From NCBI GenBank assembly GCA_947503935.1, contig CANNFR010000007.1:62001-126000 (forward strand): a stretch of 64,000 bases of DNA. The letters are read 5' to 3'. Below the pieces are notes generated by a model. The model worked only from the letters and a program-made list of their open reading frames with translations. It was not told the origin of the DNA and did no database searches. Positions within the stretch are counted from its first letter, which is position 1. The number at the start of each line of letters is the position of its first letter. Position numbers and translations under genes: made by a program. Shown in pieces: positions 1-64,000 of this stretch. Origin of the DNA: an uncultured Paracoccaceae bacterium (lineage in GTDB: Bacteria > Pseudomonadota > Alphaproteobacteria > Rhodobacterales > Rhodobacteraceae).

Positions 1-86
1 GGCGGTATCCGCATCAGCGCCGTTCGCGCCTCTGCCAGTCGTCGCAGGACGGGCGAATGATAATTCGGCGTATCGTTGTCGGACAT
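1..86 (-). CDS. Hypothetical protein, N-terminus only (runs off left edge)
   Basis: The start ATG at 86 is preceded by a perfect AGGAGG ribosome binding site at 95-100. The first 28 residues (starting MSDNDTPNYHSPVLRRLAEA) are visible and hydrophilic; the rest lies outside the window, so no function can be assigned. A close match to an EcfG (general stress) promoter lies at 129-153, at a suitable distance, so the gene probably belongs to the same stress regulon as several genes to its right. Confidence 0.65.
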   Translation of the reverse strand, partial: MSDNDTPNYHSPVLRRLAEARTALMRIP

Positions 87-128
87 CTGGGTTACCTCCT
101 CAGGCGAACGGGCACCGCAACGCGGTGT

Positions 129-153
129 AACGCCAGATCAGTTTTCCTGTTCC
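129..153 (-). promoter_or_regulatory. EcfG-type stress promoter (GGAAC-N16-CGTT)
   Basis: On the minus strand GGAAC (153-149) is followed by 16 bases and CGTT (132-129). This matches the alphaproteobacterial EcfG consensus exactly. It points at the partial gene starting at 86, giving a leader of roughly 35 nt. Assignment is by motif only. Confidence 0.7.
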
Positions 154-166
154 CGCATTTTTGCGT

Positions 167-568
167 TTAGCCAAAAATCGCCCGCGTAATCAGCACACTG
201 GCCCAGGCGGAAACGCCCGTCAGGACGGCCCCCCATGTCGTGTCGACCATCACTTGCTGCATCGACCAGCGGGACAGTGTCGCGTAATTCGTGAACTCAT
301 AGGTGCCGTAGGCGAGCGCCCCCAGGATCGCGCCATTGATCAGTGCCATGGTCGGGACATCGTCACGCAACGCGGGCCATGAGATCAGCCAGAGCACGCC
401 CGCAACATAGACCAGATAGAAGGCCGCCGCAGGCCCGATCCGGATGGGGTCCAGCAGCCAATCGCCCAGGTGTTTTTCGAACAACGGTTTCATGAAATTT
501 CGCAGCATGACCGCGTCGGCTGCAAGGAAGATGAAGGCGGTGACGGCATAGAGGGTGAGGATCTGCAT
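167..568 (-). CDS. DUF2177 family small membrane protein
   Basis: 133-residue integral membrane protein with about four hydrophobic segments and the family's short charged loops (LFEKHLGDWLLDPIRIGP, YGTYEFTNYATL). The start at 568 (MQILTLYAV) is chosen because AAGGAAGG lies directly upstream; the open frame extends further but without a site. The family has no defined biochemical role and often sits near stress or envelope genes. A GGAAC box at 606-610 (minus strand) has no matching -10 box, so no EcfG promoter is claimed here. Function unknown; family assignment fairly sure. Confidence 0.8.
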   Translation of the reverse strand: MQILTLYAVTAFIFLAADAVMLRNFMKPLFEKHLGDWLLDPIRIGPAAAFYLVYVAGVLWLISWPALRDDVPTMALINGAILGALAYGTYEFTNYATLSRWSMQQVMVDTTWGAVLTGVSAWASVLITRAIFG

Positions 569-684
569 GGGCGGCCTTCCTTGGCAGTGCATGTCGTTTG
601 CAAGTGTTCCAACGAAGCTGGATCGATACCGTGCCATGTCAAATGATCATCGCCGTGTCACGGCGAAATATGGTCGGACACCCG

Positions 685-709
685 GGAACCGAACGGTGCG
701 CTGCGAGTT
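685..709 (+). promoter_or_regulatory. Probable EcfG-type promoter, one mismatch (GGAAC-N16-AGTT)
   Basis: GGAAC at 685-689, 16 bases, then AGTT at 706-709 instead of CGTT. It lies 54 nt before the start of the PRC-barrel gene. It is weaker than the other EcfG matches in this window but in the right place. Confidence 0.5.
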
Positions 710-763
710 GTTGTGCCAGGCGCGTCAATGATGCGCGAAAACAACTCGAAATGGGAGAATACG

Positions 764-1603
764 ATGAAAAAGTTACTTCTTTCCAGCGCCTTGGTGGCGA
801 GCACCGCGATTGCTGCGTCAGCCGAGAGCACGACTTATTCCGACCTCTTCATCACCGAAGCTGAGCCGACCCATGTCCGTGCTTCCGACTTCCTCGGGAT
901 GCGTGTGTACACCTCTGAAGCCGACGTGACTGTGACCGAAATCGAAGGCTCGCAGGCCGAGTGGAACGATATCGGTGAGATCAACGATGTCATCATGGGC
1001 CGCGACGGCGGCGTTGAAGCCGTGCTGGTCGACGTGGGTGGCTTTCTGGGCATCGGCGAGCGTCAGGTCGCCATGAATATGGATGCGATCAAGTTCGTGT
1101 CCGACAGCTCGACCGCAGACAATGATGGCGATTTCTTCCTTGTCGTGAATGCGCCGCGGACTTCGATCGAAGAAGCGCCTGAATTCACGTGGGAAGAGGC
1201 CGAAGCCTCGATGGAACGCGCTGGCGAGGAAGTTGCCCAGACGGCTGAAAATGCCGAGCAGACTGTTGAGGCCACGATGAACGACATGGCCAACAACGTT
1301 GAGCGTGAGGGCTATTCGGAAGTTGAGATGGAATATCTGACCACCGAAAACCTGACTGGCGCTCGCGTCTATGACGCCAATGACGACTGGATCGGTGAAG
1401 TTTCCGAACTGATCGTGGGTGAGCAGGGCCAGATCTCGGAAGCGATCGTCGATGTTGGCGGCTTCCTTGGGATTGGCGAAAAGCCTGTTGCTTTGACGAT
1501 GGACCAACTCGATATCCTGCGCCAGGGTGACGGCGATGACGTCCGCATCTTCGTCTCCGCGACGCGCGAGCAGCTGGAAGCCATGCCGACGTTTAACCAG
1601 TAA
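764..1603 (+). CDS. Exported protein with two PRC-barrel domains
   Basis: 279 residues. An N-terminal signal peptide (MKKLLLSSALVASTAIAASA) is followed by two PRC-barrel domains, at about residues 38-125 and 190-270. Each carries the near-identical motif VDVGGFLGIGE/GEK, which shows an internal duplication. The linker between them is very acidic and rich in Glu/Ala. The ATG at 764 follows GGGAG; an upstream in-frame start lacks both a site and a signal peptide. PRC barrels are small beta domains found in RNA-maturation and envelope or stress proteins; exported paired forms are frequent in Rhodobacteraceae and of unknown function. A probable EcfG promoter precedes the gene and a hairpin terminator follows. 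Confidence 0.85.
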   Translation: MKKLLLSSALVASTAIAASAESTTYSDLFITEAEPTHVRASDFLGMRVYTSEADVTVTEIEGSQAEWNDIGEINDVIMGRDGGVEAVLVDVGGFLGIGERQVAMNMDAIKFVSDSSTADNDGDFFLVVNAPRTSIEEAPEFTWEEAEASMERAGEEVAQTAENAEQTVEATMNDMANNVEREGYSEVEMEYLTTENLTGARVYDANDDWIGEVSELIVGEQGQISEAIVDVGGFLGIGEKPVALTMDQLDILRQGDGDDVRIFVSATREQLEAMPTFNQ

Positions 1604-1625
1604 TTGTCATCTACCATTCGTGTCA

Positions 1626-1652
1626 GAGGCCTGCCCCGTGCAGGCCTCTTTC
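1626..1652 (+). terminator. Rho-independent terminator after the PRC-barrel gene
   Basis: Perfect 9-bp stem GAGGCCTGC / GCAGGCCTC (1626-1634 and 1640-1648) with a 5-nt loop, then TT-C-TTT-rich sequence. Confidence 0.8.
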
Positions 1653-1750
1653 ATTTGCATTTGTATGAATGCATGACCCGGAGTAGCCTTGGACATATCG
1701 TGGGGCTGACGCCCTCCAAGCTTGCAGTAGCGGATTGATTGGAGTTTCAC

Positions 1751-1942
1751 ATGTTCACGATGGGTAGTATCGGCGCCCTCATTGTTCTCATCCTCAATGT
1801 CTGGGCCATCGTGGCGATCTTAGGCTCAGCCGAACCCACGGGCGCCAAGGTCTTCTGGATCGTGGTAGTCCTGCTCTTGCCGGTTCTGGGTTTCATTATC
1901 TGGTTCGTCGCCGGTCCAAGCGCGGATAGCGCCAAATCCTGA
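1751..1942 (+). CDS. PLDc_N-type small membrane protein
   Basis: 63 residues with two hydrophobic helices and the pattern of the PLDc_N (phospholipase-D nuclease N-terminal) domain, ending ...FIIWFVAGPSADSAKS. Start at 1751 (MFTMGSIGALIV) fits GGAG at 1741-1744; an upstream TTG at 1739 would leave no site. Such stand-alone domains are membrane anchors of unknown role. The stop lies 8 bases before the next gene, so the two are probably cotranscribed. Confidence 0.8.
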   Translation: MFTMGSIGALIVLILNVWAIVAILGSAEPTGAKVFWIVVVLLLPVLGFIIWFVAGPSADSAKS

Positions 1943-1950
1943 GGCTGATC

Positions 1951-2838
1951 ATGGCGATCATCGCCAAGATCCGCACACGCTACATCCCGGCTTTCATGGA
2001 TGTGATTGATCGGATGGACCGGCTGAACCTGGGCCTCATGGCGGCTGGGGTGGGTTTTTTCGCGATGCTTGCGATCTTCCCGGCCCTGGCGGTCGTCGTG
2101 ATGCTGTGGAGCTTTGTGGCTGACCCGGCCGAGATCGGGGCCCTTCTGGATATCTCGGCCGATGTTTTGCCGCCGGAAGTGCACAAGATCCTGTCCGATC
2201 AGGTGAAGGGCGTTATCGCCGCCGCGTCGGATTCGACCTTGGGCCTGGCCACGTTTCTGTCGCTTGCCCTTGCGCTCTGGTCGGCGCGCGCGGGCGTCGC
2301 GGCGCTTATCCGTGGGTTGAATGCCGTTTACCGCACCGAAAACCGCGAGGGCATTGTCCGCCGGATGGCAGCGGCCATTGGCCTGACGCTGGTCCTTTGC
2401 GGATCGGCCATTGTTGCCATTGCGGCCGTCGTCATTGCGCCGATCATCATTGCGTTGGTGCCGCTGGGGCCATCGGCCACGATGGTGGCCGAGGTTGCAC
2501 GTTGGGTCGTGGCGCTGACGGTCATCATCTTTTCGCTTGGGCTGATCTACCGCTACGGCCCCAACAAGCGCAAAGACCGCCCGAAATGGATCACACCGGG
2601 CGCCGTCGCCGCGGCCATCTTGTGGCTTGCCGTGTCACTGGCCTTTTCGGCCTATCTGTCGAATTTCTCAAACTACAACGAAGTTTATGGATCAATCGGG
2701 GCGGCTGTTGCCCTTCTGATGTGGTTCTACCTTTCGGCCTATGTCGTCCTGCTGGGCGCCGCGTTGAATGTTGAGCTCGATCCCGAATTCCGCAAATCGC
2801 GGCGCGAGGCGCGGGCAAGGGCGCACGTTTCGGAATAA
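1951..2838 (+). CDS. YihY/BrkB family inner-membrane protein
   Basis: 295 residues with about six transmembrane helices and the family landmarks: an early glycine-rich membrane segment (AAGVGFFAMLAIFPALAVVV), GLNAVYRTENREG, RKDRPKWITPGA and a C-terminal YLSNFSNYNEVYGSIGA. The family was once annotated as RNase BN, which is wrong; a transport or envelope function is suspected but unproven. Start ATG at 1951 with GAGG 6 nt upstream. Follows the small PLDc_N gene closely. Confidence 0.88.
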   Translation: MAIIAKIRTRYIPAFMDVIDRMDRLNLGLMAAGVGFFAMLAIFPALAVVVMLWSFVADPAEIGALLDISADVLPPEVHKILSDQVKGVIAAASDSTLGLATFLSLALALWSARAGVAALIRGLNAVYRTENREGIVRRMAAAIGLTLVLCGSAIVAIAAVVIAPIIIALVPLGPSATMVAEVARWVVALTVIIFSLGLIYRYGPNKRKDRPKWITPGAVAAAILWLAVSLAFSAYLSNFSNYNEVYGSIGAAVALLMWFYLSAYVVLLGAALNVELDPEFRKSRREARARAHVSE

Positions 2839-2876
2839 GCACACTTGTCGCGACGCATTCTATCGGTGAGGAATCG

Positions 2877-4337
2877 TCATGCGTTGGTTTGCGCAGCACT
2901 TTGGCAAAGCGTCTGCAAAATATGCCCGGCGGTTTCCAGATCATCCCGAAAAGCAACACGCTCTGCCGTCTGTTGGGCGGGGTCGGGCAGCCGCAGGATG
3001 TAGGACGGATGCACGGTGATAAAAACCGGCATGCCGTCTTCCGCAGCCTCAACCGTTCCGCGCCGTCGCAAGAGCCCCGCCCCGGATCCGGTGAGTGTCT
3101 GGCAGGCCGTGGCGCCCATGGCGATGATCAGCTTGGGGCGCACCAAAGCCCGCTCGCGCGTCAGCCACCAGCGGCAGCTTTGCACCTCATCCGCATTCGG
3201 GCGCTGGTGGATGCGCCGCTTGCCACGAACCGAGAATTTGAAATGCTTGACCGCGTTGGTGATGTAGATCTGCTCGCGCTCCAGCCCCGCGGCGCGCGCT
3301 TCGGTATCGAAGACTTCTCCCGCCGGCCCGACGAAGGGGCGCCCTGTCAGATCCTCGCGGTCGCCCGGCTGTTCACCGACGATCATCAGATCGGCATCAT
3401 GCGGCCCCTCCCCGAACACGATCTGCGTGGCGGACCCGTGCAGGGGGCATCGGGTGCACCCTTGGGCCTGTCTGCGCAAGTCCTCCATCGTGCCGGGGGC
3501 AGCTTCCGTTTTCTCGGGCATGGCCATCGCGCGGGCGACAGCGGCACGGCGGGCCGGAGGGTCGGTCGGGCGCGCGGCCTCCATCTTTGCGGCGCGGGCT
3601 TCGGCGGTGCGGATCAAATTTGGGATCAGGTCGGCCTCTGGCAGATTATGCCAGTATTTCTTGGGCATCTCGGATTGCATCGCCTTCACCATCAGCCGGG
3701 CGGGATTGAAGATCGAGGCGTAATAGGTGCGCCACAGATCCTCGGTGTCATCGGCAGGTGGGCGCTGGGTGCTCTCCGTCTCGCTAAAGCTGAGCTGTCC
3801 CGCGATGAAGCGCGCCGTCACCGCAGGCGTTGCGATCACCCAATCCATGTCGCCGAAGCGGTTGGCGAAGAACGGTGTCGCCGCCTCGACGATGGGATGT
3901 TCGGGTTCAAACCATGCGGCAAAGGCGCGGCGGGGGTCGGTGCTTTCGACCTCGCGAAACCGGACGAAGGCGTGCATCTTGTGGATGTCGCGATGCACGG
4001 CCTTGGCCTGCAGCATCACCTTGCGCATCGCCGGATCGGCCCGATCCCCCCAGCGCAGGGACCCTTGGGATAGGCGCAGCACCAGCGCATAGGCCCGCGC
4101 GAACCTTTCGGGATCGCGATGACAAAGCGCCGATTCCAATCCCTTGATCGCAACGCGCGACAAATTGATCTGCCTCGGCGTGCCAGTTGCCGGAGGTTGG
4201 GTTGCAAAAAGGTCTGCCTCGGCCTGCCCGACGCGCCAGCTGACGGCTTCGGGCGGCACACCGCCTGCTGCCAGCCGCCGCGCCTCGGCCCGCCAGGCGG
4301 CCACGGTTCCGATGACCGGCAGCACGACCTGGTGCAT
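2877..4337 (-). CDS. DUF4130-UdgX fusion, uracil-DNA-binding repair protein
   Basis: 486 residues with two parts. Residues about 1-255 match the DUF4130 'probable DNA metabolism' domain that usually partners the radical SAM protein encoded upstream. Residues about 280-486 are a UdgX-type uracil-DNA glycosylase: a CTRCPL iron-sulfur cysteine pair, the active-site stretch GEQPGDREDLTGRPFVGPAG, KRRIH at 373-377, and the HPSYILR loop. In characterised UdgX proteins the histidine of KRRIH attacks the uracil-bearing sugar and leaves the protein covalently on DNA; that histidine is present here. The start codon shares one base with the upstream stop (TGATG), so the pair is translationally coupled and shares the LexA box at 5566-5580. 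The fused form is known in proteobacteria; what the DUF4130 part does is not. Confidence 0.92.
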   Translation of the reverse strand: MHQVVLPVIGTVAAWRAEARRLAAGGVPPEAVSWRVGQAEADLFATQPPATGTPRQINLSRVAIKGLESALCHRDPERFARAYALVLRLSQGSLRWGDRADPAMRKVMLQAKAVHRDIHKMHAFVRFREVESTDPRRAFAAWFEPEHPIVEAATPFFANRFGDMDWVIATPAVTARFIAGQLSFSETESTQRPPADDTEDLWRTYYASIFNPARLMVKAMQSEMPKKYWHNLPEADLIPNLIRTAEARAAKMEAARPTDPPARRAAVARAMAMPEKTEAAPGTMEDLRRQAQGCTRCPLHGSATQIVFGEGPHDADLMIVGEQPGDREDLTGRPFVGPAGEVFDTEARAAGLEREQIYITNAVKHFKFSVRGKRRIHQRPNADEVQSCRWWLTRERALVRPKLIIAMGATACQTLTGSGAGLLRRRGTVEAAEDGMPVFITVHPSYILRLPDPAQQTAERVAFRDDLETAGHILQTLCQSAAQTNA

Positions 4338-5563
4338 CAGAGCAAGCTCAGCTGTTCCGGCGGCGGTGCGAAGCGGGTCTTCAGCGCCGCATCGTCGGTC
4401 ATCCCCCGCGGTGACCAGCCCGGCGCCACGATGAAGGCCTTGGCGTTCTTCATGACAGCCCCCATCGCCGCCAGCCCCTCATACCGCACGGCGCCGTGCC
4501 GTCTTGCGGCCAGAATGCGCGCCACGGTCTTGGTGCCGAAGCCGGGCACGCGCAGCAACATTTCCTTCGGCGCGCGGTTCACATCCACAGGGAACGCCGC
4601 GCGATGCTCGAGCGCCCAGGCCAGCTTGGGGTCGACCTCAAGATCCAGCATACCCTTCTGCGCAATCTCGCCCACCTCAAACCCATAGAACCGCAACAGC
4701 CAGTCGGCCTGATACAGCCGATGCTCGCGCAAAAGCGGGGGGCGGATCAGAGGCAGGTTTTTCGAGGCATCGGGGATGGGCGAAAAGGCCGAATAGTAGA
4801 CCCGGCTCAGCTGATAATTGGCGTATAGCGTGGAAGATTGCGTTAGGATCGCCCGGTCATCGGCCGCGTCGGCCCCCACGATCACCTGCGTCGATTGCCC
4901 CGCCGGCGCAAAGCGCGCCTTGCGTTTGCCGGTATGGCTGCGCTCGCGCGAGGCCTCGCGCCTGACGCGGACTTCGGCCATCGCCTTACGGATGCCGGTG
5001 GCCGACTTCTCCGGCGCCAGCCGGGTCAGCCCCGCCTCGGTCGGCATCTCGACATTGATCGACAAACGGTCGGCCCAGCGACCGGCCTCATCAATCAGCT
5101 CGGGCGCGGCATCGGGGATGGTCTTGAGGTGGATGTAGCCGCGAAAATTCTCCTGCTGCCGCAGGGTGCGTGCGATGCGCACCATATCGGCCATCGTATC
5201 GTCGGGCGACCGGATGATGCCCGAGGACAGGAACAACCCCTCGATATAATTCCGCCGGTAGAATTCGATTGTCAGGCGCACGACCTCATCCACCGAAAAG
5301 CGCGCACGCTCGACCCGGCTGGACACGCGGTTCACGCAATAGGCGCAATCGTAGATGCAGAAATTCGTCATCAGGATCTTCAGCAGCGATATGCATCGCC
5401 CGTCCGGCGCATAGGCGTGGCAGATGCCCGCCCCGCCTGACGACCCCAGGCCAGACCCGTCGCGCGACCCGCGCCTTTGCCCCCCGGACGAGGCGCAGGA
5501 CGCATCATATTTCGCCGCATCCGACAGGATCGCCAGCTTTTCGCTGAGGGTTCTCTTGGTCAT
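4337..5563 (-). CDS. Putative DNA modification/repair radical SAM protein
   Basis: 408 residues. The radical SAM cluster motif CIYDCAYC (C69, C73, C76) should bind a 4Fe-4S cluster and S-adenosylmethionine. A C-terminal helix-hairpin-helix (VPGFGTKTVARILAARR) suggests DNA binding. The start sequence MTKRTLSEKLAILSDAAKYDAS is typical of the family. A glycine/serine-rich stretch (residues about 25-46) is longer than usual. This family is almost always next to DUF4130/UdgX, as here; its substrate is unknown. A LexA-type operator lies 2 bases before the ATG, so expression is probably SOS-induced. The nearest purine-rich site (AAGGAAGG) is about 19 nt upstream of ATG, too far for normal use, so initiation may be unusual. 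Confidence 0.9.
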   Translation of the reverse strand: MTKRTLSEKLAILSDAAKYDASCASSGGQRRGSRDGSGLGSSGGAGICHAYAPDGRCISLLKILMTNFCIYDCAYCVNRVSSRVERARFSVDEVVRLTIEFYRRNYIEGLFLSSGIIRSPDDTMADMVRIARTLRQQENFRGYIHLKTIPDAAPELIDEAGRWADRLSINVEMPTEAGLTRLAPEKSATGIRKAMAEVRVRREASRERSHTGKRKARFAPAGQSTQVIVGADAADDRAILTQSSTLYANYQLSRVYYSAFSPIPDASKNLPLIRPPLLREHRLYQADWLLRFYGFEVGEIAQKGMLDLEVDPKLAWALEHRAAFPVDVNRAPKEMLLRVPGFGTKTVARILAARRHGAVRYEGLAAMGAVMKNAKAFIVAPGWSPRGMTDDAALKTRFAPPPEQLSLL

Positions 5564-5565
5564 AT

Positions 5566-5580
5566 GTTCTTATAATGTTC
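5566..5580 (-). promoter_or_regulatory. LexA (SOS) box, GTTC-N7-GTTC
   Basis: GTTC at 5566-5569 and GTTC at 5577-5580 with exactly 7 bases between. This is the direct-repeat operator described for LexA in alphaproteobacteria (GAAC-N7-GAAC on the coding strand). It ends 2 bases before the start codon of the radical SAM gene, so bound LexA would block transcription or its start. The same region lies about 44 bases from a divergent EcfG promoter at 5624-5649. Confidence 0.78.
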
Positions 5581-5623
5581 CACACCTTCCTTCGCAAGCC
5601 AATCGCTCTTTTTCCCGTTCTGC

Positions 5624-5649
5624 GGAACTTCGGCGCACCTGCCCGCGTT
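5624..5649 (+). promoter_or_regulatory. EcfG-type stress promoter (GGAAC-N17-CGTT)
   Basis: GGAAC at 5624-5628, 17-base spacer, CGTT at 5646-5649. It precedes the 22-residue membrane peptide gene at 5690 and probably drives the four-gene operon up to 7749. Confidence 0.8.
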
Positions 5650-5689
5650 TGGACGGCAACGATCAACCGGACAAATCGGGGAAAGAATC

Positions 5690-5758
5690 ATGCGGAACGT
5701 TTTCTACATCATCGGTGTCATCGTCGTGGCACTGGCCATCATCAATTTCGTATTTTGA
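5690..5758 (+). CDS. 22-residue single-helix membrane peptide
   Basis: ATG at 5690 to TGA at 5758 encodes MRNVFYIIGVIVVALAIINF plus VF: one hydrophobic helix with an N-terminal positive charge. A GGGGAAAG site lies 5-10 nt upstream, the EcfG promoter CGTT box ends 40 nt upstream, and the next gene starts 11 nt after the stop. These context signs make it a likely real gene despite its length. It would be a tiny inner-membrane protein; function unknown. Confidence 0.7.
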   Translation: MRNVFYIIGVIVVALAIINFVF

Positions 5759-5769
5759 AGGAGGCTGAA

Positions 5770-6348
5770 ATGTCGAACGAACACATCAAGGATAAAGTAC
5801 GCGACGCCGCCGAGACGGCCCAGGAGATGGGTCGGGACGCCCTGAACGACGCCAAGGAAAAAGCGACCGAGGCCGCGAATAACACGGCATCCGCCGTTCG
5901 CGAGGAAGCAGGCGCGCGTGCCGAGCATGCAAAGGATTCGCTTGCTGAAGAAGGCCACCGTCTGGCTGACTCGCTGCGTAATGCGGCCGCCGAAAACGAC
6001 GGTAGCCTGCAGGCACGTCTGCTGGATGCCGTGGCTGGAAGTGTGGCCGATGCGTCGGAGAACCTGCGTGGCCGGAGCTTGGGGTCGATCATCGGTGATG
6101 TGGAAGGTTTTGCGCGCCGGAACCCGGGTGCCTTTGTAGCGGGCGCCACCTTGGCTGGATTTACCCTTGCACGCTTCGCTCGCGCGTCTGAGCCGCGGAC
6201 CGGCGGTGCAGATCCACTGCCCGCACCCCAGCCGACACCTGTCTACGGCGCTGACGGTGCCGAGAGGGAAATTCGCCATCACGACCCCGACTTGCGGACG
6301 TCGACCGAGGCTCGCGATCGCCAAATGGCGGTGGAGATCCCGTCATGA
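5770..6348 (+). CDS. LEA/DUF883-like amphipathic stress protein
   Basis: 192 residues. The first half is a charged, Ala/Glu/Lys-rich repeat-like helix (KDKVRDAAETAQEMGRDA, NDAKEKATEAANN), the pattern of LEA and apolipoprotein-like desiccation or membrane-stress proteins. A hydrophobic stretch follows (RRNPGAFVAGATLAGFTLA, about 118-136), as in DUF883-type proteins that sit in the inner membrane. The C-terminal tail is Pro-rich and hydrophilic. Start at 5770 with GAAGGAGG upstream. It is the second gene of the EcfG-promoted operon and overlaps the holin-like gene by 4 bases (ATGA). Specific function unknown. Confidence 0.8.
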   Translation: MSNEHIKDKVRDAAETAQEMGRDALNDAKEKATEAANNTASAVREEAGARAEHAKDSLAEEGHRLADSLRNAAAENDGSLQARLLDAVAGSVADASENLRGRSLGSIIGDVEGFARRNPGAFVAGATLAGFTLARFARASEPRTGGADPLPAPQPTPVYGADGAEREIRHHDPDLRTSTEARDRQMAVEIPS

Positions 6349-6755
6349 GCTTCGACCATGAAGCAAAATCGACCGGCACTTTGCTGTCCGACGCGCTTCA
6401 GCATTTGACTGATCTTGTGCGGGGCGAAGTGGCCTTGGCCAAGGCCGAAGTCGAACAGAATTTGCGAAATGCCGGCGTTGGCATTGGGCTTATCGTCTCC
6501 GCTGTCGTGCTGGCCCTTGTCGCCCTGAACGTTCTGGCGGGCGCGCTTGTCGCCGCATTGGCCGAGCTGGGGCTAAGCCCCGGACTGGCCGCTCTGGCGG
6601 TCGGCGGAACTTTGGCGCTAATCGCCCTCGCTTTGATCTTGAAGGGGGCATCAGCCCTCAAACCGGAAAATCTCGCGCCCGAACGCACGATGAAAAACAT
6701 CAAGCGCGACGCGAAAGCATTGAAGGAGATTGTCACAGATGACCCATCACACTGA
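6345..6755 (+). CDS. Phage-holin-3-6 family (DUF1469) membrane protein
   Basis: 136 residues. An amphipathic N-terminal helix (DALQHLTDLVRGEVALAKAEVEQNL) is followed by two hydrophobic helices (about 44-70 and 75-100). This is the Phage_holin_3_6 / DUF1469 arrangement. Despite the name, chromosomal members are not phage genes; they usually lie, as here, beside DUF883 and DUF3618 proteins in stress operons. The start overlaps the upstream stop, and the 3' end overlaps the next gene by 17 bases, so the three are one transcription unit. Confidence 0.85.
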   Translation: MSFDHEAKSTGTLLSDALQHLTDLVRGEVALAKAEVEQNLRNAGVGIGLIVSAVVLALVALNVLAGALVAALAELGLSPGLAALAVGGTLALIALALILKGASALKPENLAPERTMKNIKRDAKALKEIVTDDPSH

Positions 6756-7749
6756 CCCCCGCCAGATTGAAGAAGATATCGCGCGCGAGCGTGCATCTTT
6801 GGCCTCAACCATCGACGCTTTGCAGGACCGCGCGTCCGTCGATCACATGGCGCGCGAAGCTTTGGGGATGATCAAGACCAACGCCGCTGCCTACACACGG
6901 TCGATTGACGAGGCTGTCCGCGCGAACCCTGTGGCGGTCGCTCTGACGGGTGTTGGCCTTGCCTGGCTGGTCTTTGGGTCCAAGAAGTCCTCCACAGACC
7001 GTGACGACATGCCAGACCGGTGGGGCAAGACTGCGCCCAATGCCCATCCGCATTACCCGTACGATACCGATGTCGACAAAGGGTGGTCGCAGGAGGCCGA
7101 TCGTCTGCGCGCCCGCGCCTCGGCCTCGCTTCGCCGTGTCGAGGCGGATGCAAAATCCTATTACGCCCGCCTCCGTGACGGGGCCGCCGATACCTATGAG
7201 GATGCGCGTGACTACGCGTCCGAGCGTGCGGCTATCTTGGCTGATTTTGCAAACGATCTGGCACGCAGCTTTTCGTCGGGTCTCGACCAGGTTTCCGAGC
7301 AATCGCGCGAGCGTATTATTGCGGCACGTGAGCGCGCCTATTCCGCCCGGCTGAAGGCCGAGCGGACGGCGAAGAAGACAAGCAGCGAAACGGTGCGCTT
7401 CATTGAGGATCACCCGCTGGTTGCGGGCGCGATCGCCGCAGCTTTGGGCGCGGCCCTGGCGACGGCACTACCCCGCACGCGGATCGAGGATCGCACATTC
7501 GGCGCTGAAAGCGATCGCCTCATGGACGAAGCGAACAGGTTGTACCGGTCGGAACGGGCACGTGCGCTTCGCATTGCCGAGGGTGTCGGCGATGAACTGA
7601 AGGACGCCGCAATCGATACGATGGACACTGTTTCCGACAAAGCGGAAGAGGCCGTGACCCGCGCAAAGGATCGCGTGGTGACTGAGGCAAAAAAGCCCCA
7701 ATCCGCAAAGCGTAAGACAGCGGCTCCACAGACGAAAAAAGCATCATAA
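6739..7749 (+). CDS. DUF3618 domain stress/envelope protein
   Basis: 336 residues. The N-terminus carries the DUF3618 signature (DPRQIEEDIARERASLASTIDALQDRAS) and a membrane segment (NPVAVALTGVGLAWLVFG). A long charged, probably coiled region rich in Ala, Arg and Glu follows, then a second hydrophobic segment (HPLVAGAIAAALGAALATAL, about 225-245) and a Lys-rich tail. Start at 6739 fits AAGGAGAT at 6723-6730. Last gene of the EcfG operon, closed by a strong hairpin. Members of the family are of unknown function. Confidence 0.85.
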   Translation: MTHHTDPRQIEEDIARERASLASTIDALQDRASVDHMAREALGMIKTNAAAYTRSIDEAVRANPVAVALTGVGLAWLVFGSKKSSTDRDDMPDRWGKTAPNAHPHYPYDTDVDKGWSQEADRLRARASASLRRVEADAKSYYARLRDGAADTYEDARDYASERAAILADFANDLARSFSSGLDQVSEQSRERIIAARERAYSARLKAERTAKKTSSETVRFIEDHPLVAGAIAAALGAALATALPRTRIEDRTFGAESDRLMDEANRLYRSERARALRIAEGVGDELKDAAIDTMDTVSDKAEEAVTRAKDRVVTEAKKPQSAKRKTAAPQTKKAS

Positions 7750-7784
7750 GCTGGTAGCTTGGTGTCCAAGACAGGGATGAGTTC

Positions 7785-7822
7785 AAGGCGCGGCAGACAT
7801 CATTCTGCCGCGCCTTCGATTT
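7785..7822 (+). terminator. Rho-independent terminator of the stress operon
   Basis: Perfect 13-bp stem (7785-7797 with 7804-7816), 6-nt loop, followed by CGATTT. It ends just before the next EcfG promoter. Confidence 0.8.
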
Positions 7823-7827
7823 GCCAA

Positions 7828-7853
7828 GGAACACTTCTCGATTGGTGGACGTT
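7828..7853 (+). promoter_or_regulatory. EcfG-type stress promoter (GGAAC-N17-CGTT)
   Basis: GGAAC at 7828-7832, 17-base spacer, CGTT at 7850-7853. It is 37 bases before the TTG start of the AI-2E family transporter gene. Confidence 0.8.
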
Positions 7854-7890
7854 AACCAATCTGTATACCAACATCACTGGGAGATAGACT

Positions 7891-8952
7891 TTGGATCGCG
7901 TTGAAAAAGTATCCCAGTTCTTCATTATCATTTTGGGACTTATTGCACTTTTTACAGCACTGAATGCCGTTGAAAACATCTTCGCGCCTCTGGCACTTGC
8001 GCTGGTTGCGGGTGTTGTTTTGTCCCCTGTCTCCGATTTTTGGGAGCGGTTGGGGTTTCCATCTGTCATCGGTGCACTGGTCAGCCTGGCCGCCACGCTG
8101 GTCGTCATGGCAACGTTTATCCTGGTCTTTCAGCCCGTTGTCGCGCAACTGGTCGCCCAGGCGCCGAAGGTGTGGAGCGACATGCAGGACACCGTTGAAT
8201 TCTTGCGCGGTCTGATGAAGGGGTTTTCCGAGGTGACCGACGGGATGACAGACGCCATCGCGCCGGAAGCTAGCGCCCAAAACGGGAACCAATCCAGCGA
8301 CGATGGAATGACCCTGCCAAGTGTCACCGATGCGCTGATGCTTGCGCCGGTGATCCTGGGGCAGATCCTTGTCTTCGGTGGTGCCTTATTCTTCTTTCTG
8401 CTGTCGCGGGGCGATATCTACCAATGGGCCGCCCGCCGCCTGTCAGAGCCGACCGAGCGCGCCCAGACGGCGCGCAAGCTGCAAGAGGCCGAGCGGCGCG
8501 TGGCGCGCTATTTTCTGACCATCACGCTGATCAATGCGGGCCTCGGTATCGCGACCGCTTTGGCCTTGCAGGTTATGGGAATGCCGGCGGCGATGCTCTG
8601 GGGGCTGGTTGCGTTTTTGCTGAACTTCATCCTTTACCTCGGTCCGGCCGTTCTTGTCTTCTCGCTGCTGTTTGCAGGTATCGCGGCCTTCGACGGCGCT
8701 ATGGCCCTGCTTCCCGCGGTGACGTATCTGGCGCTGAACGCGACCGAGGCGCAGTTCGTGACCCCCGGCCTTGTCGGCAAGCACATGCAGGTCAACCCGC
8801 TGCTGATTTTCCTGTCGCTGGTGTTTGGCCTATGGTTGTGGGGACCGATCGGCGGCATTGTGGCTATACCGCTGCTGCTCTGGGTTCTGGTGCTGAGCGA
8901 CGGGATCAAATCGGATGCAGCCCAGAACAACGCGCCTGAGCGTGCGGCGTAA
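7891..8952 (+). CDS. AI-2E (PerM/TqsA) family transporter
   Basis: 353 residues with about eight transmembrane helices in the pattern of the AI-2E transporter family: an N-terminal pair of helices, a long soluble loop (about 90-140, acidic), then the C-terminal block ending IFLSLVFGLWLWGPIGGIVAIPLLL. The start is TTG at 7891, supported by GGGAGA at 7879-7884. Family members export signalling molecules or act in ion homeostasis; the substrate cannot be read from sequence. The EcfG promoter upstream puts it in the general stress regulon. Confidence 0.87.
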   Translation: MDRVEKVSQFFIIILGLIALFTALNAVENIFAPLALALVAGVVLSPVSDFWERLGFPSVIGALVSLAATLVVMATFILVFQPVVAQLVAQAPKVWSDMQDTVEFLRGLMKGFSEVTDGMTDAIAPEASAQNGNQSSDDGMTLPSVTDALMLAPVILGQILVFGGALFFFLLSRGDIYQWAARRLSEPTERAQTARKLQEAERRVARYFLTITLINAGLGIATALALQVMGMPAAMLWGLVAFLLNFILYLGPAVLVFSLLFAGIAAFDGAMALLPAVTYLALNATEAQFVTPGLVGKHMQVNPLLIFLSLVFGLWLWGPIGGIVAIPLLLWVLVLSDGIKSDAAQNNAPERAA

Positions 8953-8961
8953 GGCGCCGCT

Positions 8962-10539
8962 CTAAACCATCTCTTCCGGCACGCCGGGCAGGGCTTGCCC
9001 GAATTCCTCGGCCGTTTTCAGATCATAGGGCAGGACAAAGCCTTCCCGCTCATGCGGGGCCCGGCGGGCATTCCGGATTGCCAGAGCCCGCCATGCCTCA
9101 ACGGCTTTCGTCGTCTCGAAATACATGTCGCTTGCCCCGTCGGGCAGCCAATGCGACATGATCCGCAGCCGCAAATCGCGGACCTCGTCGGCACGGTTCA
9201 AAAAGACGCCCGCTTCGGTATCCCATTTCAGGCTGCGGCCATTCAGGTTCGCTGATGAGACGATGGCGGCGCGGTCGTCGAAGGTAGAGACCTTCGCATG
9301 GATATAGACCAGTGGGGCGCCATGCATCTGGTCGCGCCCGTTTTCACTTTTCGAAGGTCCGGCATGACGCGGTTGCGCCGCGCCGCCAACGAACAGCCGC
9401 CGCCCAAAACCCTTGCTCAGAATGCGCAGCGACCGCGCCTGCAGGAACTCTCCATAGCGGGAATCGAGGTCATCCTTGTCTTCAAACGCGACCTCCTCCG
9501 GCGCCGCCGGCAGGATCAGGATCATGCTCAGATCGGGCTTTTCACGCCCGATGGCCGCCAGTTTCCGTGCCAACTTGCGGTCACGGAAGAACTGGGTTTC
9601 CAGATAAATCAGCTGTTCGCTGCGATTGGCCAGCAACTCATGGGCGGTCGCAAGCTCACTCACCACCGGCTCGGGCCCAAAGAAGGGCCCTTCGACCTTG
9701 CGCCGCCGTGAGAGCGTTCGCAGGAAGCGCCGGGGGCTGCCGGGTTCGGCCCGCCCCGCCACGATATCCAGAAAGCTCTCCAGATGTGTCTGAGCCTCGG
9801 CCACGACGGGCCCTTCCACGATGATCTGGACATCATGCCAGGTCTCTTCGCCCGGGCGATCATGTTCGGGGGTGTCGTAGCGCCGATCATTCAGATCGAG
9901 CCCACCGATATAGAGTTTTTGGCGATCGAAGACGGCCAGTTTCTGATGATGCGTCGCAGGATAAAGTCGGGGCACCTTCGTCAGGTAGGGGCGGTAGGTG
10001 CCGTCCTCTTTGCGGTGCAGCCAGCGCGTCAGGCCGGGCATGTCGCGCAGGGCAGTCTCACGTTGGGCAGCGTCCAGTGAGTTCAGCCAACCGCAGGTGC
10101 GCCAGAGTTTTTTCATGATCTGCGGCAAGAAGACCAATCTGGGAACGATCCCTGTCTCAGACGCATGCATCGCCGGTCTGACCCGGAGCTTTGCATCTGC
10201 TCCGGCCAGTTCGCCGGCCGCCAGAAACATGCGGGTCGTCTTCCATGTACAGCGATGCATGGCGGAGCGGACGACAGGATCGAAATCGGTAATGGTGATG
10301 TCGATTGCGACGCCACGTTTCAGAGTGTGGATGATCAGATCATACCACGTTTCTCCAACGGCTTTCGCCGCATCGCTGCGCAACTTGGTGGTCAGGTCGA
10401 ACACGCGAAATCCGGCCCAGATTTCTGTCTGAGCTTCCAGAAAAAGTGCCTCAAGGGCCGGAAAAGCCTCTGCCGCCGTCAGCAATACCCTCGGCGACTG
10501 GTCCGGCACGTTCGACTGATCCACGTGTTCCATATGCAT
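8962..10539 (-). CDS. Phospholipase-D-like / cardiolipin-synthase-type protein
   Basis: About 525 residues with two HKD half-sites: HHQKLAVFDRQKLYIGG near residue 197 and HAKVSTFDDRAAIVSSANLN near 412. The second follows HxKx4D exactly; the first has HxK with D four residues on. This is the PLD superfamily, which transfers phosphatidyl groups or hydrolyses phosphodiesters; no signal peptide is seen. The open frame extends to a TTG at 10623, but an EcfG promoter at 10561-10585 lies inside that extension. The true start is therefore the ATG at 10539 (GGGGGA 6 nt upstream) or at 10533 (AGGA 7 nt upstream). Confidence 0.85.
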   Translation of the reverse strand: MHMEHVDQSNVPDQSPRVLLTAAEAFPALEALFLEAQTEIWAGFRVFDLTTKLRSDAAKAVGETWYDLIIHTLKRGVAIDITITDFDPVVRSAMHRCTWKTTRMFLAAGELAGADAKLRVRPAMHASETGIVPRLVFLPQIMKKLWRTCGWLNSLDAAQRETALRDMPGLTRWLHRKEDGTYRPYLTKVPRLYPATHHQKLAVFDRQKLYIGGLDLNDRRYDTPEHDRPGEETWHDVQIIVEGPVVAEAQTHLESFLDIVAGRAEPGSPRRFLRTLSRRRKVEGPFFGPEPVVSELATAHELLANRSEQLIYLETQFFRDRKLARKLAAIGREKPDLSMILILPAAPEEVAFEDKDDLDSRYGEFLQARSLRILSKGFGRRLFVGGAAQPRHAGPSKSENGRDQMHGAPLVYIHAKVSTFDDRAAIVSSANLNGRSLKWDTEAGVFLNRADEVRDLRLRIMSHWLPDGASDMYFETTKAVEAWRALAIRNARRAPHEREGFVLPYDLKTAEEFGQALPGVPEEMV

Positions 10540-10560
10540 GTCCTGTCCCCCGGCCCAGCT

Positions 10561-10585
10561 AACGCCGGGCGTCGGGCCAGGTTCC
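10561..10585 (-). promoter_or_regulatory. EcfG-type stress promoter (GGAAC-N16-CGTT)
   Basis: Minus strand GGAAC (10585-10581), 16 bases, CGTT (10564-10561), 21 bases before the ATG at 10539 of the PLD-like gene. It also decides that gene's start. Confidence 0.8.
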
Positions 10586-10650
10586 CTCTTGGATAGATCG
10601 TGCAAGGTCCCTCCCTGATCCAATAGGGTGTGTTGTGCAAGTGAAATACT

Positions 10651-10815
10651 TTATCCGTCTTTGTTCTGCTGTTTCCGGGCAAGCTGATGCAGAAGGCTCT
10701 GCAATTCTGCCGACGTCCGGTCAGTGGGCAAATCGTGGTAGGCCTTGGCAAGACTGGCCATCGCCCAGTGCCCGCCCTCTGTCAGACGCTCTCCATCTTC
10801 CTGATCATCTGTCAT
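10651..10815 (-). CDS. Small stress-regulon protein, NepR-like spacing
   Basis: 54 residues, starting MTDDQEDGERLTEGG. The start at 10815 follows GGGAGG with 8-nt spacing. The segment LAKAYHDLPTDRTSAELQSL then LHQL has the L-x3-Y ... L-L-x2-L spacing of the helix core of NepR, the anti-sigma factor of EcfG, although the usual Glu-Pro and second Pro of NepR are absent. A close EcfG promoter match precedes it. It could be a divergent NepR-like protein or an unrelated small protein; no phyR or ecfG gene is adjacent, so the similarity is only suggestive. Confidence 0.6.
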   Translation of the reverse strand: MTDDQEDGERLTEGGHWAMASLAKAYHDLPTDRTSAELQSLLHQLARKQQNKDG

Positions 10816-10849
10816 CTCAACGGCCTCCCGATTAGGGCTTCGGAAGGGC

Positions 10850-10875
10850 AACGTGCCCTAGGAGGACCCGGTTCC
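10850..10875 (-). promoter_or_regulatory. EcfG-type stress promoter (GGAAC-N17-CGTT)
   Basis: Minus strand GGAAC (10875-10871), 17 bases, CGTT (10853-10850). The ATG of the 54-residue gene is 35 bases downstream at 10815. Confidence 0.78.
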
Positions 10876-10909
10876 GGGAAAGATCCGTCAACTTTTAGGG
10901 ATGTGACTT

Positions 10910-11896
10910 TTATATCAGCCCGTTATGCTTGAACAACGCCTTGATGTCGCTGTCAGGCCGGGCGCCGAAATGGCTGATGACCTCAGCCGCCGCGATGCAT
11001 CCCATGCGGCCGGCCGTGGCAAGGGTCTGGCCCGTGGCCAATCCGTAGAGGAAACCTGCCGCAAACTGATCGCCAGCGCCGGTCGCGTCCACCGGGACGA
11101 TCCGGTGAACCGGCACCGTCACCCGTTCGTCCCCGCGGATCAGCACCACGTCCGAGCCTGAGCGCGTGCAGACGATGATCGGGCAATCCGATGAGGCCTG
11201 GGCCAGCGCGTCGTCCAGCACATCCGTTTGGTAAAGCGATGTCCATTCATGCTCGTTTCCGATCACGTAGTTCAGTTGCGTGACGAGGGTGCGGAAATCG
11301 GCGCGGTGCCGATCGACGCAGAATGGATCGGACAGGGCGATGCCCGCCATGCCGCCGCCATTGCGGCAGGCCTCGGCCGCGGCCTGGAAAGCGGCTTTGC
11401 CCTGGGGTTTGTCGTAGAGATATCCCTCAAGAAACAAAATCTCGGCGGCCCCCGCGACGCTGTCATCCACATCTTCAGGCCCGAGATCGGCCGAGATGCC
11501 AAGATAGGTGTTCATACTCCGCTCGCCATCCGGGGTCACAAAGATCATGCTGCGAGAGGTGGGCAAATTGGCGCCGCCGACAGGCGCATTGGGAAAGTCG
11601 GTACCCTCCAGCGTCATCGACTTGGCGTAGAACCGCCCCAGCGCGTCGTCGCGGACGCGTCCGATAAATGCGGTTGTCAGCCCCAGATTGCCCAGACCCG
11701 CCAGAGTATTGGCCACCGACCCGCCGGGTGCCTCGGTCCGCTCCTTCATGGCGCCATAGAGCGTTTCGGCGCGCTCACGCTCAACCAGCTGCATGATGCC
11801 CTTCTCGATCCCCATATGGTCGAGGAACGTCTCTTCGGTCTGGGCCAGAACGTCGACAATGGCGTTGCCGATGCCGACAACCTGATACTTCTTCAT
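10910..11896 (-). CDS. PfkB family carbohydrate/adenosine kinase
   Basis: 328 residues with the PfkB family layout: an N-terminal GGSVANTLAGLGNLG (PfkB signature 1 area) and the C-terminal DATGAGDQFAAGFLYGL, whose Asp is the catalytic base of ribokinase-fold kinases. The overall pattern (VVGIGNAIVDVLAQ, ISADLGPEDVD) is that of alphaproteobacterial adenosine kinases, so purine salvage or a related sugar/nucleoside kinase role is likely. The start overlaps the stop of endonuclease III by 4 bases (ATGA), so the two genes are coupled. Confidence 0.88.
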   Translation of the reverse strand: MKKYQVVGIGNAIVDVLAQTEETFLDHMGIEKGIMQLVERERAETLYGAMKERTEAPGGSVANTLAGLGNLGLTTAFIGRVRDDALGRFYAKSMTLEGTDFPNAPVGGANLPTSRSMIFVTPDGERSMNTYLGISADLGPEDVDDSVAGAAEILFLEGYLYDKPQGKAAFQAAAEACRNGGGMAGIALSDPFCVDRHRADFRTLVTQLNYVIGNEHEWTSLYQTDVLDDALAQASSDCPIIVCTRSGSDVVLIRGDERVTVPVHRIVPVDATGAGDQFAAGFLYGLATGQTLATAGRMGCIAAAEVISHFGARPDSDIKALFKHNGLI

Positions 11897-12549
11897 GCGG
11901 TTTTTTCCTCATACGGGCACAGATCGCGGATCAGGCAATCGGCGCAGCGCGGTTTGCGTGCGGCACAGATGTAGCGGCCATGCAAGATCAGCCAGTGATG
12001 CGCATGGCGTTGGAATTCGGCCGGCACGTTGTCTTCTATGGCGCGTTCGACCACGTCCACATCCTTGCCCGGCGCGATGCCGGTGCGGTTGCCGACGCGA
12101 AAGATATGGGTGTCGACCGCCTGGGCCGGCTGGCCCCACCACATGTTCAGCACCACATTCGCAGTCTTGCGGCCCACACCTGGCAGCGATTGCAACGCCG
12201 CGCGGGACGACGGCACCTGGCCGCCGTACTCCTCGACCAGAATGCGGCTCAGCTTCATGACGTTCTTGGCCTTGTTGCGATAAAGCCCGATCGTCTTGAT
12301 ATGCTCGGTCAGTTTCTCTTCCCCTAACGCCAGCATCTTTTCGGGGGTATCGGCTACGGCAAACAGGCCACGGGTGGCCTTGTTGACCCCCGCATCGGTC
12401 GCCTGCGCCGACAAGGCCACGGCCACGACCAGCGTGTAGGCGTTCACATGCTCCAACTCGCCTTTGGGTTCAGGCTCAGCCGCCTGAAACCGGCGGAAGA
12501 TTTCGGTCATCGTGTGATAGTCGAGCTGTTTTGCCATGGCCTGCGCCAT
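11893..12549 (-). CDS. nth: Endonuclease III
   Basis: 218 residues. Bifunctional glycosylase/AP lyase of base excision repair acting on oxidised pyrimidines. Visible landmarks: the helix-hairpin-helix LPGVGRKTANVVLN with the catalytic Lys, the catalytic Asp in VDTHIFRVGNRTG, and the C-terminal 4Fe-4S loop C-x6-C-x2-C-x5-C (CAARKPRCADCLIRDLC). Normal length. An alternative ATG four codons in (12537) is also possible. Upstream gene of a two-gene unit with the PfkB kinase. Confidence 0.95.
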   Translation of the reverse strand: MAQAMAKQLDYHTMTEIFRRFQAAEPEPKGELEHVNAYTLVVAVALSAQATDAGVNKATRGLFAVADTPEKMLALGEEKLTEHIKTIGLYRNKAKNVMKLSRILVEEYGGQVPSSRAALQSLPGVGRKTANVVLNMWWGQPAQAVDTHIFRVGNRTGIAPGKDVDVVERAIEDNVPAEFQRHAHHWLILHGRYICAARKPRCADCLIRDLCPYEEKTA

Positions 12550-12649
12550 ATGCCCCGCACGCGCCCGAACGGCAAGTCCTTCGTGTTTAACGTGCCGTTC
12601 ATGTTTTGTGCCCCATTCTGTGAGCGCGCAGTAACAAAGGATGTGCCCA

Positions 12650-13708
12650 ATGGGGTTTGCCTATTCGCCCGACGCCCTCGTCTACGACAGCGGATCAAAC
12701 AGCTGGAGCCTTCGGCCCGACTATGATTTCCGCGAGCATCGCGTCGAAATCCAGATCAACGATGACGACGCTTATCTGGATGGCGATCGTGGCGCCGATG
12801 AGGTCGGGGTTGATAGCACGCAACAGGGCGTCGTGCGCGATCTGGATGGCAATCTCATCGCCTCGGGGCGTATCTATGACGATTACTATTATCAGCTGAC
12901 CGGGCCGTCGGGCGAGGTCATCTATATCGAACGGATTGAGATCGCAGGCCAGCATGTGGGTTGGATCGTCACCGACCCACTGCAACCTGGCGTGACCTAT
13001 ACCCAGACGGACACCGGCGACGTCTATTACCAACCGGGCGACGACGATGACCCCGGCACTGACACCACTCTGAGATACAGCGAAATTCAAAGCGTACCGT
13101 GTTTCACGGCCGCGACCGAGATTGCGACTGCGGAGGGTCCAGTGCCCGCAGGCTGGCTTCGCGCCGGTGACATGGTCGTCACGCGCGACCATGGGCTCCA
13201 GCCAGTGCTCTGGGTGGGCGAGTACAAGCTGACGCGCGAGCAATTGTGCGCAAACCCCGCGCTCTGGCCAATCACGATTGACCCCAGCGCCACGGGGCAG
13301 GCGGCATCGGCCAAACCTCTGACCATTTCGCCCTGGCACCGCGTCCTACTACGGGGACCCCACCTCGCGCTTTGCTTTGGTATGGATGAGGCCTTCGTCG
13401 CCGCAAAACATCTGATTGGCTGGCCAGGGGTCGAAAGCAAGATGCCGACCGAGCCTGTGGTCTATCATCACGTTCTGTTCGCCCATCATGAGATCATTCT
13501 GGCCGACGGACATTGGACTGAAAGTCTCTTTCTGGGCGACGCGGTGACTGGGATGCCCGGCCATGAGAAAGCTTGCAGCCTTCAGGCGGAAGCCAGACGT
13601 GCCGGAGGGCACGAGACATTAGCCCGGCCTGAACTGAAAAGCTGGGAGGCTGCTTTGTTACAGCCGGCCCCATGCCCGGAGGATCGCCTTGAACAGGCCA
13701 TCGCCTGA
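12650..13708 (+). CDS. Hint (Hedgehog/intein) domain protein
   Basis: 352 residues. An Asp/Tyr-rich N-terminal part (about 1-145) is followed by a Hint domain that begins at the cysteine of VPCFTAATEIATAEG and contains LRAGDMVVTRDHG, a motif for the first Hint block, and the SPWHRVLL block with its histidine. No C-terminal His-Asn splice junction is seen, so splicing is not expected; self-cleavage after the Cys is possible. Such stand-alone Hint proteins are numerous in Rhodobacteraceae, probably exported by a type I route, with unknown role. Start at 12650 fits AAGGA 8 nt upstream; the ATG at 12641 directly abuts that site. Confidence 0.82.
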   Translation: MGFAYSPDALVYDSGSNSWSLRPDYDFREHRVEIQINDDDAYLDGDRGADEVGVDSTQQGVVRDLDGNLIASGRIYDDYYYQLTGPSGEVIYIERIEIAGQHVGWIVTDPLQPGVTYTQTDTGDVYYQPGDDDDPGTDTTLRYSEIQSVPCFTAATEIATAEGPVPAGWLRAGDMVVTRDHGLQPVLWVGEYKLTREQLCANPALWPITIDPSATGQAASAKPLTISPWHRVLLRGPHLALCFGMDEAFVAAKHLIGWPGVESKMPTEPVVYHHVLFAHHEIILADGHWTESLFLGDAVTGMPGHEKACSLQAEARRAGGHETLARPELKSWEAALLQPAPCPEDRLEQAIA

Positions 13709-13782
13709 GAACCGAAAGCGCAAATTCCGGGTCGTATCGAACGCCTGCCGCTTCTAGATTGGCGGCAGGAGGCAATAGACCC

Positions 13783-14667
13783 ATGCGTGACGAAACACCC
13801 GATACCCCGGCCTATCATTACGGCGTGATTGCCCGTGCGATCGAACGGATCGATGCCGCAGGGGGTGGCGCGCTTCCGCTCGACCGGCTTGCGGCCGACC
13901 TGAATATGAGCCCGGCGCATTTTCAGCGTGTCTTCACGCGGTGGGTGGGTGTCTCGCCCAAACGCTATCAGCAATACTTGACGCTCGATCATGCCAAACA
14001 GCTTCTGGCCGAGCACAAAACAATGCTTGAGACGGCTGACGCCACGGGCCTGTCCGGCGGCGGGCGCCTGCATGATCTGTTCCTGCGGTGGGAGGCGATG
14101 AGCCCCGGGGAATATGCGCGCGGCGGCGAAGGCCTGAAAATCTACTGGGGCTGGGTCGACAGCCCCTTCGGCCCGGCGATCGTCGCGGCCACAAAGCGCG
14201 GCATCTGCGGTGTCGGCTTCGCCGGCGAAGTCGGGGCCGAGGCCGCGATGGCCGACCTTCTTGGCCGCTGGCCCAAGGCAGACTTCGTCGAAGACCCGAT
14301 GATGTTGCGCACTTGGGCGATGGCCGCTTTCGGAGCGGATCGGACCAAAGGCGACACAGCGCCGCTCTACCTGATCGGCGCGCCGTTCCAGATCAAGGTC
14401 TGGGAGGCATTGCTTGCCATCCCGTCGGGGCAGGTCACGACCTATTCCGACGTCGCCCACCAGATCGGTAGCCCTCGGGCGGTGCGTGCGGTGGGCACCG
14501 CCGTGGGCCGGAACCCGCTATCATGGATCATTCCTTGCCACCGTGTTTTGCGAAAATCGGGCGGTCTTGGCGGCTATCATTGGGGGCTCGGCGTCAAACG
14601 CGCCATGCTGGCCTGGGAGCGCGCGCGCGCCGATGCAGCGGAAGAACCCCGGCAGATACGGGCCTAA
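13783..14667 (+). CDS. Ada-like HTH / O6-methylguanine-DNA methyltransferase
   Basis: 294 residues. An AraC-type helix-turn-helix (about 15-105; LDRLAADLNMSPAHFQRVF) is followed by an alkyltransferase domain (about 115-285) with the acceptor-cysteine motif IPCHRV and the preceding VGRNPL. The Cys takes the alkyl group from O6-alkylguanine. The N-terminal Ada domain with its phosphotriester-sensing cysteine is absent, a known variant that keeps HTH plus transferase. Start at 13783 follows AGGAGG at 13767-13772. Whether it still works as a methylation-switched activator without the Ada domain is unclear. Confidence 0.92.
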   Translation: MRDETPDTPAYHYGVIARAIERIDAAGGGALPLDRLAADLNMSPAHFQRVFTRWVGVSPKRYQQYLTLDHAKQLLAEHKTMLETADATGLSGGGRLHDLFLRWEAMSPGEYARGGEGLKIYWGWVDSPFGPAIVAATKRGICGVGFAGEVGAEAAMADLLGRWPKADFVEDPMMLRTWAMAAFGADRTKGDTAPLYLIGAPFQIKVWEALLAIPSGQVTTYSDVAHQIGSPRAVRAVGTAVGRNPLSWIIPCHRVLRKSGGLGGYHWGLGVKRAMLAWERARADAAEEPRQIRA

Positions 14668-14715
14668 ATGGCAGCTTTTCGCCCTTTCTGAACGCTGATA
14701 TTGAATAACCGTGCA

Positions 14716-14740
14716 GGAACGGAAAAGGTCTGGCAGCGTT
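14716..14740 (+). promoter_or_regulatory. EcfG-type stress promoter (GGAAC-N16-CGTT)
   Basis: GGAAC at 14716-14720, 16 bases, CGTT at 14737-14740, 37 bases before the OmpA-like lipoprotein start. Its -10 box overlaps the CtrA site at 14739-14754. Confidence 0.78.
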
Positions 14741-14754
14741 AAATGCCGGTTAAC
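14739..14754 (+). promoter_or_regulatory. CtrA binding site (TTAA-N7-TTAAC)
   Basis: TTAA at 14739-14742, 7 bases, TTAAC at 14750-14754: an exact match to the full CtrA consensus. It sits over the -10 and expected transcription start of the EcfG promoter, so bound CtrA would most likely repress it. Confidence 0.65.
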
Positions 14755-14777
14755 GGCTTTTGAAAGAGGCTTCAAAA

Positions 14778-15428
14778 ATGACAATCAAAACTCCCATCGC
14801 GCTGGCTATGGCCAGCATGCTTGCCCTGACGGCGTGTGACCCCTCCTATCAGACTGGCGGCGAAAACCAGCGCACGCGCGATGGCGCGATTGCAGGCGCG
14901 GTGATCGGCGGCATTTTAGGCGCGTCACGCGATGGCGGCAATGATCGTGAGCAAGCGTTGGCAGGAGCAGTCGTAGGCGGGATCGCCGGTGGCATCGTGG
15001 GCTCGGTTCTCGACGCTCAGGCGCGTGATCTGCGCGGCGATCTATCGGGCAATATTGATGTGATCCGCCAGGGCGATCAGTTGATCGTGCGCATGCCGCA
15101 GGATATTCTCTTTGCGACCGACAGCGCGTCGCTCAGCGGAAACCTCCGCAACGACCTACGCATCCTCGCGCGCAGCATGCAGGATTATCCCAGCACTGTG
15201 GTCGATGTCATCGGCCATACGGATAACACCGGGACCGCCGCCTACAATCAGAACTTGTCCGAGCGTCGGGCCGGGGCAGTGGCGGCCGAGCTGCGCGCCG
15301 GAGGTGTGCCGGGCAGCCGGATCCGCGCCTATGGTCGCGGTGAATCGCAGCCCATCGCGTCAAACTTGACGCCTGAAGGGCGCCAGCAAAACCGTCGTGT
15401 GGATATCGTGATCCGCGAATCGCGCTGA
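14778..15428 (+). CDS. OmpA-family lipoprotein (YiaD type)
   Basis: 216 residues. A lipoprotein signal ends LALTAC-D (lipobox Cys at about 20). A glycine-zipper region follows (GAIAGAVIGGILGAS, GAVVGGIAGGIVGSV), then a C-terminal OmpA peptidoglycan-binding domain with IGHTDNTGTAAYN and NRRVDI. The Asp after the Cys would signal inner-membrane retention by the E. coli rule; that rule is not firm in this group. Start at 14778 is chosen for the signal peptide and AAAGAGG upstream. Its promoter region combines EcfG and CtrA sites. A strong terminator follows. Confidence 0.9.
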   Translation: MTIKTPIALAMASMLALTACDPSYQTGGENQRTRDGAIAGAVIGGILGASRDGGNDREQALAGAVVGGIAGGIVGSVLDAQARDLRGDLSGNIDVIRQGDQLIVRMPQDILFATDSASLSGNLRNDLRILARSMQDYPSTVVDVIGHTDNTGTAAYNQNLSERRAGAVAAELRAGGVPGSRIRAYGRGESQPIASNLTPEGRQQNRRVDIVIRESR

Positions 15429-15449
15429 ACCAGACGCGACCCTTGAGAG

Positions 15450-15478
15450 GCCGGGGCTTTCCGAGCCCCGGCTTTTTT
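15450..15478 (+). terminator. Rho-independent terminator after the OmpA-like gene
   Basis: Stem GCCGGGGCT / AGCCCCGGC (15450-15458, 15464-15472), 5-nt loop, then six T residues. Confidence 0.9.
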
Positions 15479-15497
15479 CATTGCTGGGCGGACCGGG

Positions 15498-15516
15498 TGG
15501 TCATATGTTCTGACCA
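15498..15516 (+). promoter_or_regulatory. Possible operator palindrome of the FadR-type regulator
   Basis: TGGTCA-N7-TGACCA inverted repeat 27 bases before the regulator gene. FadR-family proteins bind TGGT...ACCA palindromes, usually with a shorter centre, so this is a candidate autoregulatory site only. Confidence 0.35.
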
Positions 15517-15543
15517 ATTGCAGCAAGAATTGGGGGCAGAACA

Positions 15544-16311
15544 ATGCCGTTTGAACCGGTCCAGCCCGAGAAACTTGCCCAATCGGTTGTCCGGCAGATT
15601 GAACTTCTGATCCTCCGCGGCATCTTGCGGCCCGGTGAGAGGCTACCGTCAGAGCGCGAGTTGTCAGACAGGCTGGGTGTGTCGCGGCCGTCTCTGCGCG
15701 AAGCCATTGCCGAGTTGCAGGAACGGGGGCTGCTCTCGACCAAGGCGGGCGCGGGCATATTCATCTCGCAATCGCTGGCCTCAACCTTTCCGCCCCCGCT
15801 GATCGAGCTTTTTTCGATCCACGAGGAGGCCGTCTTCGACTACATCGATTTCCGCAGCGATATGGAGGGGTTGGCAGCCGAGCGTGCGGCGAAACTCGGG
15901 TCAGACACCGACCTGCGGTTGATCGATACGATTTTTCAAAAGATGGAAACCGCACATACCAAGCGAAACGCGGATGATGAGGCGGCGTTGGATGCCGAAT
16001 TTCACCTCGCCATCATCGAGGCGTCGCACAACATCGTCATGCTGCACATGATGCGGTCGATGTTCGGGCTGCTGCGCGAAGGGGTGTTCTACAACCGCCA
16101 GGTGATGTTCAAGCAGCGCACGACACGCAGCGCCCTGCTGGATCAGCATCGCGCGATCAACAGCGCGCTTCAGGCCCGCGACCCCGCTGCTGCGCGGAAG
16201 GCGGTTGAGCGGCATCTGGATTATGTGCGCACCGATCTGACGGCCCAGCGCAAGGCCGATCAGAACGAAGCCGTGGCCAAAAAGCGCTTTGAGCATGAGC
16301 AAAGTCGCTGA
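15544..16311 (+). CDS. FadR-subfamily GntR transcriptional regulator
   Basis: 255 residues. N-terminal winged helix (ILRPGERLPSERELSDRLGVSRPSLREAIAEL) and C-terminal all-helical FCD ligand domain with the expected metal-site pattern (DAEFHLAIIEASHN ... LLDQHRAI ... VERHLDYV). Members of this type (PdhR/LldR-like) sense organic acids. The ligand cannot be read here, and no obvious target operon is adjacent; the gene stands alone, convergent with the ATP synthase operon. Start at 15544 follows GGGGGCAG. Confidence 0.9.
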   Translation: MPFEPVQPEKLAQSVVRQIELLILRGILRPGERLPSERELSDRLGVSRPSLREAIAELQERGLLSTKAGAGIFISQSLASTFPPPLIELFSIHEEAVFDYIDFRSDMEGLAAERAAKLGSDTDLRLIDTIFQKMETAHTKRNADDEAALDAEFHLAIIEASHNIVMLHMMRSMFGLLREGVFYNRQVMFKQRTTRSALLDQHRAINSALQARDPAAARKAVERHLDYVRTDLTAQRKADQNEAVAKKRFEHEQSR

Positions 16312-16332
16312 TGCCGGCCGTCCGGCAAGGGC

Positions 16333-16369
16333 GTCAAAAACAAAAAGGCCCGATGCGCGCTCGGGCCTT
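16333..16369 (-). terminator. Terminator of the F0 ATP synthase operon
   Basis: Stem AAGGCCCGA / TCGGGCCTT (16345-16353, 16361-16369). On the minus strand it is followed by TTTGTTTTTG, a good U-tract. It could also stop the convergent regulator gene. Confidence 0.85.
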
Positions 16370-16394
16370 CCCTGTCCAAAAATCGAAGCGGCGC

Positions 16395-16973
16395 TTAGTG
16401 CAGCTTGGCGTCGACGGTCTTGATCGAGTCTTCGATCAAGGTGTTCGCCTCGGTCGCCGTCATCGCCTTGGCGATCGCGTCACCGGCGGCGGCAATGGCC
16501 ACCTGAATGGCTTGGTCGCGCACTTCCCGCACGGCAGCCGCTTCGGCCGACGCAATCTGCTCATCGGCCGCTTTCAGGCGCCGCTCAACCGATGCTTCCA
16601 GGGCCGCCTTCGCCTCTTCAGCGGCGATCGAGGCTTCCTCGCGGGCCTGCTTGACGATGCGATCGGCCTGATCGGCCACCTCGCGCTGCTTGCGCTCATA
16701 CTCGGCCAGGACTTTCTGGGCCTCTTCGCGCAGCGCGCGCGCTTCATTCAGGTCCGAGCGGATCTGCTCGGCCCGCTTGTCCAGCATGCCACCGACCAAG
16801 CCGGGCACCTTGTAGTAGACCAATATGCCGATAAAGAGCAAAAAGCCGAGTAGCACGACGAAGTCGGTATTGCGGAGGCTGAAGAAGCCATACTCACCCG
16901 AGGCCGCCAGCGCGGGGCCTGAGGCCAGCGCGGCGACACCGAACGTTCCAAGAGCTTTGTTCATCCCGCTCAC
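16395..16973 (-). CDS. atpF: F0F1 ATP synthase subunit b
   Basis: 192 residues: a short N-terminal stretch, one membrane helix ([19 protein letters not shown], about 36-54), then a long charged coiled coil rich in Ala, Glu and Arg. This is the peripheral-stalk b subunit that links F1 to the a subunit. The start codon overlaps the stop of the b' gene (ATGA); the ATG at codon 4 is also possible. Last gene of the F0 operon. Confidence 0.93.
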
Positions 16974-17485
16974 CCCTTCAGCCGGGCGTTGACCGCCGCG
17001 GTTACGCTGCGGGCATCGGCCTTTGCACCGAATGCCGAGACGATCTCTTTCGCCGTGTCCTTGGCCACTTCGGAGACGCTCTCCATGGCCGAGGCCCTGA
17101 TCTCGCCGATCCGCTTTTCCGATTCTGCCGTGCGTGCCGCGATTTCGGCATTGGCATGTTCGGTCGCGACGTCCAGCTCTTTCTGGATTTCGGCCTTCGC
17201 CTCATCAATGATCCGATGCGCCTCGGCGCGGGCATCTGCCAGCGCCTTCTCATAGGCTTCCTCGGCCTCGACTGCCTTCATCTTCAACTCTTCGGCGGCG
17301 GCAATGTCGTTCGTGATCGTGCCGTTCCGCTCTGCCAGAACCGACTCGATCCGCGGCAAGGCCACGCGCGACAAGATGAAGTAGATGACCAAAAGGGTCA
17401 GGACCAGCCAGAAGATCTGGTTGTCGAAAGTCGAGAAATCGAGCTGCGGCATGCCTACAGCTTCTGCATCTGATGTGTCGGCCAT
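16970..17485 (-). CDS. atpF': F0F1 ATP synthase subunit b'
   Basis: 171 residues. The N-terminal sequence [21 protein letters not shown] and one membrane helix typify the b' subunit of alphaproteobacteria and phototrophs, which pairs with b to make a heterodimeric stalk. The remainder is a charged coiled coil. Lies between atpE and atpF, overlapping the latter by 4 bases. Confidence 0.94.
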
Positions 17486-17561
17486 GAGATTAGCCCTCCT
17501 ACGGCTTACTGTCCCATCGGGCGGCCCAAATGACCCGCCCGAACATACGGAACCCGAAGGA

Positions 17562-17798
17562 TCAGACGGCGAACATCAGCAGAAGAGCGACGAGGAACGA
17601 GAAGATCCCCAGAGCTTCGGCAAACGCGATGCCGATGAACAGCGTTGCGGTCTGGCCAGCGGCGGCCGAAGGGTTGCGGAGCGCGCCCGACAGATAGTTG
17701 CCGACAACGTTGCCCACACCAACAGCCGCGCCGCCCATGCCCATGCATGCAAGGCCCGCGCCGAGGTAAGCACCCATTTGTACGATATCGCCTTCCAT
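17562..17798 (-). CDS. atpE: F0F1 ATP synthase subunit c
   Basis: 78 residues: two membrane helices joined by a polar loop ([10 protein letters not shown]), with the proton-carrying Glu in the second helix ([18 protein letters not shown]). Forms the rotor ring. Length and motif are standard for alphaproteobacteria. An AAGGAGAAAC site precedes the ATG. It lacks any sodium-binding signature I can recognise. Confidence 0.96.
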
Positions 17799-17846
17799 AG
17801 TCGTTTCTCCTTGAGCTGGAAGATTTCGGAATGTCTGGTCTGACCC

Positions 17847-18593
17847 TTAGTGATGCGGATGCAACGCGTCTTTCAGATAGACGCAGGTCAGGATGGTGAA
17901 CACATAGGCCTGGATGAAGGACACCAGCACCTCAAGGCCATACATCGCGGTGACGGCCAGAATGGATAGGGGCGAGATCGCCAGAACGGCGGCGAAGCCC
18001 GCGAAAACCTTGATCACGGCGTGACCGGCCATCATGTTGCCAGCCAGTCGAATCGAGTGGCTGATCGGGCGCGCGAAATACGAGATCACCTCGATAATCG
18101 CGAGGATCGGCCTAATCGCCAGGGGCGCGGCCGAGACCCAGAAGAGGCTGAGAAAGCCGACGCCGTTCTTGACGAAGCCAAGGATCGTCACCGCCAGGAA
18201 GACACCCATCGCCAGAACCGCCGTTACCGCGATATGCGAGGTCGTGGTGAACGCCGTCGGCACGAGGCCAAGGAAGTTCGAGAAGACGATGAACATGAAC
18301 AGCGTCATGATGTAGGGGAAGTATTTCACGCCGTCCTTGCCGGCCACGTCTTCCACCATCTTGTAGATGAAGCCATAGGCGAGCTCGGCCACGGATTGTG
18401 CGCGCGACGGCACGATCGCCCGGCCGCGGGTGCCAACGACCAGCAGCAGAATCACGCAAAGCACCGTCAGCGCCATCCAGAGCGTCACGTTGGTCGGCGT
18501 GTACCAGGCAATCGTGTCACCGCCGAAGAGCGGTTTCACGATAAACTGGTCCATCGGGTGAAATTCCAAGCCGCCGCCTGCTTCGTCTGCCAA
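17847..18593 (-). CDS. atpB: F0F1 ATP synthase subunit a
   Basis: 248 residues with five to six membrane helices. The essential Arg of the proton channel lies in [13 protein letters not shown], and the C-terminal helix ends [18 protein letters not shown]. Works with the c ring in proton translocation. It starts 5 bases after the upstream atpI stop, so both are in one transcript. Confidence 0.96.
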
Positions 18594-18598
18594 GTGTC

Positions 18599-18925
18599 TC
18601 AGCCCTTCTCTTCCCGCGCGGCCTTCGCCGACGCTTCGGTCTGCGCCTCATGGGCCGTCCGCATCATGGTTTTCACCCCAGCGACGAAGCCCAGCAATAT
18701 GAACAGCACCAGGAAAATGGGCATCGTGCCAAACAAGGCATCCAACCCGTATCCGATGCCGAAGCCGATCAGGATGCCGGCCACCAGCTCGATCACCATC
18801 CGCCAGGCAAGTTGCGCGCCGGAATAATGCTCGTCCATCCGTGGGGCCGGTTCCTGCGTCTTCTTCGCCGCCGCGATCCGCGCTTCGAGCTGCTTCAATC
18901 GCTCGGTCTCTGCGGGATCAGCCAT
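18599..18925 (-). CDS. atpI: AtpI / AtpZ-like ATP synthase accessory protein
   Basis: 108 residues: an N-terminal charged helix ([17 protein letters not shown]), two membrane helices with the glycine-rich [17 protein letters not shown] motif, and a charged C-terminus. It heads the F0 operon, as atpI normally does. AtpI helps c-ring assembly and may bind magnesium. First gene; promoter expected in the 66 bases upstream. Confidence 0.9.
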
Positions 18926-19106
18926 CGGAAAAGGCCCCTTGGATAGATGCGCGATAGCTAGAATCCGGGGCGCTGGGAGTCAAGGGACGGCATGTTAGCT
19001 AGGAAATTCCGTAAGTCATTGAAAAATAATCCGTTTAGGACTCGGAGCCGGTGGCTCTTCCTGATCCGCCGCGCTTCAGACGAAGAATTCACGCAAGATC
19101 GCATAT

Positions 19107-19122
19107 TCAACCAAACAGTTGA
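19107..19122 (+). promoter_or_regulatory. Possible operator in front of the ArsR gene
   Basis: TCAAC-N6-GTTGA inverted repeat, 31 bases before the ATG at 19154. Resembles the AT-rich palindromes of small ArsR regulators that control themselves. Motif-based guess. Confidence 0.4.
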
Positions 19123-19153
19123 CCATTGTGCCTCTCGGGCGCTAGCTCGCCCG

Positions 19154-19486
19154 ATGAACAACCTCGATGCCGTCTTCGCCGCCCTGGCCGACCCGACCCG
19201 CCGGGCGATCCTGACGATGCTTCTGGAGGACGACATGGCCGTCACCGATGTGGCCGAGCCGTTTGAGATGTCGCTGGCCGCGATTTCCAAACATCTGACT
19301 GTCTTAGCCAATGCGGGCCTGATCGCGCAGGAGAAGCGCGGCCGCGTGAAATGGTGCAAGCTCGATCCCGATGCGCTGCGCGCCGCCTCGGTCTGGATGC
19401 AGGGTTTCGGCCAGTTTGAGCCGGTCAATCTGGACGCGTTCGAGCGGTTTCTTGAGGCCGAGCTGCCCGATACGGCCCGCGATTAG
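19154..19486 (+). CDS. ArsR-family transcriptional regulator
   Basis: 110 residues with a winged-helix fold typical of the SdpR-like branch: LADPTRRAILTMLLEDDMAVTDV, then the recognition helix region MSLAAISKHLTVLANAGLI and a beta wing (KRGRVKWCKLDP). No CxC metal-binding pair is seen, so a metal sensor is unlikely. This branch usually sits next to an SRPBCC protein; none is adjacent here. The frame is open far upstream, but only the ATG at 19154 gives the family N-terminus (MNNLDAVFAALADPTRR). Its stop overlaps the stop of the convergent OmpA-like gene. Confidence 0.85.
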   Translation: MNNLDAVFAALADPTRRAILTMLLEDDMAVTDVAEPFEMSLAAISKHLTVLANAGLIAQEKRGRVKWCKLDPDALRAASVWMQGFGQFEPVNLDAFERFLEAELPDTARD

Positions 19487-19974
19487 GGCCTTGGTAGCCG
19501 CGGCGAGGTCAGGCGTACCCTTTCCGGCGATTTGAACCTTACACCGGGTGCATTCAGCGGCCGCGATTGCGGATGCAGATCGGGGTTGCAATTGCCGATG
19601 AACAATTCGACCCGACGGTTGAGCGGGCTTGAGGCATGGGTCGGGATGACGTCCCACTCGGCGCCCAAAGCCAGACTTTGCACAAATGCGCCCGGTTGGA
19701 CGCCGGACCGTCTCAGCTGCGCCGTGACCCTTTCGGCGCGCGCCTGGGATATCCGCATGTTCGCCTGCGGCGAGCCGTCGTCATCGGCATGGCTGGACAG
19801 CGAGATCGGGCCGGCCGGGTAGGCCCGCGCCAGATCGCCAAGCAATTGGCGGTCGGCCAGAGAGATCTGAGTGCTGCCATGGGCGAAATTCAGGGTAAAG
19901 CGGCACTCGGCGACGGCGGGTGCGGATAATGTCAGACAGGCCCCGAATATGGCGGCGAAAAGCGGCTTTGACAT
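19483..19974 (-). CDS. Small OmpA-domain exported protein
   Basis: 163 residues. Signal peptide ending SAPAVA, then a single OmpA-like domain (FAHGSTQISLADRQLLGDLA ... ISLSSHADDDGSPQANMRISQARAERV ... PLNRRVELFIGN). Two cysteines (in AECRFT and GNCNPD) could pair. The C-terminal 25 residues are Pro/Arg-rich. Probably binds peptidoglycan non-covalently in the periplasm. GGAG lies 6 nt before the ATG. Confidence 0.8.
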   Translation of the reverse strand: MSKPLFAAIFGACLTLSAPAVAECRFTLNFAHGSTQISLADRQLLGDLARAYPAGPISLSSHADDDGSPQANMRISQARAERVTAQLRRSGVQPGAFVQSLALGAEWDVIPTHASSPLNRRVELFIGNCNPDLHPQSRPLNAPGVRFKSPERVRLTSPRLPRP

Positions 19975-20037
19975 GTGAGGCTCCTGTGGCTTTCAGACGC
20001 AAGGTAACCTGCCTTGCAGCGAAGGCCAAGTCACTGA

Positions 20038-20733
20038 TTAGCGACGCTGAAATGTCAGATAATGCGGGCGCCGTCCCTCACGCAGGGCCTTTTGCTCATA
20101 CCGTGTACTGATCCAGTCGGGCCAGGGGCGGCGCCAGTCCTCAGCGGTCTCGGCCACCCAGCGAAAGCCTGCCTTCGGTATCTGCTCCAGCGCTTGGCGG
20201 ACATAGTCAGGAATATCGGTGGCGACCCGCAACTCGGCATCCGGAGCCATAATGCGCGCCAGCGGCGCCAGGTATTCCGGCGTGACAAAGCGGCGCCGGT
20301 GGTGGCGGGACTTGGGCCAGGGATCGGGGTATAGCAGGAACGCCTTAGCAACGGACTTGTCCGGCAAGACATCGAAGAGATCGCGCACGTCGCCGGGATG
20401 CACCGCAACGTTCGTCACCTCGGCCTTACGGATCTTTCCCAGGAGCATCGCAACGCCGTTGATGAACGGTTCGGCCCCGATCAGGGCGATATCTCTGTTT
20501 GCCGCGGCTTGATGCACCATATGCTCGCCACCGCCGAAGCCGATCTCGAGCCAGACAGATCGCTCGCCAAACCGCGCGGCAAGATCAAGGGGATTTCTTT
20601 CGGGGTTTTCATCCCAACCCACCGGCCCCGGCGCCAGGGCGGCCAGATCGTCGGTAAGGTATCCCTTTTGTGCGCTGTTGAGGGTTTTGCCATGGCGCCG
20701 CCCATAGAAGTTTCGATGTGGCTTGTCAGGCAT
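20038..20733 (-). CDS. trmB: tRNA (guanine-N7-)-methyltransferase
   Basis: 231 residues. Makes m7G46 in tRNA using S-adenosylmethionine. Family landmarks: WLEIGFGGGEHMVHQA (SAM-binding loop), the GAEPFINGVAMLL stretch, and LYPDPWPKSRHHRRRFV, the TrmB signature with catalytic Asp. Start at 20733 (MPDKPHRNFYGRRHG), since the longer frame is not family-like. Lies downstream of metK, which makes its cosubstrate, but a terminator-like hairpin array separates them. Confidence 0.95.
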   Translation of the reverse strand: MPDKPHRNFYGRRHGKTLNSAQKGYLTDDLAALAPGPVGWDENPERNPLDLAARFGERSVWLEIGFGGGEHMVHQAAANRDIALIGAEPFINGVAMLLGKIRKAEVTNVAVHPGDVRDLFDVLPDKSVAKAFLLYPDPWPKSRHHRRRFVTPEYLAPLARIMAPDAELRVATDIPDYVRQALEQIPKAGFRWVAETAEDWRRPWPDWISTRYEQKALREGRRPHYLTFQRR

Positions 20734-20763
20734 GACATCGTTCCAACACTTGGATCTGGGGCA

Positions 20764-20868
20764 CGACTTTTCGGCGAAAAATCGGGTTGGCAATTCTTCT
20801 GCGAAGAATTCGATTGGGGCTACATATCAACCGAGGCGCGGCCAAATTTTTCGCAGAAAAATTTGGCC
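20764..20868. repeat. Three tandem hairpins between metK and trmB
   Basis: Three inverted repeats in a row, each with a TTC-purine/pyrimidine-GC-GAA-like core. About 20764-20784: CGACTTTTC / GAAAAATCG with one mismatch. 20792-20810: AATTCTTC-TGC-GAAGAATT, perfect. 20840-20868: GGCCAAATTTTT / AAAAATTTGGCC, 12 bp perfect, 5-nt loop. The last is probably the metK terminator; the other two may be copies of a small palindromic repeat. Confidence 0.6.
20840..20868 (-). terminator. Probable terminator of metK
   Basis: Perfect 12-bp stem with a 5-nt loop (CGCAG), 11 bases after the metK stop. The AT-rich lower half gives the transcript a U-run inside the stem. Confidence 0.7.
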
Positions 20869-20879
20869 CGCTGCCTCTC

Positions 20880-22049
20880 TTAGACCGCTTTCTTCAGGGT
20901 GTCGACCAGATCGACACGTTCCCAGGAGAATCCGCCATCGTCCTCTGGTGCACGGCCGAAATGGCCATAGGCCGCGGTGCGCTGGTAGATGGGGCGATCC
21001 AGTTGCAGATGCTTGCGGATGCCAGTTGGGGTGAGATCCATCACCTTGCCGATCGCCTCTTCGATCTTGCTTTCATGCACTTCGCCCGTGCCATGGGTGT
21101 CGACGTAGATCGACAGGGGCTTGGCCACGCCGATGGCATAGGACAGCTGCAGCGTGCAGCGTTTTGCCATGCCCGAGGCGACGACATTCTTGGCCAGATA
21201 GCGTGCCGCGTAAGCTGCCGACCGGTCGACCTTGGTCGGGTCCTTGCCTGAGAACGCGCCGCCACCATGGGGCGCTGCGCCGCCATAGGTATCGACAATG
21301 ATCTTGCGCCCCGTGAGCCCCGCGTCACCGTCCGGGCCCCCGATCACGAAGGTGCCGGTCGGGTTCACCCACCATTCGGTCTTGTTGCTGATCCAGCCGG
21401 ACGGCAACACCTCGCGGATATAGGGTTCGACAATCGCGCGGATATCGTCGGAGGTTTGTGCCTCATCCGCATGCTGGGTCGACAGGACGATCGAGGTCAC
21501 TTCCACCGGCTTGCCGTTCTCATAGCGCAGTGAAATCTGCGATTTCGCGTCCGGCCGTAATGTCGGCTCGGCGCCCGATTTACGCACTTCCGCCAGGCGC
21601 TGCAGGATCGCGTGGGAATAGAGGATCGGCGCGGGCATCAACGCATCGGTCTCATCCACCGCATAGCCGAACATGATACCCTGATCGCCCGCACCTTCGT
21701 TGCCGACGACGCCTTGCGCAATATGGGCCGATTGTTCGTGCAGGAAGTTAAGGACCTTGCAGGTGTTCCAGTGGAACTTGTCCTGCTCGTAGCCGATATC
21801 CTTGATGCAGGCGCGCGCGATATCTTCGACGCGGTGCATGTAGTCATGCAGCTTGTCCTGATCCGACAGCCCGACCTCACCGCCTACCACGACGCAGTCA
21901 GTGGTGGCAAATGTCTCGCAAGCGACACGCGCCGAGGGCTCTTCTGCCAGGAAAGCATCGAGGATGGCGTCGGAAATCCGGTCGCAGACCTTGTCGGGGT
22001 GCCCCTCCGAGACGCTCTCGGAAGTGAAGATGTAGTTCTGTCGGGCCAT
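20880..22049 (-). CDS. metK: S-adenosylmethionine synthetase
   Basis: 389 residues. Makes SAM from methionine and ATP. All three family signatures are visible: the N-terminal [19 protein letters not shown], the hexapeptide region [12 protein letters not shown], and the phosphate-binding [19 protein letters not shown]. Normal length. The 5' leader carries a SAM/SAH riboswitch overlapping the ribosome binding site, so translation should be shut when SAM is plentiful. Confidence 0.97.
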
Positions 22050-22054
22050 GAAAG

Positions 22055-22100
22055 TGCTCCATTAGGGTTTATATCGCCACGCCAGGAAGCCGTTGTGGCA
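22055..22100 (-). ncRNA. SAM/SAH riboswitch in the metK leader
   Basis: Read on the minus strand: GCCAC (22099-22095), the conserved AACGGCTTCCTGGC, then GTGGC (22080-22076) closing the helix. An AT-rich linker and ATGGAGCA follow, whose GGAGCA (22060-22055) forms the pseudoknot in known members and is also the ribosome binding site, 5 nt before the metK ATG at 22049. This matches the SAM/SAH class (found in Rhodobacterales metK leaders) in both sequence and position. Translational control is inferred from the overlap. Confidence 0.92.
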
Positions 22101-22134
22101 GATCGCGCACCGTTACGCTGCCGAGGTGCAGGGG

Positions 22135-23661
22135 TCAATCAGGTTCTGGGGAAGAGCGTAAAGTAAAGATCAACGATAGGGCGATCAGCAGCGCCAGAAC
22201 CGGCCAGTCGCCGTAGCGCGCATAGGGTGTTGCGGGCAGTGCCAGCGGCAGCGCCGCATCGATGAAACCGTCCACGCCGAGCGGAAGCATCCTGACAATA
22301 CGGCCATAGGGGTCGATCATCGCCGAGATCCCGGTATTGGCAGCGCGTGCCATGGGAAGCCCTTGTTCAACGGCGCGCATCTGCGCTTGCGCCAGATGCT
22401 GATACGGCCCCGATATCTGCCCGAACCATGCATCATTGGTGATGTGAAGCAGCCAATCGGGCCGCTGTGCAGTGCGCAGGTTTTGCGGAAAGATTGCCTC
22501 GTAACAGATCAGCGGCAGGGCCAGGCCCGCAAACCTCAGCACTTGCGACCCGGCCCCGGCGCTGAAGCCCTGGCCGGCGCTGGCGGCCAGGCCGTTGATG
22601 CCGAAGCGGGCCAGCAGATCGCCGAAGGGCACATATTCGCCAAAAGGCGTCAGGTGAAACTTATCATAGAGTTGATCGATACTGCCGCCCTCGCCGGTCA
22701 CCACCAGCGAATTATAGACCCGCGCGCCATCGCGTCTGACCACGCCAAATGCCACGGGCCGCCCACCCGAGGCTTGGTCGATCGCCTGCAGAACTCCGTC
22801 GTCTTCGCTGAGCAGGTATTGCACGGCGGTTTCCGGCCAGATGACGGCATCGGGCGCCGGGCCTTCGGGGGCCGTGGCCGTATGGGTCAGCAATCGGTTG
22901 AAGAAGAACTCGGCCATGCCGGGGTTCCATTTCAGATGCTGTTCGGCATTGGGCTGCACGATGCGCAACACCACCGGATCGGCGCGGTCCGGCAGAGGTG
23001 TCGTGGCCCGCTTTACCCCCCAGAGCCCGGTTCCGGCCAGAACCAGAACCGCAACGGCCGGCGCAACCAGCCACAGGCGCGACCGCTTTGCCCAGATTGC
23101 CGCCAAGGCGGCCAAAAGCGTCGTCACCAAGGTCAAGCCATGGGGTCCGATGAGTGCGGCCAATTGCATCTGGGCCGACCCGATCCACATGTATCCGATC
23201 AGTGCCCAGGGGAAGCCGGTGAAGACAAAAGCGCGCGACATCTCAACCGCCGCCAATAGCGTGGCCAGAAGGAAAAGCCGCCGCCAGCCGCGTCCGAACC
23301 GCGCTGCCAATCCGAAGGCCAGACCCCAGAACAGCGCCAGACCGCCGGGCAGTAGGATCAACGCAAAAGGGGCCATCCAGCCGTGGCGGACGGGATCGAC
23401 GAAGAAGGGCTCAACGATCCAGAAAAGACCGGCAGCGAAATAGCCGAACCCTGCGGCCCAGCCCAGCCATGCGCTGTCGCGTGGGGCCTGCACGCATTCG
23501 GCTTGCACGAATATGGCGACCAGCGTGGCGAAGGCCAGATAGGACAGGCTCAAAGGGGCCTGGCCCGCGGCCATGACCACGCCCAGGAAGAATACCAGAA
23601 CCATGCCGGATCGCGTTTCGCGGAAGGATGCACGCCAGGCGCGCCATTCGGCCCGCATCAT
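22135..23661 (-). CDS. lnt: Apolipoprotein N-acyltransferase
   Basis: About 508 residues. Adds the third acyl chain to lipoproteins in the inner membrane. Six to seven N-terminal membrane helices are followed by a nitrilase-type periplasmic domain with the catalytic triad: Glu in WPETAVQYL, Lys in YDKFHLTPFGEYVP, Cys in LICYEAIFP. A last C-terminal membrane helix completes the fold. The frame extends upstream into the CorC gene; the start is taken at the tandem ATGs 23661/23658, 5-8 bases after the CorC stop. Confidence 0.95.
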   Translation of the reverse strand: MMRAEWRAWRASFRETRSGMVLVFFLGVVMAAGQAPLSLSYLAFATLVAIFVQAECVQAPRDSAWLGWAAGFGYFAAGLFWIVEPFFVDPVRHGWMAPFALILLPGGLALFWGLAFGLAARFGRGWRRLFLLATLLAAVEMSRAFVFTGFPWALIGYMWIGSAQMQLAALIGPHGLTLVTTLLAALAAIWAKRSRLWLVAPAVAVLVLAGTGLWGVKRATTPLPDRADPVVLRIVQPNAEQHLKWNPGMAEFFFNRLLTHTATAPEGPAPDAVIWPETAVQYLLSEDDGVLQAIDQASGGRPVAFGVVRRDGARVYNSLVVTGEGGSIDQLYDKFHLTPFGEYVPFGDLLARFGINGLAASAGQGFSAGAGSQVLRFAGLALPLICYEAIFPQNLRTAQRPDWLLHITNDAWFGQISGPYQHLAQAQMRAVEQGLPMARAANTGISAMIDPYGRIVRMLPLGVDGFIDAALPLALPATPYARYGDWPVLALLIALSLIFTLRSSPEPD

Positions 23662-23665
23662 CGTG

Positions 23666-24574
23666 TCAGGAGGCCTCGGCCTGTGCTGTCTCGGGCACCC
23701 GCACCCGCAGCCGCTTGATCCGGCGCGGATCGGCATCCATCACTTCGAATTCCGTTCCGCTTTCGTGGCGCACCATTTCACCACGGGCCGGCACCCGGCC
23801 GATCAGCATGAAGACCAGGCCGCCCAGCGTGTCGATCTCTTCCTCGTCCTCTTCGTCGACCAGCTTCAGGCCGATCTCGGCTTCGAATTCATCGAGGGGC
23901 GTCTTGGCTTGCGCAACATAGCAGCCGGGCTTTTCCACCCGCCAAAGCGCGGCCTCGGCGGTGTCGTGTTCATCCTCGATCTCGCCCACGACCTGTTCGA
24001 TCAGATCCTCGATGGTGACAAGGCCGTCGACCCCGCCATATTCATCGATCACCAGGGCCATGTGGATACGCTCGGTCTGCATCTTTTGCAGCAATACACC
24101 AATTGGCATCGAGGGCGGCGCATAAAGCAGCGGGCGGATCATCTTCTTGACCGAAAAGCGCCCGCCCGAGCCGTTGAAGCCGTGGGTCAGGGCGAAGTCC
24201 TTCAGGTGGATCAACCCGACAGGATGATCCAAAGTGCCGTTATAGACCGGCAGGCGCGAGAGGCCTGACTCCTTGAAGCGGGCCACTAACTCATCCTTGG
24301 CGATATCCTGAGCGACGGCCACGATCTCAACCGTCGGGATCGCCACATCCTCAACCCGCATCCGCCGCAGGTTGGCCAGCCCCGGCAGAAGGGTCGGGGT
24401 CGGCGTGCCGTTCGGGGTATCGTCAGACGGCGTGTCGTCGGCCTCGTCTGTCTCGGATTGTCCGAATGCCCCCAGCAGCCGGCCCAGAAAGCCGCTGCGG
24501 GACGATGTTCGCTCAGGGTCCTGGTCGGGCGCGCTTTGCGCCGCGTTAGATGACCCGTCTGTCTCTTCGCCCAT
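23666..24574 (-). CDS. CorC/HlyC-type CBS-domain protein
   Basis: 302 residues, soluble. An acidic, disordered N-terminus (about 1-60) is followed by a tandem CBS pair (about 75-195; IPTVEIVAVAQD ... GLIHLKDF ... ALVIDEYGGVDGLVTIEDLIEQVVGEIEDEHD) and a CorC_HlyC domain (about 215-295). Often called hemolysin or magnesium/cobalt efflux protein, but its true role is undecided. In alphaproteobacteria it is part of the phoH-ybeY-corC-lnt block, as here. Confidence 0.92.
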   Translation of the reverse strand: MGEETDGSSNAAQSAPDQDPERTSSRSGFLGRLLGAFGQSETDEADDTPSDDTPNGTPTPTLLPGLANLRRMRVEDVAIPTVEIVAVAQDIAKDELVARFKESGLSRLPVYNGTLDHPVGLIHLKDFALTHGFNGSGGRFSVKKMIRPLLYAPPSMPIGVLLQKMQTERIHMALVIDEYGGVDGLVTIEDLIEQVVGEIEDEHDTAEAALWRVEKPGCYVAQAKTPLDEFEAEIGLKLVDEEDEEEIDTLGGLVFMLIGRVPARGEMVRHESGTEFEVMDADPRRIKRLRVRVPETAQAEAS

Positions 24575-24607
24575 TGATCCGTTCCAAAAAAAACCGGGGC
24601 CATGCCC

Positions 24608-25096
24608 CTACGAGGTATATGGGTCCGCGACCCCGAGGCTGGCAAGTATCTCAGTTTCCAAACCTTCCATCAACGTGGCGTCGCCGTCACGCACGTGATC
24701 ATAGCCCAGAAGATGCAAACATCCATGAACGACCAGATGCATCGCATGGTCCGGCAGGCTTTTGCCGGCGGCGTCTGCCTCAGTCACGCAGGTTTCATAG
24801 GCCAGCGCGATGTCGCCCAGCTCACCCGGTTCTGGCGCGGATGGGGTGGCCCCCTCTGTCGCCGCGCCCCGCTCGGCGCTTGGCCATGAAAGAACATTTG
24901 TCGGCTGTGGTTTGCCACGGAAATCCGCGTTCAGCGCGGCAATGCGGGTATCGTCAGCCCCCATCACGACGATTTCAAAGTTCCCGTTCAGCTTAAGTGC
25001 TTTAAGCGTCGCGCGGCATCCACGCTCGGCCAAGACGGCCAGGTTCACGGCCTCCCATCGCGCATCCTCAATGACCGTCTCGACCAGATCAGCCAT
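24608..25096 (-). CDS. ybeY: Endoribonuclease YbeY (rRNA maturation)
   Basis: 162 residues. Single-strand endoribonuclease required for 16S rRNA 3' processing and ribosome quality control. The zinc-binding motif is clear: HLVVHGCLHLLGYDH (H-x3-H-x5-H with the following Asp-His). Also TNVLSWPS and GDIALAYE, both family blocks. Start at 25096 (MADLVETVIEDARW); it overlaps the phoH stop by 8 bases. Confidence 0.95.
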   Translation of the reverse strand: MADLVETVIEDARWEAVNLAVLAERGCRATLKALKLNGNFEIVVMGADDTRIAALNADFRGKPQPTNVLSWPSAERGAATEGATPSAPEPGELGDIALAYETCVTEADAAGKSLPDHAMHLVVHGCLHLLGYDHVRDGDATLMEGLETEILASLGVADPYTS

Positions 25097-26099
25097 TCTT
25101 GGCGTCGTAGGCCTCGATAATTCGCGCGACCAGCGGATGGCGCACCACATCCTTGGCGGTGAAATAATTGAAGGCCACGCCGTCGACCCCGTCCAGAATC
25201 CGCTCGGCCTCCGTCAGGCCCGAGACGATGCCGCGCGGCAGGTCGATCTGCGTCCGGTCGCCGGTGATCACCATCCTGCTGCCCTCGCCCAACCGCGTCA
25301 GGAACATCTTCATCTGCATCGACGTCGCATTCTGCGCCTCATCCAGCACGACGAACGCATTGGCCAGCGTCCGGCCTCGCATGAAAGCCAGAGGCGCGAT
25401 CTCAATGCTCTTCTCTTCCAGCAGGCGCGTCACCTGCTTGCCCGGCAGAAAATCGTTCAGCGCGTCGTAAAGCGGCTGCATGTAGGGATCGACCTTGTCC
25501 TTCATGTCGCCCGGCAGAAAACCCAGCCGCTCGCCCGCCTCAACCGCCGGGCGCGACAGAATGATCTTGTCGACATGCCCGCCGATGAACATGTTCACGG
25601 CCACCGCGACGGCCAGATAGGTCTTGCCGGTGCCTGCAGGTCCGATGCCGAAGGCCAGCTCGTTGGTATAAAGTGCCCGCACATAGGCCTTTTGTGCCTC
25701 GGTACGCGGCTCGACGATCTTCTTGCGGGTGCCCACCTCGACGCGGCCGCCCTGGAACATCTCAAGCTGGTCGCCATCGCGTGCGCCGGTGCCTTCGGCT
25801 GATCCGCCCAGGCGGATCGCCCCGTCGATATCGCCCGAGTCCAGCCCGCGTCCGGCCTCAAGCCTGGCATAGAGCCCTTCCAGAACCTCAGCCGCCTGAT
25901 CGCGCACCCCCGGCTCTCCCATAATCGACAGCTGATTGCCCCGGCGGACGATCTGCACACCCAGCTGGTGTTCGATCTGCGCCAGGTTGCGGTCATATTC
26001 GCCGCAAAGGTCAATCAGAAGGCGGTTGTCAGGGAATTCCAAAAGCGTCTCGTTGACGTCTTCGGCGGCGGGCGTCGGGGTCAGCGCGCTGGTGGCCAA
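25089..26099 (-). CDS. phoH: PhoH-like ATPase (YbeZ type)
   Basis: About 336 residues. Predicted RNA-linked P-loop ATPase partner of YbeY. Landmarks: Walker A GPAGTGKTYLAVA, the FVVLDEAQNAT block (Walker B), and TGDRTQIDLP. An N-terminal KH-like region precedes it (LAQIEHQLGVQIVRRGNQLSI). The start is placed at the TTG at 26099 (LATSALTP), because AAGGAG lies 6 nt before it; the frame extends upstream to 26183 without a site. Confidence 0.92.
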   Translation of the reverse strand: MATSALTPTPAAEDVNETLLEFPDNRLLIDLCGEYDRNLAQIEHQLGVQIVRRGNQLSIMGEPGVRDQAAEVLEGLYARLEAGRGLDSGDIDGAIRLGGSAEGTGARDGDQLEMFQGGRVEVGTRKKIVEPRTEAQKAYVRALYTNELAFGIGPAGTGKTYLAVAVAVNMFIGGHVDKIILSRPAVEAGERLGFLPGDMKDKVDPYMQPLYDALNDFLPGKQVTRLLEEKSIEIAPLAFMRGRTLANAFVVLDEAQNATSMQMKMFLTRLGEGSRMVITGDRTQIDLPRGIVSGLTEAERILDGVDGVAFNYFTAKDVVRHPLVARIIEAYDAKNG

Positions 26100-26255
26100 G
26101 CAAGGCTCCTTAAGGCAGAATTGACTATATTTAGAGCGTGCACCCGGATTGTCCCCAAGGCAAGGGGTGCATCCAAATTTCACAGAAATGAAACATCGCG
26201 TCGGCGGATTGGTTCCGCCAGCCGCTCAATTTCAAAGCTCCTGTCCTTCATTCTG

Positions 26256-26277
26256 TCAAAAATACCTCCGCCGGAGG
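26256..26277 (-). terminator. miaB terminator, CCTCCGCCGGAGG type
   Basis: Minus-strand inverted repeat CCTCCG-G-CGGAGG followed by TATTTTTG, 16 bases after the miaB stop. The same motif recurs as terminator in many Rhodobacteraceae genomes. Confidence 0.8.
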
Positions 26278-26293
26278 CATCCGCGGCCCGAAA

Positions 26294-27610
26294 TCAGGCG
26301 ATCAATTCGCCCGAGAGGGAATTCCGCTCAGAGCCGGTGATCCTGACCCGCGCCAAGGCGCCCGGTGCCAGATCGGGGGCCTGCGCATGCACGGCGTGCA
26401 GATAGCCGGACTTGCCGGTCAATTGGCCCGCCAGACGGCCCGGCTTTTCGAAGAGCACATCCAGCTCGCGCCCAACCATGGCTTCCTGCGCGGCGCGCTG
26501 TTGGGTTGCCAGAAGCGCCTGCAACCTTTGCAGCCGCTCGTCGGCTTCTGCGTCGTCCACCTGCGGTTTCTCATAGGCCGGTGTGCCGGGGCGGGGGGAA
26601 TACTTGAAGCTGTAGGCCATGCCAAAGCCCACCTCTTCGACCAGAGCCAAAGTGGCCGCGAAATCCGCCTCGCTCTCGCCCGGGAAGCCGACGATGAAAT
26701 CCGACGACAACAGCAAATCGGGCCGCGCCGCGCGCATCCGCTCGATCAGGCGCAGATAGGCCTCGGCGGTGTGCTTGCGGTTCATCGCTTTCAAAATGCG
26801 GTCACTGCCAGACTGCACTGGCAGATGCAGGTACGGCATCAGTTTGTCGACCTCCGCATGGGCGGCGATCAGGTCATCATCCATGTCATTGGGATGCGAG
26901 GTGGTATAGCGGATGCGTGCCAGACCGTCGATATCGGCCAAGGCGCGGATCAGCCGGCCAAGGCCCCATTCGCCGCCCGCGCCTTGCCCATGATAGCCGT
27001 TCACATTCTGGCCCAGAAGCGTGATCTCGCGTGCGCCACGCTCGACCAGATCGCGGGCCTCGCGCAGAATGCGCTCAACCGGGCGGCTCATCTCGGCGCC
27101 GCGCGTATAGGGCACCACGCAGAAGGCGCAGAATTTGTCGCATCCTTCCTGCACCGTTAGAAATGCCGTGGGCGCCGATTTCGCGCGGGTCTTCGGCAGA
27201 TGCTCGAACTTGTCTTCCTCGGGGAAATCGGTGTCGAGCGCCGTTTCCCCGTTCTCCACCGCGCGTACCATCTCGGGCAGGCGGTGATAGCTTTGCGGGC
27301 CCACCACCAGATCAACAGCCTTCTGGCGCCGCAAGATCTCGGCCCCCTCGGCCTGCGCGACGCAACCGGTGACGCCGATCTTCAGGTCGGGGCGTTCATC
27401 TTTCAGCACCCGCATCCGGCCAAGTTCGGAATAAACCTTTTCGGCCGCCTTCTCGCGGATATGGCAGGTGTTCAAAAGGATCATATCGGCATCATCGGCG
27501 CGATCGGTCAGGGTATAGCCCTCGGCGCCCATGGCCTCGGCCATACGCTCGCTGTCATAGACGTTCATCTGACAGCCATAGGTTTTGATAAACAGCTTGC
27601 GATTGGCCAC
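26294..27610 (-). CDS. miaB: tRNA-2-methylthio-N6-dimethylallyladenosine synthase
   Basis: 438 residues. Radical SAM methylthiotransferase that modifies A37 of tRNAs reading UNN codons. N-terminal UPF0004 domain with the auxiliary-cluster cysteines (YGCQMN, NTCHIR, TGCVAQ), then the radical SAM motif CDKFCAFC (near residue 153), [10 protein letters not shown], and a C-terminal TRAM domain. The frame is open to 28414 through the opposite gene, but the GTG at 27610 with GGAGG 8 nt upstream gives the family N-terminus ([16 protein letters not shown]). Confidence 0.96.
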
Positions 27611-27718
27611 GCCGATCACCTCCGGCCGTCCGTCTACACCGAACCGCCCCCGGCCCGCAACGCTTGCAATGTGCGATCGTTTCGCCGATTTTGCCAGCCG
27701 CGACAGGCGGAGGCAGGC

Positions 27719-28585
27719 ATGGCCTATTCGGGGCTGGACGATTTTCTGGCAAACGGTACGGCGGCCCTGGCCAAGGGGCCCGTCGCGCTGATCCTGGCCG
27801 AGGACGCGGTTGAGGTGCAAAGCACCGTCGATCACCACCACAAGCTTGGCTTCCGCGAAATCATCTTGCTGGCGCCCCCCGATCTGGACCTGCCCGACAT
27901 GCCTGACGCGCACCTCGTCCCGTTCGACACGCTGGCCGAAGGCGCGGGCCCCGAGGCGATCAATGCGATCACCGCCGCCACCCCGCCCGGTACATGGATG
28001 TTCTACTGCTATAACGCCGAATACCTGTTCTTCCCCTTCTGCGAGACGCGCAGCGTGGGCGAGATGCTGGCCTTCCATACCGAGGAACGCCGCGATGCGA
28101 TGCTGACCTATGTGATCGATCTTTATGCCGACGACCTGAGCCGCTTTCCAGATGCCGTCTCGGTTCAGCATGCCTACTTGGATCGGTCGGGCTATTATGC
28201 CCAGGCCCGCAAGGATGCTGACAATCACGACCACCCGAAGGAACGGCAGCTCGACTTTTTCGGCGGTCTGCGCTGGCGGTTTGAGGAACACGTGCCGCCC
28301 GCACGCCGCAAGATCGACCGGATCGGCATCTTTCGCGCCAAAAGGGGGCTGACGCTGAGGCCCGATCACACGTTCAACGACGAAGAGCTGAACACCTTCG
28401 CCTGCCCCTGGCATAACAACCTGACCGCTGCGATATGTTCATTCCGCACGGCCAAGGCGCTCCGCACCAATCCCGGCAGCCGCTATGCGATCGAGAGTTT
28501 TCACTGGCACAATTCCAGACCGTTTGAGTGGAATTCCCAGCAGCTTCTGGACTTGGGGTTGATGGAGCCCGGTCAGTGGTTCTGA
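27719..28585 (+). CDS. Conserved protein of unknown function (possible glycosyltransferase-like)
   Basis: 288 residues, soluble, no signal peptide or membrane helix. The first third ([19 protein letters not shown]) looks like a Rossmann-type start, as in glycosyltransferase-A folds; distinct blocks include [54 protein letters not shown] and [20 protein letters not shown]. The pattern is reminiscent of roseobacter proteins loosely annotated as glycosyltransferases, but I see no firm DxD site. Start at 27719 follows GGAGG. Divergent from miaB. Real gene; function not assignable. Confidence 0.7.
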
Positions 28586-28591
28586 CCGGGC
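28567..28591 (+). terminator. Hairpin at the end of the unknown gene
   Basis: GCCCGGTCA / TGACCGGGC (28567-28575, 28583-28591) spans the stop codon; no strong T-run follows. Possible weak terminator between convergent genes. Confidence 0.45.
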
Positions 28592-28603
28592 CCTGGGGCT
28601 TTG

Positions 28604-29083
28604 TCAGCCGCTCTGATCGTGCATCTCGCTTTGGTCATGCATCGGTTTACGCTCAAGATCGACCTCGATCTCAACCTCGATCTCGCCGGCGTTTTCAAAG
28701 ACCAGCGTGACGGGCACGGTCGCGCCGTGCTCAAACGGCTCGGTCAGGCCCATGAACATCAGGTGATCGCCGCCGCGCATCAGGATGCTGCTGCCGCCCG
28801 CGGGAACAGCAATGCCGTCCTCGACCTCGATCATCCGCATCACGCCATTGGCGTCTTCCAGATGGGTGTGCAGCTCAATCCTTTGTGCGGCGTCCGAACT
28901 GGCGGCGATCAGGCGGTCGGCCTCGGCGCCGCTATTCTCGATCACCATGAAAGCCGCGCCGGATTTTGCGAATGATCCCGAGGATCGGGCATAGGCATCC
29001 GATATCGTCAGTGTGCCCTCGGCCATGGCCGGCAGGGCGATAGCGGCGACTGCGATTGAGAACAGAATGGGGCGCAAGAGCAT
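28604..29083 (-). CDS. PCu(A)C periplasmic copper chaperone
   Basis: 159 residues. Signal peptide (MLLRPILFSIAVAAIALPAMA), then the PCuAC fold with its copper-ligand set: H and M in RIELHTHLED and GVMRMIEVE, and HLMFMGL further on. Delivers Cu(I) to the CuA centre of cytochrome oxidase. A His/Met-containing tail (KPMHDQSEMHDQSG) may add metal affinity. AAGGAC precedes the ATG. No oxidase gene lies nearby. Confidence 0.92.
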   Translation of the reverse strand: MLLRPILFSIAVAAIALPAMAEGTLTISDAYARSSGSFAKSGAAFMVIENSGAEADRLIAASSDAAQRIELHTHLEDANGVMRMIEVEDGIAVPAGGSSILMRGGDHLMFMGLTEPFEHGATVPVTLVFENAGEIEVEIEVDLERKPMHDQSEMHDQSG

Positions 29084-29204
29084 GGGGCAGGTCCTTCAGG
29101 TGGGTTCAGTCAGCGTGCCATGCGGGCGCCATCAGCACCTCGCAAGGCCATGCCGATATAGGATGCGCCCGGCTATTGCGAAAGGCGATAAAACATCGCG
29201 GGCT

Positions 29205-29450
29205 TCAAGGCGGGCGATTTGCCGCCGCCTTCAGCCAGCCCACCGCGTCGATTGCGGCGGCCAGCGCGGCCTCCTCAGTCTCAAACACGGCGGCAGCGTA
29301 ATGACCGATGGGAAACCACCCGCGCCCATCTTCGGGGTCGCGGCGATATTCCTCGAACCCGAATGTCCCATCGGGGCGGCGGAAGACGTCGACGCAGATC
29401 GTATCGCCTTCGGCATTGATCGAGCGGACGACGTTGTGCCTGTGCGCCAT
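29205..29450 (-). CDS. Small conserved hypothetical protein
   Basis: 81 residues, soluble: MAHRHNVVRSINAEGDTICV..., with the compact blocks DGTFGFEEYRRDPEDGRGW and ETEEAALAAAIDAVGWL. No recognised domain. Start at 29450 with GAGG 5 nt upstream, 7 bases after the SRPBCC stop, so they are likely one operon. Uniform codon use suggests a real gene. Confidence 0.7.
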   Translation of the reverse strand: MAHRHNVVRSINAEGDTICVDVFRRPDGTFGFEEYRRDPEDGRGWFPIGHYAAAVFETEEAALAAAIDAVGWLKAAANRPP

Positions 29451-29457
29451 CGCGGCC

Positions 29458-29925
29458 TCACTCTGCCGCGTAATCGAAACCGGCCGCAACCAGACGGGCC
29501 AGCCGCGCCTGCCGGTGGCGATAGAATCGCTGCGCGAAAGCGGCCACAAGCGGCGTCAGCAGGCCCGCATCGATTGCGATGCGGTCGGTATAGCGGGTGC
29601 CACCGGGTGTCGGTTCCAGCGTGATCAGATGGTCCCAAACCCGGGTCAGGGCGCTATGCCCCTTGTCCCGCAGCGTGCGGACCGGGGGCGTGGTCACGGG
29701 GTATTCGATGTCGATGACCTGTCGCCCGAAGGGAAGGATGCCCCATAGTTTGAGGCTGACCTCATAGGGACCAACCTGCCAACTATCCGGAAAGGCGGGC
29801 GGGTCATAGGGCGCGATATCGACCATGCCCTTGGCGATATGAACCATCAGCGCGGGCTTGGTGATCTCGTCCCACAACCTGTCAACGGCCACGGGCAGAT
29901 CAGAGGTGATTTCAATATTCTTCAT
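29458..29925 (-). CDS. SRPBCC-family protein
   Basis: 155 residues with the START/SRPBCC pattern: MKNIEITSDLPVAVDRLWDEIT at the start, a central beta region (VSLKLWGILPFGRQVIDIEY), and a long C-terminal helix (LTPLVAAFAQRFYRHRQARLARLV). Such proteins bind hydrophobic ligands in a deep pocket; no specific substrate can be named. Start at 29925 chosen for the family N-terminus and GGAAGGTGGA upstream. Confidence 0.8.
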   Translation of the reverse strand: MKNIEITSDLPVAVDRLWDEITKPALMVHIAKGMVDIAPYDPPAFPDSWQVGPYEVSLKLWGILPFGRQVIDIEYPVTTPPVRTLRDKGHSALTRVWDHLITLEPTPGGTRYTDRIAIDAGLLTPLVAAFAQRFYRHRQARLARLVAAGFDYAAE

Positions 29926-29965
29926 CGGCAGAGTCCACCTTCCGGCCGAAGGTGACATTCTGGAT

Positions 29966-29998
29966 CATAAAAGCAAAGCCCCGCCGGGTAGGCGGGGC
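29966..29998 (-). terminator. Terminator of rpmB
   Basis: Minus strand: GCCCCGCC-N5-GGCGGGGC (29998-29978) followed by TTTGCTTTT. Confidence 0.88.
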
Positions 29999-30023
29999 CT
30001 GGCTTCTGTCATGTGCTCTGACT

Positions 30024-30314
30024 TCAGGCCGAAGCTGAGGCTGCCTTGGCGATGTTTTTCTTGATCTTCAGCGCTTTGGCCGACAGCTGGTCGTCCTTGG
30101 CTTTGGCAAGATAGGCATCCAGGCCGCCGCGATGATCGACCGAGCGCAGGCCGGCGGCCGACACGCGCAGGCGGAACGATTGGCCCAACGTGTCCGACAT
30201 CAGCGTGACGTCGTTCAGGTTCGGCAGGAACCGGCGGCGGGTCTTGTTGTTGGCATGGCTGACATTGTTCCCGGTCATCGGGCCCTTGCCAGTAAGTTCG
30301 CAGACGCGCGACAT
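30024..30314 (-). CDS. rpmB: 50S ribosomal protein L28
   Basis: 96 residues beginning [29 protein letters not shown], the invariant L28 start, with [18 protein letters not shown] further on. The extended Ala/Lys C-terminus is usual in alphaproteobacteria. The single N-terminal Cys is the zinc-independent form. Monocistronic: followed by its own terminator. Confidence 0.97.
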
Positions 30315-30445
30315 CGCACTATTCCTTCAGGCTGGTCTGATTCGTGTAACGCAAATGGGCGCCGCTGGCGCAGCGCCCGAATTTCACGGGCTGATACTAG
30401 GCCGTTGCGGCCTCGTCAAGCCTTGAAGCAGCTCCCATCGGCATC

Positions 30446-30703
30446 TCAACCGCAATAAACCCGCGCGATCCGGCCTTCGGCATCCAGCACGAAGTTCAGA
30501 CGGTCGGCGTTGAAATCCTCGGTGAAGGGCTGGCCTGGCCGGATGATCCGCATCGGCGCGGGAAAGGTTGAGCGGGCAAAGACCTCTTCATCCTGACCGA
30601 TAAAGCTTTCATAGCCGTCCGCACTACAGGCGCTGGTGCCGGCCTCGGGGGCACAGGCGGACAGCGCCAGACAGGCGGCGATAAGGGATACGGGGGCTTT
30701 CAT
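30446..30703 (-). CDS. I78-type protease-inhibitor-like lipoprotein (copy 1)
   Basis: 85 residues. Lipobox LALSAC (Cys 17), then a small domain of the I78 peptidase-inhibitor family (YESFIGQDEEVFA ... MRIIRPGQPFTEDFNADRLNFVLDAEGRIARVYCG). The pattern G-x-P/Q ... RI-RPG ... D-RLN-x-D-GRI is shared with the next two genes. These small lipoproteins are inferred to inhibit proteases or stabilise envelope proteins. GGAG upstream of ATG. Confidence 0.8.
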   Translation of the reverse strand: MKAPVSLIAACLALSACAPEAGTSACSADGYESFIGQDEEVFARSTFPAPMRIIRPGQPFTEDFNADRLNFVLDAEGRIARVYCG

Positions 30704-30767
30704 GGGTACTCTCCTGAACCGGCTTCGGCTGATCGCGCCTCAACGTATGCCAAGCGGCCCGCGTTCC

Positions 30768-31031
30768 CTACCCGCAGAGGGCGTCCACCACACGCCCGCG
30801 CCCATCGGTTCGCAAGGTCAGGCGGTTGGGGTCCTCGACCGCGACAGCCTCGCCCGATTGCACAAGGCGGATCGGGGGCAGCGCATCGTTGGCGGCGACA
30901 TCCACAACGTTCTGGCCCGCAAACCGCGACAGATCCGTCATCGGGCAGGTCGCGGCGCGGGTGGTTCCGGGGTCGGCACAGGCCGCGAGGAGAGTGGTGG
31001 CGACCAGTGCCATGGCGATATTCTGTTTCAT
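30768..31031 (-). CDS. I78-type protease-inhibitor-like lipoprotein (copy 2)
   Basis: 87 residues. Lipobox LLAAC (Cys 18), then the same small fold: LSRFAGQNVVDVAAND, PPIRLVQSGEAVAVEDPNRLTLRTDGRGRVVDALCG. Second of three neighbouring paralogues on the same strand. No strong ribosome site (GAGCTG) before ATG. Confidence 0.78.
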   Translation of the reverse strand: MKQNIAMALVATTLLAACADPGTTRAATCPMTDLSRFAGQNVVDVAANDALPPIRLVQSGEAVAVEDPNRLTLRTDGRGRVVDALCG

Positions 31032-31079
31032 GGCAGCTCAGCTATTGGCGGCGGGAATCCCCCGCAACCCCACGGCCGA

Positions 31080-31412
31080 TCAACCACACGTGATGCGCTG
31101 AATCCTGCCCGATGGCCCGAGCCAGAAGTTGATGCGTGCCGGATTGTATTCCTGCGTGATGATGTCGCCGTGCTTGATCACGCGCAGTGGGCGGGTGATG
31201 CCAAGCGTGGCGACAATCGTCCCAGGCTGGCCGACGACCTGCTGAAAATCGGCCGCCTTGCAGAGGTCAGGCTCACGTTCGACCAAACCGCCATTGCCGG
31301 GCCGCGCGGTCAGGTCGCCGGGTTGCGCCGCGCCGGGGGGCGGGTTGTCGGGCGGCAATGGCTCGCACGCCGCCAGGGCCAGGACCATGCCGATGGCCAG
31401 CTTGAAATTCAT
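31080..31412 (-). CDS. I78-type protease-inhibitor-like lipoprotein (copy 3)
   Basis: 110 residues. Start at 31412 (MNFKLAIGMVLALAAC), with the lipobox LALAAC. A Pro-rich linker (PLPPDNPPPGAAQPGD) is followed by the I78-like domain (CKAADFQQVVGQPG ... RPLRVIKHGDIITQEYNPARINFWLGPSGRIQRITCG). AAAGGG lies about 12 nt upstream. Longest of the three paralogues and the most upstream in transcription order. Confidence 0.8.
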   Translation of the reverse strand: MNFKLAIGMVLALAACEPLPPDNPPPGAAQPGDLTARPGNGGLVEREPDLCKAADFQQVVGQPGTIVATLGITRPLRVIKHGDIITQEYNPARINFWLGPSGRIQRITCG

Positions 31413-31510
31413 AGGCTTGAACCCTTTCAAGATTGGGCCGATCCTGCCCGCCAAGCCGGACCGGATCAAGGGTATCGGATATCATCGCGATTATTGGGGA
31501 GGAGAGACCA

Positions 31511-32641
<1,131 letters not shown>

Positions 32642-32876
32642 CCTCCGCCTGTGAAAGCGGGCGGGACGCTGGATCGACTATGCTGCAAACGGTGAGCGTG
32701 ATTTTCGGATCTCGTTTCGCTTCGGTCACTTGCAGCGCCAGTACCCTTTGCCTGCGGACTTGACCCTTCGCGTCTTGCATAAGGGCGCTCTGCGCACCTT
32801 TCTACCATGGCGGGATGGCGTTCCGCTGAAAACTCGCTAGGTTCCCCGGTAACCTCGCGACAGAAGGACCTCTCCG

Positions 32877-33473
32877 ATGCAGATCACCCTGAAAGATGAC
32901 GACGACGCCAAGAAAGCCGACGACAAGCCGTCGAACCATATCCAGCAGCTGTTCCACAAAACCCGCAGTGTGATCATCACGGGCGAGATCAACGACAAGG
33001 TCGCCGGTCGTGCCTCGACCCACCTTCTGGCCCTGGCCGAGGAAAGCGATGATCCGATCAACCTTTATATCTCGTCGCCGGGTGGCCATGTGGAATCGGG
33101 CGACATGGTCCACGACATGATCAAGTTCATCAAACCCAAGGTCCGCACCATCGGGTCGGGCTGGGTGGCCAGTGCCGGGGCGCTGATCTTCGTCGGCGCC
33201 GCCAAGGCCGACCGGTATTGCCTGCCCAATACGCGGTTCTTGCTGCATCAGCCCTCGGGCGGGATCGGCGGCAAGTCGACGGATATGTCGATCCAGGCGC
33301 GCCAGATCGAGATCATGCTTGAGCGGTTCAACAACCTTTTTGCCGAAGCCACTGGCCAGACGCCCGAGCGGATTGCCGAAGACACCAAGCGCGATTTCTG
33401 GCTGACCACGCAAGAGGCGTTGGATTATGGGCTGGTGGGGTCGGTCATCTCATCGGTATCGGACCTGAAGTAA
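32877..33473 (+). CDS. ClpP-like protease, non-canonical N-terminus
   Basis: 198 residues. The ClpP catalytic triad is present: Ser in SGWVASAGALIF, His in FLLHQPSGG, Asp in DTKRDFWLTTQEALDYGLVG. The Ser region reads WVASAGA rather than the usual QAASMGA, and the N-terminus begins with an Asp/Lys-rich stretch (DDDDAKKADDKPS), so this is an accessory ClpP-type peptidase rather than the housekeeping one. No Clp ATPase gene is adjacent. Its ATP-dependence and partner are unknown. Confidence 0.85.
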   Translation: MQITLKDDDDAKKADDKPSNHIQQLFHKTRSVIITGEINDKVAGRASTHLLALAEESDDPINLYISSPGGHVESGDMVHDMIKFIKPKVRTIGSGWVASAGALIFVGAAKADRYCLPNTRFLLHQPSGGIGGKSTDMSIQARQIEIMLERFNNLFAEATGQTPERIAEDTKRDFWLTTQEALDYGLVGSVISSVSDLK

Positions 33474-33482
33474 CCGCCCGCG

Positions 33483-33962
33483 ATGCAGATCCGCGCGGCC
33501 AGTCCGGCTGATGCCGATACCCTTTGGGCCATGCTTGAGCCGGTTTTCAGGGCGGGCGAAACCTATTGCGTGCCGCGCGATATCGCCCGCTCGGACGCAC
33601 TGGCCTATTGGCAGGACCCGCCGCATGAGGTGTTCGTCGCGGAAGAGGGCGCTCCGCTTGGCACCTACTTCCTGACGCCCAACCAACAGGGCGGCGGCGC
33701 GCATATCTGCAACTGCGGCTTTGTCACGACGCCTGGCGCGCAGGGCAAGGGTGTTGCCCGCGCAATGCTGGATCACGCCCTTGCCACAGCCCGCGCCCAA
33801 GGGTACCTCGGGATGCAGTTCAATTTCGTCGTGGCGACCAATACCCGCGCCATCGCGCTTTGGGAGCAAAACGGCTTTGACATCGTGGGCCGTCTGCCCC
33901 GCGCCTTCAACTCGCCGACCCACGGCTTTGTCGATGCCTTGGTGATGTTTCAAACCTTGTAA
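33483..33962 (+). CDS. GNAT-family N-acetyltransferase
   Basis: 159 residues with the GNAT fold: MQIRAASPADADTLWAML at the start, motif A for acetyl-CoA binding (TTPGAQGKGVARAMLDHAL, Q/R-x-x-G-x-G/A), and the C-terminal NTRAIALWEQNGFDIVGRLP. Acyl donor acetyl-CoA; acceptor unknown. Nine bases after the ClpP-like stop and 9 before the next gene, so one operon. Confidence 0.88.
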   Translation: MQIRAASPADADTLWAMLEPVFRAGETYCVPRDIARSDALAYWQDPPHEVFVAEEGAPLGTYFLTPNQQGGGAHICNCGFVTTPGAQGKGVARAMLDHALATARAQGYLGMQFNFVVATNTRAIALWEQNGFDIVGRLPRAFNSPTHGFVDALVMFQTL

Positions 33963-33971
33963 GGAGTTTCC

Positions 33972-34706
33972 ATGGCCCGCGCCGGTATCCCGCTTCTCGC
34001 CGTTCTGATCGATGCCGACAATTCCTCGGCCGCCTGGGCCGAGGCGGTGTTTGAGGAAATCGCAGGCTTGGGCGAAGCCTCAGTCCGTCGCATCTATGGC
34101 GATTTCACCAATCCGCATCTGAAGGGCTGGCAGGCCAAACTGGCGCCCCTGGCCCTGGTGCCGCACCACCAGCCCGCCAACACGATCGGCAAGAACTCAT
34201 CCGACATCGCGCTGGTGATCGATGCGATGGATATCCTGCATTCGGGCCGGTTCGATGGCTTCGTTCTGGTATCCTCGGACAGCGATTTCACCCGCCTGGC
34301 CAGCCGCATCCGCGAGCAGGGCCTCGATGTCTACGGCATCGGCCAGCAGAAAACGCCCGAGGCCTTCCGCAAGGCCTGCAAGCGCTTCATTTTCGTCGAA
34401 AACCTGATGGGAGCTGCCGAATCGGAAGAAACCGGCGCGAAGGGCCGCCCGGCCCAGAGCGGTGGCGCCAAGAAAGAGCCCGCGAAAAACGCGATTCCCC
34501 TTGTGGTGGCCGCCATGCGCGCCATCGGGGGCGACGAAGATTGGTACTCGCTGGGCCAGATCGGCCAATACATCACCCAAGCCAACCCCGATTTCGACAC
34601 CCGCACCTATGGCAGCGCGAAGCTGTCGGATCTTCTGCGCAAGACATCGCGGTTCGAGGTGAAGCAGGGCGAGGGTAACCACCTTATCGTGCGCGATAAG
34701 GCCTGA
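33972..34706 (+). CDS. NYN domain + OST-HTH/LOTUS protein (copy 1)
   Basis: 244 residues. The N-terminal NYN (PIN-like nuclease) domain shows the acidic sites LIDADNSS and VSSDSDFTRLA; the C-terminal OST-HTH/LOTUS domain (about 175-243) contains WYSLGQIGQYITQANPDFDTRTYG. LOTUS domains bind RNA (G-rich or structured), and NYN domains are predicted RNases, so an RNA-turnover role is likely. AAGGAG lies 6 nt upstream. A second gene of the same architecture follows. Confidence 0.88.
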   Translation: MARAGIPLLAVLIDADNSSAAWAEAVFEEIAGLGEASVRRIYGDFTNPHLKGWQAKLAPLALVPHHQPANTIGKNSSDIALVIDAMDILHSGRFDGFVLVSSDSDFTRLASRIREQGLDVYGIGQQKTPEAFRKACKRFIFVENLMGAAESEETGAKGRPAQSGGAKKEPAKNAIPLVVAAMRAIGGDEDWYSLGQIGQYITQANPDFDTRTYGSAKLSDLLRKTSRFEVKQGEGNHLIVRDKA

Positions 34707-34760
34707 TACGCACAGAATGCTGCCTTAAGAAGGTCCAATTTCTTCGCTGAAGTCTTGCCA

Positions 34761-35450
34761 ATGAGTACCGATCAAATCTTTCAAGTACGCCGACCCACCA
34801 CCCCCCGCGTCGCTCTTTTAATCGACGGAGAAAACGTCTCCGCAGCCTATGCTGGCAGGCTTATTACCCAAGCGTCGGCGTTTGGGTGCCTGACTGTGAA
34901 ATGTGTCTTCGGAGACATTGGCAAGATCGGGAAATGGGGCGAAGCGCCAGGTTTTAGGCTTATCCATACCGGCACAGGGAAGAATGCAACTGACATCCGT
35001 CTTGTGATCGAGGCGCTTGAGCTTGCATACATGGGACGCGTTGACGCCTTCGCGTTGGCTGCGTCCGACGGAGATTACGTGCATCTTGCTCAGCACCTGG
35101 TCGAGCGCGGGTTTCCGTTTCTAGGACTAGGTGGCAGTAAAACGCCCGAAATTTTTAGAAAATCATGTACGAAATTCGTCGTTCTTGAAACTAGTGTTGC
35201 CAGAAAAGAATGCGAAGTGGCCCGCGCGAATCCGAAGCTAGAGAATGCTCTTTCAGAAGTTATCAGCAAACACGCCGAAGATGGGTGGATCAAAATCTCA
35301 ACTCTTGGCAGTAAGTTGAAAGCGGAACATGGTTTGACAAAGAAAGATCGAGGGCGGTCGAGTTGGAAGGCTTATTTCCAAGGCTACCTCAATCTCTACA
35401 CCTTTGAGGGTTCAGGAAACGACCAGAAGGTGCGTTTGAAGAAAACCTAA
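34761..35450 (+). CDS. NYN domain + OST-HTH/LOTUS protein (copy 2, AT-richer)
   Basis: 229 residues. NYN active-site acidic motifs LIDGENVSAAY and AASDGDYVHLAQ; then LGGSKTPEIFRKSCTKFVVLE and a C-terminal OST-HTH domain (WIKISTLGSKLKAEHG ... SSWKAYFQGYLNLY). Same architecture as its upstream neighbour but only moderate similarity. Composition differs: counting 35221-35400 gives 47% GC, against about 62% over two sample lines (34081-34140 and 34501-34560) of copy 1. That suggests more recent acquisition. Start at 34761 is taken over a TTG at 34755. Its stop overlaps the convergent TetR stop. Confidence 0.83.
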   Translation: MSTDQIFQVRRPTTPRVALLIDGENVSAAYAGRLITQASAFGCLTVKCVFGDIGKIGKWGEAPGFRLIHTGTGKNATDIRLVIEALELAYMGRVDAFALAASDGDYVHLAQHLVERGFPFLGLGGSKTPEIFRKSCTKFVVLETSVARKECEVARANPKLENALSEVISKHAEDGWIKISTLGSKLKAEHGLTKKDRGRSSWKAYFQGYLNLYTFEGSGNDQKVRLKKT

Positions 35451-36070
35451 GCCTTTACCCCATACCGCGCCATGAACATCTTCACCGCGCCCTCGATCAC
35501 GCGCTTGCGGTCGTCTTCGGTGAAGACGGTGCTGATGCCAAAGACGATGCGGGGGAAGAGGTCGGCTTTGCAGAGTTCGGCGAACTGATCGGCGGCCAGT
35601 TCCATGTCATCTATTTCCAGCGTGCCGCGAGCGACGGCCTCGCTGAGGTATTCGACCATCCGGTTGCGCAGCAGGGCCGGGCCGCTTTCGTAGAATTCGC
35701 GCCCCAGTTCCGGGAACCGGTCGCTCTCGGCGACGCAGATGCGGAACACCCGCATTCCGAAATCCGACAGGAAAAAGTTCAGCATGCGGGTTGCGGCTTC
35801 GGTCAGCACCGTTTCGGGCGGCGCGGCCATATCGATCAGTTCGATGGCCTCGTCCGCCTGCCGGCAGCATTCGCATTTGGCCACTTCCATGAACAGCAAT
35901 CGTTTGTCCGGGAAGTAGCTGTAGAGCGTTGCTTTCGACACGCAGGCCACCTTGGCGATTGTGTCGACGCTGGCGCCTTCGAAGCCATCGGCCATGAAGA
36001 CCTCGCGGGCGCCTTCCAGCACCTGCTCAAACTTGCGGCCCTTTTTAACCTGCTCTGTCACTGCGTTCAT
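35447..36070 (-). CDS. TetR-family transcriptional regulator
   Basis: 207 residues. Helix-turn-helix at about 10-57 (GAREVFMADGFEGASVDTIAKVACVSKATLYSYFPDK), with a C-terminal ligand domain (TetR_C 'AcrR-like') rich in acidic residues. Start at 36070 follows GGAGGG. A cysteine pair (KCECCRQ) just after the HTH is unusual. Targets unknown. Confidence 0.9.
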   Translation of the reverse strand: MNAVTEQVKKGRKFEQVLEGAREVFMADGFEGASVDTIAKVACVSKATLYSYFPDKRLLFMEVAKCECCRQADEAIELIDMAAPPETVLTEAATRMLNFFLSDFGMRVFRICVAESDRFPELGREFYESGPALLRNRMVEYLSEAVARGTLEIDDMELAADQFAELCKADLFPRIVFGISTVFTEDDRKRVIEGAVKMFMARYGVKA

Positions 36071-36132
36071 GAAAACCCTCCGCCTGTTACAAGCATAAAC
36101 CGCCCGGTTCAGTTCCGGCAAGGAATGAAAAT

Positions 36133-36154
36133 GGGGCGGGAGATATCCCGCCCC
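36133..36154 (-). terminator. Terminator of the small secreted-protein gene
   Basis: GGGGCGGGA / TCCCGCCCC (9 bp, 4-nt loop), then ATTTTCATT on the minus strand, 37 bases after the 36191 stop. Confidence 0.7.
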
Positions 36155-36190
36155 CGGCTGCCTCGCTTGGGGGGAGAAGAGGGGGCAGCC

Positions 36191-36379
36191 TTAGTTGCCC
36201 TGCGGCGCACAGCGCGTGTCCGACAGGGTTGCGGGAGAAGCACAGCCCTGCGCCGCATCCGGGGCAGGGGGTTCGGGGTAGGTGATATGCGGCAGATCAA
36301 AGCTGATCCCACCTGCAAAGGCCGGGGCGCCACCGCCAATGATCATTGCGAAGGCGAGGGCAGAGGCGACATGTTTCAT
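36191..36379 (-). CDS. Small exported protein with two cysteines
   Basis: 62 residues: signal peptide MKHVASALAFAMIIGGGAPAFA, then about 40 residues, ISFDLPHITYPEPPAPD and a Cys pair (GCASPATLSDTRC). Similar small proteins with a paired-Cys tail are common in this group and uncharacterised. Start has a GGATCAG-like site 4-10 nt upstream. Upstream lies an inverted repeat (CCGTAC-N11-GTACGG) within the 5' region, possibly an operator. Confidence 0.6.
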   Translation of the reverse strand: MKHVASALAFAMIIGGGAPAFAGGISFDLPHITYPEPPAPDAAQGCASPATLSDTRCAPQGN

Positions 36380-36552
36380 GATCTGATCCGTACTAAACTG
36401 TTCTGTACGGATTCATCTAAACAGAGCGGTTCACTTTTACAAGTCCACCGCACAGAAATCTTTGCCCATCGCTGTCTGAGCTACCCATGCAGGTGCTGGT
36501 GATCGTTTGGTGTCCGAAAATTTCCATTGAAAAACAGGACTGACCGAGTAAC

Positions 36553-36567
36553 TTAGAATAATTCTAA
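36553..36567 (+). promoter_or_regulatory. Irr-type iron control element (perfect palindrome)
   Basis: TTAGAAT-A-ATTCTAA, 15 bp, 15 bases before the mbfA ATG. It matches the Irr-box type (ICE, TTTAGAA-N3-TTCTAAA) found upstream of mbfA in other alphaproteobacteria. Irr represses such genes when iron is low. Assignment by motif and context. Confidence 0.75.
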
Positions 36568-36582
36568 CTTGGAGTCTTGCCC

Positions 36583-37560
36583 ATGATCCCTGGAGTATCC
36601 AGCCGCCGTCGGTTTCGCGATCTGAGCGAACAGGAGATCCTGGCTCTGGCGATCTCGTCGGAAGAGGACGATGCGCGGATCTATCGCAGCTATGCCGAAC
36701 GTCTGCGCGCCGACTACCCCGCCTCGGCGGCCGTGTTCGATGGGATGGCCGAGGAAGAGGACGAACATCGCCGCCGTCTGATCGATCTGCATGCCAGCCG
36801 CTTCGGCAATGTCATCCCTCTCATCCGGCGGGAGCACGTATCAGGGTTTTATGCCCGCCGCCCCGTCTGGCTGATCGAAAACCTTGGTCTTGATCGTATT
36901 CGGGAAGAGGCCGCAGCGATGGAGGCGGAAGCCGGACGCTTTTATCAAAATGCCGCGGCCAACACCTCCGACGCGGCAACCCGCAAGCTGCTGGGCGATC
37001 TGGCGGCGGCGGAGGCGGGCCATGGCGAATTGGCCCATGAATTGGAGGAAAAGCACCTTGGCGAAGATGCAAGGACTGAGGAAGACCGCGCCTCGAAACG
37101 TCAATTCCTGCTGACCTGGGTGCAGCCGGGCTTGGCCGGGCTGATGGATGGCTCGGTCTCGACCCTCGCGCCGATCTTCGCCACCGCCTTCGCGACGCAG
37201 GACACCTGGACCACGTTCCTCGTCGGCCTTGCCGCCTCGATCGGGGCGGGCATTTCGATGGGCTTTACCGAGGTTGCCTCGGACGATGGTGTTCTGTCGG
37301 GTCGCGGGTCGCCCATCAAGCGCGGTATCTCGGCCGGCGTGATGACCACATTGGGCGGCCTTGGTCATGCACTGCCCTATCTGATCCCCGACTTCTGGAC
37401 GGCGACGATCACCGCCATTATCGTGGTTTTTGTCGAGCTCTGGGCCATCGTCTGGATCCAGAACCGCTTCATGGACACGCCGTTCCTGCGCGCCACCTTC
37501 CAGGTTGTGCTGGGGGGCGCGTTGGTCTTTGCGGCGGGCGCATTGATCGGCGCTGGTTAG
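36583..37560 (+). CDS. mbfA: Membrane-bound ferritin / rubrerythrin-VIT1 fusion MbfA
   Basis: 325 residues in two parts. Residues about 1-165 are a ferritin-like (rubrerythrin) di-iron domain (acidic ligand pairs in SSEEDDARIYRSYAERL, EEEDEHRRRLIDLH, EAGRFYQ, AEAGHGELAHELEE). Residues about 170-325 are a VIT1/CCC1-type membrane part with five helices (WVQPGLAGLMDGSVSTLAPIFA, MGFTEVASDDG). MbfA exports iron and protects against iron and peroxide stress. Start at 36583 (GGAG 8 nt upstream). The Irr box directly upstream fits the known regulation of this gene family. Confidence 0.92.
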   Translation: MIPGVSSRRRFRDLSEQEILALAISSEEDDARIYRSYAERLRADYPASAAVFDGMAEEEDEHRRRLIDLHASRFGNVIPLIRREHVSGFYARRPVWLIENLGLDRIREEAAAMEAEAGRFYQNAAANTSDAATRKLLGDLAAAEAGHGELAHELEEKHLGEDARTEEDRASKRQFLLTWVQPGLAGLMDGSVSTLAPIFATAFATQDTWTTFLVGLAASIGAGISMGFTEVASDDGVLSGRGSPIKRGISAGVMTTLGGLGHALPYLIPDFWTATITAIIVVFVELWAIVWIQNRFMDTPFLRATFQVVLGGALVFAAGALIGAG

Positions 37561-37572
37561 AAGGAAGATCAG

Positions 37573-38265
37573 ATGTATTTCCGCGATAAGGTTGAGTATC
37601 AGCCGCTGCCCTTGCCAGACCATGTGGCGCTGCCAGCCGATCAGGCTTTGCAGGCGGCCGAAGCCTTTCGCGACTACATGAAGAAACGCCATTCGATCCG
37701 CGATTTCGCGCCCACGCCGATCCCGGCGCAGGTGATCTCGGCCTGTATCGAAGCCGCAGGCTCGGCGCCTTCGGGTGCCAACCATCAGCCATGGCATTTC
37801 GTGGCCATCTCAAACCCCGGGGTGAAATCGCAAATCCGCGCCGCCGCCGAGGAGGAGGAGCGCGCCTTCTACGACGGCGGCGCGCCGGACGAATGGCTGA
37901 AGGCGCTTGAGCCCATCGGCACCGGCGCCTCGAAACCGCATCTGGACATCGCGCCCTGGCTGATCGTCGTCTTTGCCCAACGCTATGGCGTCACCCATGA
38001 TGGGCACCGGTATAAGAATTACTACGTGCCCGAAAGCGTCGGCATCGCCACCGGCTTTCTGATCGCGGCCCTGCACCATGCAGGCTTGTCTTGCCTCACC
38101 CACACGCCGAACCCGATGAAATTCCTGACCGGCCTCTGCGGCCGGCCTGAGGAGGAAAAGCCGGTGATGATCGTCGCCGCCGGCCATGCGGCAGAAGACG
38201 CCACGGTCCCGCAGGTCGCCAAATTGAAAAAGCCGCTCGACCAGATCATGACAGTGATGGATTAG
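37573..38265 (+). CDS. Nitroreductase-family flavoprotein (IYD-like)
   Basis: 230 residues. FMN-dependent nitroreductase superfamily: KKRHSIRDFAPTPIP (FMN-phosphate arginines), SAPSGANHQPWHFV, and a conserved C-terminal GLSCLTHTPNPM. The pattern is close to the branch that includes iodotyrosine-deiodinase-like proteins, whose bacterial substrates are uncertain. It starts 12 bases after the mbfA stop, so both may be cotranscribed and iron-responsive. Confidence 0.87.
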   Translation: MYFRDKVEYQPLPLPDHVALPADQALQAAEAFRDYMKKRHSIRDFAPTPIPAQVISACIEAAGSAPSGANHQPWHFVAISNPGVKSQIRAAAEEEERAFYDGGAPDEWLKALEPIGTGASKPHLDIAPWLIVVFAQRYGVTHDGHRYKNYYVPESVGIATGFLIAALHHAGLSCLTHTPNPMKFLTGLCGRPEEEKPVMIVAAGHAAEDATVPQVAKLKKPLDQIMTVMD

Positions 38266-38383
38266 CCTGAAGCCGCTTCTCGGTTCTGGAAATATCCCTG
38301 CCGGGGCATTGATCTTTTCCGGTGGAACAGTGACTTCTGGCCTTCAGTAAGGATATCTCAAAAAACGGCAAAGGGGGCTCAGG

Positions 38384-39214
38384 ATGAAGACCGTGTCGGA
38401 AAACCGTGCCTTTGGCGGTGTGCAGGGCGTTTATACCCACGAATCCGATGCAACCGGCACCGAGATGACCTTTGGCCTCTTCCTGCCGCGCGAGGCGGAA
38501 GAGGGGCCGGTGCCGGTGCTCTGGTACCTATCGGGCCTGACCTGCACGCATGAGAACGCCATGGTCAAGGCGGGCGCGCAGGCCCATGCGGCGCGGCACG
38601 GAATGGCGTTGGTCTTTCCCGATACGTCGCCCCGCGGCGACGGTGCCGCCGATGACGAGGCCTACGATCTGGGCCAAGGCGCAGGGTTCTACGTGGACGC
38701 CACGGAAGACCCGTGGGCGCCGCATTACAAGATGTGGACATACATCAGCGAAGACCTACCCCGCCTCTTGTCGAATGCCTTCATTCTGGATGAAGACCGT
38801 CAGTCCATCACCGGCCATTCGATGGGTGGGCATGGCGCGCTGACGCTGGCGATGCGCCAACCAGGCCGCTTCGCAAGTGTCTCGGCCTTTGCACCGATTG
38901 CCCATCCTACGGCGTCGGATTGGGGCCGCAAGCAGTTCAGGGCGTATCTCGGTAGCGATGAGGCCGCTTGGGCGCCGCATGATGCGACATTACTGATGCA
39001 GGAAAAGGGCTTCGACGGCGAAGTGCTGATCGACCAGGGCAGCAAGGATCAGTTCCTGCATCTGCTCAAGCCCGAGGCGTTGGCCCATGCCATGGCCGCA
39101 CGTCATCAGCCCGGCGCGTTTCGCATGCAGGCGGGCTATGACCACAGCTATTTCTTCGTCGCCAGCTTCATGGCCGATCACATGGCGTTTCACGCCAAGG
39201 CGCTGGGCCTTTAG
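38384..39214 (+). CDS. fghA: S-formylglutathione hydrolase
   Basis: 276 residues. Esterase-D type alpha/beta hydrolase that releases formate and glutathione in formaldehyde oxidation. Landmarks: WYLSGLTCTHENAMVKAGAQ, the nucleophile motif TGHSMGGHGAL, and the His region YDHSYFFVASFM. Start ATG at 38384 follows GGGGGCTCAGG. Acts after the dehydrogenase at 31511-32641. Confidence 0.95.
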   Translation: MKTVSENRAFGGVQGVYTHESDATGTEMTFGLFLPREAEEGPVPVLWYLSGLTCTHENAMVKAGAQAHAARHGMALVFPDTSPRGDGAADDEAYDLGQGAGFYVDATEDPWAPHYKMWTYISEDLPRLLSNAFILDEDRQSITGHSMGGHGALTLAMRQPGRFASVSAFAPIAHPTASDWGRKQFRAYLGSDEAAWAPHDATLLMQEKGFDGEVLIDQGSKDQFLHLLKPEALAHAMAARHQPGAFRMQAGYDHSYFFVASFMADHMAFHAKALGL

Positions 39215-39676
39215 ATGGCGGTTTATGTCGATGCCGATGCCTGCCCCGTGAAGACCGAAGCCGAGCGTGTGGCGACGCGGCACAAGACGCAGATCTTCTT
39301 CGTGTCAAACGGGGGTCTGCGCCCGTCACAGAACCCGTTGGTGCAGATGATCTATGTTGCCGACGGGCCGGACGTGGCCGATATGTGGATCGCCGATCGC
39401 GCGGGCGCGGGCGATGTGGTGGTGACAAACGATATCCCTCTGGCCGCGAAATGCGTGGCTGCCGGCGCCGCCGTTCTGCGCCCCGATGGCGACGCGCTGA
39501 CGCAAGCCAATATCGGCAACATCCTCGCCACGCGTGACCTGATGGCTGATCTGCGCGCCGCCGATCCGTTTCGCCAGGGCGGCGGGCGGGCGTTTTCCAA
39601 GGCTGACCGCTCACGCTTTCTGGATGCGCTCGACCGGGCGCTTCGGGCTGCTGCGCGCGCTAGTCCGCCGCGATGA
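39215..39676 (+). CDS. YaiI/YqxD family (DUF188) protein
   Basis: 153 residues starting [20 protein letters not shown], the family signature, with [26 protein letters not shown] and ALGxxG-type C-terminus. PIN-like fold with conserved acidic residues, so a nuclease function is possible but unproven. Start codon is adjacent to the fghA stop. Confidence 0.9.
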
Positions 39677-40632
39677 GCCAGGCCCAGACAGCATCGATGA
39701 CAGGCGCGATCTGGGCGATTGCGGCGGTGACGTGCTTTTCCACCAACGATGTCCTGATCAAGTTCCTCAGCTCGGGCTATGCGCTGCACCAGGTCGTATT
39801 GATCCGCTCGATCTTCGGCATTGCATTTCTGCTGGCCATCCTGGTGCCGCTTTCGGGCGGGTTTGCCACTTTACGCACGCGGCGGCTCGGCATGCACCTG
39901 TTGCGCGGCCTCTGCGTGGTCTTCGCCAATATCTGCTTTTTCCTCGGCCTCGCCGCCCTGCCGCTGGCCGAGGCGGTGGCCATCTTCTTCGTCGCGCCCC
40001 TGATCATCTCGGTCATGTCAGTGGTTTTCTTGGGCGAAACCGTCGGCCCCCGCCGCTGGTTGGCGATTGCCTTGGGCCTTGTGGGCGTGGCCATCGTGCT
40101 GCGCCCGGGCACCGAGGCGTTCCAGCCGGCGGCACTTTTGCCGTTGGCTGCGGCCTTCGGCTATGCCTCTCTCCATATCCTGACCCGCCGGATCGGCGGC
40201 ACGGAGAACGCCACGGGCATGGCGTTTTATATCCAGTTGACCTTCCTGGCGACCAGTGCAGCCATCGGTCTGGCGCTTGGCGATGGGCGCTTTGCCGGAG
40301 GTGGCCATCCATCGCTGGAATTCCTGTTCCGCGGCTGGATCTGGCCCGCCTCCTTCGACCTTGGCATCATGGGGGCTGCTGGGCTGATGACCGCGATCGG
40401 CGGCTACGCGATCAGTCAGGCCTATCGGCAATCCGAGGCCGCTTTCGTGGCGCCATTCGAATACGCCGCGATGCCAATGGCGGTGATCGGGGGCTTGGTG
40501 GTCTTCGGCGAGTGGCCCGACCTCTGGGCATGGCTCGGCATCGCGCTGATCCTTGCATCGGGTCTGGCGCTGATCTGGCGCGAGGCGGCCCTCCGCCGTG
40601 CCACACCCAGCCGCCCGCCTGCCCACCGCTGA
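39673..40632 (+). CDS. DMT-superfamily (EamA) transporter
   Basis: 319 residues with ten predicted membrane helices as two EamA repeats ([22 protein letters not shown] ... and [22 protein letters not shown] ...). Exports or imports a small metabolite; substrate unreadable. Overlaps the upstream gene by 4 bases. Confidence 0.88.
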
Positions 40633-40686
40633 CCCCTTCGCATCGGCGGGCATCCGGTTTAGAAGGAAAGCAACCAAGGGGGCCAG

Positions 40687-41310
40687 ATGGCACAGATCGA
40701 CGCAGTGGTTTTCGACATCGGCAATGTGCTGATCGAATGGCAGCCCGAGCGGTGGTATGACGCGCGCATCGGCGAGGCGCGGCGTCGCGCGATGTTTGAG
40801 GCCGTCGATTTGCACGCGATGAATGATCGGGTGGATCGCGGCGAGGCATTTCGCGAGGTGATCTACGAAACGGCCGAAGCCACGCCCGATTTCGCCGAGG
40901 AAATCCGCATGTGGCATGATCACTGGATCGAGCTCGCCGCGCCGCTGATCCCACATTCGCTGCGGCTGATGGAGGCGCTCAAGGTCCGGGGCGTGCCGGT
41001 CTTCGCGCTGACCAATTTCGGCATCGGCACCTATGAGGTTGCTAAGCCGCACTACCCGTTCCTCACCCGCTTCGATCAGGCCTTCATCTCGGGCCATCTG
41101 GGCGTGACCAAGCCCGACCCGGAAATCTATCGCATTGTTGAGGCCAATACCGGCATCGCCCCTGACGCCCTGCTGTTCACCGATGACCGGCCCGAGAATA
41201 TCGAGGCCGCCCAGGTGCGACGCTGGCAAACCCACCTGTTCGAGGGGCCTGCCGGATTTGCCGAGCGCCTTGTGGCCGAGGGCCTTCTGACCGAAAGCGA
41301 GGCAGAATGA
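40687..41310 (+). CDS. HAD-family hydrolase (YihX-like phosphatase)
   Basis: 207 residues. HAD motif I reads VVFDIGNVLIEW, in which the second Asp is Gly, as in YihX-type phosphatases (FDLGNVI). Motif II FALTNFG, motif III-IV KPDPEIYRIVEANTG and LLFTDDRPENIEAA are intact. Such enzymes dephosphorylate sugar phosphates; the substrate is not readable here. The stop overlaps the next gene. Confidence 0.85.
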   Translation: MAQIDAVVFDIGNVLIEWQPERWYDARIGEARRRAMFEAVDLHAMNDRVDRGEAFREVIYETAEATPDFAEEIRMWHDHWIELAAPLIPHSLRLMEALKVRGVPVFALTNFGIGTYEVAKPHYPFLTRFDQAFISGHLGVTKPDPEIYRIVEANTGIAPDALLFTDDRPENIEAAQVRRWQTHLFEGPAGFAERLVAEGLLTESEAE

Positions 41311-42218
41311 CCGTTCCCTTCATACCCTTTGCCGAGGGCGAGGCGCCGCTCGACTGGATTGAGCTGACCGAGGCGTTGGCCGAGGGGCACAAGCTGCCTC
41401 TTGCCGGGATTGGCGACACCTTTCTTTACCGGGGCGAGGATACGATCCTGTCGCGCGCGGCGGCGATTGACGGGATGGGCGTTCTGGTCAAGACCGCCAC
41501 CGCCTTTCCGGGCAATCCTGCGCTGGGCAAGCCCGTGGTGAATGGCGCGGTGTCGCTTTTGTCGGACAAGACCGGAGAGCTTGAGGCCCTGATCGATTTC
41601 CACCTGCTGACGAAATGGAAAACCGCCGGCGACAGCCTTCTGGCCGCGCGCCGTCTGGCCCGGCCGGACGCGCAGACCATCCTGATTGTCGGGGCAGGCA
41701 CGGTCGGCCGGTCGCTGCGCGAGGCTTATGGCGCGGCCTTCCCCGAAGCGCGGTTTGCCGTCTGGAACCGCTCGCCCGCCGGTGCCGAGGCCTTTGCGGC
41801 CGACTATCCTAATACCCAAGCGGCCACCGATCTGGAGGCCGCCGTTCGCCAGGCCGATATCGTCACCTCGGCCACGATGGCGACCGAACCTCTGATCAAG
41901 GGCGACTGGCTGCAACCCGGTCAGCATATCGATTTGATCGGCGCCTATCGCCCAGATTTGCGCGAGGCCGATGACGCCGCCCTTCTGAAATCGCGCGTCT
42001 TTGTCGACAGCCGTGAGACGACGCTGCATCATATCGGCGAGTTGAAAATTCCGCTCGACCAGGGTGTCATCACCGAAGACCACGTTCTGGCCGATTACTA
42101 CGATCTGGCCTCAGGCGCGTTTACCCGAGAGCTCGACGACATAACGCTGTTCAAGAACGGCGGCGGGGCGCATCTGGACCTGATGACGGCGCGCTACATC
42201 CTGTCGAAATTCGCCTGA
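41307..42218 (+). CDS. Ornithine-cyclodeaminase/mu-crystallin family protein
   Basis: 303 residues with the family's Rossmann NAD-binding motif (ILIVGAGTVGRSLREAYG) and LIGAYRPDLREADDAAL. Members are ornithine cyclodeaminases, ketimine reductases or alanine dehydrogenases; the exact substrate is uncertain. Translationally coupled to the HAD gene (ATGA). Confidence 0.85.
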   Translation: MTVPFIPFAEGEAPLDWIELTEALAEGHKLPLAGIGDTFLYRGEDTILSRAAAIDGMGVLVKTATAFPGNPALGKPVVNGAVSLLSDKTGELEALIDFHLLTKWKTAGDSLLAARRLARPDAQTILIVGAGTVGRSLREAYGAAFPEARFAVWNRSPAGAEAFAADYPNTQAATDLEAAVRQADIVTSATMATEPLIKGDWLQPGQHIDLIGAYRPDLREADDAALLKSRVFVDSRETTLHHIGELKIPLDQGVITEDHVLADYYDLASGAFTRELDDITLFKNGGGAHLDLMTARYILSKFA

Positions 42219-42305
42219 AGCCGCAACGACCCTCGAGCTATGCTGAGGGCTGCCCCGGACCGAGGGTGGGGGAGAAGCCCCCGCCCGTGGGGGCGGTCGG
42301 GGGCT

Positions 42306-42325
42306 GCCCGGCGGTGCCGCCGGGC
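42306..42325. repeat. GC-rich hairpin between convergent genes
   Basis: GCCCGGCG-GTGC-CGCCGGGC, without a T-run, in the 186-base gap 42219-42404. The gap otherwise holds only GC-rich sequence with no supportable gene. Confidence 0.5.
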
Positions 42326-42404
42326 GACGGTGGCCTGCAAGTTTGCTGGACCAGGGTCTAGAGTGGCATCCGAAGACTCTGCTTTGGACTTTTGGGATTT
42401 CGCT

Positions 42405-43643
42405 TCAGGCCGCCCGCGCCTCAAGCGGCCGCTCCCGCACCGGCAGGTGCACGAGTGCCGAGAACGCGCCGACACCGACGCCGATCCACCAGACCAGCGT
42501 GTAGTCGCCGTAGATGTCGTACATCGCGCCGCCCAGCCAGACGCCCAGGAACCCGCCTAGCTGGTGGCTGAAGAACACGATGCCGTAGAGCGTGCCCATG
42601 TAACGCAGCCCGTAGATATGGGCGACCAATCCGCTGGTCAGCGGCACGGTGGCCAGCCACAGCGCGCCCATCGCAACCGAGAAGAGGATCACGGATGTTG
42701 GCGTGATCGGCATCAGGATGAACAGCGCCGCCACAATGGTGCGGGCCGTGTAGATGCCAGCCAGCAGGTACTTCTTGGTGTATCGTTTGCCCAACCACCC
42801 GGCAGTGATCGTGCCGACGATATTCGCCAACCCGATCAGCGAGATCGCCACCGCCCCCAGCGCCGAGGTTGTGGTAATCCCCACGCCATGCAGGATGCCG
42901 CCCGGGTCGATGGGGCCGCAGAGTTCGGTCACAAAAGCCGGGAAATGTGCGGTGATGAAGGCCAGCTGATAGCCACAAGAAAAGAAGCCCAAAAAGATCA
43001 ACGTAAAGGACGGGTCGCGGAAGGCGCGGGTCAGGACTTCGCCCAGGGTTTCCTCCAGCTCCACGCGGCTGGCGGGCTCGGGTGCTTTCAACAGCGGCAG
43101 CGCCAGCAGCGTGGCGAGGATGATGCCCGAGAATACCAGAAAGACGCTCTGCCAGGGCATTGAGGTTAACAGCCACTCGGCGAAGGGCGCGCCGAAGACC
43201 TGGCCCGCCGAGCCGGCGGCTGTGGCGATGCCAAGCGCCATCGAGCGGTTCTCGTCCGACGCCGCCCGGCCCACCACGGCCAGAACCACCCCAAAACCCA
43301 TGCCCGCGATGCCGAACCCGATCAGCACATTCAGAAGCTGATGCGCCTCGGGCGAGGTCGAGATCGCCGACAGCATCAGCCCCGCCACGTAGAACGCGGC
43401 GCCTGCCACGATGGCCTTGCGGTCGCCCACCTTCTCAGCCATCGCGCCAAACAGCGGCTGGCCGATGCCCCAGGCCAGGTTCTGGATCGCGATCGCCAGG
43501 CTGAACTCGGCGCGAAGCCAGCCGAATTCCTCGGCGATGGGGATCTGAAACACCCCAAAGCTCGCCCGGACGGCGAAGGACATCATGATGATGATGCAGC
43601 CCCCGATCAGAACCGGGGTCATAAGCGGCGCGCGAGGGGTCAT
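42405..43643 (-). CDS. MFS transporter
   Basis: 412 residues with 12 predicted membrane helices. The loop-2 motif GMAEKVGDRKAIVAGA-like (FGAMAEKVGDRKAIV) marks the major facilitator superfamily; a charged central loop (EPASRVELEETLGEVL) links the two halves. Monocarboxylate/oxalate-formate-antiporter-like pattern; substrate unknown. Start follows AGGAGAG. Confidence 0.87.
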   Translation of the reverse strand: MTPRAPLMTPVLIGGCIIIMMSFAVRASFGVFQIPIAEEFGWLRAEFSLAIAIQNLAWGIGQPLFGAMAEKVGDRKAIVAGAAFYVAGLMLSAISTSPEAHQLLNVLIGFGIAGMGFGVVLAVVGRAASDENRSMALGIATAAGSAGQVFGAPFAEWLLTSMPWQSVFLVFSGIILATLLALPLLKAPEPASRVELEETLGEVLTRAFRDPSFTLIFLGFFSCGYQLAFITAHFPAFVTELCGPIDPGGILHGVGITTTSALGAVAISLIGLANIVGTITAGWLGKRYTKKYLLAGIYTARTIVAALFILMPITPTSVILFSVAMGALWLATVPLTSGLVAHIYGLRYMGTLYGIVFFSHQLGGFLGVWLGGAMYDIYGDYTLVWWIGVGVGAFSALVHLPVRERPLEARAA

Positions 43644-43728
43644 AACGCTCTCCTGATCCGCCCATGGATCATTCCACGTCGAGCCAGGTCAAATCATTTT
43701 GCGTGATGTCAGCGATCAAACATGCCGC

Positions 43729-45024
43729 TCAATCGGCCGACAAGCTCTCCCACCGCAATCCTTTGGCCGTTCGGTCGGGAAACCCCGTCCAATAGGTGTG
43801 GTCTGGCTGGGGGGCGCCGGTGTCATCAAGTGACCAGACGCCGTCCTCGGCGATCTCGATCAGGTCCAGATACGCCGCCTTTTCCGTGTCGCCTTTCAAA
43901 TGCAGGTCAAAAAACGCTGTGGTGAAATGCTGCAGGATGTTGTTCATCCGCACATTGTCCCAAACCGCATCGGCATAATGCTCAAACGGCGCCCAGCCGA
44001 GTGTCTCCGACATCACCCAGGCCTCAACCGGCGCTGGGATGGGGGCGGCGGCATTGTGGTTGGCCGAGATGTAGGTCAGCAGGTGCCGTTCGGTGCTTGT
44101 CGTTTCCTCAAATATCTGTCGCAGCGAGGCATATTCCGACACATCGTCCTGACTGCCCGCCACCAAAAGCAGCGGTTTTTCCAGCCCGGCCAGCCCATCG
44201 GCATCCCAGAAGTCGCGGTTCCGGCCCCAGGGGGCGATTGCAATGATGGCCTTCACGCGCGGATCGACCAGATCGGCCAATTCCGCACTGCCCGCCGCAT
44301 TCCGTGCCAAGAGGTTCTGCGGCGGGACGAAGGCTTCGGGCTCGGCCCGGGTAATCGCCGTTTCGGACAGGCCCGCGCCGCCGAAGATCAGTGCGCCATA
44401 GCCGCCCATCGAATACCCGACAATGCCGGTATTCTCGGCATCGATCACAGCCCCGATCTCCCCCTCCAGCGCGGCCATGCTGTCGACCAGAAACGCCTGA
44501 TCGACCGGCCGGTTCACAAGGGTCGAGGTAAAGGCCCCCAGATCGGAATAGATGCTGTCGGGGTGGTCGGCGGACACGACGACATAGCCTTTTGAAGCCA
44601 GGTTCTCGCCCAGATGACTCAGCAGAAAGCGGTTGCCCGGATAGCCGTGTGAAATCAGGATCAGTGGGTAACGCCCCTCGGCCGGGGCCGCATCGCGCGC
44701 GGCGATCCCGGTCAGCGTGACCTCGGTCTCGCCATCGCGCAAAAACGCGGTGTAATCGCCGCCGGGTTCAGTGCCGTCGGCGGCCGGATACCAGATTTCA
44801 ACCTTGATCTCGCGGTCGTAGAGCGGCGGTGTGCCCGTGGCTTCGGTGCTAATGACATCGATCCTGCCGGGATCGGTGAGGGTGATGGTGCGGACACCGA
44901 CCGCATGGGGCCCATGCGCGGCCAGTTCAGGCGCATCGGGGCGGATCAGGTCGATCCGGTTCTGGGCTGTCAGAGGTGTCGTGAGAAGGGCGGCCGCCAT
45001 CATGGGCAGCACCAGACGCGTCAT
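43729..45024 (-). CDS. Exported alpha/beta hydrolase (PAF-acetylhydrolase/dienelactone type)
   Basis: 431 residues. Signal peptide (MTRLVLPMMAAALLTTPLTA). Catalytic Ser in IVGYSMGGYGAL, oxyanion-type LILISHGYPGNRFLLSHLGE, likely Asp/His in the C-terminal half (SQDDVSEY, SANHNAAAP). Resembles secreted PAF-acetylhydrolase-like esterases. GGAGG precedes the ATG. Confidence 0.82.
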   Translation of the reverse strand: MTRLVLPMMAAALLTTPLTAQNRIDLIRPDAPELAAHGPHAVGVRTITLTDPGRIDVISTEATGTPPLYDREIKVEIWYPAADGTEPGGDYTAFLRDGETEVTLTGIAARDAAPAEGRYPLILISHGYPGNRFLLSHLGENLASKGYVVVSADHPDSIYSDLGAFTSTLVNRPVDQAFLVDSMAALEGEIGAVIDAENTGIVGYSMGGYGALIFGGAGLSETAITRAEPEAFVPPQNLLARNAAGSAELADLVDPRVKAIIAIAPWGRNRDFWDADGLAGLEKPLLLVAGSQDDVSEYASLRQIFEETTSTERHLLTYISANHNAAAPIPAPVEAWVMSETLGWAPFEHYADAVWDNVRMNNILQHFTTAFFDLHLKGDTEKAAYLDLIEIAEDGVWSLDDTGAPQPDHTYWTGFPDRTAKGLRWESLSAD

Positions 45025-45099
45025 GACGAAATCCTCCCTGGGTTGTGCGGGCGACCTTGCCTTGCACGCCCAGAAAGCTCAACCCCAAGTCGCGCGGCC

Positions 45100-45969
45100 T
45101 CATGTGAGCTGGCGCAGGTACCGTCCGTAGGCGTTCTTCTCGAACAGTTTCGCGCGCGCGCCAAGCTGAGCCTTGGTAATCCAGCCATGTGCAAAGGCGA
45201 TTTCTTCGGGCGATCCGACCTGAAGGCCCTGGCGTGCCTCAAGCGTGCGGACGAAATTCGACGCATCCAGCAGGCTGCCATGGGTGCCCGTATCAAGCCA
45301 GGCATAGCCGCGCCCCATTTTCTTGACCGTCAGGGTGCCGTCGCCGAGATAGGTTTCCAGAAGCGAGGTGATCTCAAGCTCGCCACGGGCGGAAGGCTTG
45401 ATTGACCGGGCGCGCTCGGGCGCCGTTTCGTCGAGGAAGTAGAGCCCCGTGACGGCGTAGTTTGACGGCGGCTTGGCGGGTTTCTCGATGATCGCGATGG
45501 CGCGATCGTCTTTGTCGAAATCGACGACGCCGTAGCGTTCGGGGTCGGCCACACGGTAGCCGAAGACGGTGCCGCCTTTGGCCTGCGCGTCGGCCTCGGT
45601 CAGCAGTTCGGAGAGGCCATGGCCGAAGAACACGTTATCGCCGAGGACCATGGCCGAGGGCGCACCGGCGAGGAAGTCTTCAGCCAGCAGGTAAGCCTGC
45701 GCCAGCCCGTCGGGCGACGGCTGGGTGGTCCAGGTGAACGACAGCCCCCATTGGCCACCATCACCCATCAGCCGCTGGAACTGGGCCTGATCCTCGGGCG
45801 TGGTGATGATGGCGATCTCCCGAATGCCCGCCAGCATAAGCGCCGACAGCGGATAGTAGATCATCGGCTTGTCATAGACCGGCAGAAGCTGCTTCGAGAT
45901 GCCCATGGTGATCGGGTAAAGCCGCGTGCCCGACCCACCGGCCAGGATGATGCCTTTGCGCTGGGTCAT
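45100..45969 (-). CDS. rfbA: Glucose-1-phosphate thymidylyltransferase
   Basis: 289 residues. First step of dTDP-L-rhamnose synthesis. Nucleotidyltransferase signature [16 protein letters not shown] and the [10 protein letters not shown] metal site. Start at 45969 ([12 protein letters not shown]), overlapping the rfbD stop by 4 bases. Last gene of the rfb operon. Confidence 0.96.
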
Positions 45970-46820
45970 GGGCGGGCTCCGAGTTCGGTGAGGATGTCGG
46001 TGAGATGCGTTCGCCAGTCGGGCCGCGCGATGCCGAAGGTGGTGTCGAGTGAGCTGCAATCGAGCCGCGAATTGGCCGGGCGTTTGGCGGGGGTCGGGTA
46101 GGCAGAGGTGGGGATATCCTCGACCGTCACCGCGCGCCCCGATTGGGCAAAGATCTCACGGGCGAAATCGGCCCAGCTTGTGTCAGGGGCACCCGTGAAA
46201 TGGTAGATACCGGCGGTTGCGGGATTGTCCGCCATGCCCTCGGCCATGGCCACCGTGGCTTCCGCGATGGCCCGGGCCGGGGTCGGGCCGCCCACCTGAT
46301 CGGCCACGATGCTCAACGCATCCCGTGTCTCAGAGAGGCGCAGCATGGTCTTCACAAAATTCCCGCCATGGGCAGAGAACACCCACGACGTTCGTAAGAT
46401 GGCCGAGGTGCCGCCGGCGGCGAGGACGGCGACTTCACCGGCCCGCTTGGTGCGGCCATAGGCCCCCAGAGGCGCGGTTTTGTCGTCCGGCCGCCACGGG
46501 GCAGAGCCGGTTCCGTCGAAAACGTAATCGGTTGAAATATGAACAAACGGAATGTCGGCCTTGGCGCAGGCGCGCGCCATCTCGCCGGGTGCTTGTCCAT
46601 TGACAATCTGCGCCAGCACCTCGTCCTCTTCCGCCTTGTCGACGGCGGTGTACGCAGCGGCATTGATGACAGCGTCGGGCCTGCGCGCTTCGATCGTGGC
46701 CGAGCAGCTGGCGGGGTCGGAAAGATCGGCTTCGGCCCGGCCTAGAAACCAAGCATCGGTCAGGACGTTGGCCAGTTCGCGCGCCACTTGGCCGGTTTGT
46801 CCAAAGACCAGAATTCTCAT
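45966..46820 (-). CDS. rfbD: dTDP-4-dehydrorhamnose reductase
   Basis: 284 residues. Final step, making dTDP-L-rhamnose with NADPH. Rossmann start [17 protein letters not shown], the catalytic block [18 protein letters not shown], and YGRTKRAGE (Tyr-x3-Lys). Start at 46820 gives this N-terminus and overlaps the upstream stop (ATGA). Confidence 0.95.
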
Positions 46821-48529
46821 GTCGTCTGGCTCCATCCCGCCTGTTCCAGTGACCCGATCCAACGATCAAGGTGCGCAAGTGTTCTGTTTGCCTCGGCAAC
46901 CGCGCTTTGACGTGCCGCGAGAAGCCGGACCCTATCGGGTTTCTCGATCAGGGCAAGGGCGGCGCGGACCAGGATTTCGTCCTCTGCCTCGTCAATTCGA
47001 TAGACATGTCGCCACCCAAGTGGAGCGAGCAGGTCATAAACCTTGGCTCCGCCCTTGATCTGGTCAATGGCGATAAACGGCACATCGTGGCGGAGCGCGG
47101 TGACCGCTCCGTGAAAGCGGGAGGTGACGACCAGATCGCACTGGGAATAGCTGGCCTCGATCTCGTCCGGCGTTTTTCCCGAATGTACCAGATGGTTATC
47201 GATCGTGATCACCGACCCGCCATCGGCCGTCACCGCATCGATGATCTTCTGGGCCAGATCTGCGGTCTCGCGCCAAAGGCAGATGTCCAGACCATATTCG
47301 GGCTGACGGCCGCGCAACGCCAGCCCGATGACGGGGCGCTTTGGCCTGTCGGGCGGAGGGGTCGCAACAGCCTGCGGCCCGGTGATCGCCACATCGCCGA
47401 AGGGCTCTGCTCCGCCTTGTCGTGCAAAGGCCCTGTCAAACGGCTGCAAGTGGTTCATGTGCCCCTCCGGCATCAGGCTGACGCCGATGCCTGAGAAGGG
47501 CAGGGTGGCCAGGCGGGCAAAGAGGGCCCCGGTAGTCGGGTGGGTTTTCAGGATCGGCCCGCAAACAAAGATCGCACCATCGATCCCACGCAGATCGACC
47601 GTCTCCCAATCGACCCGGCTGGCGCCCGCGATCTCGATCTCGGCACCTGTTGCATGCAGCACCTCATGCCCGCATCCGACCAGATGAGAGACGACGGCCT
47701 GCAACGATAGAAGATCGCCAATTGTCCCGAATTGCTTGAATGACCCGTACCAGGCCACCAGAATGCGGCGCTTGGGTGGGCCGGCCGTTACCGGCACTTG
47801 GCGCCCGTATCTGCAGATCAAATCCATCAGCGAGTCCGGCCCGCAAAGCTTCGGATGGCGGTAGGTCAACTTGAAGACCGGCGCGGAAGGATCCCGCAAA
47901 TCGTTCAGATCGGCCTGCGTTGGCTGCGCCGACAGCCGCGTGTTGGCGGGCCCGAAATGAAAGCTGTGGGCCGCAGGCAAGTCGGGCACCGTCTGCCAGA
48001 ACTGTTCGAAGCTGGGATCCTTGTGAAGCAGCGCTGCAAACAGATTGTGCAGCCAAAAATAGTGATCGCGCTCAACACGACCCTGCCAGTAGGCCCGGAC
48101 AGCCCTGCACCAATGCTCGGCGAGGTACGACCCCTTCTCGGCGGCCAAAAACCAACTGGCCAGGGGGCGGTCCGGCGCGGGCTTTTTGAAGGCGAAGAAA
48201 CCCGATCCCATCCTGTCTGGCAGCCAGTCATCCAGAGGCCGGGCGCAGATCGTGGTCGCATCTACCCAAACGCCGCCATACAGGTGAAGCAGTTCCAGCC
48301 GGATGCGGTCACTGATCGCCTCGGGCGGCGCGGATGAGCCTAGGATCGGGGCGATCACCTCATCAGGCAGGTAATGCGCAAGGTCGTCGCGATCCAGCGG
48401 CACGACACGCCAGCCGGGGTTGCGGCCGCGCCAGCTGGCCAGGGATGCCTGTGCGACCTCCGGTGCCGCCTCCCAGCCTTGCAGCCACAAGGTCCAGATG
48501 ATTTTGGGAAAATCCCTAGCCGCTTGCAT
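46817..48529 (-). CDS. Capsular glycosyltransferase-pyruvyltransferase fusion
   Basis: 570 residues, two enzymes in one. Residues about 1-240 are a GT32/Caps_synth glycosyltransferase ([38 protein letters not shown], with the expected Asp at the DxD-equivalent position). Residues about 252-570 are a polysaccharide pyruvyltransferase domain ([20 protein letters not shown] ... [28 protein letters not shown]). Normally these are separate genes. It sits inside the dTDP-rhamnose operon, between rfbB and rfbD, so it probably adds a sugar and a pyruvyl ketal to the repeat unit. Start at 48529 (MQAARDFPK) is taken because the upstream frame runs into rfbB. Confidence 0.88.
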
Positions 48530-49586
48530 CTGCTGCTGCTTCTGATGCCGTCTCAAGGCCCAGCCGTTCGCCGACGCCCGCACGGTCTTGCAGAGGGCGC
48601 CACCAGGCCTCGTTAGCGAGGTACCAATCGACCGTGCGCTCCAGCCCCTCGGCCAGCGTGACCGAGGGTTTCCAGCCCAGCTCATCCCGGATGCGGGTGG
48701 CGTCGATGGCATAGCGCAGGTCATGGCCAGGGCGGTCGGCGACGAAGCTGATCAGGCGGTCATGCGGCGCGGCTTGCGCGCGCTTGCGGTCGAGGATGGC
48801 GCAGATCGTGCGGACGAGGTCGATGTTCTTCGCCTCGGCATTGCCGCCCACGTTGTAGCTGCGCCCGACCGTGCCGCGCTGCACGGCGGTCAGGAGCGCC
48901 TCGGCGTGATCCTCGACATAAAGCCAGTCGCGCACGTTCTCGCCCTTGCCATAGACCGGGATCGGCTTGCCGGCCAGCGCGTTCAGGATGACTACGGGGA
49001 TCAGCTTTTCGGGGAATTGAAACGGCCCGTAATTGTTCGAGCAATTGGTCATGACGACGGGCAGGCCATAAGTCTCTTGCCAGGCGCGGACCAAGTGGTC
49101 CGACCCCGCCTTCGAGGCAGAATAAGGGCTGTTGGGCGCATAGGGCGTATCTTCGGTGAACAGGCCCTCGGCCCCCAGCGTTCCGTACACCTCGTCGGTC
49201 GATATGTGGTGAAACCGGAACTGCGCTGGCTTGTCCTGTGCCGTCCAGTAGGCGCGCGCGGCCTCAAGCATGTTGAACGTGCCAGTCAGGTTCGTGTCGA
49301 TGAATGCTGCAGGCCCGTCGATCGACCGGTCGACATGGCTTTCGGCCGCCAGATGCATCACCGCGTCGGGGCGGTGGGTGGCGAAGACCCGGTCGAGCGC
49401 GGCGCGGTCGCGGATATCGGCATGTTCGAACGCATAGGCCGGGCTGTTCGAGACGCTGGCGACATTCTCAAGGCAGGCGGCATAGGTCAGCGCATCGAGG
49501 TTGACCACCTGGTGCCCGTCGCGGATCGCCTGGCGCACCACGGCCGATCCGATGAACCCCGCGCCGCCGGTCACGAGCAGTTTCAT
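48516..49586 (-). CDS. rfbB: dTDP-glucose 4,6-dehydratase
   Basis: 356 residues. Second enzyme of dTDP-rhamnose synthesis. NAD loop [15 protein letters not shown], catalytic THR region [10 protein letters not shown], and the Tyr-x3-Lys [12 protein letters not shown]. The start overlaps the rfbC stop (ATGA). Confidence 0.97.
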
Positions 49587-50149
49587 GGCTGGCCCTCATA
49601 GACGAACGGGTTGCTGAGATCGGCCAGTAAGGGCGCGGCCTGGTCCTTGGGGGACAGGTGCGGGGCGCCGGTAAGCCCCCAGTCGATGCCGATGGCCGGA
49701 TCGTCGAAGCGCACTGCGCCGTCGCATTCGGGCGCGTAGTAGCCCGAGCACTTGTAGACAATCTCGGTATCCGGATCGCGCGTCACAAAGCCATGCAGGA
49801 AGCCACCGGGAATGAACAGCTGATGCCCGTTCTCGGCCGACAACTCGGCGCCGACCCATTGGCCATAGGTGGGCGAGCCCTTTCGGATATCGACGGCGAC
49901 GTCAAAAAGCCGTCCCGCGCCACAGCGCACCAGCTTGGCCTGCACATGGGGAGGTGACTGGAAATGCAGGCCGCGCACCGTGCTGACCTCGCGCGAGACT
50001 GAATGGTTGTCCTGCACGAAATCGGCGTCGATTCCGGCCTCGGCCAGCGCCCGGCGGCTATAGGTTTCGGCAAAGAACCCCCGATCATCGCCAAAACGGC
50101 GTGGAATCAGCAGTTTGACATCGGCGATGGCGGTGGCTTCGATTTGCAT
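49583..50149 (-). CDS. rfbC: dTDP-4-dehydrorhamnose 3,5-epimerase
   Basis: 188 residues. Third enzyme. Cupin fold with the catalytic His in [19 protein letters not shown] and the Tyr/Lys region [18 protein letters not shown]. First gene of the rfb operon; the promoter should lie in the gap to 50454. Confidence 0.96.
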
Positions 50150-50454
50150 GGGTCCCCGGATGTGACGGATATCTTCTTGGGCCGTTGCCTAACAACTTCG
50201 CCGATCGGTGTCACGGTGTTCGATTCTTATCCGTCACAACCGCGCGAAATGACGCCCTCGGCCAAGGCTTGCCGATTTCCATCAACCGTCTGCCCAAGAA
50301 CTGGGCATGTGCTTAAATCCGCCGATTATTTTGAGCGTCTTCCCGCCATCCGACGCGACTTTTGCCGCGATGCAGCAAAGAGGGGTTCACCTGTTACATA
50401 AAGCAGGCAAGGTAGGCCCGATCAGTTAACCATCCTTAACGAAGGTCTTCCCCG
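50150..50454. other. 305-base divergent promoter region between rfbC and exoY
   Basis: No gene is supportable here. It should hold both the rfb and the exo promoters. Near the exoY side TTAAC-N5-TTAAC occurs at 50426-50440, a direct repeat related to but off-spaced for a CtrA site. No riboswitch or terminator seen. Confidence 0.6.
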
Positions 50455-51168
50455 ATGCCGAACACATTTACCTCGGCTGCGCCTCAGGTGCAGTATTCGG
50501 CCTCGCACAATGCTGTGCTGCCGACCCATCAGTTTCGAAAGACGGGGGCGTCGCCTGTTGGCGGCGTCGTCAAGCGCAGTTTCGATGTCGTCTGCGCGGG
50601 CCTTGCCCTGATCTGTCTGGCGCCGTTGATGCTGGGCTTTGCCCTAGCGATCCGGTTGACCAGCCCGGGCCCGGCGCTGTTCGGCCATGTGCGGGTCGGC
50701 CATGATGGCCGCCTGTTCAAATGCTGGAAGTTCCGCACGATGGTGACGAATGGCCCCGAGATTCTGGCCGCCCATCTGCGTGACAACCCCGAGGCCCGGC
50801 GCGAGTGGGAGGCCACGCAGAAGCTGCGTGACGATCCACGCGTCACGCCGCTTGGCCGTGTCTTGCGGGCGCTCAGCATCGACGAGTTGCCGCAGCTTTT
50901 GAACATCCTGTCGGGCGAGATGAGCATCGTCGGCCCCCGCCCGGTGACCGAGGGCGAGCTGCAGCGCTATGGCGCGTCGGCCGCCCATTACCTGCGGGCG
51001 CGCCCCGGCCTGACCGGCCTCTGGCAGATCAGCGGCCGCAGCGATGTCAGCTATGAGCGCCGGGTCCTGATGGACCGGTATTACGTAGCCAACTGGAGCT
51101 TTGCCTCCGACGTCGCGATCGTTGCCAAAACGGTGCCGGCCGTGGTCATGGCCAAGGGCTCGTGCTGA
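50455..51168 (+). CDS. exoY: Initiating sugar phosphotransferase (ExoY-like)
   Basis: 237 residues. A single N-terminal membrane helix (RSFDVVCAGLALICLAPLMLG) and the bacterial sugar transferase domain: GHDGRLFKCWKFRTM, DPRVTPLGRVLRALSIDELPQLLNI, MSIVGPRPVTEGE, RPGLTGLWQISGRSDVSYE. It attaches the first sugar phosphate to undecaprenyl phosphate. First gene of the exo operon. Confidence 0.92.
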   Translation: MPNTFTSAAPQVQYSASHNAVLPTHQFRKTGASPVGGVVKRSFDVVCAGLALICLAPLMLGFALAIRLTSPGPALFGHVRVGHDGRLFKCWKFRTMVTNGPEILAAHLRDNPEARREWEATQKLRDDPRVTPLGRVLRALSIDELPQLLNILSGEMSIVGPRPVTEGELQRYGASAAHYLRARPGLTGLWQISGRSDVSYERRVLMDRYYVANWSFASDVAIVAKTVPAVVMAKGSC

Positions 51169-51189
51169 GGCGCCATTTCTGACGGAGCA

Positions 51190-52413
51190 ATGCGGATGCT
51201 GTTGCGAGCGATCTTCTGCCTCACCCTGATGGCGGCACTTTTCCGCGTGGGGCCGGCGGCGGCCGAGCCCTATGCCGTGGGCGTCAATGACGCCCTGCAA
51301 CTGCGTGTCCAGCAATGGCTGCCGGTTGAGGGCGAGGTTCAGGACTGGCCGGCCCTGGCAGGCGAATACGTCGTCGGCGCCGACGGCGCGATCAACGTGC
51401 CCTTTCTTGGCAACGTTCCGGCCGAGGGGCTGACCCGGGCCGAAATCGGCGCCGATATCAGCGCGCGGCTGCAAGAACGCTTTGCGCTCAGCGCTGCGCC
51501 GGACGCCGCGGTTGAGATCGTGCGCTATCGCCCGATCTACGTGTCGGGCCTGGTGCAGGCGGGTGGTGAGTATCCCTTTGCGCCGGGTCTGTCGGTTCGC
51601 CAGGCCGTCAGCCTGGCCGGCGGTCTGTCGGACGAACTGCGCCGTACCTCGTCCTTGGCGCGTGAGATGATCCAGGCCGAAGGCGCGCTGCGGATCTTCG
51701 AAGATCAATATGTCCGTCTGGTGGTTCGCAAGGCCCGATTGGATGCGGAACTGGCCGACCAGGCCGAGATCGGCGAGATCCCCGGTCTGGCCCAATCGCC
51801 CTCGGCTGAGGCCATCGTGCTGGACGAAACCCTGATCCTGACCGCGCAGCGCCAGCGTATCCAGCGCGAGTTGGAAGGGTTCGACCGTCAGAAGGAATTG
51901 CTTGAGGCCGAGATCGAGGCGCTTGAGCAAAAGCAGGTCTCTCTGACGCGCCAGCAGGAGCTGAGCCGCGAAGGCGTCGAGAACACCAATGCGCTGGCTG
52001 AACGGGGTTTGGCCGCCAATAACCGCGTGCTGGACAGCGAGCGTTTGCTGGCCACGATCGAAGGGCAGATGCTTGACCTCAGCACCGCGATCCTGCGCGC
52101 CCGTCAGGGCCTGGCCAATACCGATAAGGAACGCGCCGCCCTTCTGGCCCAGCGGCAATCCGATCTGGCGGTTGAACGTCAGCGTGTCGAATCCGAGCTT
52201 GAGGAGATCGCACAGCGCATTGAAATGCAGCGGATGCTTGCGCTTGAAACGGCAGGACGGGTTGAGCCTGCGATGGGCCTGATGCCCGATCCGTCCTTCG
52301 CCATTCTGCGCGTGGTCGATGGCGAGATGCAGGAGATTCCCGCCGATGGCGCCATGATCCTGCGTCCCGGCGATGTGGTTGAGGTGGGTGTCGCCACGCC
52401 CGCCATGCAGTGA
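51190..52413 (+). CDS. Polysaccharide export (OPX/Wza-like) protein, ExoF type
   Basis: 407 residues. Signal peptide, then the Poly_export domain (YAVGVNDALQLRVQQWL ... GEYVVGADGAINVPFLGNVPAEGLT) and a SLBB-like segment (YVSGLVQAGGEYPFAPGLSVRQAVSLAGGL). A long coiled coil follows (about 160-350), as in ExoF-like proteins. Exports polysaccharide across the envelope. No lipobox Cys visible, unlike Wza. Confidence 0.88.
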   Translation: MRMLLRAIFCLTLMAALFRVGPAAAEPYAVGVNDALQLRVQQWLPVEGEVQDWPALAGEYVVGADGAINVPFLGNVPAEGLTRAEIGADISARLQERFALSAAPDAAVEIVRYRPIYVSGLVQAGGEYPFAPGLSVRQAVSLAGGLSDELRRTSSLAREMIQAEGALRIFEDQYVRLVVRKARLDAELADQAEIGEIPGLAQSPSAEAIVLDETLILTAQRQRIQRELEGFDRQKELLEAEIEALEQKQVSLTRQQELSREGVENTNALAERGLAANNRVLDSERLLATIEGQMLDLSTAILRARQGLANTDKERAALLAQRQSDLAVERQRVESELEEIAQRIEMQRMLALETAGRVEPAMGLMPDPSFAILRVVDGEMQEIPADGAMILRPGDVVEVGVATPAMQ

Positions 52414-53915
52414 GCGGGCCTGAAGGCCGGATGACGGATGCCAGCGGCGCCCCCCATAGCCACCTGAAAACCGGACGCGCCCGCGCCTCGGTCGTCGGCG
52501 TGTTCTGGTCGGTCGTCAATACCGGGCTGGGCACGGTGCTGACCGCGCTGGTCTTCTACATCGCGTCGCGGTTCCTCACCCCTTACGATTTCGGGGTCGT
52601 GGCGCTTGCCGTCAGCGTCGTGTCGATTGCCAGTGCCATTGCGCCAGCGGCCTTCGGAGAGGCGCTGGTGCAGCGGGCCGAGATCGGGCGGACGCATCTG
52701 GATACGGTGTTCTGGATGTGCATGGCGGCGGGCGTTCTTTTGTACCTGCCGATCCTGGCGCTTGCACCTTTCATCGCCGATTGGCTGGGCGAGCCGGTTC
52801 TGGCCGCGTTGCTGCCGTTCATCGGATTACGGTTGTTTTTTGAGATGCTGGCCGCGGTGCCCAATGCCGTGATCATCCGGCAGATGAAGTTCAAGCTGAT
52901 CGCGATCCGCACGGCCATCGCCAATGGCGTCGCGGCTGTCGTCTGCGTGACGCTCCTTTGGCTGGGCTACGGGTTCTGGGCGCTGGCCTTGTCGCAGATC
53001 GCCAATGTCGCGACGGCCGCTCTGGTGGTTCTGATCTCCGCTGGCTGGCGGCCGGGCCTTAGCCCCCGTCTGCAGGCGTTCCGCGATCTGGCGCCTTACG
53101 GCGTCTTTGCCACCGGCAGCCGGATGATGAACGTTCTGCGGCTGGACCAGTTGCTGATCGGTGCGCTGGGCGGCGCGGCTTTGGCGGGGCTTTTCAATTT
53201 CGCAAACCGCCTGTTCCAGATGCTGACCGGCCTCATCTCGGGCGCCTTGGCGGCCGTGTCGCACAGCCTGTTCTCGTCGCTGCAATCCGAGGCCCAGAAG
53301 GGCCGCGAGGCGTTCTTGCTGGCGGCCTATGCTTCGGCCCTCGTGGCGTTTCCGATCTTTGCGGGGCTGATCGTGGTGGCCGACCCGGCCGTGCCGATGA
53401 TCTTTGGCGAGCAATGGCAACCCGCCGTGGTGGCCGTTCGCGCGCTGTCGGTTGTTGGCCTTCTCTCCAGCATCGGGGTGGTGCAGGCCGCGCTGATCAC
53501 CGCCCATGGCAAGGCGAATTGGTGGTTCTATTACCAGCTGTCGCAACAGGTGCTGAGCGTGCTCACCATTCTGGTGCTGATGCCCTACGGCTTTGATATC
53601 GCGCTGATCGGGCTGGCCGCCAAGGCGGTGCTGCTCTGGCCCATCGCGGCCATGATGACCCTGCGTCTGATCGGGCTTTCGGCCTTTGACTACGCTCGTG
53701 TCTTCGCCGCCCCGGCGCTGGCCACGCTGGCCATGGTGCTGGCGGTGGTTGAGGCGCCCCGCGTCATGGCCGAGGCCAGCGCGGGCATGACCCTGCTGGT
53801 CCAGATCGCCGGCGGCGCGGTCTTCTATGCCGCCCTGGCCGGGGCGCTGTCGCTGAGGCGGCTGCGCATGGTCTGGGCCGTGATCAAATCGAAACGAAAG
53901 GTGCAAACGGCATGA
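52410..53915 (+). CDS. Polysaccharide flippase (Wzx/ExoT-like)
   Basis: 501 residues with about 12 to 14 membrane helices in the MATE/polysaccharide-flippase pattern (GVFWSVVNTGLGTVLTALVFYIASRFLTPYDFGVVALA). Moves lipid-linked repeat units across the inner membrane. The GTG at 52410 overlaps the upstream stop (GTGA); an ATG at 52431 with AAGG is a reasonable alternative. Confidence 0.9.
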   Translation: MSGPEGRMTDASGAPHSHLKTGRARASVVGVFWSVVNTGLGTVLTALVFYIASRFLTPYDFGVVALAVSVVSIASAIAPAAFGEALVQRAEIGRTHLDTVFWMCMAAGVLLYLPILALAPFIADWLGEPVLAALLPFIGLRLFFEMLAAVPNAVIIRQMKFKLIAIRTAIANGVAAVVCVTLLWLGYGFWALALSQIANVATAALVVLISAGWRPGLSPRLQAFRDLAPYGVFATGSRMMNVLRLDQLLIGALGGAALAGLFNFANRLFQMLTGLISGALAAVSHSLFSSLQSEAQKGREAFLLAAYASALVAFPIFAGLIVVADPAVPMIFGEQWQPAVVAVRALSVVGLLSSIGVVQAALITAHGKANWWFYYQLSQQVLSVLTILVLMPYGFDIALIGLAAKAVLLWPIAAMMTLRLIGLSAFDYARVFAAPALATLAMVLAVVEAPRVMAEASAGMTLLVQIAGGAVFYAALAGALSLRRLRMVWAVIKSKRKVQTA

Positions 53916-54826
53916 AACTCTACTTCTACCGCGCCAAGGCGCCCAATTTCGGGGATGAGCTGAACCTGACCATGTGGCAGCACTTTCTGCCGCCCGATTT
54001 CTTCGATGACAACGAGACCGAGATGTTTCTGGGCATCGGGTCGATCCTGTTCGACAGGTTCCCGCAGACCGTGCGCAAGCTGGTCGTCGGTTCGGGTTAT
54101 GGCGCCTACACGCCGCCGCCGAATATCAAAGACGGGTCGTGGGAAATCCTCTTCGTGCGCGGCCCTCGGACGGCCGAGGCGTTGGGGATCGACCCCAAGC
54201 TGGCCATTGCGGATGCCGCCATCTTGTTGCGTGAGACGCCCTTGCCCGCCCCGAAAGACGGTGTCGGCGTGGCCTTCATGCCCCATTTCGATTCGATTGA
54301 GCGTGGCAATTGGGCCGAGGTCTGCGACCTGGCCGGGGTAACCTTCCTCGATCCGACAGGCGATGTGGACGACCTCATCGCCACGATCCGCGGCGCCCGC
54401 GTGGTGATCACCGAAGCGATGCATGGCGCCATCGTCTCGGACGCACTGCGCACGCCCTGGATCGGTATGCGCCCCATCGCGGCGGCGCATCGGTTCAAGT
54501 GGAACGACTGGGCCGAGGCTCTGGGCATCGAGTTGCGGCACAACACCCTACCCGCCTCGAACCTGCGCGAGGCCTGGGCCGGGCTGACCGGCCTCGATGC
54601 GCGCGGGCAGCGCACGCGGGTTCTGCTGGACGGCCCGCTGGGCAAGCCCGGCAACTGGGCGGTCAAGCACCGCGCGGCGCGGCAATTGCAGGCGCTGGCC
54701 GAGGTCGAGCCGCAGCTGAGCGGCGATGCCGAGATCGAGCGCGCGACGGAACGCGCGCAAGAGGCGATTGCAGCCTACTTGAAGAAGCAGGCCAAGGCCC
54801 GCCCCGTGTCGACCAAGTCGGTCTGA
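53912..54826 (+). CDS. Polysaccharide pyruvyltransferase (ExoV-like)
   Basis: 304 residues. Begins MKLYFYRAKAPNFGDELNLTMW, typical of ExoV-type pyruvyltransferases; conserved RGPRTAEALGI and TEAMHGAIVSDALRTPW. Adds a pyruvyl ketal to a sugar using PEP. This is the second pyruvyltransferase domain of the cluster, after the fusion at 46817. Overlaps the flippase gene by 4 bases. Confidence 0.87.
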   Translation: MKLYFYRAKAPNFGDELNLTMWQHFLPPDFFDDNETEMFLGIGSILFDRFPQTVRKLVVGSGYGAYTPPPNIKDGSWEILFVRGPRTAEALGIDPKLAIADAAILLRETPLPAPKDGVGVAFMPHFDSIERGNWAEVCDLAGVTFLDPTGDVDDLIATIRGARVVITEAMHGAIVSDALRTPWIGMRPIAAAHRFKWNDWAEALGIELRHNTLPASNLREAWAGLTGLDARGQRTRVLLDGPLGKPGNWAVKHRAARQLQALAEVEPQLSGDAEIERATERAQEAIAAYLKKQAKARPVSTKSV

Positions 54827-54848
54827 CAGCTTCCGCAAAGAGGCCCCC

Positions 54849-55454
54849 TCAGCCCGCCAAAGCAAGCTTGAGGGCCAGGCCCAGCATCGTCAGGCCTACG
54901 ATACCGTCTAACCAGGCCCATGCTTTGGGCCGGGCAAAGACGGGCGCCAGGGCGCGGGCACCGTAGCCTAGGATCAGGAAAAAGACGCACGATGCGGCCA
55001 AAGCGCCGCTGCCGAAGATCCAGCGCGCCTCTCCATACGTTGCCGAGACGGCGCCGATCAGGCCGACCGTGTCGAGGTAAACATGCGGGTTGGCCCAGGT
55101 CAGAACCAATGTGGTCACCAAAGCCGAGCGCAGGCTTTGTTGCGCCTGGCCGCCCGCCTCCAAGGCTTCATCTGTGGTCAGCGCCGCGTGCAGTGCCCGC
55201 AAGCCGTAAGCCGCAAGGAACGCCACCCCGCCCCAACGCATCACTTCAAGCGCCCAGGGCGCGGCCTCGGCGATCATGCCGAAGCCCGCCACGCCGCTGA
55301 AGATCAACGCGGCTTCCGAGGCACAACAGACCGCGACGACCGGCCCGACATGCGCCCGCCGTAAACCCTGGCGGAGGACGAAGGCATTCTGCGCCCCGAT
55401 GGCAAGGATCAGGGAGATCGACAGGGCAAAGCCGGCCGCGAAGGTGGAGAGCAT
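54849..55454 (-). CDS. lysE: LysE/ArgO-type basic amino acid exporter
   Basis: 201 residues with about six membrane helices and the LysE signature ISLILAIGAQNAFVLRQGL near the start. Exports lysine or arginine. The start is placed at ATG 55454; an upstream GTG at 55493 has no ribosome site. The divergent LysR gene next door is the expected regulator. Confidence 0.9.
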   Translation of the reverse strand: MLSTFAAGFALSISLILAIGAQNAFVLRQGLRRAHVGPVVAVCCASEAALIFSGVAGFGMIAEAAPWALEVMRWGGVAFLAAYGLRALHAALTTDEALEAGGQAQQSLRSALVTTLVLTWANPHVYLDTVGLIGAVSATYGEARWIFGSGALAASCVFFLILGYGARALAPVFARPKAWAWLDGIVGLTMLGLALKLALAG

Positions 55455-55530
55455 CTGGTATCCGTTCTGTAAGGCAAACAGGACTTTAGCCACACAGAGA
55501 CCATAAGACTAACGCATTCAATAGATGTAG

Positions 55531-55547
55531 CATAAGCTGTGCTTATG
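55531..55547. promoter_or_regulatory. Palindrome over the argP start codon
   Basis: CATAAGC-TGT-GCTTATG, a perfect inverted repeat with 3-base centre; its last three bases are the argP ATG. Likely the LysR-type operator controlling both argP and the divergent lysE. Confidence 0.6.
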
Positions 55548-56447
55548 TTTGACCGCGCCGCCCTTGCCGCCCTTTCTGCTGTTCTGGACACGGGGTCTTT
55601 CGAGGCCGCGGCCGCTCAATTGAAAGTCTCTCAATCAGCGATCTCGCAGCGTATCAGGAAACTTGAAGATCAGACCGGTGCCATTCTGATCCGCCGCACC
55701 CGACCCGCCACGGCGACCGAGGCGGGGCGGAAATTGCAGGCCCATGCCGAGACGCTGAACCTGCTTGAGCGTGAGGTGAATCGGGCTATGGGCAAGGCAC
55801 CGGCCAGCCTGGATCGCCCGCTGCGCATTGCGGTGACGGCGGATACCTTGGCAAGCTGGGTGCTGCCCGCCCTGCCGCAGGAGGATCGGCTGTTCTACGA
55901 TCTGGTCATTGACGATCAGGATCACTCGGCCGAGCTTTTGATGCGGGGCGAAGTGGCGGCGGCGATCACGGCACGTGGCACGGCCCTGACGGCCTGCGAT
56001 ATTACGCCGCTGGGCCCGCTTCGCTACGCGGCCTTCGCCGCGCCGGCTTTCGTGGAAACCTATTTCCCGCAGGGTGTGACGCCCGAGGCGTTGTCCAAAG
56101 CGCCTGCGCTGACCTTCAACCGCAAGGATCGGCTTCAGTTGGCCTGGGCGTCTGGCGTGGCCGGTCGTTCCATCCCGTCGCTGCCCACGCATTTCGTGCC
56201 CTCGACCCACGGGATCACCGAGGCCGCGCGCGTTGGTCTGGGCTGGGCGGTCAACCCCCTGCCGCTGGTTCAACCGCTTTTCGACAGTAGGGACCTTGTT
56301 CGGTTAAGGCCTGACATCACGCTTGAAACAAAGCTCTACTGGCAAGTTCCCCGGCAGAACAAGGCAGCACTTGAGGGTCTAACCAAAAGCCTGACGACCT
56401 ATGCGAGATTGCAGAACGAACGTGAAAGTTCCAATCTCGGAAAATAG
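55545..56447 (+). CDS. argP: LysR-family regulator ArgP/LysG
   Basis: 300 residues. N-terminal HTH (FEAAAAQLKVSQSAISQRIRKLEDQTGAILIRRTRP) with the ArgP-type start, then a substrate-binding domain. Known ArgP/LysG proteins activate lysE in response to lysine or arginine. No good ribosome site lies before the ATG, which falls inside a palindrome; a short or leaderless transcript is possible. Confidence 0.9.
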   Translation: MFDRAALAALSAVLDTGSFEAAAAQLKVSQSAISQRIRKLEDQTGAILIRRTRPATATEAGRKLQAHAETLNLLEREVNRAMGKAPASLDRPLRIAVTADTLASWVLPALPQEDRLFYDLVIDDQDHSAELLMRGEVAAAITARGTALTACDITPLGPLRYAAFAAPAFVETYFPQGVTPEALSKAPALTFNRKDRLQLAWASGVAGRSIPSLPTHFVPSTHGITEAARVGLGWAVNPLPLVQPLFDSRDLVRLRPDITLETKLYWQVPRQNKAALEGLTKSLTTYARLQNERESSNLGK

Positions 56448-56582
56448 CGCCCGCGTCTTTAGCAGCTGCAAAGCAGGGACACTCCAGACCACGCTTCTTT
56501 GGAAGGGTAGGGTGGCGCTCGGGTCAGATACGCTTATGCTTTATTGTCAGTCCGTGGGCCGGCAGCCAAGGAGGGTTTCCAA

Positions 56583-57473
56583 TTGCCCCGCCGATATGCC
56601 GACATCTATCCCTCGTCGCCGCTTCTGAACAGCGACGCAATGGACCATGTTTCGGCCGCCGCCCTGATGTCGGTGCGGTATTTTCAGGCCGAGCCTGACA
56701 CTATGCCGGAAGAGCGTTTCGTTGAACATCACGTCTTGCTGAACCTTTGCGACACGCCGCACAGGGTGCTCAATCGCCGCGATGGCGAACTGCGCGATTT
56801 CACAATTCAGAAGAACGACATCATCGTGACACCCGCCGGGATGCGATCGGGCTGGCGGTGGTTTGGAAAGTCGGACGTGATTATCGTCACGCTTGATCCC
56901 GAGAAGGTCGAGCGGTTCTCGCAAAGCGAGCTGGGCATGTTGTTGGACCCGCAACAACTCGCCGATATGCCGCAATTTTCCGACGCCGATCTCTGTGCCG
57001 CTGGCGTGATGCTTCGGGACGCTCTGGAGAACGATGATATCACCTCGGGCGTCATGTTCGAAGCGATGAGCCGCGTCCTTCTGGTGAAGCTTTTGCAGAG
57101 ATACGGCAAGAAGCGCCCCGAAGAGGTGGCCCTGAACGCCAAGTTCACGACGGCCCATTACAACCGGATTTTGGCGTATATCCGTAGTCATCTGGACCGG
57201 ACAATTGCCGTTGAGGAACTGGCGAGAGAGGCGGGGATGAGCACCGGCCACTTCGCGCGGCTTTTCAAGGAGACTATCGGCCAGACGCCGATGCAGTATG
57301 TCCTGAGCTACCGCATCGAGCAGGCGATCAAGATGATGAAGGACCCCGCACGCGCGCTGGGCGACGTGGCGTTTGCCTGTGGTTTTGCCGATCAGGCGCA
57401 TTTCTCGCGTAGCTTCAAACAGGTGACGGGTCAGACCCCCCGGCAATATCGGGCGGGCCCGAGCGCCGCTTGA
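56583..57473 (+). CDS. AraC-family regulator
   Basis: About 296 residues. N-terminal cupin-like sensor part (about 1-180), C-terminal double HTH (about 195-290; IAVEELAREAGMSTGHFARLFKE ... LGDVAFACGFADQAHFSRSFKQVTGQTPRQYR). A TTG start at 56583 has AGGAGGG 7 nt upstream, a much better site than any at the ATG at 56640. Immediately upstream of the hydrolase/NTF2 genes, so it probably controls them. Confidence 0.88.
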   Translation: MPRRYADIYPSSPLLNSDAMDHVSAAALMSVRYFQAEPDTMPEERFVEHHVLLNLCDTPHRVLNRRDGELRDFTIQKNDIIVTPAGMRSGWRWFGKSDVIIVTLDPEKVERFSQSELGMLLDPQQLADMPQFSDADLCAAGVMLRDALENDDITSGVMFEAMSRVLLVKLLQRYGKKRPEEVALNAKFTTAHYNRILAYIRSHLDRTIAVEELAREAGMSTGHFARLFKETIGQTPMQYVLSYRIEQAIKMMKDPARALGDVAFACGFADQAHFSRSFKQVTGQTPRQYRAGPSAA

Positions 57474-57622
57474 TGCCTTGCCTCACGGGTGAGGCGCCGT
57501 AATCCGAAATCTCAGAATCCTGCAAAACTTGGATCGTCCGGTTCAAGTATCGGAGGCAGGCTGGCGATATCTCTTCAGGTATCGGGCAAGACGCCCAAAC
57601 ACTCAAATCTGGAGAGACCGAC

Positions 57623-58582
57623 ATGAAAACCATCGCCCTCAGCACAGCCGCGTTCCTGATGGCTTCGACATCGGCCATCGCGCAAGTTGAAACCCGGATC
57701 GTCACCTTTGAGAATGAAGGTGCAACGCTGTCCGGCACGCTTTATCTGCCCGAAGGCCATGACGGCACGGCGTTGCCCACCGTGGTCGTGACCGGCGCCT
57801 GGACGTCCGTGGAAGAGCAGATGCCGCGTGTCTATGCCGAGCAGATGGTTGAGCGTGGCTTTGCCGCCTTCACCTTCGATTTCCGCGGCTGGGGCAAATC
57901 CGGCGATCTGCCGGATAATGTCCGCTTCGTGGAAAGCCCCGAAGCCAAAACGTCGGACATCCGGGCCGCTTTCGACTTTGTTGCGACGCTACCCGAAGTG
58001 GACGCCACACGTATCAACGGTCTGGGGATCTGTGCGTCGGCTGGCTACATGGTCGATGCGGCTGCGGGCAATGATCTGGTCCAGCGGGTCGGGCTTGTCG
58101 CGCCGTGGTTGCAGAATGCCGAGATCGTCGAGGCCGTTTATGGCGGCGCCGATGGTGTGCAAGGTCTGATTGAGATGTCACGCGCCGCCGAAGCGACGGG
58201 TGGCCAGATCATTCCCGCCGCCGGCCCCGAAGGCGCCGAGGGCGTTCTGATGCCCATCGGGGGCTATTACTACGAGGCTGATCGTGGCGCGATCCCGCAA
58301 TACGACAACCAGTGGAACAATGCCGGCTGGGAAGGTTGGCTGACCTATTACCCCGCTGATAATGGCAGCCGTCTGACGCAGCCGCTGGCGATCGTGCATT
58401 CCGAGGCCGCCGCCATCCCGCAGGGCGTCCGCGCTTTCCTCGAGGGTTTCGCCGGAGACGCAACCCTGCAGATGCTTGAGGATGTCACTCAGTTCGATTT
58501 TTACGACAACCCCGAAGACGTGACCCGCGCCGCCGATACCATGGCGCAGCACTTCGCCGCGCCCTCCGACCTGGACGGCTGA
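57623..58582 (+). CDS. Exported alpha/beta hydrolase
   Basis: 319 residues. Signal peptide (MKTIALSTAAFLMASTSAIA), then a hydrolase fold with FTFDFRGWGKSGDLPD and the nucleophile elbow LGICASAGYM, where the usual Gly before the Ser is replaced by Ala (CASAG). Resembles YcjY-type hydrolases. Substrate unknown. GGAGAG precedes the ATG. Confidence 0.82.
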   Translation: MKTIALSTAAFLMASTSAIAQVETRIVTFENEGATLSGTLYLPEGHDGTALPTVVVTGAWTSVEEQMPRVYAEQMVERGFAAFTFDFRGWGKSGDLPDNVRFVESPEAKTSDIRAAFDFVATLPEVDATRINGLGICASAGYMVDAAAGNDLVQRVGLVAPWLQNAEIVEAVYGGADGVQGLIEMSRAAEATGGQIIPAAGPEGAEGVLMPIGGYYYEADRGAIPQYDNQWNNAGWEGWLTYYPADNGSRLTQPLAIVHSEAAAIPQGVRAFLEGFAGDATLQMLEDVTQFDFYDNPEDVTRAADTMAQHFAAPSDLDG

Positions 58583-58592
58583 TCTCTCAAAA

Positions 58593-58620
58593 GATGCGCC
58601 ACCCCAAAAGGTGGCGCATC
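58593..58620 (+). terminator. Strong hairpin between the hydrolase and NTF2 genes
   Basis: GATGCGCCACC / GGTGGCGCATC, 11 bp perfect, 6-nt loop; no T-run follows, so it may only attenuate or stabilise the mRNA. Confidence 0.55.
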
Positions 58621-58659
58621 CTCCCGATAACCCCCTGATGTAACGGAAAGGAAATCCCG

Positions 58660-59202
58660 ATGAAACATGCACTTGCCCTCCTCACCCTGATCGCCACACC
58701 GGCCTACGCCGACCTGGCTGGAACGCCCATAACCGCCGGTAATCTGGTCGATCAGGCCGAGATGATCCGCATCGCCGACACCATCGATGCCGCTGTTGAT
58801 GCCAAGGATTGGCCCCTGGCCCGCGCCCAGTTCACCGATGAGATCACGGTTGACTTCACCTCCCTGGTTGGCGGCGAACCGGCCACAATTCCCGCAGACG
58901 GTCTGATCGTGGGATGGTCGGCCAACCTTGTGGGCGAGAAGGAGAGCTTTCACCTGCGCGGCAACCATCGCATCACCTTCAATGGCCCGGATGAGGCGGT
59001 CATGCTGAGCCACGGATACGCCTGGAACAAGATGCCCTCGGGCGCCCTGCCCGAAAATGGTGGCGAAGAGCTATGGGAGGTCTGGGGCACCTACGAACAC
59101 GGGTTTGAACGGACCGATGAGGGTTGGAAGGTCAACACCATGACGTTCACCGCCACAGCAGAGCGCGGTAGCGAATACGTCCGCAACACGCCGGGCAGCT
59201 GA
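58660..59202 (+). CDS. Exported NTF2/SnoaL-like protein
   Basis: 180 residues. Signal peptide (MKHALALLTLIATPAYA), then a SnoaL/NTF2-like fold (MIRIADTIDAAVDAKDWPLARAQF ... GNHRITFNGPDEAVMLSHGYAW ... YEHGFERTDEGWKVNTMTFTA). Cone-shaped fold that can be an enzyme or binding protein. Follows the AraC/hydrolase pair; GGAAAGG upstream of ATG. Confidence 0.8.
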   Translation: MKHALALLTLIATPAYADLAGTPITAGNLVDQAEMIRIADTIDAAVDAKDWPLARAQFTDEITVDFTSLVGGEPATIPADGLIVGWSANLVGEKESFHLRGNHRITFNGPDEAVMLSHGYAWNKMPSGALPENGGEELWEVWGTYEHGFERTDEGWKVNTMTFTATAERGSEYVRNTPGS

Positions 59203-59232
59203 CCGGATATCACGCAGCGCATCTGTTACTTG

Positions 59233-59268
59233 GGCTGGCCTCTTTCTGCATTCGCAGAGAGGCCAGCC
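59233..59268 (+). terminator. Hairpin terminator after the NTF2-like gene
   Basis: GGCTGGCCTCT / AGAGGCCAGCC (59233-59243, 59258-59268) with an inner CTGC/GCAG extension. Confidence 0.7.
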
Positions 59269-59394
59269 TCAGGCATTCTGAGCCTTTCGATGAGTGCAGC
59301 TCATCCGTTTTTTCTCGGCAAACCGGGGCCGTTGCAGTGAAGTGCTGCCATGACCGCCATTATTGAAGGTTTCGCCGCGCCAATTCCCCAGCGC

Positions 59395-60558
59395 CTACCC
59401 CGCCGGCATCCGGCTTTCCACGATTTCCGCCCAGAACGAGCTGCCGGCCGGGATCGCATCATCGTCGAAATCGTATTCGGGATGGTGCACCATCGCGGTG
59501 TCGCCGTTGCCAACCAGAATGTAGGCACCAGGCCGTGCCTCGAGCATATAGGCGAAATCCTCGCCGCCCATGACCAACGGCGCATCGGTGCAATCACCGG
59601 CCACCTTGCGGGCGGCGTCGGCGGCATATTCCGTCTCGGTCTCGGAATTCACCATCACCGGATAGCCCTTGATGTAGTTCACCGGTGCCTTGGCCCCGAA
59701 GGCCTCGGCGGTGCTGGAAGCAATCTTGATCAGCCGTTCCTCGGCCAGCGCGCGAACGCCCGGGTCCATCGTGCGCACGGTGCCTTTCAGTTGCACCTTT
59801 TGCGGGATCACGTTGAAGGCCTTCGATTCCGTCTCGAAGCTGGTGACCGAGACGACCACCTGCATCGTCGGATCGACATTGCGGCTGGCGATAGTCTGGA
59901 GGGCCAGCACGATATGCGAGGCGACGACGGTCGTATCCACCGTCTCATGGGGCTTGGCCGCATGTCCGCCCAGCCCCTCGACATCGATCACGAACTGATC
60001 GGTCGCGGCGAAGAACGCGCCGGGGCGGATCGCGAACTGACCGACCGGCAGGCCGGGCATGTTGTGCATGCCGTAGACCTCCTGGATGTTCCAGCGCTCC
60101 ATCATGCCGTCCTCGACCATCTCGCGGCCGCCACCACCGCCTTCTTCGGCGGGCTGGAAAATTACCGCGACCGTGCCGTCGAAATTGCGCGTCTCGGCCA
60201 GGTATTTTGCCGCGCCCAGCAGCATGGCCGTGTGCCCGTCATGGCCGCAGGCATGCATCTTGCCCGGGGTTTTCGAGGCATGGGGCACGCCGCTCGCCTC
60301 AAGGATCGGCAGAGCATCCATGTCAGCCCGCAGGCCCACGACCCTGCCCTTGCTGTCGGAATTGCCCTTGATAATACCGACCACGCCGGTCCGCCCGATG
60401 CCTTCAACCACCTCGTCACAGCCAAACGCGCGCAGCTTTTCGGCCACGATCCCGGCCGTCCGGTAGGTGTCGAACAAAAGCTCGGGGTTTTCATGGAAAT
60501 CACGTCGCCAGGCGGCGATCTCGGGCTGCATTTCGGCGATGCGGTTCTTGACGGGCAT
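59395..60558 (-). CDS. M20 aminoacylase/amidohydrolase (HipO-like)
   Basis: 387 residues. M20D metallopeptidase: metal ligands in GLRADMDALPI, MHACGHDGHTAMLLG, QPAEEGGGGGREM and the C-terminal GGEDFAYML; the FQPAEE Glu is the catalytic base. Substrates are N-acyl amino acids such as hippurate. Start at 60558 follows AAGGAG. Confidence 0.9.
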   Translation of the reverse strand: MPVKNRIAEMQPEIAAWRRDFHENPELLFDTYRTAGIVAEKLRAFGCDEVVEGIGRTGVVGIIKGNSDSKGRVVGLRADMDALPILEASGVPHASKTPGKMHACGHDGHTAMLLGAAKYLAETRNFDGTVAVIFQPAEEGGGGGREMVEDGMMERWNIQEVYGMHNMPGLPVGQFAIRPGAFFAATDQFVIDVEGLGGHAAKPHETVDTTVVASHIVLALQTIASRNVDPTMQVVVSVTSFETESKAFNVIPQKVQLKGTVRTMDPGVRALAEERLIKIASSTAEAFGAKAPVNYIKGYPVMVNSETETEYAADAARKVAGDCTDAPLVMGGEDFAYMLEARPGAYILVGNGDTAMVHHPEYDFDDDAIPAGSSFWAEIVESRMPAG

Positions 60559-60794
60559 GGACGTGGCTCCTTCGGCAGACTGGTCTCGCGGCCGGCCGAT
60601 CTGGCCGTTGCCGCCTCTCGCGCGATCCTGTCGCAAGCATCACCGGGCCGCAAGCCTGTCCGATATCCGAGGGTCTGGCCATCTGGCTGAAATATCTTTG
60701 ACGGAACGAAAAGGCCTGTCGGATCGCCTTCCCCGGCAAAAGGGTCAGATGGGGCGGCGCAAAAATGGCGTGCGCCGCAAGGCGCTCAATCAGA

Positions 60795-61958
60795 TTACGC
60801 TGACAGCTGGTTGAGAAGCTTCAGCATGAAGGCCTCACCCGCCTCGAATTGCGCCACGGTGATGTATTCATCGGGCTGGTGGGCCTGGGCGATGTCGCCC
60901 GGCCCGCAGACCACGACAGAAAACCCGCGTTCCTGGAATTGCCCGGCTTCGGTGCCGTAGCTGACCACATGCGCGCCGTTGTCGCCGGTCAGGCGCCGGG
61001 CAAGCGCCTCGGCGGCGCCATCCTCTTCGGGCTGCAGAGGTGGCACATGAAAGCGTTGGCTGAGGTCGATGCGCGCCTCAGGGCGGACGGCTTGCATCTC
61101 GGCCTCAACCTCGGCCACACGGGCGCGATAGCGCGCCTCCCAGTCGGACAGGCTTTCGCCCGGCACCACGCGGAAGTCAAAGCTGAACCGACAATCCTTG
61201 GCGGTGATGTTGTGCGCCGTCCCGCCGCTGATCTGGCCGATATGCAGTGTGGTCCAGGGCGGCTCGAACACCGCGGCCAGGGGCGAGGGCTCGGCCGCCC
61301 GGTTCTCGGCGTTCACCTGATTGCCCCAGTCGATCAGCCGGGCCGCCTCCATGATCGCCGAGACGCCCGTATGCATCAGCGAGGAATGCACCTCGAACCC
61401 CTGCACATGGGTGTCGAACCCGATGCCGCCCTTGTGGCCTGTGACCACCTTCATCATCGATGGCTCGCCCACAAGCACCGCGGCAGCCTTGGGCAAATGG
61501 TTCGCCATCGCGTCGATCATCGGCGGCGCGCCCAGGCAGCCCACCTCTTCATCATAGCTCAGCGCGATTTGCAGCGGCCGGGCCAGGTCGCGCCCCGCCG
61601 CCTGGCCCATCGCCCAAAGCGCCAGCGCGTCGAAGCCCTTCATGTCCACCGCCCCGCGGCCGAAAAGCTTGCCGTCCTTCTGGGTCAGTGCCCAAGGATC
61701 GGTCGTCCAGTCCTGTCCATCAACCGGGACCACATCGGTATGACCCGACAAGACCACGCCGCCCTCAACCTCAGGGCCCACATGGGCATAGAGCGCGGCC
61801 TTCGTCCGGTCCTCGTTCCAGACCCGATGCGCGGCGATGCCATGATCGTCCAGCCAGCCCTCAACCCAGTCGATCAGATCGAGGTTTGAATTGCGGCTGA
61901 CAGTGGGAAACGAGACCAGTTTGGCCAGGATGTCTTGCGGCGTCATCGACGATGACAT
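60795..61958 (-). CDS. argE: M20 deacetylase (acetylornithine deacetylase, ArgE-like)
   Basis: 387 residues. M20A family: metal-binding VVLSGHTDVVPVDGQDW, GRGAVDMKGFDALAL, SYDEEVGCLGAPPM. Also GGTAHNITAKDCRFSFDFR and GTEAGQFQERGFSVVVCGPG. Best match is N-acetylornithine deacetylase, acting in arginine synthesis; succinyl-diaminopimelate desuccinylase is a close alternative. GGGAGA precedes the ATG at 61958. Confidence 0.88.
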   Translation of the reverse strand: MSSSMTPQDILAKLVSFPTVSRNSNLDLIDWVEGWLDDHGIAAHRVWNEDRTKAALYAHVGPEVEGGVVLSGHTDVVPVDGQDWTTDPWALTQKDGKLFGRGAVDMKGFDALALWAMGQAAGRDLARPLQIALSYDEEVGCLGAPPMIDAMANHLPKAAAVLVGEPSMMKVVTGHKGGIGFDTHVQGFEVHSSLMHTGVSAIMEAARLIDWGNQVNAENRAAEPSPLAAVFEPPWTTLHIGQISGGTAHNITAKDCRFSFDFRVVPGESLSDWEARYRARVAEVEAEMQAVRPEARIDLSQRFHVPPLQPEEDGAAEALARRLTGDNGAHVVSYGTEAGQFQERGFSVVVCGPGDIAQAHQPDEYITVAQFEAGEAFMLKLLNQLSA

Positions 61959-62118
61959 GGGGGTCTCCCTTGAATGTGGCGGCAAAGCCTGCTTGCCCCT
62001 TGCGCCGGGGTCAAGGCCAGCCGCCACAAAAACGGGCAAATGGTTTACGAAACGGCACCCAGCCCCGAATCCCGCTTGCGAGAGGGGTATTTCATGGTAA
62101 CACTTCCTCAGTCCAACA

Positions 62119-62137
62119 GCCGAGATCCAATCTCGGC
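62119..62137. repeat. 8-bp hairpin upstream of the peptide transporter
   Basis: GCCGAGAT-CCA-ATCTCGGC, in the 221-base gap between argE and the ABC genes; lies 43 bases before the ATP-binding gene start. Could be leader structure or an operator. Confidence 0.55.
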
Positions 62138-62179
62138 GAGTGAAAAACGAAGAAAAAACATAAGCTTGGGGAAAGCTCT

Positions 62180-63184
62180 ATGCCCGATGGGGCTGCGACC
62201 GTCCTTGATGTAAAGGGCCTGAAAACAATTTTCAGGACACGATCTGGCGAGGTGCACGCCGTCAATTCGGTCAGCTTCGATCTGAAGCCTGGCGAGTTGC
62301 TCGGCGTCGTGGGAGAATCCGGGTCGGGCAAATCGGTGACCATGATGTCGCTGATCGGCCTTCTGCCCTCGCCACCCGCCGAGGTGCGCGATGGCCAGGT
62401 TCTTTTCGACGAGCTGGACCTTCTGAAATGCACCGAAGAGCAGCTCCGCGCTGTGCGTGGCGCGCGGATCGGGTTCATCTTTCAGGACCCGATGACCTCG
62501 CTGAACCCCGTCTTCAACGTGGGCTTCCAGATCATGGAGCCCTTGCGCAAGCATATGGGGATGGACAAGAAGCGCGCCGCCGACCGGGCGGTTGAGCTGC
62601 TTGAGCTGGTGGGCATTCCAGATGCAAGGCGGCGGCTGCGCGATTACCCGCACCAATTCTCGGGCGGGATGCGCCAGCGCGTGATGATCGCCATCGCGCT
62701 GGCCTGCGACCCCAAGGTGCTGATCGCCGATGAGCCGACCACCGCGCTCGACGTGACGATCCAGGCGCAGATCATCGAGCTGATCAAGGAATTGCGCGAG
62801 AAGCTGGGCATGGCGATCGTCTGGATCACCCATGATCTGGGCGTGATCGCGGGCATCGCCGACCGTGTGCTGGTGATGTATGGTGGCCAGGTCGTGGAAC
62901 ATGCCCCGGTGAAGGAGCTGTTCGCCAACCCGCAGCACCCTTATACCCGTGCGCTGCTTGAGACGATCCCCCATGTCCGGGGCGAACGTGCGGCCCGTCT
63001 GAACGTGATCGAAGGGCAGCCCCCGATCATGCACGCGCCGCCCGCCGCCTGCCCGTTCTCGGCCCGTTGTCCCGTTTCGTTCGATCGGTGCACGCAGGAA
63101 AACCCGCCGCGTTACCCGGTCGGCAACGGCCATGACGTGGCCTGTTTCTGGGACCCCGCCACCGGAGAGCCGCGCCATGCTTGA
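62180..63184 (+). CDS. Di/oligopeptide ABC transporter ATP-binding protein (DppD-like)
   Basis: 334 residues. Walker [16 protein letters not shown] signature [15 protein letters not shown], Walker [16 protein letters not shown], and the C-terminal oligo_HPY segment with its cysteines ([22 protein letters not shown]), typical of peptide/nickel transporters. GGGGAAAG lies before the ATG. First gene of an operon that continues beyond the window. Its peptide specificity is inferred only from the family. Confidence 0.92.
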
Positions 63185-64000
63185 TGCCCCGAACAGTGGC
63201 AAGAAACTGGTCGAGGTACAGGGCCTCAAGATGCACTTCCCGATCTATGCGGGCCTCTTCAAGACGCGCGTGGGCGAGGTGAAAGCCGTCGATGGTGTGT
63301 CGTTTCATATCTATGAGCGCGAAACGCTGGGTCTGGTCGGCGAATCCGGCTGCGGTAAGTCGACCTGCGGCCGCGCGATCCTGCGGTTGTACGAGCCGAC
63401 CGACGGCTCGATCCGCATCGATGGCGAGGAAATCGCCAAGGCCGGCCCCGACCGCCTGCGCCAGATGCGCCCGACCATGCAGATGGTGTTCCAGGACCCG
63501 CAAGCCAGCCTGAACCCCCGCATGACCGTGGCGGGCATCATCGGCGAGCCACTGGACGAGCATGCCAAGCTGTCCAAGCGCGAAAAGCTTGAGCGGATCT
63601 ACGAGCTGATGGATGCGGTGGGCCTGAACCGCAACTTCGCCAACCGCTATCCGCACGAATTCTCGGGCGGCCAGCGGCAGCGCATCGGCATCGCGCGCGC
63701 CCTGGCGCTGAACCCGAAATTCATCGTCTGCGATGAACCCATCGCGGCGCTGGACGTCTCGATCCAGGCGCAGGTGGTGAACCTTCTGGAAGACCTGCAG
63801 GAGCAGTTCGGCCTGACCTACCTGTTCATCAGCCACGATTTGTCGATGGTCCGCCATATCGCCGACCGCGTGGCGGTGATGTATCTGGGCCAGATCGCCG
63901 AGCTGGCCCCCCGCGATCCGCTTTATGAAACCCCGCTGCACCCTTACACGCAGGCCCTTTTGTCGGCCGTGCCCGAGCCTGACCCGCGCGAGGAAACGCG
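63177..64000 (+). CDS. Di/oligopeptide ABC transporter ATP-binding protein (DppF-like), partial
   Basis: The gene starts at 63177 ([20 protein letters not shown]), overlapping the previous stop by 8 bases, and runs off the right edge with 274 residues visible. Walker [15 protein letters not shown], signature [15 protein letters not shown], Walker [17 protein letters not shown]. The DppF pattern ([22 protein letters not shown]) pairs with the upstream DppD-like subunit. Confidence 0.92.

Follow-up and report, generated by a model that had tools for sequence, protein, structure and literature searches.

A conserved, predicted LexA operator upstream of a radical SAM/DUF4130-UdgX operon in Alphaproteobacteria

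The operon encoding a radical SAM protein and a fusion of DUF4130 to the uracil-DNA glycosylase UdgX is widespread and biochemically uncharacterised. In the 64,000-nucleotide stretch of DNA from an uncultured Paracoccaceae bacterium analysed here (hereafter the window), the operon is preceded by the sequence GTTC-N7-GTTC, which raises the question of whether these genes are controlled by LexA or whether the motif stands there by accident. Operators of the GTTCN7GTTC type are standard sites of LexA repression, in which the repressor lies over the -10 region and is released through RecA-stimulated self-cleavage.

Results

The operon lies on the minus strand. Its first gene (4337-5563) encodes a 408-residue radical SAM protein of the TIGR03916 family (COG4277 type), which it matches with 586.6 bits against a cut-off of 343.5. 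The protein contains the CX3CX2C motif and matches PF04055, together with a weak, sub-threshold match to the helix-hairpin-helix family PF12836. Six cysteines are invariant in 22 orthologues of the protein; C69, C73 and C76 constitute CX3CX2C, while the additional residues, C23, C48 and C57, may be ligands of a second iron-sulfur cluster. A search with the predicted model (pLDDT 81) returned only generic radical SAM folds among the best 50 matches listed, with no spore photoproduct lyase among these 50, and sequence comparison identified neither a solved relative in the PDB nor a match to SplB. Structure thus offered no route to the mechanism of the enzyme. Plasmid records that contain the radical SAM gene number 158 (Phaeobacter, Paracoccus and others). 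Among genomes of the family to which the window belongs, no more than 11 of the 27 listed have it; its distribution is patchy, and the gene is apparently mobile.

The second gene (2877-4337, minus strand) encodes a 486-residue protein in which DUF4130 (TIGR03915, 180 bits) is fused to a UdgX uracil-DNA glycosylase (TIGR03914, 323 bits). Its start overlaps the stop of the radical SAM gene at 4337 in the sequence TGATG, an ORF overlap that bears out the coupling of the two genes described in the original prediction. The translation contains GEQPG (motif A), the KRRIH loop and HPSYILR (the HPS motif B), the motifs that define the UdgX class, in which the nucleophilic His is located in the KRRIH loop (PMC10359453). 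Consistent with this assignment, G320-G324, H376, H442 and R448 are conserved over 23 orthologues, and the predicted UdgX domain aligns with the structures of MsmUdgX with a TM-score of ∼0.89 on the target and 42% identity. All 50 structure matches listed are UDG structures, and no relative of DUF4130 was found in the PDB. DUF4130 was previously predicted to be related to mutagenesis (PMC3765255).

Positions 5566-5580 carry GTTCTTATAATGTTC on the plus strand (GAACATTATAAGAAC on the minus, or gene, strand), which, by both direct reading and motif search, is an exact match to GTTC-N7-GTTC and the single one in the window. Two bases (5564-5565) separate the box from the ATG (5561-5563) of the radical SAM ORF, exactly as originally proposed. 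The operator overlaps the predicted promoter, TTGCGA-N17-TATAAG. Thus, as read from the sequence, a probable -10 hexamer, TATAAG (5569-5574, minus strand), is housed within the operator spacer, and a probable -35 hexamer, TTGCGA (5592-5597, minus strand), is positioned 17 bp upstream. A similar organization is evident in other Alphaproteobacteria, where 111 of 130 boxes display the GAAC...GAAC orientation on the gene strand. The spacer of these boxes has the consensus ATATANT, which holds the -10 hexamer. Among 65 relatives the frequency of TTG is highest 18 bases ahead of the box (22 loci compared with 1.7 per position), which fits a -35 element at ∼17 bp. A generic promoter scan made no call of the promoter of this operon. 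Transcription would start at or next to the ATG, generating a leaderless mRNA. Genes on the plus strand (5575-8952), which encode a holin-like protein (PF07332), a DUF3618 protein and an AI-2E family transporter, diverge from the operon, and the operator is located in the shared upstream region.

GTTCN7GTTC contains only eight fixed bases, and 1.62 matches are expected per window. Across the genome the motif occurs 107 times compared with 139 occurrences of a reversed control pattern. Of 102 genome sites that were read, 60 are inside strongly coding ORFs. The bare count of the motif, in the window or the genome, is not above chance and the sequence alone is no evidence; motif counting was therefore dropped as sole proof. 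It is the position and conservation of the box that make it more than a chance occurrence.

Gene calling around the genome sites revealed GTTCN7GTTC upstream of recA, lexA, uvrA and a PcrA/UvrD helicase gene. The motif also precedes the genes for PdeM, MmcB and an AlkZ-like glycosylase, is 13 bp from a gene for an HhH DNA glycosylase (a match below the family cut-off), and lies upstream of a probable imuA (only 25.9 bits, a weak score where the cut-off is 150). As the expected SOS regulon carries the motif, these data show that the GTTCN7GTTC consensus holds in this species. The HhH DNA glycosylase, AlkZ-like glycosylase, PdeM and MmcB genes (own-genome loci L066, L082, L084 and L029) are further candidate SOS targets.

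Conservation was assessed in three alphaproteobacterial sets, which overlap in that some genomes are present in more than one. In a sample of the class, TIGR03916 was above its cut-off in 25 of 385 genomes, and 24 of these orthologues have the exact box near the start (0.11 expected in shuffled sequence). The exact box was also found at all 34 loci of a second set and at 72 of 75 named GTDB loci, the other three matching seven of the eight bases. When the overlapping sets are pooled, the exact box is upstream of the gene at 130 of 134 loci (L035, L150, L161 and L203 lack it), compared with ∼0.5 expected, and the box is thus conserved before orthologues, as the original prediction required. An accidental match of eight bases would be in keeping with the 1.62 sites expected per window and the genome count below that of the reversed control, but not with an exact box just upstream of the same gene at almost all loci, nor is this recurrence merely a reflection of recent relatedness as the orthologous proteins display only 55-74% identity. 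By this comparison of sequences the chance explanation is taken to be already refuted, retaining a vanishingly small probability.

In six pairs (L146, L157, L161, L165, L171 and L185) the second gene encodes DUF4130 without UdgX. Five of these pairs are preceded by the exact box and one (L161) by a version matching seven of the eight bases. Retention of the box in these loci argues that the controlled unit comprises the radical SAM and DUF4130 genes, with UdgX an added module, and rules out the view that the box is a feature of UdgX.

Among the 26 beta- and gammaproteobacterial orthologues, taken from a 398-genome sample of the phylum, none has GTTCN7GTTC, while the E. coli-type LexA box, CTGTN8ACAG, is present in its exact form at 19, positioned 24-65 bp upstream, and as a one-base variant at five others. 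Conversely, no alphaproteobacterial orthologue locus contains CTGTN8ACAG. The occurrence of the local LexA-type operator at the same position strongly indicates selection for LexA control as such.

The Xanthomonadaceae provide an exception. Neither CTGTN8ACAG nor the lexA1 box precedes any of 18 orthologues from this family, and both CTGTN8ACAG and the classical Xanthomonas LexA box were therefore rejected as the operator. A palindrome, GTCTCA-N5-TGAGAC (with no more than one mismatch), is located before 15 of the 18 radical SAM orthologues. The exact palindrome was found in 41 of 60 Xanthomonadaceae genomes, and its reversed control in none. At 30 loci the genes behind it include those for a DEAD/DEAH helicase (11), the radical SAM protein (5), mraZ (4) and recA (1), and in a Stenotrophomonas genome uvrA is preceded by the palindrome. 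The helicase is TIGR03817-like and matches the Hrq1 winged helix weakly, below threshold. The lexA1 promoters of the family carry TTAGTAGTAATACTACTAA and one lexA2 promoter carries GTGTACAAATGTACAC, showing that the palindrome matches neither LexA operator, which, in combination with its position before the helicase, uvrA and recA genes, points to another DNA-repair regulator. There is perhaps an even chance that, in Xanthomonadaceae, a non-LexA regulator binds GTCTCA-N5-TGAGAC and controls the radical SAM operon, the DEAD/DEAH helicase, uvrA and, in some species, recA, constituting a DNA-repair regulon under its own master regulator. The palindrome loci of the family are L237, L240, L243-L245, L292-L321 and L330-L346, and a Rhodanobacter orthologue (L178, upstream of 3001) displays GTCGCAGCGCTTGCGAC, a two-base variant. 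A small, partial literature search found no earlier description of GTCTCA-N5-TGAGAC. Through this exception, a damage regulon beyond the two known LexA operators becomes open to testing.

Discussion

The presence of the motif at recA, lexA, uvrA and other repair genes of the same genome, its conservation before alphaproteobacterial orthologues and its replacement by the local box in the beta and gamma classes make LexA repression of the radical SAM operon very likely. The box at 5566-5580 is almost certainly a functional LexA operator of the radical SAM/DUF4130-UdgX operon, and we infer that LexA binds to it and that the operon is induced by damage. LexA bound over the -10 region would keep the operon off. 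On DNA damage, RecA on single-stranded DNA would stimulate LexA self-cleavage, and the operon would then be expressed along with recA, uvrA, uvrD/pcrA and other repair genes. This mode of repression and release accords with all of the observations.

Two other interpretations of a conserved box merit consideration. As it sits in a shared intergenic region, with plus-strand ORFs that start from 5575 or 5691 on, the box could mainly serve the divergent genes for the holin-like and DUF3618 proteins. This is very improbable, however, as conservation of the box tracks the radical SAM gene across families, the probable -10/-35 pair is oriented for minus-strand transcription, and no known repair protein is found among the divergent products. 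The sequence could alternatively be read by another regulator, such as a second LexA-like protein, a scenario suggested by the Xanthomonadaceae operon, where the operator matches neither LexA1 nor LexA2. Against this, the lexA, recA and uvrA promoters of the window's genome all carry GTTCN7GTTC, and we consider involvement of such a protein at this locus similarly improbable.

LexA control of the radical SAM operon therefore remains the preferred explanation, and the LexA link originally drawn from the consensus is supported by both the genome and the orthologues. The proposal that the box gives independent regulatory evidence of a role in the DNA-damage response stands with respect to the regulatory link, but its claim to novelty was too strong. 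The COG4277-COG1573 operon has been described as SOS-regulated in Bacteroidetes (PMC8565304), and that paper cites earlier reports of SOS control in Verrucomicrobia and Alphaproteobacteria. SOS control of the operon is thus confirmed rather than new. The near-universal LexA box in Alphaproteobacteria and its beta/gamma replacement place the function of the operon firmly in the DNA-damage response, and LexA control indicates when a phenotype should be sought. As a guess, the radical SAM-DUF4130 pair might modify or remove a damaged base, while UdgX would cap uracil or abasic sites covalently.

Among the closest known systems is the alphaproteobacterial LexA regulon, that of Caulobacter crescentus included, in which, as cited through PMC8565304, the same GTTCN7GTTC is found in the promoters of genes that include recA, lexA, uvrA, imuA and mmcB-type genes; only the species and the exact gene set differ, and the operator described here is predicted. 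The COG1573-COG4277 operon of Bacteroidetes and Verrucomicrobia (PMC8565304) comprises the same pair, a radical SAM gene and a UDG-linked gene, under LexA. The Bacteroidetes LexA motifs, GGA-N5-TCC and CTAA-N5-TTAG, contrast with the direct repeat GTTCN7GTTC, and the DUF4130-UdgX fusion is a further difference from that operon. Mycobacterium smegmatis UdgX shares the GEQPG, KRRIH and HPS motifs and, on the basis of the model, a nearly identical fold, whereas here the domain follows DUF4130 in a fusion, and translation of this fusion is coupled to that of the radical SAM gene. The spore photoproduct lyase SplB is a radical SAM enzyme that is often SOS-controlled. Although the partner of DUF4130 has been termed SplB-like (PMC3765255), TIGR03916 is a family separate from SplB.
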